From: a virus
Direction: 5' to 3' (one strand)
Virus record (IMG/VR): IMGVR_UViG_3300030430_004365
Span: 1-25,380 of that record
Length of the DNA: 25,380 bases
Part shown: positions 1 through 25,380 of the stretch, in pieces
How the letters are laid out: each line of letters starts with the position of its first letter
Position numbering within the stretch: position 1 is the first letter of the stretch
Made by a program: the position numbers and the translations under genes
Notes under the pieces: model-generated
The model's database searches: none
What the model was told of the DNA's origin: nothing
Seen by the model: only the letters and a program-made list of their open reading frames with translations

Positions 1-34
1 CGTGATTTTTTACGATGGCAAAATTGAGGTAGGG

Positions 35-64
35 GGGGTATCCGAAAGGGTGCCCCTTTTTTTT
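35..64 (+). terminator. Intrinsic terminator abutting terS
   Basis: A 9-bp stem (35-43 with 48-56, two or three G-T pairs) closes on a GAAA tetraloop and is followed by eight T residues (57-64). The T run ends directly at the terS ATG at 65. This is a textbook rho-independent terminator shape. It would stop transcripts entering from the left unless antiterminated, and it leaves no room for a ribosome binding site upstream of terS. Confidence 0.8.
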
Positions 65-526
65 ATGACTGCAGGACGTAGACCAAAGCCGGCACAGCTG
101 AAAGTCCTGGAAGGGAATTTCAGAAAGGACCGGGATAGCCACGGTGCGAATGAGCAGCGGCCGATCGGTCTGCCGGAATGCCCGAAGTGGCTGCCGCGCT
201 CTGCAAAGAAATACTGGTCTGAGGTAGGGCCTCAGCTGGAAAAGGCCGGACTGATCTCGTTGCTGGACCAGGCGGCGTTTGCTGCTCATTGCGACTCGGT
301 TGGCAAGTTCGAGGAAATCACCAAGAAGCTGAAACGGCTGGAGGACATGGTGGACTTCACGCCGCAGAACTATGCGGTTCAGTCGGTCTATTTCCAGATC
401 CGGAACAAGCTGTGGGATCAGGTGATGAAGAGTGCGAATGAATTTGGTCTGACTCCAGCGGGTGCCAGTAAGGTGAAAGCGCCGGCCCAGGGCCAGCTCG
501 ATCTGGGTGGATTCGAGAGTATCTGA
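65..526 (+). CDS. terS: Terminase small subunit, P27 family
   Basis: This is the DNA-recognition subunit of the packaging motor, which binds phage DNA and hands it to the large subunit. The 153-residue product begins MTAGRRPKPAQLKVLEGN, matching the usual P27-type N-terminus (G-R-R-P-K-P...L-x-x-L-x-G-N). A central helical segment follows, with a conserved-looking region around KYWSEVGPQLEKAGL. The open frame continues upstream to position 2, but the family N-terminus and the terminator at 35-64 favour the ATG at 65. There is no Shine-Dalgarno sequence: the start codon follows a T8 run. The stop overlaps the large terminase start in an ATGA. The family call rests on N-terminal pattern, length and its position next to terL. 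Confidence 0.9.
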   Translation: MTAGRRPKPAQLKVLEGNFRKDRDSHGANEQRPIGLPECPKWLPRSAKKYWSEVGPQLEKAGLISLLDQAAFAAHCDSVGKFEEITKKLKRLEDMVDFTPQNYAVQSVYFQIRNKLWDQVMKSANEFGLTPAGASKVKAPAQGQLDLGGFESI

Positions 527-2214
527 TGACCAGGGATTACGTCGCCATCGCAATGGAGTACATCCGGCAGGTGATTGACGGCGAGATTCCTGCCTGCAAA
601 TGGGTACGGCTGGCCTGTCAGCGGCAGCTGCGAGACCTGGACAGGGAAGGCACGGCAGATTTTCCCTATTGGTGGGAGCCAGCACTGGCGAACCGGGTCT
701 GCCAGTTCATCGAATTGCTGCCCCACGTCAAGGGCGAGTGGGCGCGGGAGCGAAAGCGGCTGGAGCTTCAGCCCTGGCAGATCTTCCGCCTGACTACGGT
801 GTTTGGCTGGATCAACGAGGACGGGTACCGCCGATTCAAGACGGCCTACAACGAGATGCCTCGAAAGCAGGGCAAGTCATCCGAAACTTCAGGCGTTGGC
901 CTGTATCTGCTTACCGCTGACGGTGAGCCGGGCGCCGAGGTATACAGCGCTGCCACCACACGGGACCAGGCACAGATCACCTGGAAAGACGCCAAGCAGA
1001 TGGTCGACCGGACGCCCGGGCTTCAGGCCCGTTTTGGTGTCGCGACAAGCTCGAAATCGATCTATGTCGAGCACACGAACAGCGTGTTTCGCTCCCTGAG
1101 CCGGGACCAGGGCGGTAACCACGATGGCCTGAACGTACACGGCGGCCTGATCGATGAGCTGCATGCGCACAAGACCCGCGAAATTTTCGATGTTATCGAA
1201 ACAGCGACCGGTGCCCGAAAGCAGCCTCTGCTGTGGCTGATTACCACGGCCGGGTTCAACCGGGCCGGTATCTGCTACGAGCAGCGCGCTTACGTGACGA
1301 AGATTCTGGAAGGTGTGGTCAAGGACGAAAGCTACTTCGGAATCATCTACACGATCGACGAAGACGACGACTGGACGGAGCCGGCCAGCTGGATAAAGGC
1401 CAACCCGAACTGGGGAATTTCGGTCAATCCGGAAGACATCGAGCGCAAGGCTCGCAAGGCCATGACGATGGCGGCGGCCACTAACAACTTCCTGACCAAG
1501 CATCTGAACGTCTGGGTAAACGCGGATACGGCCTGGATGGATCTTCAGGCGTGGGAGCGGTGCGGCAATCCGGCGCTCACGCTGGAGGGATGCGCCGGGC
1601 GCAAGGCTTGGATTGGGCTGGATCTGGCTTCCAAGATCGACATCGCGGCGTTGGTTGTCCTGGTGGAAGAAGACGACGGTGGGTACGCCGCTTTCGGCAA
1701 GTACTACATACCCGAGGACGCAGCAGAAGAGGGCCGGAACCAGCACTATTCAGGGTGGGCTCGTCAGGGGCTGGTAACCCTGACGCCTGGTGCAACCACG
1801 GATTTTGCGTTCATTGAGCAGGACTTGCGGGAGCTTGCCGGCCTTCTGGATATCCAGAGTGTTGCGTTCGATCCCTGGCAGGCAACCTATCTGGCGACGC
1901 GGATGCTGGAAGAGGGGCTGCCGATGATCGAGTACCGGCAGACGGTCCAGAACATGAGCGAGCCCATGAAGACTCTGGAAGCCCTTACTCTCGAAGGCCG
2001 AATCCGGCACAACGGCGACCCAGTGTTGACCTGGATGATGTCCAACGTGGTGGCGCATCTGGATGCCAAGGACAACATCTATCCCCGGAAGGAGTTTCCG
2101 GAAAACAAGATTGACGGGGTTGTGGCCCTGATCATGGCTCTTGGGCGGGCAATTCGCTCCGAGGGCGATCCGATTCAGCCATCCATTTACGATACTTCGG
2201 ACGTGACATGCTGA
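526..2214 (+). CDS. terL: Terminase large subunit
   Basis: This is the ATPase and nuclease that drives and cuts DNA during head filling. The 562-residue length is typical. The ATPase half shows a Walker A-like MPRKQGKS (residues 111-118), a Walker B GGLIDEL (206-212) followed by LLWLITTAGFN (235-245), the usual coupling motif. The nuclease half has an acidic site in GLDLASKIDIAALVV (D366), a second acidic residue in VAFDPWQ (D449) and a third in KIDGVVALIMALG (D530), as expected of RNase H-fold terminase nucleases. It is coupled to terS by a 1-nt stop/start overlap and to the next gene by 7 nt. It resembles the lambdoid/HK97 large terminases that pair with P27 small subunits. Confidence 0.95.
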   Translation: MTRDYVAIAMEYIRQVIDGEIPACKWVRLACQRQLRDLDREGTADFPYWWEPALANRVCQFIELLPHVKGEWARERKRLELQPWQIFRLTTVFGWINEDGYRRFKTAYNEMPRKQGKSSETSGVGLYLLTADGEPGAEVYSAATTRDQAQITWKDAKQMVDRTPGLQARFGVATSSKSIYVEHTNSVFRSLSRDQGGNHDGLNVHGGLIDELHAHKTREIFDVIETATGARKQPLLWLITTAGFNRAGICYEQRAYVTKILEGVVKDESYFGIIYTIDEDDDWTEPASWIKANPNWGISVNPEDIERKARKAMTMAAATNNFLTKHLNVWVNADTAWMDLQAWERCGNPALTLEGCAGRKAWIGLDLASKIDIAALVVLVEEDDGGYAAFGKYYIPEDAAEEGRNQHYSGWARQGLVTLTPGATTDFAFIEQDLRELAGLLDIQSVAFDPWQATYLATRMLEEGLPMIEYRQTVQNMSEPMKTLEALTLEGRIRHNGDPVLTWMMSNVVAHLDAKDNIYPRKEFPENKIDGVVALIMALGRAIRSEGDPIQPSIYDTSDVTC

Positions 2215-2402
2215 TCTCTGTTCTCACTTTCCTGATAGGGCTGGTGGGCGCGCTGCTGGTGGCCTTTGGCTCCTGGCTTGTGTACCCGCCGGCGGGCTAC
2301 ATCGTCGGCGGGCTACTCTGCCTGGTGTGGTCGTTCATGAGCGCCCGGGCGTTGGCTGTGCGGGATTTCCAGGCCCGACAAAAGACGAGGGGTGACCGCT
2401 GA
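2208..2402 (+). CDS. Small two-helix membrane protein
   Basis: The 64-residue product has two hydrophobic segments, about residues 2-25 and 28-45, separated by a YPPAG turn. A basic C-terminal tail (ARDFQARQKTRGDR-like) suggests a hairpin with a cytoplasmic tail. Small membrane proteins are often found between large terminase and portal in HK97-like phages, and no function is established for them here. It overlaps terL by 7 nt and its stop overlaps the portal start (ATGA), so it is a translated member of the late operon. A holin role is possible from size and topology, but no lysis partner lies next to it, so that is speculation. Confidence 0.75.
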   Translation: MLISVLTFLIGLVGALLVAFGSWLVYPPAGYIVGGLLCLVWSFMSARALAVRDFQARQKTRGDR

Positions 2403-3667
2403 TGTTCTTGCGTAGCTTCTTTCAGTCCGGCTCAGCCAGCAGCCGTAACCCCGGGAATGATTGGAGCAGCTGGGTGAGTTCCGTGGCCGCCCGCTCCAGC
2501 GCGGCTGGCGCCATGGTCAGCAAAGACACGGCGCTGGCACTCACGGCCCTAAGAGGCTGCGTGACGCTTCTGGCGGAATCGGTGGCCCAGTTGCCATGTG
2601 AACTCTACCGGCGTACCGGCGATGGCAATCGGGAGCGGGCGACCGATCATCCGCTCTACGACGTCATCCACTCCCAGCCAAACCGGAAAGACACCGCCTT
2701 CGAGTACTACGAGCAGGCCCAGGGAGCGCTTGGGCTGGACGGCAACCACATCGCGCTGATTGATCGCGACGGGGCGGGCTACGTTCAGGAGCTGATCCCG
2801 GTCAGCAATACCAAGGTCCGGGTGCTCAAGGGCAATGACGGCATGCCGTACTACCACCTGATTGATCAGAACGAGATCCTGCCGTCCCGAATGGTGCATC
2901 ACATTAAGGGCTTCTCGTTGGATGGCTATGTCGGGGTCTCGCCGATCGAGACCAACGCGGATGCGATTGGGCTTGCCATTGCGACGGAAGAGCACGCTTC
3001 GGCGGTATTCTCCCGGGGAACGACGATGTCTGGTGTGATTGAGCGTCCGCGTGAGGCGGCGCCGATTACGGACCAGGCCAAGCTCGACCGTTTGCTGAGC
3101 AAGTTTGCTGAACGGCACAGCGGCATCCGCAATATGTTCAGTGTCGCCATGCTGCAAGAAGGCATGACCTACAAGCAGCTTGCCATGGACAACGAGAAAG
3201 CCCAGCTGCTGGAGAGCCGAAAGCATTCGGCGGTCACCATCTGCCAGCTCTATAAAGTGCCTCCCCACATGATCCAGATGATGGATCGCGCCACGTTCAA
3301 CAACATTGAGCACATGGGCCTGCAGTTCGTTATTTACACGCTGCTGCCGTGGGTAAAACGTCACGAGGCGGCGATGATGCGGGATCTTCTGCTGCCGTCT
3401 GAGCGCTCTGATTTATACATCGAGTTCAATGTCAGTGGGCTGCTTCGGGGTGACCAGAAGTCCCGTTACGAAGCCTACGCGATTGGTCGGAACTGGGGCT
3501 GGCTCTCCGCCAACGATGTCCGGCGCCTTGAGAATATGCCGCCCATTCCTGGTGGTGATCGTTATCTGACGCCACTGAACATGGCTGAGCCGGGCAATTC
3601 CGCTAGCGCTCTGAACGCCACTCCCGCCCAAATGAAAGAGATCGAGGACATCCTATGCCGCGCCTGA
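2402..3667 (+). CDS. Portal protein, HK97 type
   Basis: This forms the dodecameric ring at the capsid vertex through which DNA enters and leaves. The 421-residue length fits HK97-type portals. Typical stretches are visible: ALRGCVTLLAESVAQLPCELYRR (residues about 49-71), HPLYDVIHSQPN, the EYYEQAQGALGLDGNHIALI block, and the C-terminal LLRGDQKSRYEAYAIGRNWGWLSANDVRRLENMPPI, the standard C-terminal signature of this family. The start overlaps the preceding stop (ATGA) and a GAGGGG about 10 nt upstream can serve as ribosome binding site. The 3' end overlaps the protease gene by 13 nt, the usual portal-protease order. Confidence 0.95.
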   Translation: MFLRSFFQSGSASSRNPGNDWSSWVSSVAARSSAAGAMVSKDTALALTALRGCVTLLAESVAQLPCELYRRTGDGNRERATDHPLYDVIHSQPNRKDTAFEYYEQAQGALGLDGNHIALIDRDGAGYVQELIPVSNTKVRVLKGNDGMPYYHLIDQNEILPSRMVHHIKGFSLDGYVGVSPIETNADAIGLAIATEEHASAVFSRGTTMSGVIERPREAAPITDQAKLDRLLSKFAERHSGIRNMFSVAMLQEGMTYKQLAMDNEKAQLLESRKHSAVTICQLYKVPPHMIQMMDRATFNNIEHMGLQFVIYTLLPWVKRHEAAMMRDLLLPSERSDLYIEFNVSGLLRGDQKSRYEAYAIGRNWGWLSANDVRRLENMPPIPGGDRYLTPLNMAEPGNSASALNATPAQMKEIEDILCRA

Positions 3668-4587
3668 TCAACTACCCGCACGTCGCGTCCATGGTGTTTG
3701 GTGTGCCGCTATTCGCCACGCCTGCGCTGGTCACTGCTGTGAAGTCTGTGCTGGAGCCTCGCCTCCTTGGTAAAGACGTCGACTCGGTTGAACCCGTGGC
3801 GCCATTGGCCCTGATCGATGATGAGCAGCGAGCGGCTCAGCCTGAGCAAACAGCCAGTCAGCTGGCCGTGATCCCGGTGCATGGGATTCTCGTGCCGCGT
3901 CGCGGTGAGATCACCGAGACCTGTGAAGAGCTGGTTTCGTATGAGCTGCTCAGGGGGCAGATCGAAGCTGCTCGGAGAAACGAGCAGGTCGCGGAGATTG
4001 TTCTCGATTTCCACACCGGTGGTGGATCCGCGCTCGGCTGCAAGGAGGCGGCTGACTACATCCGAAAGGTGTCTGCCGAAAAGCCGATCACGGCTCTGAT
4101 CAACTTTGCGGCCTGTTCCGCCGGTTACTTCCTGGCGTCAGCCTGTTCGCGGATCGTCGCCAGTCCCACGGCCATGGTGGGCTCCATCGGTGTGATCATC
4201 GAAACCTACGACGTGAGTCGTGCCGAGGAAGCAGCCGGCATCCGGTTCAACACCTTTTTTCGGGGTGGGCACAAAAACGATGCGTCACCCCACGAGCCGA
4301 TCACGGACCAGGCAGTGCGGGAGATTGAAAAGCGATTGGATGCGGCTTACGACCTGTTTACCCGCTCCGTTGCTGAGTACCGGGGTCTGGACGTGGAGGC
4401 GGTGACCGCCACCGAGGCCCGGGTGTTCTCCGCCCAAGAAGCGCTTGCCCTGAAGCTCATTGACGAGATCGCCCCGGCACAGGATGCAGTGAATGCGATT
4501 GCATCCAGCTACCGGCAAGCCGGGCAGGGCGGTGGCCGGAAAATTTCCGCGCAAGCCCACGCGCTGAATACCCAATGCCAGCTCTAG
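3655..4587 (+). CDS. Prohead maturation protease, S49/SppA-like
   Basis: This serine protease cleaves the capsid scaffold domain during head maturation. The 310-residue protein has the S49 layout: VIPVHGILVPR (residues 72-82), a G-rich HTGGGSALG (120-128), the catalytic serine in AACSAGYFLASA (Ser155), VGSIGVI (175-181) and a candidate catalytic lysine in GGHKNDASPHEP (Lys207), about 50 residues later as in SppA and lambda C. LARS-like helices follow, and LKLIDEI (266-272) resembles the family C-terminus. A GAGG lies 7 nt before the ATG inside the portal gene. No separate scaffold gene follows, so the likely substrate is the N-terminal domain of the capsid protein next door. Confidence 0.92.
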   Translation: MPRLINYPHVASMVFGVPLFATPALVTAVKSVLEPRLLGKDVDSVEPVAPLALIDDEQRAAQPEQTASQLAVIPVHGILVPRRGEITETCEELVSYELLRGQIEAARRNEQVAEIVLDFHTGGGSALGCKEAADYIRKVSAEKPITALINFAACSAGYFLASACSRIVASPTAMVGSIGVIIETYDVSRAEEAAGIRFNTFFRGGHKNDASPHEPITDQAVREIEKRLDAAYDLFTRSVAEYRGLDVEAVTATEARVFSAQEALALKLIDEIAPAQDAVNAIASSYRQAGQGGGRKISAQAHALNTQCQL

Positions 4588-4609
4588 CCACGCGGCGGAG
4601 CAGCTAACC

Positions 4610-4633
4610 GGCGGCCGCATGGCCGCCTTTTTT
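4610..4633 (+). terminator. Intrinsic terminator upstream of the capsid gene
   Basis: A perfect 7-bp GC stem (GGCGGCC at 4610-4616, GGCCGCC at 4621-4627) has a GCAT loop and six T residues (4628-4633). It lies 27 bp before the capsid start and inside the late unit. It could attenuate read-through, act only when antitermination is absent, or protect the 5' end of a processed capsid mRNA. Confidence 0.75.
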
Positions 4634-4659
4634 ATACCTGAAAGAAAGAGGAAAGCGAC

Positions 4660-5952
4660 ATGCCTATGCCGATGATCGAAGAACTCCGCCGCAAGCGCGC
4701 CGAGGTAAATCAGAAGATTCAGGCCCTGGCTGCGGTAGAGCAGGAAAGCGGCGAGCTGACAGCCGAGCAACTTGAGGAATTCGACGCGCTCAAAGCGGAA
4801 TTCGACCAGCTCACTCAGAAGATGGCCCGTGCCGAAGAGGTCGAGCGCATTCAGGCTGCTGCTGCTCAACCTGTTACTCCGAGCGCGGGCAGCCGAGCGC
4901 CTGCGGTACACGTTAAGCCCGAGTTGAAGCAGTATCCAGGGGCCAGTGCGGCGCGCCTGGTGATGTCGATCGCAGCGGGCGGCGGCAACCTTCAGGACGC
5001 CGTCAAGTTCGCTCGTACCGAAATTGGCGATATGGACGTGGCGATGGCTATGGAGACCGGCGCAGGCTCCGGCGGCGCCCTGGTACCGGACAACATGCAC
5101 GATGAAGTGATCGAGCTGCTTCGGCCACGCACTGTCGTTCGTCAGCTGGGTGCCCGCAACGTGCCGCTGCCGAACGGTAACCTGTCCATGCCGCGCATGA
5201 GCTCCGGTGCGACCGCTGGCTATGTGGGTGAAGGCAACGACGTACTGGCGAGCGAAGGCAGCACCGACGACGTGAATCTGTCCGCGAAAACCATGATCAC
5301 CCTGGTGCCCATGTCCAACCAGCTGATCGGTCGCGCCGGCTTCCGCATCGAGCAGATTGTTCTGAACGACATGCTCAACGCCATGGCGGTGCGTGAGGAC
5401 AAAGCGTTCCTTCGGGATGATGGTACCGGCAACACGCCGAAAGGTTTCAAGGCCACCGCCACCGATGCCGGTCGCACCGTCGCCTGGTCCGGCACCGCGG
5501 ATCTCGCCACCATCGACGCCTATCTCGACAACCTGATTCTCCAGCTGATGAACAGCGACAGTCTGCTGATTCAGCCGGGCTGGGCGATGTCCCCGCGCAC
5601 CTACATGAAACTGTTTGGTCTGCGTGATGGCAACGGCAACAAGGTATATCCGGAACTGGCTCAGGGTCAGCTGAAGGGCTACCCGATCAAGCACACCACC
5701 ACCATTCCCACGAATCTGGGCGCCGGTACCGACGAGTCCGAGATTTACTTCGCGGACTGGAACGACGTGGTGATCGGTGAGCAGGAGAACATGAAGGTCG
5801 ATTTCTCCCGCGAGGCCACCTACAAGGACGCCGGCGGCAACCTTGTATCGGCGTTCTCCCGCAATCAGTCGGTGGTTCGTGTGGTTGTTGAGCACGACAT
5901 CGGTTTCCGTCACCTGGAAGGCCTGGTGTTGGGCACCGGCGTTACCTGGTAA
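4660..5952 (+). CDS. Major capsid protein, HK97 fold with N-terminal delta-like domain
   Basis: This is the main shell protein. The first ~75 of 430 residues are strongly helical and charged (IEELRRKRAEVNQKI...EEFDALKAEFDQL), like the delta domain that serves as built-in scaffold in HK97. A proline/alanine linker follows (~76-95), and the shell domain begins around residue 125 with GSGGALVPDNMHDEVIELLR, typical of the phage_capsid family. Later family-like stretches are LPNGNLSMPRM, SNQLIGRAGFRIEQIVLNDM and FLRDDGTGNTPKGF. The C-terminus ends in a beta-rich region (RVVVEHDIGFRHLEGLVLGTGVTW). GAGG 8-9 nt upstream of ATG is a good ribosome binding site. The gene sits between two terminator-like hairpins. 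Confidence 0.95.
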   Translation: MPMPMIEELRRKRAEVNQKIQALAAVEQESGELTAEQLEEFDALKAEFDQLTQKMARAEEVERIQAAAAQPVTPSAGSRAPAVHVKPELKQYPGASAARLVMSIAAGGGNLQDAVKFARTEIGDMDVAMAMETGAGSGGALVPDNMHDEVIELLRPRTVVRQLGARNVPLPNGNLSMPRMSSGATAGYVGEGNDVLASEGSTDDVNLSAKTMITLVPMSNQLIGRAGFRIEQIVLNDMLNAMAVREDKAFLRDDGTGNTPKGFKATATDAGRTVAWSGTADLATIDAYLDNLILQLMNSDSLLIQPGWAMSPRTYMKLFGLRDGNGNKVYPELAQGQLKGYPIKHTTTIPTNLGAGTDESEIYFADWNDVVIGEQENMKVDFSREATYKDAGGNLVSAFSRNQSVVRVVVEHDIGFRHLEGLVLGTGVTW

Positions 5953-5956
5953 TCCC

Positions 5957-5986
5957 GTGGCGGCAATCAGCCGCCACCCTCTTTTT
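5957..5986 (+). terminator. Terminator-like hairpin after the capsid gene
   Basis: An 8-bp perfect stem (GTGGCGGC at 5957-5964, GCCGCCAC at 5970-5977) with a 5-nt AATCA loop is followed by CCTCTTTTT. It begins 5 bp after the capsid stop. The T run is offset from the stem by 3-4 nt, so it may be a partial terminator or an mRNA 3'-stabilising hairpin. Confidence 0.65.
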
Positions 5987-6006
5987 CAATTTCAGGAGTA
6001 GCAGCC

Positions 6007-6216
6007 ATGGCTGAACAAACCAAGAAAGCCGAAGCCGCACCGAAAACCGACAAGGTTGTGGTCACGTTCGTCAAGCCCTGGAGTCGGTACAGCCGGGGGG
6101 ATGTCGCTGGCTTCAGCGCCGACGAGGCCGAGCGACTGATCAACGGCAAAGTGGCAGTGAAAGGTACCAAGCTGCCCGCCGCAAAAACCGACCAAGAGCC
6201 GGAACCGAAAGCCTGA
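6007..6216 (+). CDS. Small conserved phage protein downstream of capsid
   Basis: The 69-residue product has a lysine/alanine-rich start (MAEQTKKAEAAPKTDK), a short core VVVTFVKPWSRYSRGDVAGFSADEAERLI and a charged proline-rich tail. The core resembles small proteins seen right after the capsid gene in many HK97-like prophages, where the W-x-x-Y-x-x-G-D-x-A-x-F pattern recurs; their role is not established. Position suggests a head decoration, head fibre or assembly-related part, but this is inference only. AGGAG 8-9 nt before ATG gives a good ribosome binding site. Confidence 0.75.
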   Translation: MAEQTKKAEAAPKTDKVVVTFVKPWSRYSRGDVAGFSADEAERLINGKVAVKGTKLPAAKTDQEPEPKA

Positions 6217-6253
6217 CGACGTGCCGGCTTCGGCCCGTGGAGGAACTGCCCGA

Positions 6254-6787
6254 ATGATCACGATTGACGAGGTCAAGGCTCATTGCCGGATAGACCATGA
6301 CGACGAGGACGGCCTGCTGGCATCGCTGGTCAGCGCGGCCTTGCGAACACTTGAAAACCAGACCGGCCAGGCGTTTGCCAAGGTCGATGGGGCCGAAATG
6401 GTGTTAGACACCTTGCCCTCCGATGTCGGCGGTATTGAGTTGGCATGGACGCCGGTTCGCGCAGTCCGGAGCGTGGTGTACGTCGATTCGCTGGGCGCAG
6501 AACGCAGCCTCTCTGAGGCTGAGTTGTTCCTGGACCAGCGCGGTGTGTATCCGACCCTTTACCCCGTCTCTGAGTGGCCGGCGGTTCCGCCCAAGCGGGC
6601 CTCGGTGAAAATCGTGGCGGATATCGGGTATGAGGAGCTGCCGCCGGATGTTCGGGCGGCAGCTCTCCTCATCATCGGCCATCTCTACGAAAACCGGGAG
6701 GCGGTCGTGATCGGTACCATCGCCAGTGAGCTGCCGATGGCGGTAGAGCATCTGATTCAGCCTTATCGAATTCTGAGGATCGGCTGA
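6254..6787 (+). CDS. Head-tail connector protein (gp6-like)
   Basis: This adaptor binds under the portal ring and starts the neck. The 177-residue product begins MITIDEVKAHCRIDHDDEDGLLASLVSAALRTLENQTGQ, the characteristic start of the HK97 gp6 / SPP1 gp15-type helical connector family. It has a C-terminal helical block PPDVRAAALLIIGHLYENREAVV (about residues 135-157) also typical of the family. An in-frame start at 6221 exists, but GGAGG at 6239-6243 points to the ATG at 6254, and the family N-terminus begins there. The stop overlaps the next start by 1 nt (TGATG). Confidence 0.9.
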   Translation: MITIDEVKAHCRIDHDDEDGLLASLVSAALRTLENQTGQAFAKVDGAEMVLDTLPSDVGGIELAWTPVRAVRSVVYVDSLGAERSLSEAELFLDQRGVYPTLYPVSEWPAVPPKRASVKIVADIGYEELPPDVRAAALLIIGHLYENREAVVIGTIASELPMAVEHLIQPYRILRIG

Positions 6788-7311
6788 TGCGTGCAGGGCG
6801 AATGAACTCCCGGCTTTCCGTTCTTGATTCGGCAGGAAACGACGTTGGCCGGATCTGGGCCGATGTCCGTCCGCCCCTGGAGGTCGGCGAGCAAAAGGGC
6901 CTGAGGGAAGCCGGGCAAACCAAGGTTCTCGTTCGCCGCTTTGCTCCGGTGCAGTCTGGCTTTTGGCTTTCCGGTGGTGATCAGCTCATGGTCATCGATG
7001 GCGTCGCGGATCGCCTGTCGCGCCACCAGGACATTCACCTGACGTGCACACGTTTGATTGGCTCGGCAGGTACCTATCGGCGTGCCACTGGGGAGGAGTT
7101 TCCGGTGTGCGTTCATGTGTCCGTGAACACCCCTTACATCGGCCTCAGTGGTCAGTTGATGGATTACCGGTACCGGCTAGAAATCCCGGTGATTCATCAG
7201 CCGGCACCCTGGCAGCCCGGTGATGGTATCCGGATCGCTGGGGTGGACTATCCACTGACCGGCGTGGCCGAGGACGGCGACGACGGATTTGTTGTGGCAT
7301 TTACCTCATGA
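6787..7311 (+). CDS. Head closure protein with a second barrel-like domain
   Basis: This is probably the stopper that closes the connector after packaging. Residues ~1-92 match the head-tail joining (SPP1 gp16/HK97 gp7-like) pattern: MRAGRMNSRLSVLDS, then IWADVRPPLEVGEQKG, VLVRRFAPVQSGFWLSGGDQLMVIDGV and DIHLTCTRL. Such proteins are usually about 100-115 residues, and this one has 174. The extra half (residues ~105-174) repeats the scheme: a strand-rich EIPVIHQPAPWQPGDGIRIAGVDYPL resembles residues 50-77. This suggests an internal duplication or a fusion to an FII-like tail-joining domain. The start overlaps the preceding gene by 1 nt and the end overlaps the next by 4 nt. Confidence 0.8.
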   Translation: MRAGRMNSRLSVLDSAGNDVGRIWADVRPPLEVGEQKGLREAGQTKVLVRRFAPVQSGFWLSGGDQLMVIDGVADRLSRHQDIHLTCTRLIGSAGTYRRATGEEFPVCVHVSVNTPYIGLSGQLMDYRYRLEIPVIHQPAPWQPGDGIRIAGVDYPLTGVAEDGDDGFVVAFTS

Positions 7312-7868
7312 CCTATTCCATCGAAACCCAGGGTGCAGACCGGCTGGCGTCGTTGTTTGGCGCTCTGGAAACGGAAGTGGCCCGGGCACAGGTTAACGCC
7401 ATCAATGCCGGAGCCACGGAGTTCCGGCGTGGCTTCGTGGACGACATCCACCAGGCCACCGGGCTCAAGAAAAAGCTCCTGCGCGAACGCATCCGCATCC
7501 GGCGGGCGAAGCAGGCGAATCCTCAGGCGCGGCTGGTGCCAGACAGTCAGGGGTTACCGATAACGGAATACGTATGGCGGCCTGAGCCTGCGGGGCATCC
7601 CACTCGGGCGCGAATTCTCATTCGGTGGTTCGGGGGCTGGAAGGTAGCGGCCGGCTTTGTGAACCCGGAAGCCGATACCCCCTTGCCCATGAAGACGATC
7701 ACCAGCCGTGGGCGGCTCCGTCGGCCAGTGCTGGCCCACGGCATCAGTGTGGCGGCGGCGTTCAAAGTGGCCCGTGATGACGGTCGGCTCGATCGTTATG
7801 GCGCCCGGTTGGCGGAAATCTTTGAAGACAAGCTGGCTGACCAGCTGGCGCGGAGGAGAAATCAATGA
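7308..7868 (+). CDS. Minor tail protein Z-like
   Basis: This is a neck/tail completion protein of the lambda Z type (186 residues; lambda Z is 192). It has the typical N-terminal helical region with ARAQVNAINAGATEFRRGFVDDI and TGLKKKLLRERIRIRRA (residues ~25-65). A beta-rich middle follows (ARILIRWFGGWKVAAGF), and the C-terminal helix IFEDKLADQLARRRNQ matches the end of Z-family proteins. In lambda, Z is needed for a tail that can deliver DNA correctly. ATGA overlaps join it to both neighbours, and the order (head closure, Z, U, V) is the standard one. Confidence 0.85.
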   Translation: MTYSIETQGADRLASLFGALETEVARAQVNAINAGATEFRRGFVDDIHQATGLKKKLLRERIRIRRAKQANPQARLVPDSQGLPITEYVWRPEPAGHPTRARILIRWFGGWKVAAGFVNPEADTPLPMKTITSRGRLRRPVLAHGISVAAAFKVARDDGRLDRYGARLAEIFEDKLADQLARRRNQ

Positions 7869-8323
7869 GCGAACCGAAAGCGCTGCGGCTGATCCGGGCG
7901 GTGCAGGCCGCCCTGGAAACGATACAAGGGAATGGTTTCTACACCGAAGCGGGTGCGCGGGTTACGCGCGGCCGCAAACGCATCGGTAAAGATGAGGCCT
8001 ACCCGCTGTTGATCATCCACGAGGGGGAGGAAGAAGCGACCAAGCGAGTGGGCGATCAGGTCCACAATCGCCTGAACATCACCATCGAGGGCTGGTGTGA
8101 TGCAGACCCGCTGAACCCGCTCGACGACGCCCATCTCCTGCTGGCGGATATCAAAAAGGCGGTGTTTTCAAAACTCGAACCCCGAGCCCATCCCGGGCTC
8201 TTCTCAAACGTCGGCTACCTCGGTCGTGTCATTGACCCGCCCGAGGATGGCTCGCGTCTGTGTTCTGTTTCGGTCTTGCTGGCCATTGACTGGGCGGAAC
8301 GACTCACTGATCCCATGAACTGA
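7865..8323 (+). CDS. Tail terminator protein (U-like)
   Basis: A 152-residue protein sits where the tail terminator lies in lambda-like phages, between Z and the tail tube gene. It starts with a helix (KALRLIRAVQAALETI) followed by strands with ITIEGWCDADPLNPLDDAHLLLADIKKAVF, a layout common in tail terminator proteins, which form a hexamer capping the finished tail tube and joining the head. Sequence identity in this family is low, so the call rests on gene order, length and layout. It overlaps Z by 4 nt and is followed 11 bp later by the tube gene. Confidence 0.75.
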   Translation: MSEPKALRLIRAVQAALETIQGNGFYTEAGARVTRGRKRIGKDEAYPLLIIHEGEEEATKRVGDQVHNRLNITIEGWCDADPLNPLDDAHLLLADIKKAVFSKLEPRAHPGLFSNVGYLGRVIDPPEDGSRLCSVSVLLAIDWAERLTDPMN

Positions 8324-8334
8324 GAGGAAACATC

Positions 8335-9063
8335 ATGGCTGAGCAAATCAACGAGGCCTATATCGGCTCCGGAATCATCTACATCAACGGTCGGGACGTT
8401 GGTAACTGTTCCAACGTGAATTTCGCCATTGAACAGGAAACCAAAAATCAGCGGAACTTCCGTGGCGGCGGCGGCAACTTTGCCTCTGTGACCTCCATCA
8501 CTTCCGTCAACCTGTCAATGGAGCTGTCGAACTTCTCGAACGAAAACCTGGCACTGGCGTTGCGCGGTGTTGTGGAGACGGTTGCAGCCGGCACGGTCAC
8601 TGGTGAAACGGTAACCGCAGTGCTTGGGGGCCTGGCGGAAACCGAGAAGATGATCGATCTAAGTGACACCGCCAACACCGTCACCGTTACCACCGCCGAT
8701 GAGCAGACCACCTATGTCGAAGGCACGGACTACGAGGTCACGGCAGCAGGCCTGAAAATTCTGGCGGGCGGCAACATCACCGCCGGCGAGGAGTTGAAGG
8801 TCAGCTACAACAACCAGGGCACCAACGTGCTGCAAGCGCTGGTGGATTCCGGCAAAGAGGTTCGGGTGGTTCTGGATGGGGTCAACGATGCCACCGGTAA
8901 GCCGGTCACGGTGAAGGTCCACCGCTGGAAACCGTCACCCACATCGGGGCTGGGGCTCATTTCCGATGACTTTGCGTCTTTCACCGTCGAGGGGGAAGTG
9001 TTGGCGGATGAGACCATTCAAGCCACCGGTAAATCCAAGTTCTTCACCCGGGCGGCGGCCTGA
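8335..9063 (+). CDS. Major tail tube protein
   Basis: This is the tube subunit of the long tail. The 242-residue product starts MAEQINEAYIGSGIIYINGRDVGNCSNVNFAIEQETKNQRN, typical of tail tube proteins that place strands around a GxIYINGRDVGN turn. It continues in a strand-rich fold with NVNLSMELSNFSNENLALALRG-like content. Residues ~90-160 (TGETVTAVLGG...VEGTDYEVTAAGLKIL...ELKVSYN) look like an inserted Ig-like surface domain, common in tube proteins. The C-terminus closes the tube domain (SDDFASFTVEGEVLADETIQATGKSKFF). GAGAGGAAACATC before ATG is a good ribosome binding site. It is the last head-proximal tail gene before the gap at 9064-9267. Confidence 0.88.
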   Translation: MAEQINEAYIGSGIIYINGRDVGNCSNVNFAIEQETKNQRNFRGGGGNFASVTSITSVNLSMELSNFSNENLALALRGVVETVAAGTVTGETVTAVLGGLAETEKMIDLSDTANTVTVTTADEQTTYVEGTDYEVTAAGLKILAGGNITAGEELKVSYNNQGTNVLQALVDSGKEVRVVLDGVNDATGKPVTVKVHRWKPSPTSGLGLISDDFASFTVEGEVLADETIQATGKSKFFTRAAA

Positions 9064-9079
9064 CCCTGATCAACGTGTT

Positions 9080-9256
9080 TTAACTGGCGGGCGTATGGCT
9101 GCGGTCTGCGCCCAGCCAGCACAGGAAACGGGGTATCTGCCAAAGCATGAGCAGAACGCCCGACACCATCGGGCCAGACAGTGATCCGCCAAACAGGAAG
9201 ATCAGGCCCGTCAGCCAGAATGCCAGCACCAGAACCCGGTGTATCAGTTCGACCAT
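9080..9256 (-). CDS. Antisense small membrane protein between tail tube and tape measure
   Basis: I do not recognise this 58-residue protein. Two hydrophobic helices are plain: about residues 4-24 (LIHRVLVLAFWLTGLIFLFGG) and 30-49, followed by a short polar tail. GGAGGG at 9261-9266 on the minus strand lies 4 nt before the ATG, and the frame fills the only sizeable gap in the late operon. The plus strand there has no credible frame. Small reversed genes inserted between tail genes are known as morons in lambdoid phages. A hexamer close to the -10 consensus (GATAAT, minus strand) lies inside the tape measure start, but a well-spaced -35 is not evident. Function is unknown; a membrane-acting lysogeny or exclusion protein would fit. 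Confidence 0.6.
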   Translation of the reverse strand: MVELIHRVLVLAFWLTGLIFLFGGSLSGPMVSGVLLMLWQIPRFLCWLGADRSHTPAS

Positions 9257-9267
9257 GAGACCCTCCA

Positions 9268-12200
9268 ATGGCTCTTAAAGATTCGATTATCAATCTTATC
9301 ATCAAAGGCAAGGACTTGCTGTCTCCGGCCACGAAATCCGCGACCAACAGTGTTGAGGATTTGCAGAAGCGGAGCGAGGCGCTGAGCCGGTCCCTGGCAA
9401 AGCTCACCCAAACCCAGCGCAATATCAAAGAGTTTGAGCGTCTGGGGCGGGAGACAGGCCGCCTGAAGGAGAGCTGGCAAGAAGCGGAATCCGAAGTCAA
9501 GCGGCTCAGTCGTGCTCTGGAAAGCGCCGAGCGCCCAACCAAGGCCATGGCTCGGGAGCTGGAGCGTGCCGAGCGCTCCGCTGAAGAGGCGAAGGCAGCC
9601 TGGGTCCGGAACCGGGAGGCCTTGGATCGTTTGGCGCCGAGGCTCAAAGCGGCTGGTGTTGACATTGCCAAGCTGGATCGTGCCCAGGAAGGGCTTGAGC
9701 AATCATCCCGGCGGCTCCGCTCCGATCTGACCGCCGTCAATACGCAACTCAAGCGTCAGCAGGAAAGCGCCAGAGCGTCAGACAAGGCCATGCGGTCGGC
9801 GGCGAAGGGGGCGGATGGCCTTGCCAGTCACCTTCGCCGGGCGGGCCATCGGATGGTCGCGTTTGTCGCGGCGGCGGTCGGGTTGAACAAAGTTCGCGAA
9901 GCGCTGGTTGCCATTCTGCAAACCGGCGACCGGTTCGAGAAACTGGATCAGCAGCTCACCCAGGTTTTCAACAGCGTTGAAAAAGGCCAGGAGGCGTCGC
10001 GCTGGATACAGGACTTTACGGCCCGCACACCGCTCCAGCTAGAACAGGTATCTCAGGCGTTCATCCGGCTCAAGAACTTCGGCATTGACCCGACCAATGG
10101 CACATTGCAAGCCCTCGTCGATCAGAACGAAGCCATGGGCGGCAGCTTCCAGGATCTTGAAGGCCTGGTGAATGCGCTGGGGCAAGCCTGGGCCAAGCAA
10201 AAATTGCAGGGCGAGGAAATCCTACAGCTGATCGAACGGGGCGTCCCGGTATGGGAACTGCTCGCGCAGGCCACCGGCAAAAACGTGTCGCAACTCCAGG
10301 AGATGTCCTCCGCCGGTGAGTTGGGCCGGGAAACCATCGCTGCGTTGGTTCAGGAGATGGGCAAGGCCAGCGAGGGTGCGGCATCGGCCAGTATGGGGCG
10401 ACTTTCCGGCCTCGTGTCCAACCTAAAGGATCAGTGGGATCAGTTCCTGAACCTGATCGCGCAATCGGGCGCGCTCGATTACGCGAAAGAGCAGTTGCAG
10501 ACGCTGCTGGCTACCATTCAGGAGCTTCGGGAAAACGGAACACTGGCGCGTTGGGCGAAGAACATCAGCGACGGCATTGTCGCCATTGGCGAAACCATCA
10601 AGGGCGCGATTGCGACCGTTGCCGAGTACAAGGATGAACTGCTCCTCCTGGCCAAGGCATTTTTTGCCATCAAGCTCGCTGGCGCGATCAAATCACTGGG
10701 TAACTGGACGGCGGCGCTGCGCTCCTCCCGGGCGGAGATGATGGCTGCTGGCGCGGAGGCGGTGGGCTCGAGCCGTCGTTTGGCGGCGTTTGGTAAGGTG
10801 CTGCGTGGCCTTGCCGGGCCGGTGATGATCACCATCGGCATTGTCGGTTTGCAGGCTGTCATGAAGGGGTTGGACGCAGTCTCGCGAAAGCTGCGCGGTG
10901 TTGAAGACGCCGAGCGGCGCCTGGCGCTCCAGCAAAAGGAAATTGAGCTGCAGCAGCTTAGGGAGATCAACCAGCTCAAGCGAAAGGCCCGCAGCCTGGA
11001 AGAGTATGCCAATGTAGCGCAGCGCACCGGCGCCGACATTGCGGCAATGAGCCAGGACCAGCGCCAGGCCTATGCGGACCAGCTTGATGGAGCCAGGCAA
11101 TACTATGAGTACGCCATCCAGGCGCTCCAGCGTCAGGCCGCCATGGGGCAGGACGTGGCCGGCGAGTTGGCGGCCATGCGGGGCGAGCTGGATCGCGTCA
11201 ATCAGTCCCTGCAAACCGTCTCGGCCGAATCGATCCGGGCCGGTGAGGCGCTGCGCTTGGGAATCACCAAGGCCGCGCTGGATGCGCTTACAACGTTTAC
11301 CCGCCTCAGGTCGGAGGGGGTGGGGGTAGCTGAGGCCCTTCAGAAGTCGTTCGATGCCCTGGATCTGAAAACGCCAGAGGGCATCGACGCCATGGCTCAG
11401 GCGCTGGTCAGCCTGGTGCGCACCGCTCAGGTCAGCGGCGAGCAAGTCAAAGCAGCGTTGACCAAACCCCTGGATGACATGTCTGACGAGGGGCTGTCGC
11501 GTCTGCAGCGTGCGTTTGCTGAGACGCTGGGCGGTCTGCGCGATGAGGCCCGGAACACCGGGCAGGTCATGGACTCAGTGCTGGCCGAAGCATTTTCCCG
11601 CCTCGGGGCGGACCTGACCAAAGCGCAGACCGGCATCACCCAGACCGGAAAGTCCGCCATTGACGCCTTTGGGGTGGTGGTTGAGAACATCCAGCTGGCT
11701 GGACGCTCGGCCACAGAGAACGCAGCCATTCTGAAAGAGGCATTCACCTCGGCCGTACAGAAGGTATCTACCGAAAAAGGCCTGAACTTGCTGGAACAGC
11801 AGCTCAAGGCCGCCGCCGGTCAGGGAGTCGACGTGAGCGATGCCCTGCTGCAGGTACGGGAACGGCTGCGGGAGATTCGCCGGTTACAGCAAGATGGCGA
11901 GAGCGACATCGCCAAGCCGCTCAAAGACACCTCCGCCGCTGCCACCGACGCGGAAAACAAAATCCGCAACATGGCGTCAACCATCGGCGATACCAGTCAA
12001 GCCGCCCAGGAGTTCCGGGAGAAATGGGAAGCAGCCTGGGGCGGAGCCTTTGGTCAGGCGCTCACGAACGCCCGGGAGAAAGTCACCGCACTGTCCACTG
12101 CTGCCCGCAACCTCTTCGAGATGAAAATCGGAGGCAACGCCTTTGTGGACGAAGCCGAGTCCGCGAGCGAAGCCCTGGAGCGTGCCCGCCAGCGCACCGA

Positions 12201-12927
12201 TGAGCTCGCCCGGGCCCGCCGCAGCCTGATGTCCAGCAGCCTGGCTGCATGGTTTGCGGACACCGCCCTGGCCGCCGCCGAGGTGGAGGAAAAATTCTGG
12301 TCTCAAGCCGTGGCCATGGAGCGATTGAAGGCCAGCATTGAGTCCGGCTCTTACAGCCTGGAGCAGCTGAACCGCATCAGTGAAACGGCTGCCAACAAGT
12401 TTGACCTGCTCGACAAGCAGCGCCTGAGCGGCCTGCAAAGCGCTATCGACGCCGCCGCCAGAAAACTCCAGTCTCTCACCGCCACTGCGGACAGCACCCT
12501 CAACAGCTTGCGCCAGCGGCTTGCAGATATTCAGGGCGACACCGAAGAAGCTCAGCGCCTGCAGTATGAAGCCGAGCGCAAGCGCCTGGAGGAACAGCTG
12601 GAGCAGGCCAGACAGGCCGGAGCCGATGAAGCCGCAGCGGATTACCAGCGATCGCTGGATACCCTGGAAAAGATCTACCAGATCGAACAGAAAAACCGCC
12701 GGGAAGAACAAAACGCCCGGGAGAAAGAGGCCGCCGACCGCGCCCGGGAACAGCAGCTGGCGGAGCTGGAGCGGCAGCGGGCGCAGAGCGTGACGACAGT
12801 GACGCCCAAGGTCGAAACCGTCAAGACTGTGAACATCACCCTCGGTAGCGAGCGGGTCCGGGTGCTGGCGGACGATGCTGACGCCTTGATCAGAGCACTG
12901 GAGAACGCGCGGAGTACAGCACTGTGA
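9268..12927 (+). CDS. Tape measure protein
   Basis: This sets tail length and travels with the DNA into the cell. It has 1219 residues. Residues ~25-180 are coiled coil. Residues ~215-400 match the tape-measure N-terminal domain (DRFEKLDQQLTQVFNSVEKGQEASRWIQDFTARTPLQLEQVSQAF ... GEEILQLIERGVPVWELLAQATGKN). Hydrophobic segments occur around 196-218 and 500-545 (VMITIGIVGLQAVM), and long alanine/glutamine coiled coils continue to the end. At the known ~0.15 nm per residue this predicts a tail of roughly 180 nm. No clear ribosome binding site precedes the ATG; the reversed gene's ribosome binding site occupies that stretch. The 3' end overlaps the next gene in a GTGA. Confidence 0.95.
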   Translation: MALKDSIINLIIKGKDLLSPATKSATNSVEDLQKRSEALSRSLAKLTQTQRNIKEFERLGRETGRLKESWQEAESEVKRLSRALESAERPTKAMARELERAERSAEEAKAAWVRNREALDRLAPRLKAAGVDIAKLDRAQEGLEQSSRRLRSDLTAVNTQLKRQQESARASDKAMRSAAKGADGLASHLRRAGHRMVAFVAAAVGLNKVREALVAILQTGDRFEKLDQQLTQVFNSVEKGQEASRWIQDFTARTPLQLEQVSQAFIRLKNFGIDPTNGTLQALVDQNEAMGGSFQDLEGLVNALGQAWAKQKLQGEEILQLIERGVPVWELLAQATGKNVSQLQEMSSAGELGRETIAALVQEMGKASEGAASASMGRLSGLVSNLKDQWDQFLNLIAQSGALDYAKEQLQTLLATIQELRENGTLARWAKNISDGIVAIGETIKGAIATVAEYKDELLLLAKAFFAIKLAGAIKSLGNWTAALRSSRAEMMAAGAEAVGSSRRLAAFGKVLRGLAGPVMITIGIVGLQAVMKGLDAVSRKLRGVEDAERRLALQQKEIELQQLREINQLKRKARSLEEYANVAQRTGADIAAMSQDQRQAYADQLDGARQYYEYAIQALQRQAAMGQDVAGELAAMRGELDRVNQSLQTVSAESIRAGEALRLGITKAALDALTTFTRLRSEGVGVAEALQKSFDALDLKTPEGIDAMAQALVSLVRTAQVSGEQVKAALTKPLDDMSDEGLSRLQRAFAETLGGLRDEARNTGQVMDSVLAEAFSRLGADLTKAQTGITQTGKSAIDAFGVVVENIQLAGRSATENAAILKEAFTSAVQKVSTEKGLNLLEQQLKAAAGQGVDVSDALLQVRERLREIRRLQQDGESDIAKPLKDTSAAATDAENKIRNMASTIGDTSQAAQEFREKWEAAWGGAFGQALTNAREKVTALSTAARNLFEMKIGGNAFVDEAESASEALERARQRTDELARARRSLMSSSLAAWFADTALAAAEVEEKFWSQAVAMERLKASIESGSYSLEQLNRISETAANKFDLLDKQRLSGLQSAIDAAARKLQSLTATADSTLNSLRQRLADIQGDTEEAQRLQYEAERKRLEEQLEQARQAGADEAAADYQRSLDTLEKIYQIEQKNRREEQNAREKEAADRAREQQLAELERQRAQSVTTVTPKVETVKTVNITLGSERVRVLADDADALIRALENARSTAL

Positions 12928-13325
12928 GCATCACCCTGTCAGATGGCAGTGTCACGATAGAGTTGCCGGAAGACCTCATCTGGTCGGATCGGTTGAGCTG
13001 GTCACCGGTCACGCAGACGATGACCCGCGGGCTGACCGGTGCGCCCATCATCATGTACGACGTCGCCCAGTATGGCCGGCCCATCACGCTTGAACCGCCT
13101 GCTGGCGGGGGCTGGATGCTGGCGACCAACGAGCCCCAGATTACCGCCTGGCACAACGCGCCCGGGCAGAAGCTGACGCTGGATTTTCACGGCGAACAGC
13201 ACACCGTGCAGTTTGCCCACCATGACGGCCCCGGGTATGAGAGCACACCGCTCCGATACCAGATAAACCCAGGCCCGGACTACAAGGTCATCCCCATTTT
13301 CCGATTCATCACCGTGGAGCCGTAA
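12924..13325 (+). CDS. Distal tail protein of unknown function after tape measure
   Basis: The 133-residue, mostly beta protein begins with GTG overlapping the tape measure stop (GTGA). It carries the pattern MSITLSDGSVTIELPEDLIWSDRLSWSPVTQ, and ends in strands with YQINPGPDYKVIPIFRFITVEP. The position directly after the tape measure is that of distal-tail or tail-tip proteins (lambda M, Dit-like). Similar short proteins follow the tape measure in several non-lambda tail modules. I cannot assign it to a named family from sequence alone; a tail-tip structural role is inferred from position and tight coupling. Confidence 0.75.
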   Translation: MSITLSDGSVTIELPEDLIWSDRLSWSPVTQTMTRGLTGAPIIMYDVAQYGRPITLEPPAGGGWMLATNEPQITAWHNAPGQKLTLDFHGEQHTVQFAHHDGPGYESTPLRYQINPGPDYKVIPIFRFITVEP

Positions 13326-13328
13326 GCA

Positions 13329-16300
13329 ATGCCGATTCAGGAACAGAACATCAAATTCGTCGAAAGCCAGGTGATGGACGACGTGCCCGAAGGCGGCGGC
13401 GCTGCGACCGGGCGCGAGGTCCCGGACGGCGTGATGAACAACGTGTTCGAGGATATTTCGGATCTTGACCGGGCCATGGGCCGGTTCAATCTGCGCAAGC
13501 TGTTTGTCGCTGTCCGCACCCTGAGCACGGATCTTTTCGGTGGCGCGAAAACGGTTGTCACCGCTCTGCCAGAAGATCCGGCCATCGGGTACACCCTGTT
13601 TACGACAAATGACCCGTTCGACACCCGGGCGGAAGCCGCCAACCGCGTGGAATCCTATCTGTTCAAAGGCCCCATGTGGCACGGCGCCCTGTACGAAAAC
13701 CACATCGCCGGCATGCGCCAGATCCGGATCATCCAGCGCGACGAGAACACTACCCTGCCGCCGCGCGGGAAAACCCTCTGCCTGGTACAAAACGAGGGGC
13801 AGCCGAACGAAATAGAGCAGTATGTCCGCGTGACCGACGTCAGCACCGAAATGCAGACCTTCACCGATAGTCAGGGCGACTTTCAGCGCCTGATCGTAAC
13901 CTTGGATCTATCGGATTCCCTGCGGCACGACTTCAACGGTCATACCCCAAGCCGAACCAGCAATTACAACTACACCACCGGCGCCCGGCTGCGGGATACC
14001 ACCGTCGCCGATGCAGCCCGCTACTTCGGGGCACAACGGCTGACCGCTGCCGCCAATATCGGCGACCTGAAACTGAAAGCCGCCTCCATATTCACGCAAC
14101 TGGTACCCGCCGCCCAGAGCGAGGAACCGGTCACCAACCAAAGCCTGAACCCGGAAATCGTCCGCACCATCAACGCCGGCACCCGCGATGTTGACGTGCC
14201 CCAGCAGGCGCATTCATGGGCGCGGGTAATCACCCCCGAAAACCGCTCCCGCAACATCGTTCAAACCCTGTCGCCCGTACCGGCGCCCGGCAGTCTGAAT
14301 TTTTCGTTTATGGCTCAGGGCAACTTCTACACCCTGACCGACAACGGCGAAGGCCAGATTTCCGGCAGCGACCCATCCATTGGCGTGGGCACCATTGATT
14401 ACACCACCGGGGCGGTCAGCGTCACCATGGGCGCCCTGCCTGACGTTGGCAGCAGCGTCATCATGATCTTCGCCAGTCCGGTACATTTTGAAAAGCTGGC
14501 GGGCCATGCCGATATAGACACCACCATCAAACTCGAGCAAAGCGTGGGGGAACCAATCAAACCCGGCAGCCTGACCCTGACCTGGCTGGCGGGTGGAGCC
14601 ACCAAAACCGCCACCGCAGCAGTTGACGGCACCATCAGCGGAGACGCCACCGGTTACGTCAGCCACGTGGCCGGGGAGTTTGTGCTGGAGCTGACCACCC
14701 CACCAGACCCTCAAACCAAGCTGGGCGTGGATTACGAAAAGCAGACTGCTAAAACCGTGGTATTCACCGGCGTATCAGAAACCGACGGCATGGTGTCGCT
14801 CAATATAGGGGAGGCCGTGGAGCCGGGAACGCTGGAGGCTGAGTGGTATGCGGAATCGATTAGAAAGCGGGACTCGCTGATCGTGAAGAGACGGAACGCC
14901 GTGCGCATCAGGAGAAAGCATGAGAATAGTGAATCAACCACTCGGCGATACCATTACTTTGCTAATGACGATGGCGCAGGCGGCTGGACGGGACTGCAAG
15001 GGGGCATCGATTACCAGACTGGCGTTTTCACCCTTGCTGTCCTACCGGACGAGACCGAAAAACAATGGAGCAACTACAGCACCAAAGGCGTAACTAGAGA
15101 ATGGAGTAGCAGCGGTTCCAACACCACCCGCTTCGCCACCGGTACCGTGACTATCAAATACGTGCCAGCCGGCGCCACGGCCACCGCCGTATCCACCGAA
15201 CTGGATTTGCCCCCGCTGCAAATCCGGGTTCTGCCCCGGCTGCTCGATATTGTCACAGTTCAGGGATCGGTCGAGTTCACCTGGAACGGCAAAAGCTACA
15301 TCGACCGCCAGGGCGTGATCTACACCGACATCCAAAGCAACGGCAGCGGCACCCCAGTGGGGTCCATCGACTACCTGAGCGGGATCGTCACCCTGGATTA
15401 TTATGACACCGGCAGCGGGCCTGTTGAGGTCACCAGCCTGCTGGGTGTTTATGGCGACTGGTTCACCGATGAAGCGTTCTTCCGCGCGCCTTCCGCGCCG
15501 CTGATCCCGCAGAGCCTGCAGGTACTGGCGACCACCATCGAGGGTGAGCTGATCAGCGCCAGCTCCGATCAGGACGGCAATATTGTAGGTGACCGCGCCA
15601 CCGGCCAGATCAACTACCAGTACGGCACAGCCAATGTGAAATTTGGCCAGCTCGTGGACGACAGCACCCTGACCGCCGAAGAAAAAGCCGAGCCTTGGTA
15701 CGACCCCGCCAACGTCGACGAAAACGGCATGATCTGGAAGCCAACTTTCGTCCAGCCCGGCACAATGCGCTACAACGCGGTGGCCGTGAGCTATCTACCC
15801 TTGGACGCAGACATCGTCGGCATCGACGCCGTGCGCCTGCCGGCAGATGGCCGGGTGCCGATTTACCGCCCGGGCGACGTCGTGATGGTCATGCACCCGC
15901 AGGAAACCGCCCCACAGACTGTGTCGAACGGTGACATCATCACCACCCGCCCACGGGTGGGCTGGGTGCGGGTGATCGACGCCGACGGCAACACAGTGAC
16001 CGATGGATACACCCTGGACCGGGCGACGGGCGAGGTCACCTTCACAGACGTATCCGGCATTGCCATGCCGGTCACCCTCCGCCACACAGTGGCAGACCTG
16101 CGCCTGGTCACGGATGTGCAGATCACCGGTGACATCACCCTGAGCCGGCCCCTGACCCACGACTACCCGGCCGGTGAGTCCATCGTGGCCAGCTGCCTGA
16201 TCCACGGCGACCGCCGCGCCCGGGTATCGGCCACTTGGGATCAGAAGACCTGGGATGGCACCTGGCAGGATGTGCCGGTCGGGGACGAGGCCACGGCCAC

Positions 16301-16685
16301 CCTGAACACCATCGCGCATCCGATTACCGTGACCAACGAGGGGGCGGAGACGGAGCGCTGGGTGCTGCGCTGGATCAACAGCACCACAGTGGAGTTGATC
16401 GGCCAGCGCGTCGGACTGGTCTACACGGGCCCCTTCACCGAGGACATCGCGCCCATCAATCCGCGCACCCGAAACGAAGACGGCTCGGGCGGGGTGCCCT
16501 ATCTCACCATCCCGGCTGCCGCCAATGGTGGCGGCTGGAGCGCGGGCAACGTGGTCCGCATCAACACCGTGGGGGCGCTGGCGGATTTCTGGATCGCCCG
16601 GGCGATTCAGCAGAGCGATGAGCCGCTGGATGACGGCGCGGATGGGTGTGAGCTGCACGTTCTCGGCAACATCGACAGACCTTGA
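13329..16685 (+). CDS. Large modular distal-tail protein (repeat-rich)
   Basis: A 1118-residue structural tail protein, start MPIQEQNIKFVESQVMDDVPEGGGAATG preserved as a typical-looking leader. Residues 1-300 look like a conserved core (DLDRAMGRFNLRKLFVAVRTLSTDLFGGAKTV; FTTNDPFDTRAEAANRVESYLFKGP). Residues ~319-904 contain about six degenerate modules, each starting near PGSL/PGTL-like strands and holding a G-x-I-D-Y-x-T/S-G-x-V-x-L turn (at ~354, 442, 558, 677, 758 and 892). The C-terminal ~200 residues are again distinct. The modules suggest tandem beta-sandwich domains on the tail surface. I know no function; gene order places it between tape measure and hub, so tail tip or side-fibre attachment is likely. 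Residues ~510-545 are unusually basic with AGA/AGG codons. Confidence 0.85.
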   Translation: MPIQEQNIKFVESQVMDDVPEGGGAATGREVPDGVMNNVFEDISDLDRAMGRFNLRKLFVAVRTLSTDLFGGAKTVVTALPEDPAIGYTLFTTNDPFDTRAEAANRVESYLFKGPMWHGALYENHIAGMRQIRIIQRDENTTLPPRGKTLCLVQNEGQPNEIEQYVRVTDVSTEMQTFTDSQGDFQRLIVTLDLSDSLRHDFNGHTPSRTSNYNYTTGARLRDTTVADAARYFGAQRLTAAANIGDLKLKAASIFTQLVPAAQSEEPVTNQSLNPEIVRTINAGTRDVDVPQQAHSWARVITPENRSRNIVQTLSPVPAPGSLNFSFMAQGNFYTLTDNGEGQISGSDPSIGVGTIDYTTGAVSVTMGALPDVGSSVIMIFASPVHFEKLAGHADIDTTIKLEQSVGEPIKPGSLTLTWLAGGATKTATAAVDGTISGDATGYVSHVAGEFVLELTTPPDPQTKLGVDYEKQTAKTVVFTGVSETDGMVSLNIGEAVEPGTLEAEWYAESIRKRDSLIVKRRNAVRIRRKHENSESTTRRYHYFANDDGAGGWTGLQGGIDYQTGVFTLAVLPDETEKQWSNYSTKGVTREWSSSGSNTTRFATGTVTIKYVPAGATATAVSTELDLPPLQIRVLPRLLDIVTVQGSVEFTWNGKSYIDRQGVIYTDIQSNGSGTPVGSIDYLSGIVTLDYYDTGSGPVEVTSLLGVYGDWFTDEAFFRAPSAPLIPQSLQVLATTIEGELISASSDQDGNIVGDRATGQINYQYGTANVKFGQLVDDSTLTAEEKAEPWYDPANVDENGMIWKPTFVQPGTMRYNAVAVSYLPLDADIVGIDAVRLPADGRVPIYRPGDVVMVMHPQETAPQTVSNGDIITTRPRVGWVRVIDADGNTVTDGYTLDRATGEVTFTDVSGIAMPVTLRHTVADLRLVTDVQITGDITLSRPLTHDYPAGESIVASCLIHGDRRARVSATWDQKTWDGTWQDVPVGDEATATLNTIAHPITVTNEGAETERWVLRWINSTTVELIGQRVGLVYTGPFTEDIAPINPRTRNEDGSGGVPYLTIPAAANGGGWSAGNVVRINTVGALADFWIARAIQQSDEPLDDGADGCELHVLGNIDRP

Positions 16686-16697
16686 TAGGAGAGTGCA

Positions 16698-17858
16698 ATG
16701 CCAGTACCTCAAAACAGCACAGTGCGGTGGTTCCACTCCGAAATGGCCGGAGCTCCGCAGATCATGGCCCAGGCCGGCGACCTCATCGCCATTCTGGATG
16801 CCTGCCTGATCAACGGCTTTGGCACCGCTGCGCCGGATGGCGACAAGATCACGATCAGCAATGGCGTGGCCACCGTGCATTTCAGCGGCGGACACGATTT
16901 TGAGAAATATGCGGTTGTCGAAATTTCAGGCGCAACCCCGGCGGAGCTGAACGACGTCTGGCGGATCACCGGGGCCACACCGACCGCATTTACCTTCGAT
17001 TGCCCGGGTATTCCTGATGGAATTGCGTCGGGCGATATTGCGGTCAAACGGGCGACGCCCGGGTACTGGGAAAAAGCGTTCGGGGATACGCTCAAAGCGG
17101 CCTACCGGTCGACCCACCCGGATGCCACCGGCTTTTATCTGAGGGTGGATCACAGTAGCGGTGGCAGTAGTGCACAGGCTGTGCATGGTCTGGAGGGAAT
17201 GACGGATATTGATGACCTCTCCCAGAGTTTCGGGTCCGGTTACTGGAGGGCTACCGCTGAGACTTCTTCGAGCTATCTGCCCAGGCCGTGGGCTCTGATA
17301 GCCGATGATCGCTGGCTATATCTGGCTGTCGCGTTTAGTAGATCTTACTCGTGCACGCTGTGGCAGTTCGGGGATTTTGTGCCGCTATCAGGCGAGGATC
17401 TTTTTAACTGTGCAATCACCGGACATACGTCGAGTCCATATTACCCGTATTACGCCTCGAGTCAGTACGCTGGTGATGGCTCGAGTAGTGATGGGTGTTA
17501 TATAGCCAGAAACGCAGATGGGTCCGGCAGTCAGATTGCCTATAAACGACGCGCTATGGGCGTATCGAATCCCCGATACCTTGGCGGTAACGGCCCATAC
17601 CCGTACCCCACCACAGGCGGGCATATGTTCTCAGGGCCACCTCTGGTAATCGGTGGCAGTTCTATCAGAGGCACCATGCCCGGCCTTTTCACAAACGAAT
17701 GTGGGAATGATGTTTTCGGTCTTCCCGGCGTGATCGCCGATCATTATTTGGTGACTGATCGCACAGTCGAAGTTCCTGCGATGATGAATGTGAAAATGAG
17801 TGATCCATCTAATCGTGATATGACGGTTGGCATCGATATCGAGGGCCCCTGGCGATGA
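16698..17858 (+). CDS. Tail-tip protein, candidate receptor-binding protein
   Basis: The 386-residue product has a conserved-looking N-terminal half: MPVPQNSTVRWFHSEMAGAPQIMAQAGDLIAILDACLINGFG, then a strand-rich domain to ~120 and GYWEKAFGDTLKAAYRS. The C-terminal half (from ~165) is rich in Gly, Ser and Tyr (for example HTSSPYYPYYASSQYAGDG), contains RWLYLAVAFSR and FGDFVPLSGEDLFNCAITGH, and ends IEGPWR. That composition is common in host-contacting tail domains. Codon choice also drifts in this half. Function is inferred; a non-binding tail-tip part is possible. The start has GGAGAGTGCA before ATG, and the 3' end overlaps the next gene by 4 nt (ATGA). Confidence 0.75.
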   Translation: MPVPQNSTVRWFHSEMAGAPQIMAQAGDLIAILDACLINGFGTAAPDGDKITISNGVATVHFSGGHDFEKYAVVEISGATPAELNDVWRITGATPTAFTFDCPGIPDGIASGDIAVKRATPGYWEKAFGDTLKAAYRSTHPDATGFYLRVDHSSGGSSAQAVHGLEGMTDIDDLSQSFGSGYWRATAETSSSYLPRPWALIADDRWLYLAVAFSRSYSCTLWQFGDFVPLSGEDLFNCAITGHTSSPYYPYYASSQYAGDGSSSDGCYIARNADGSGSQIAYKRRAMGVSNPRYLGGNGPYPYPTTGGHMFSGPPLVIGGSSIRGTMPGLFTNECGNDVFGLPGVIADHYLVTDRTVEVPAMMNVKMSDPSNRDMTVGIDIEGPWR

Positions 17859-18178
17859 GCGCTCTGATCCGTGTTCGTGCCTGTGCGGCCCGCCCGCTCG
17901 CGCAGATGGAAAACCGGTACCGACTCCGTGGAACCGTGCTCGATGCGGCCGGAAATCCCCAGCCCCGCAAGGTTTTGATACTCAAAGAGTCGGGTCTGGC
18001 CCCGGGGAATCTCGCTCCCCCCTCGTACAGCCATGTCTGGGTTGTGCGATCCGGCCCGGATGGCCAGTGGGAGAAAGGCTACTTGTTTGACGGGCTGTAT
18101 ACGGCGATCGCCTACGACCACACCGGGGAGTATGACCCGGTGATAAAAGGCGGCCTGACACCAGAACCGATGGAGTGA
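17855..18178 (+). CDS. Small Ig-like tail protein
   Basis: A 107-residue protein, ATGA-coupled to the preceding gene. Residues ~24-90 read as a single beta-sandwich of the carboxypeptidase-regulatory type: RYRLRGTVLDAAGNPQPRKVLIL, then GPDGQWEKGYLFDGLYTAIAYDHTGEYDP. The G-x-V-x-D-x-x-G-x-P start and the D-G-x-W...F-D-G-L-Y-x-x-I-A-Y-D pattern are typical of this fold, used in phage tails as an accessory surface domain. It most likely sits next to the preceding tail-tip protein. GGAGTGAGCC at its 3' end provides the ribosome binding site of the next gene. Confidence 0.7.
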   Translation: MSALIRVRACAARPLAQMENRYRLRGTVLDAAGNPQPRKVLILKESGLAPGNLAPPSYSHVWVVRSGPDGQWEKGYLFDGLYTAIAYDHTGEYDPVIKGGLTPEPME

Positions 18179-18181
18179 GCC

Positions 18182-18589
18182 ATGGCCCTGACCCTATCCC
18201 CCGCCCATGAGGCGGCAAGACAGGAAGCCGCACGACTGCCAGCGCTACAGGTAAGCTATGCCCGGCTAATCGCCAGCCCCGGCGAGGCCGTGGTTCAACT
18301 ATTCGAGGGCGCCCCCGGCACCGGAACCCTGATCGCCGAGCTGGCCATGCCCGCCGACGTTGTGACTCTGGACGCGGACAACGTGCAAATCCAGACCACC
18401 GCCCCCATAGAGGGACAGGCGACCGTGGCGGGAACCGTGAACAGCGCCCGGATACTCGACGGGGCTGGCAATTGGTGGGCCGATGCCACCGTCACTGACG
18501 AAAACGGGGGCGGGGATATCCGGCTGCAGGACACCGCCCTGCAAGCAGGGGCGTTTGCCCGGATCACCAGTGCCGTGTTTCAGGGGTGA
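18182..18589 (+). CDS. Conserved tail protein of unknown function
   Basis: The 135-residue product has a helical first ~30 residues (SPAHEAARQEAARLPALQVSYARLI) followed by a beta-rich body that includes LIAELAMPADVVTLDADNVQIQTTAPIEGQATVAGTVNSARILDGAGNWWADATV. The body ends in IRLQDTALQAGAFARITSAVFQG. The WWADATVTDENGGGDIRL segment resembles a calcium- or turn-rich edge. Proteins of this shape precede the hub gene in several siphovirus-like prophages of Gammaproteobacteria, with unknown role. GGAG 7 nt before the ATG supports the start. It is 3 bp after the previous stop and 3 bp before the next start. Confidence 0.7.
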   Translation: MALTLSPAHEAARQEAARLPALQVSYARLIASPGEAVVQLFEGAPGTGTLIAELAMPADVVTLDADNVQIQTTAPIEGQATVAGTVNSARILDGAGNWWADATVTDENGGGDIRLQDTALQAGAFARITSAVFQG

Positions 18590-18592
18590 CCC

Positions 18593-20635
18593 GTGATCAG
18601 GCTGCGTCTCTGGCGGCGCCGGGATGACGAACCTGCCCCGGTAGATCTCCGGTTTTATCCGGATCCGGGCATAATCCTGGAACTGCTGCGTCCGAGAGAG
18701 CCAACCCCGGGCCCGGTTACGCTGCAGTTCGGCCGATACGAGCCGCCCGAGTACCCGACCGTCCCCGGCACTCTGACGGCCAGCCTGCCGCCACCGGACG
18801 TTCCGGCCCTTGTCCTGACAGCAACCGGAGAGAGTACGGCGCCGACGGTCGCAGGGCAGTTGCTGGCGGAGATTCCGGGCCCGGTATTGCCCGCACTCTC
18901 TCTGCTGGCCCTCGATGAGACCCTCCGTGGCAACCTGCTTGCAGATATGCCGGCAGTGGCTGTATCGCTCGGTTTTAATGCCGAGGGCTACCAGGATCTT
19001 GACCTGCCAGATGCGGATGGAGCATCTGTGGGTATGCGCTGGCGGGAGTTCAGCCCAAGCCGCACCGGCCTGACCGTGTCGCAGCAGGAGATGCGCCGCG
19101 CATACTCGGCGGCGGCCATCAGAGACGGGCAGGCACTGCCGCTGCATCGGTGGATCGGCATACAGCAATCCCAGTCCATACGGATGCTCGGTGGTCGTAG
19201 GATCATGCACCAGCATGGCGAACGCCTGGGTGGGCACGCAACCCAGGTCCGGCATTCCGAGTCCGTGAAGATCCGGCAGGCGTTTGTCACAGAGCACCAG
19301 CACGGCATCCGTTTGCGGGCACACGTCCGCCAGCGCTATGCGGACACGGTGAAATTGAGGACCTTCCGGGCGCTGTCCGAGCAGCAGGGTGTCCCGGTGG
19401 CCGGGGTGATCACGATTCGATCCGGCCAGGGCGCCCTGCTGTCTCTGCGTCTGAAGGTTCGGCATACCCACGCCATCCATCCGCCGCCGGGTCTGGCCAC
19501 CTGGCCACCCCCGGTGGAGCCAGAACCCCCATCCCCGGATGATGGCGGCGTATTCCGGTTCTGCCGCCGTCAGGACGGCACGACCACGCTGGTATTTGGC
19601 TGCCCTGACTCCGGAAAACAAACCATCATCATCCCGATCAGGGAGATTTATACCGTGATCAACAGCGTGACCCTGACAGAACTGAACGGCACTCCAGTCC
19701 CGGCGGAGGAATTCAGCGCCAGCATCGACGCAGACAGCTGGACATGGAGCTGGTCGGCCCGAATCCCTGGCAGCGCACTGTCCCAGGTTCGCCCGGACAG
19801 CAGTACCAGGGTTGAGCTGATCGCCACCATCAACGGCGAGCCCCTGCGGGTGCTGGTCGAAAGCATCCAGCGTGAGCGCCGGTTCGGTGAGAGCTGGCTG
19901 CGAGTGTCGGGCCGGGGCCGGGCTGCATTCCTCGCCGACCCCATCGCTCCGGTGATCCAGTACACCAACGCCACGGCCATGACCGCCCAGCAGGCGCTGG
20001 CGGAGGCGCTGACATTGAACGGTGTGCCGATCGGATGGACCCTGGACTGGCAGATCGAAGACTGGCAGATTCCGGCGGGGATCTGGTCACACAGTGGAAC
20101 CTGGATCGATGCGGCCAAGCGCATCGCGGAAGCGGGCGGGGCATACGTGCAGGGGCATGATACGGATCCGGTGCTGCGCATACTGCCCCGGTACCCCGTG
20201 GCGCCCTGGAACTGGGGCAGCGCAACGCCGGATATCCAGCTGCCGGAGGATGTGGTCGAAGTGGAAGGCATCGAGTGGCAGGAAAAGCCGGAGTACAACG
20301 CCGTATGGGTACACGGTGGCGACCAGGGCCGGGCAGACCGCATCATCATCGGTGACAGCGGTGGCACGAACCCGGCGCCCACCATTGTGGATGAGCTGGC
20401 CACTGATCCGGTCATGACCCGCCAGCGAGGGCTGGCAGTTCTGGGAGACACCGGCAAGCAAGCGCGGATCAGCCTCCGCCTGCCGGTACTGCCAGAGACC
20501 GGCATCATCCGGCCGGGCGCCCTCGTTGAGTATCTGGAGCAGGGGAATACCCGAAGGGGCCTCGTGCGCAGCTTGAACATCAGCCACAACCGCCCGGAGC
20601 TGTGGCAAACGATCGGAGTCGAGACCCATGAGTAA
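18593..20635 (+). CDS. Baseplate/tail-tip hub-like protein with two N-terminal repeat arrays
   Basis: The 680-residue protein starts at GTG. The C-terminal ~330 residues look like a tail hub (gpD/gp27-like): a strand-rich domain (VINSVTLTELNGTPVPAEEFSASIDADSWTWSWSA), SWLRVSGRGRAAFLADP, a helical linker (WIDAAKRIAEAGGAYVQGHD), and a closing barrel with GIIRPGALVEYLEQGNTRRGLVRSLNISHNRPELWQTIGVETH. That end is characteristic of hub proteins. The N-terminal ~300 residues carry two degenerate tandem arrays: hydrophobic units at ~59-134 and H/Q/R-rich units of 28-29 residues at ~193-270. A proline-rich linker (~297-316) joins the parts. The 3' end overlaps the next gene by 8 nt. Confidence 0.75.
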   Translation: MIRLRLWRRRDDEPAPVDLRFYPDPGIILELLRPREPTPGPVTLQFGRYEPPEYPTVPGTLTASLPPPDVPALVLTATGESTAPTVAGQLLAEIPGPVLPALSLLALDETLRGNLLADMPAVAVSLGFNAEGYQDLDLPDADGASVGMRWREFSPSRTGLTVSQQEMRRAYSAAAIRDGQALPLHRWIGIQQSQSIRMLGGRRIMHQHGERLGGHATQVRHSESVKIRQAFVTEHQHGIRLRAHVRQRYADTVKLRTFRALSEQQGVPVAGVITIRSGQGALLSLRLKVRHTHAIHPPPGLATWPPPVEPEPPSPDDGGVFRFCRRQDGTTTLVFGCPDSGKQTIIIPIREIYTVINSVTLTELNGTPVPAEEFSASIDADSWTWSWSARIPGSALSQVRPDSSTRVELIATINGEPLRVLVESIQRERRFGESWLRVSGRGRAAFLADPIAPVIQYTNATAMTAQQALAEALTLNGVPIGWTLDWQIEDWQIPAGIWSHSGTWIDAAKRIAEAGGAYVQGHDTDPVLRILPRYPVAPWNWGSATPDIQLPEDVVEVEGIEWQEKPEYNAVWVHGGDQGRADRIIIGDSGGTNPAPTIVDELATDPVMTRQRGLAVLGDTGKQARISLRLPVLPETGIIRPGALVEYLEQGNTRRGLVRSLNISHNRPELWQTIGVETHE

Positions 20636-20849
20636 CCTGTACCGCAGACTGATCGGAGTACTGCCGTCGGAGCCGAGAGACAAGGGGCGTGTCATCGCTG
20701 TGCACGCAGATGGCGCGACCGTCGAGCTGATGACCGGCGCCCGGGTTCGGGTACGTGGGGATGCCCAGGTTGGCGACCATGTATACATCCGTGGCCGCGT
20801 CATCGAAGGGCCGGCTCCGGAGCTGAATGGAGTGGACCAGATCATCTGA
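20628..20849 (+). CDS. Small OB-like tail-tip protein
   Basis: The 73-residue protein, last of the late unit, has MSNLYRRLIGVLPSEPRDKGRVIAVHADGATVELMTGARVRVRGDAQVGDHVYIRGRVIEG. The strand pattern (GRVIAV, TVELMTGARVRVRG, VGDHVYIRGRVIEG) suggests a short OB-type barrel, as found in spike and hub accessory proteins. It overlaps the hub gene by 8 nt, with GGAG about 9 nt before the ATG, so translation is coupled. A role as a hub partner or spike is inferred from position and fold. No later tail gene follows on this strand. Confidence 0.7.
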   Translation: MSNLYRRLIGVLPSEPRDKGRVIAVHADGATVELMTGARVRVRGDAQVGDHVYIRGRVIEGPAPELNGVDQII

Positions 20850-20946
20850 CTGAGCCAGTCTCTCCCGGCAGTCACACCACTGGGCAGGTGTCGCATCCGC
20901 TGGGCAGTGTGCGAGCGGATATGATTGTCAATGTCTGTCGATTCTC
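20850..20946. other. Convergent gap between late operon and cargo genes
   Basis: This 97-bp gap separates two converging transcription units. It holds small stems: GACTG/CAGTC around 20850, and ATCCGC (20895-20900) with GCGGAT (20915-20920), interleaved with TCGCA/TGCGA. There is a partial direct repeat of CTGGGCAG. No T run follows any stem on either strand, so I do not call a terminator, though a bidirectional one would be expected here. Confidence 0.4.
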
Positions 20947-21474
20947 TTATCGGCTATTTAGTACTGCTGCCACGGAGTCAGCAGTCCAGTAGGATTTCCC
21001 GTCTAGTGTTGGAATGCCCTCGGACCTGAGCTCTTGAGCGATATCTTCAAAAGAGAGTCCGTCATGATGGAGGCTATGGATCAAATTAACAATCGTTTTT
21101 GTTTGTTCTGCGGTTGCCTTTCGAGGTGTCGCCGTGGTTTTTTTGGGTTCTGGATGACTAGGATGTAGTGCCCTGGAGGCTTTGACATCACGTTGTTTGG
21201 TCAGCTTCACAAGCTGCTCCAAGTGGTTGGCGGACTTGCGGGTGTTTTCCTCTATGTCCAGAAACAGAAGTATGCTTTCTGCTATTGCAATAGAAAATAT
21301 GACGATAACAACTGCGCCCACGATCCAAATAGCTGAGGATTTATCATTATCTCCGAATAGTTGAATAATCCCTATGAATAGCAGTAGCACCCCTACGACA
21401 ATCCCAACTATTTTATTCCAGGTCGCGATGATGCGTAGGGCAGGGTAGTGGTTCTTGGATATTTTGAACGGCAT
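20947..21474 (-). CDS. Two-helix membrane protein with resolvase-like C-terminal segment
   Basis: The 175-residue product has two transmembrane helices (~22-41, ~48-71), a charged stalk (EENTRKSANHLEQLVKLTKQ), a basic Pro/Thr-rich linker (~105-122) and a C-terminal helical unit (~130-175). The unit reads LSFEDIAQELRSEGIPTLDGKSYWTADSVAAVLN. It resembles the helix-turn segment that closes the recombinase domain of large serine recombinases (I-A-x-x-L-x-x-x-G-I-x-T-x-x-G-x-x-W-x-x-x-x-V). The full catalytic domain is absent. The open frame reaches 21639, but GGAGGGG 3 nt before the ATG at 21474 favours the shorter form. It lies 19 bp behind the next gene and probably shares its transcript. Role unknown. 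Confidence 0.7.
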   Translation of the reverse strand: MPFKISKNHYPALRIIATWNKIVGIVVGVLLLFIGIIQLFGDNDKSSAIWIVGAVVIVIFSIAIAESILLFLDIEENTRKSANHLEQLVKLTKQRDVKASRALHPSHPEPKKTTATPRKATAEQTKTIVNLIHSLHHDGLSFEDIAQELRSEGIPTLDGKSYWTADSVAAVLNSR

Positions 21475-21493
21475 AGGCCCCTCCGTAACTCCG

Positions 21494-21946
21494 TTACCGG
21501 TAATAGCTGCTCCAGTCTGAAACGCAGCCATTCCTGAAATATACATAGCTCGATGAGCCGCCTGGATAGTGGTAGGCCCACTGAGTTGAGCGGCCGCTTG
21601 TATTAATGCTGCTTGGTGGTCCCCAGGATCTGCGAACATCCGCCGGTTTCATACCGCGAGTAATCTTGTTCTGGATGATAAGCCTCCGCAACCGGGTGGA
21701 GTTGATATATGGGCAGGGGTCGTTTTTTTGGGCCTTGGGTGAACTGTCTGGCTTGTAGAACTCAACATTTGTTCCGGTATCGAATCTGCCGCCAATGGCA
21801 GGTGCTGGCTTGTGGTCGAGCTCTCTTGCGTCTGAACCGCACGGCTGATCCGAGAAAGCCGTGTGGCCGTCCACCGTGCACTGATACACAGCGGCGTAGA
21901 TGAGGGTGGAGGGGAGTAGAGCGAGCATGAGCAGAGTCCATTTCAT
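21494..21946 (-). CDS. Secreted DUF4124-like protein with OmlA-like C-terminus (cargo gene)
   Basis: The 150-residue product has a signal peptide (MKWTLLMLALLPSTLIYAA, cut near residue 18-19). YQCTVDGHTAFSDQPCGSDA (21-40) matches the short DUF4124 motif found in secreted gammaproteobacterial proteins. The C-terminal ~60 residues (ITRGMKPADVRRSWGPPSSI...TQWAYHY...YVYFRNGCV) match the layout of SmpA/OmlA-type domains. Four cysteines (23, 36, 78, 141) could form two disulfides. A strong AAGGAGG lies 10 nt before the ATG. A perfect TTGACA sits at 21999-22004 (minus) without a well-spaced -10. AT-rich composition, chromosomal-type domains and own orientation suggest lysogenic conversion cargo; envelope function is inferred. 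Confidence 0.75.
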   Translation of the reverse strand: MKWTLLMLALLPSTLIYAAVYQCTVDGHTAFSDQPCGSDARELDHKPAPAIGGRFDTGTNVEFYKPDSSPKAQKNDPCPYINSTRLRRLIIQNKITRGMKPADVRRSWGPPSSINTSGRSTQWAYHYPGGSSSYVYFRNGCVSDWSSYYR

Positions 21947-22066
21947 ATCATATAGACCTCCTTTTCGGCAGATCGTACCTGAGATAACAAGAATCGTGTG
22001 TCAAATTCGGTAAAAAGTATTTTGGGTGCTCCTATAGTGCTCCTAGCTTGCTCTTTTTTCTTGTAA

Positions 22067-22210
22067 CTATTTGTATTTTAAAGATAAAATATAAGTGTTT
22101 ATCCAATCCATCATCGGGGCCACGCAGAAGCGGCGGGAGGGCTCCGAGCCAGGTTTTACGCCGCTTCTCGCGGAATTTCCTGTCTTTTCTGCGTCACCAA
22201 TATAGATCAT
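22067..22210 (-). CDS. 47-codon leader ORF that mimics the DusA N-terminus
   Basis: A minus-strand frame starts at ATG (22208-22210), reads MIYIGDAEKTGN..., continues in frame through RRFCVAPMMDW and ends at TAG (22067-22069). In the free phage it encodes only a short peptide. After recombination in dusA the part upstream of the core would be joined in frame to the rest of the bacterial gene, giving it a new start. No good ribosome binding site precedes the ATG; an AAAGG is about 15 nt away. So expression is uncertain, and another upstream start in the joined gene is possible. Confidence 0.4.
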   Translation of the reverse strand: MIYIGDAEKTGNSARSGVKPGSEPSRRFCVAPMMDWINTYILSLKYK

Positions 22211-22213
22211 TTA

Positions 22214-22242
22214 TTGCCCGTTTTTTACCTTTTTTGTAGTAT
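22214..22242 (+). promoter_or_regulatory. int: Possible int promoter
   Basis: TTGCCC (22214-22219) and TAGTAT (22237-22242) are separated by 17 bp, each matching the sigma-70 consensus at four of six positions. The predicted start, near 22249, falls in the first GTGCTCC heptamer. Binding of integrase or an accessory protein to these repeats could therefore repress int. Prediction only. Confidence 0.4.
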
Positions 22243-22303
22243 CGGTGCTCCAAAAGTGCTCCAAAAAACGGTTTGGAGCACCGGAACAGGGAGTGTGGAG
22301 CAC
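22243..22303 (+). repeat. Heptamer array upstream of int
   Basis: GTGCTCC occurs at 22245-22251 and 22256-22262 (11 bp apart); GGAGCAC occurs at 22275-22281 and 22297-22303 (22 bp apart). The outer arrangement includes a perfect 12-bp inverted repeat (22243-22254 with 22272-22283). The spacing in helical turns puts sites on one DNA face. The last copy ends 1 bp before the int GTG. The same heptamer pair, 11 bp apart, recurs at 22026-22043. Confidence 0.85.
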
Positions 22304-22304
22304 C

Positions 22305-23369
22305 GTGCCTACCATTACTGTTAGAACTCGTGCCGATGGTACCAAGTCGTACCGCGCGGCCATACGAATAAAGCGGAAAGGGAAGATAGTATATCGTGAA
22401 AGCCGAACCTTTGACCGTAAGGCTTTGGCGAAGGATTGGGCTGTCCGGCGGGAGCTGGAGCTCCAGGAGCCCGGAGCGCTGGACAAGGTACGGCATCGGG
22501 GTATTACCATTGGTGATCTCATTAACCGGTACCAGATTGAGTTTGGCGCCGGCTTTGGCCGTAGCAAGTCCAGGGATATGGAGCGCCTGCAGGGTTACGA
22601 CCTGGCAAATCTCGACGCCGTGGAGGTCACCAGTCAGGATTTTGTGGCGCATGTTATGGGGCGGCTGAAAACGGTCAAGCCGCAGACCGCTGCCAATGAC
22701 CTGATTTGGCTTCGAGGTGTTTTCAATACGGCCCGAAGCGCTTGGGGAATACCGGCCGCGCTCGACGCGCTCAACGATGCGGCTGAGACCTGCCGCCGTG
22801 AACGATTGGTGGGTAAGCCGGCACAGCGGAATCGTCGACCGACTCTTGATGAGTTGGAGGCACTGCTGGAATATGGCGAAAGTACGGCATCTCGGCGCGA
22901 AATCCCCATGACCGAGATTATCCTCTTCGCGCTGTTCTCTGCCCGTCGACAGGATGAAATAACCCGAATCCGGTGGGCGGACCTGGATGCCAGAACACAA
23001 AGCGTTGTTGTGCCGGACATGAAGCACCCAAGCCATAAAACCGGCAACAACCGTCGTGTTTACCTGACTGATGAGGCCTGGGCGATCATTCAGCGTCAAC
23101 CAAGAACCGAGGATCGGATTTTTCCATTCAACTCCAAATCAATCAGTGCCCGATTTACGGAGTGGTGCAAGTTCCTGGGCATAGAGGATCTGCATTTTCA
23201 TGATCTGCGGCATGAGTGCATCAGCTGGCTATTCGAGCGGGGATGGGATATTCCCAGGGTTGCTGGGGTGAGCGGGCACACTACCTGGTCATCTCTGCAG
23301 CGATATACCCACCTGAGTCAGAGTGAGCCTCACGATAAATATGACGGCTGGCAATATCGGCCCCAGTAA
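22305..23369 (+). CDS. int: Tyrosine recombinase, phage integrase
   Basis: This catalyses recombination between attP and the bacterial site. Catalytic residues of the family are present (numbering from the GTG start): Arg in SARRQDEI (R215), Lys in HPSHKTGNN (K245), H-D-L-R-H (H299, R302), GH (H325) and the nucleophile Tyr in SLQRYTHL (Y334). An N-terminal arm-binding domain (VPTITVRTRADGTKSYRA, basic KRKGK) and a SAM-like core-binding domain (~70-160) precede the catalytic domain. The frame opens at 22245, but those residues would be encoded by the heptamer array; the family N-terminus begins at the GTG at 22305, with GGAG 4 nt upstream. int reads away from the att core, as in P4-like elements. 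Length (354) is usual. Confidence 0.93.
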   Translation: MPTITVRTRADGTKSYRAAIRIKRKGKIVYRESRTFDRKALAKDWAVRRELELQEPGALDKVRHRGITIGDLINRYQIEFGAGFGRSKSRDMERLQGYDLANLDAVEVTSQDFVAHVMGRLKTVKPQTAANDLIWLRGVFNTARSAWGIPAALDALNDAAETCRRERLVGKPAQRNRRPTLDELEALLEYGESTASRREIPMTEIILFALFSARRQDEITRIRWADLDARTQSVVVPDMKHPSHKTGNNRRVYLTDEAWAIIQRQPRTEDRIFPFNSKSISARFTEWCKFLGIEDLHFHDLRHECISWLFERGWDIPRVAGVSGHTTWSSLQRYTHLSQSEPHDKYDGWQYRPQ

Positions 23370-23394
23370 AAAGGAGAGGCAGGAATGCCTCTCC
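23368..23394 (-). terminator. Intrinsic terminator for leftward transcription
   Basis: A perfect 9-bp stem (23373-23381 with 23386-23394) has a 4-nt loop. On the minus strand it is followed by five T residues (A run at 23368-23372). It would stop leftward transcripts from the early operon before they run into int. It begins at the int stop codon; on the plus strand no T run follows, so rightward termination is less clear. Confidence 0.75.
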
Positions 23395-23531
23395 AAGCTG
23401 GCTTACCTCTGATTGAATAGCATCGGACTCCAAATGTAATGCATTGTTAAATATCGATTGCGTGTTTGAAGACTTCCTGTAGCTTATCTGTGTGGCCACA
23501 AATTTTTATTGAATTTCAGTGGAGTACAGAG
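23395..23531. other. Leader region upstream of the small rightward gene
   Basis: This 137-bp AT-rich stretch contains the possible promoter at 23413-23440 and an AATGCATT palindrome (23438-23445) overlapping its -10, a possible operator. I see no frame or other structure in it. Confidence 0.4.
23413..23440 (+). promoter_or_regulatory. Possible promoter for the 71-residue gene
   Basis: TTGAAT (23413-23418) and TGTAAT (23435-23440) are separated by 16 bp; the -10 matches the consensus at five of six bases. The predicted start lies about 85 bp before the ATG at 23532. A palindrome overlaps the -10 element. Confidence 0.35.
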
Positions 23532-23747
23532 ATGCAGACGGATGAGAAGTACAATGTTGGAGTCCCTTGCGAAGATGCTTTGGCAGCCATCGGCGATATT
23601 GCCAATAGTGGATCGCTTCTGCAGAAGGTTTTGGCCACTGGTGTGGCCTCGAACAGAGTTGCCGAGGCCTGCGTAAACCTGTTTACCGAGATCGCAGAGC
23701 TTGCCGGCGCCGCTGTCGATTCAGCCAAGCCTGGTAGTGATACCTGA
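23532..23747 (+). CDS. Small helical protein of unknown function
   Basis: The 71-residue product (MQTDEKYNVGVPCEDALAAI ... VDSAKPGSDT) is mostly predicted helix and carries no motif I recognise. GGAG 7 nt before the ATG supports the start at 23532 rather than the open frame upstream at 23466. It runs opposite to the early operon and its last 65 bp overlap, tail to tail, the end of the gene at 23683-23985. Its location next to int is where small regulators or excisionase-like proteins often occur, but it has no visible winged-helix or HTH pattern, so I do not assign it. Confidence 0.6.
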   Translation: MQTDEKYNVGVPCEDALAAIGDIANSGSLLQKVLATGVASNRVAEACVNLFTEIAELAGAAVDSAKPGSDT

Positions 23748-23985
23748 TCTTCCGGTAAACCGTTGCGGCTTGTGGGTTATGGTCCAGCTCCGCCCTGGAC
23801 TTGATGCCACAAGCCTGCAGGATGAACTCCCGGGCGTCTTCCTCTGTATGGGTGCCGTCCGGGATTAACAGGTTGAATTTCGCGGCTCTGCGTCTGTCCA
23901 GGTACAGCCTGAATTGGCTGTCCTGGCAGAGCAGGGCGGCGTTCCTTGCCAGAAAGCCGCCCTTCTGTGGTGCTGGTGCTATCAT
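23683..23985 (-). CDS. Conserved phage protein of unknown function
   Basis: The 100-residue product has the pattern ARNAALLCQDSQFRLYLDRRRAAKFNLLIPDGTHTEEDAREFILQACGIKSRAELDHNPQAA, then KIRYHYQAWLNRQRRRQ. I associate this pattern with a small conserved protein in early regions of gammaproteobacterial prophages (C-Q-D-x-x-F-R-x-Y-L-D, then T-E-x-D-A). No biochemical role is established. It starts 3 bp after the stop of the upstream gene and lacks its own strong ribosome binding site, so translation is probably coupled. Its 3' end overlaps the opposing small gene by 65 bp. Confidence 0.75.
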   Translation of the reverse strand: MIAPAPQKGGFLARNAALLCQDSQFRLYLDRRRAAKFNLLIPDGTHTEEDAREFILQACGIKSRAELDHNPQAATVYRKIRYHYQAWLNRQRRRQALRSR

Positions 23986-23988
23986 CAG

Positions 23989-24357
23989 TCAGGCTGCCAT
24001 GTTGTTGGTGGTGATCGGCTCTCCCTTCTCGATGATGTAATTCAGATAGCTGATGTAGGTGTTCAGTTCCTCCATGGACTTATTGAACTCCTTTTCAGGG
24101 TTGAAGTGTTCTTCCGGGGAGGTCCAGACGCGGAGTTCGGCGACGGATTCCGTATAATTGTCGGATTTGTAGCGGCTGTCGATTGGGTGAACTTTGCTGT
24201 CGAGCATCGACACATGGCCTGAAAAACTGCAGAAGGCATGGGCCAGCCCCCTGCGGGTGATCAGCATGCACAGCAGAAAGACTTCCTCCGCACGGGTGCA
24301 GAGGATTTCGTTCATGTCTTCGATGGTGAGTTGTTGGGTTGCCTTTGTCATGATCAT
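23989..24357 (-). CDS. Early phage protein of unknown function
   Basis: The 122-residue product includes LTIEDMNEILCTRAEEVFLLCMLITRRGLAHAFCSFSGHVSMLDSKVHPI and an acidic tail EEHFNPEKEFNKSMEELNTYISYLNYIIEKGE. I recognise no family. Its first ATG overlaps the antirepressor stop (ATGA), with GAGG just upstream; an alternative in-frame ATG at 24351 is 2 codons later. It therefore belongs to the antirepressor operon. The sequence is helix-rich and probably cytoplasmic. Confidence 0.7.
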   Translation of the reverse strand: MIMTKATQQLTIEDMNEILCTRAEEVFLLCMLITRRGLAHAFCSFSGHVSMLDSKVHPIDSRYKSDNYTESVAELRVWTSPEEHFNPEKEFNKSMEELNTYISYLNYIIEKGEPITTNNMAA

Positions 24358-25136
24358 TCTTCCTCGTCCTGGAACAGGGCCAGCATGTCGTGCATGCCGC
24401 GGTTCGCTTTCTGGAGCTTTTTCAGCTCGGGATGCTGCAATGGGGTGACGATGCCCTGGGCGTCGATGTCCAGGCAGACCAGGGTGGGTGCGCTGAGGTT
24501 GGGGCCGCCCTCGTCTTTGAGCACCTGACGGATAAAGTCTTTCTCCGCCTTGTTGACCGCCCGAATCCAGCGCATGGTCACGTCGTGGAGCTGCTTCACC
24601 ATGAAGATGGCGTCCTGCGCCTGCTGGGCGGTGAGGTCTTCTATCCGGCGCACGCCGAAGTGGTTGCGGATGCGTTCGTTGATGGCGTAGGCCGCGCCCT
24701 TGCCCCGGAAACCGACGGTCACCGACTGGATGGTGTCGGAGAGCTGTTGGCGGAGCTTGTAAGAGGCGCGATCCGGCTGCTGCCAGACGGAAACGCCATA
24801 GCTCCCTGTTTTGCGGATAGCCGGCAGAACTTCGTGGGTAACCCAGCGCTTGAATTTTTTGGCTTCGGGTTTGCGGGATTTGAAGATCAGGCAGTAAAGG
24901 CCGGCTTCGTTAATGATGCTTACTTTCTGCTTCCCACCAAGGGTGTCGATAGTACCGACCCCCTTTTCATCGTCGTCCAAATTCCGTACGGCATCGTTAT
25001 AGTTGACTATGGCTAAGGCGTGGCAAACATCGGCTGCGACGAACCAAGGCTCTTCGTTGATCAGGAGAACACGGAGATCGGTAGAGGAAAAGTGAAACAC
25101 GGACGGTGCGGGCGCACCTTGGGTGTGGTTATGCAT
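24354..25136 (-). CDS. BRO-type phage antirepressor
   Basis: The 260-residue product has a BRO-N domain (residues ~13-112) with the signature LRVLLINEEPWFVAADVCHAL, then NLDDDEKGVGTIDTLGGKQKVSIINEAGLYCLIFKSRKPEAKKFKRWVTHEVLPAIRKTGSYG. The C-terminal part (~125-190, KLRQQLSDTIQSVTVGFRGKG...NHFGVRRIEDL) resembles the ORF6C/P22 Ant type. Such proteins counter the lysogeny repressor or act on host regulators. The ATG at 25136 has AAGGA 8 nt upstream, inside a 6-bp hairpin. Its leader carries antisense target boxes for a C4 RNA, so expression is probably controlled after transcription. It leads an operon of three genes. Confidence 0.88.
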   Translation of the reverse strand: MHNHTQGAPAPSVFHFSSTDLRVLLINEEPWFVAADVCHALAIVNYNDAVRNLDDDEKGVGTIDTLGGKQKVSIINEAGLYCLIFKSRKPEAKKFKRWVTHEVLPAIRKTGSYGVSVWQQPDRASYKLRQQLSDTIQSVTVGFRGKGAAYAINERIRNHFGVRRIEDLTAQQAQDAIFMVKQLHDVTMRWIRAVNKAEKDFIRQVLKDEGGPNLSAPTLVCLDIDAQGIVTPLQHPELKKLQKANRGMHDMLALFQDEEE

Positions 25137-25143
25137 GACATGA

Positions 25144-25226
25144 TTCCTTTGTTCGGTTAAGGAACCCGCCTACCTGTCGCCAAACAGGGAGGGCGGGACC
25201 GCGCGGGTTGGCGAACCGGCCAAAGG
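25144..25226 (-). promoter_or_regulatory. Antirepressor leader with antisense target boxes
   Basis: On the minus strand from upstream: CCTTTG (25221-25226) and GTTCGCCAAC (25207-25216), complementary in order to the boxes of the C4-like RNA. Next comes GTTTGGCGAC (25176-25185), a copy of the antisense box in a hairpin loop (CCTG/CAGG stem). Last is a hairpin (25144-25149 with 25159-25164) that buries the AAGGA ribosome binding site. The target box can pair with either copy, which makes a switch plausible. A further perfect hairpin (25235-25250) lies just upstream. Confidence 0.65.
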
Positions 25227-25297
25227 TAACCGGCAGGCCCCGAAGGGCCTCCCACACGGCCCGCCCCATAACGCTTGGCGTGCCATGCACTGAGCAC

Positions 25298-25380
25298 AAA
25301 AAAACCGCAGACTCGAATGGAGATGCGGTGTGCTCTCCTTTGAAGCTCGGGTCGCCAAACCCGGCCGCTGATTTTGCAGC
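25298..25380 (-). ncRNA. C4-type antisense RNA (5' end may lie beyond the window)
   Basis: This matches the C4 antisense RNA of P1/P7-like immunity regions. On the minus strand a hairpin (GGGT/ACCC stem near 25350-25362) displays GTTTGGCGAC in its loop (25351-25360). CAAAGG follows (25337-25342), then a stem CCGCA/TGCGG (25324-25328 with 25305-25309) and seven T residues (25298-25304) forming the terminator. Both boxes complement the leader downstream. In the known systems the RNA is processed from the antirepressor transcript and blocks its translation. The family is assigned from memory of its structure. Confidence 0.75.

Follow-up and report, generated by a model that had tools for sequence, protein, structure and literature searches.

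We asked why the beginning of a host gene for tRNA modification, dusA, should lie between phage genes in a viral record, and whether the DNA carrying it was integrated in a chromosome when it was sequenced. The window, by which we mean the whole stretch of DNA that was analysed, is an assembled contig of 25,380 b, of class linear. A sequence-only reading of the locus at 22026-22303 had taken minus-strand positions 22103-22141 for the start region of DusA, and the strand indeed reads PSRRFCVAPMMDW over 13 codons before departing from DusA with INTY...; the frame is open from an ATG at 22210, giving a leader of 36 codons (MIYIGDAEK...PSRRFCVAPMMDW). The phage genes that this reading had placed on both flanks are terminase, portal, protease, capsid and tail genes on the left, and a tyrosine integrase gene (int) and a gene for a Bro-N protein on the right. 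The comparisons reported here make it very probable that the locus is an intact attP, belonging to a temperate Marinobacter phage of the AS1 type; its tyrosine integrase, of the dusA-associated kind, would act by joining arm sites to the core (Table 1).

Table 1. Features of the proposed attP region, with positions in the window
Feature	Position	Strand	Remark
P-arm heptamer 1, GTGCTCC	22026-22032	+	-77 from core; same place in AS1, L005, L019 and attR of integrated prophages
P-arm heptamer 2, GTGCTCC	22037-22043	+	-66 from core, 11 b after heptamer 1
Degenerate third P-arm copy, TTGCTCT	22048-22054		
att core, CCAATCCATCATCGGGGC	22103-22120	.	Common to attP, attL and attR
Crossover region, CCAATCCATCAT	Inside core, 22103-22120		MMDW codons of dusA
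Phage-supplied dusA 5' end (ATG + 35 codons), MIYIGDAEKTGNSARSGVKPGSEPSRRFCVAPMMDW	22103-22210	-	In-frame fusions in L004, L010-L015
Predicted int promoter, TTGCCC-17-TAGTAT	22214-22242	+	Same position relative to core in ten relatives
P'-arm heptamer 1, direct	22245-22251	+	+142 from core
P'-arm heptamer 2, direct	22256-22262	+	+153 from core
P'-arm heptamer 3, inverted	22275-22281	-	+172 from core
P'-arm heptamer 4, inverted	22297-22303	-	+194 from core; GGAG of this copy stands 4 b ahead of the int start codon, GTG
Tyrosine integrase, 354 aa, dusA-associated type	22305-23369	+	PF00589, 3.7e-22; PHROG integrase

The phage and its integration target

The integrases closest to that of the window come from Marinobacter. 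Marinobacter phage AS1 (MK088078.1), an isolated phage whose genome paper is Aparna 2019, as cited in PMC8424206, matches the window in gene order and carries an attP of its own in the same place, with a leader of the same type and GTGCTCC arms. Its DNA is 81% identical to the window over the first 6.7 kb, its integrase is 85% identical, and the two sequences are collinear across the attP junction. AS1 differs in carrying other genes beside attP and in much of the tail region, and its record leaves the dusA site unannotated.

The suggestion that dusA is the target was borne out by contigs that join phage to dusA: on the attL side of integrated relatives (L004, L010-L015), beside an integrase 67-84% identical to that of the window, a leader of the window's kind continues in frame into the remainder of dusA. 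The M. maroccanus prophage has cores at 493,902 and 531,788, with attL and attR about 38 kb apart and terminase and tail genes between them. Window positions 22025-22141 match its far end and 22102-23342 its integrase end; pieces that adjoin in the window thus lie at opposite prophage ends, and the window lacks the integrated configuration, as had been proposed. The integrase-to-terminase order in M. maroccanus is permuted with respect to the window, and likewise in genomes G002 and G011. When the host sequences flanking the M. maroccanus prophage are joined, they reconstruct an attB that encodes ...PSRRFCVAPMMDWTTSHYRYLAR and is identical to window positions 22103-22138 over 36 of 36 b, the nucleotide identity to a host dusA that the sequence-only reading had asked for. 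With up to three mismatches, this 36-b site is present in 68 of 124 Marinobacter genomes. Within dusA, a direct repeat, CCARTCCATCATNGGNGC, occurs at both attL and attR of the M. maroccanus and M. koreensis prophages.

Integrases that target dusA are, as was already recognized, a described group. Farrugia et al. (2015, PMC4482086) described the dusA-associated integrase family, with its 21-b core and the new 5' end that it gives to dusA. Work on Vibrio islands has demonstrated promoter supply as well as RdfN (Durand et al. 2021, PMC8409611). The elements of Farrugia et al. resemble ours in their target in the dusA 5' end, the replacement 5' end, the int gene adjoining dusA and the presence of prophages among them, and three features of such elements, namely semiconserved end repeats in dusA, a new dusA 5' end and an int 5' end adjoining dusA, were found here, the adjacency being judged from the integrated L004 and L010-L015 and the window itself being un-integrated. 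Excision and circularization, another trait of the family, are represented by the sequence of the attP product. Marinobacter, however, is unmentioned in PMC4482086, and IMEVchUSA3 (PMC8409611) is a mobilizable Vibrio island, not a phage.

Two further records touch on the leader. L053 (genome G047), with a core at 1303, is a Marinobacter dusA whose leader is nearly identical to that of the window over about 100 b and which is accompanied by GTGCTAC arms and a damaged int. In Escherichia phage SKA5 (L135, 1278-1400), the attP leader is annotated as a 'tRNA-dihydrouridine' gene, so a fragment of this sort marks the dusA attP in a phage record.

State of the sequenced DNA

The sequence-only reading had left the DNA as free, circular or tandem, a range that can now be narrowed. 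Base 1 of the window aligns with base 7 of the AS1 virion record, which starts with ACCGTC-CGTGATTT and ends with ...CACCGTC, and therefore the window probably derives from packaged virion DNA; if the start of the AS1 record is a physical end, this suggests that the DNA was packaged in linear form. The tandem arrangement, in which the junction would be the inner hybrid site of two chromosomal prophages with the same local appearance, has a model in Marinobacter genome G092 (C1:1514040-1571631; L040, L054), where two dusA-type integrases lie 56 kb apart on one strand, the first adjoining dusA, the second having something other than dusA on its left; the pair is probably one of tandem elements at a single dusA. 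For the window we consider this arrangement unlikely, given that it starts at base 7 of the virion record, whereas integrated relatives continue unbroken through the matching point. The two G092 integrases are 83% and 40% identical to that of the window, and the second int reads through one TAG.

Heptamers in both arms and their proposed recognition

The arm-like heptamers noticed on both sides of the core were confirmed: all six exact copies of GTGCTCC in the window fall within the 278-b site, whereas about five would be expected over the entire 25,380 b, in scattered positions, and there are exactly two copies of the tandem GTGCTCC-N4-GTGCTCC, one to the left and one to the right of the core. 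A chance origin was rejected on the basis of this clustering, the tandem pairs and the arm pattern in the attP sequences compared below. The same short site is thus repeated in the P and P' arms, as in lambda-type two-arm systems. Lambda likewise has arm-type sites in both arms that are distinct from the core, and its integrase has an N-terminal sheet domain of the kind predicted here; the fold match to lambda Int extends over nearly the whole protein at about 17% identity. Unlike lambda, the window has other heptamers, inverted P' sites at the start of int, and a protein gene with a supplied 5' end as its target. Lambda-type IHF sites between arm and core were searched for in the attP site by consensus with up to one mismatch, with no match, and the Marinobacter bending protein may read another consensus.

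The catalytic residues R215, H299, R302, H325 and Y334 (RHRH/Y) are invariant in 14 aligned relatives. In the structural model of the integrase (mean pLDDT 87, pTM 0.60), residues 3-36 form a three-strand sheet followed by a helix, and its best fold matches include structures of lambda integrase. Heptamer distance between elements, with registers assigned by hand, tracks the distance between integrase residues 3-38 when the catalytic domain is controlled for (partial r 0.51, reached in 0 of 2000 permutations; 0.62 and 3 of 2000 in the Marinobacter set only), part of which could be physical linkage because the N-terminal coding region adjoins the P' arm. The reverse covariation, of the heptamer with the catalytic domain when the N-terminal region is controlled for, was absent. 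Covariation and fold together suggest that the heptamers may be read by the N-terminal domain of the integrase.

Alternatively, the heptamers might be sites for a PrtN/RdfN-like excision factor or a repressor. The direct pairs are 11 b apart, and in other phages direct repeats spaced by one helical turn serve as sites for excision factors, as cited for 186 Apl in PMC7498355; some heptamer sites also overlap the predicted int promoter region. This explanation nevertheless appears improbable, since the same heptamer stands in both arms and varies with the N-terminal domain of the integrase, in an analysis that covered the integrase domains. The gene for the excision factor (prtN/rdfN), which is common but not universal in dusA-associated integrase elements, was found in 6 of 6 relatives tested, AS1 among them, but not in the 25-kb fragment of the window, probably because about 12 kb is absent from it.

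Arm geometry shared by distant dusA phages

To our reading, the arms are what sets this site apart from published ones. We compared 15 attP sequences from several phage lineages, including phages of Pseudomonas, Burkholderia, Rhizobium, Escherichia and Yersinia. On the left side, the copies of the best-scoring P pair are 11-12 b apart, and the pair is found at -75 to -78 in 10 of the 15 sequences and at -55 to -57, two helical turns closer to the core, in the other five. To the right of the core the P heptamer repeats directly, at +140 to +142 in 10/15, and inverted copies precede int. Among 200 dinucleotide shuffles of each sequence, none reached the observed score in 12 of the 15 and one did so in a further sequence; the weakest P-arm pairs, those of CSP3 and DC1, were equalled by 6 and 9 shuffles. 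Spellings differ across elements (GTGCTCC, GTGCTAC, TTGCTAC, GTGGTAA, GTGGTAC, GTACACC and others) and can differ within one, the outer P site still being GTGCTCC in several GTGCTAC elements. Pairing P and P' arms across phages gives a soft control, since several of the spellings resemble one another, and L017-L020, which are int fragments only, were used for the upstream site alone.

When viral contigs were scanned for the P-arm pair, the hits included L005, an independent contig which, like AS1, has the same attP structure and the same arm spacing across the junction, so that an assembly join of unrelated phage pieces, conceivable for an assembled contig of class linear, is extremely improbable. 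Two other contigs from the scan, L139 and L140, have no dusA core beside the pair and were taken as chance matches.

We lean, with some reserve, towards a reading in which the attP geometry of dusA integrases is fixed even in distant phages (P copies 11-12 b apart, placed at -77 or -56, direct P' sites in most cases starting near +141, and inverted P' sites at the start of int), while the heptamer would be an interchangeable, element-specific spelling read by the N-terminal domain and the P' sites would double as an operator of int. The shared geometry with differing spellings appears to be undescribed, in agreement with the earlier impression that the arm layout was new: arm sites are not described, and the word 'arm' is absent, in both PMC4482086 and PMC8409611, and no report joining dusA with arm-type sites was found in the open-access literature searched. 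The kind of site and the dusA 5' replacement are known, and the arm layout with its changing spelling is the part worth following.

Two observations concern variation around int. In M. xestospongiae, L012 and L019 have a common leader upstream of int, MIENQPQKTAANS..., with different arm heptamers (GTCCTCC and GTGCTCC, respectively) and different integrase N-termini, as though an int/P' module had been swapped close to the promoter of int. In a branch consisting of L014, L015, L020, L042 and L043, an insertion of about 240-270 b separates the P' heptamers from the start of int, and transcription of int must therefore differ there.

A model for integration and int control

A generic promoter and terminator scan of 21900-22400 gave no signal above chance; the int promoter in Table 1 is predicted because its position is conserved in relatives. 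The first P' heptamer begins two bases after the predicted -10. As the P' heptamers lie between this promoter and the int start, integrase bound there would probably also lower its own expression, which makes autoregulation of int plausible.

In the model that we propose, integrase would form a bridge between the core and the arm heptamers, of which P holds two and P' four (two direct, two inverted), and would recombine CCAATCCATCAT of attP with the MMDW codons of host dusA. Integration would put the P side at attR, and int, the P' arm and the leader at attL, where the phage start codon with its 35 codons, and presumably a phage promoter too, would replace the displaced dusA start and might restore DusA activity.

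An integration target is thus identified for a Marinobacter phage group that includes the isolate AS1, and a testable map of arm sites is offered for a widespread integrase family whose published descriptions end at the 21-b core. Since its arm positions are fixed and its heptamers variable, the dusA family could be a natural test set for DNA reading by arm-binding domains, and also for the ways in which elements might remain distinct although they use a single chromosomal site.

Elsewhere in the window, two minus-strand genes between the tail genes and attP (20947-21946) encode a DUF4124 protein and a membrane protein that weakly matches a Recombinase domain; the genes in this slot are different in AS1, and it therefore looks like a cargo site. 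ARAGORN called a tRNA-Arg (ccg) at 9540-9625 (+), inside the tape measure gene, which is possibly a false call.
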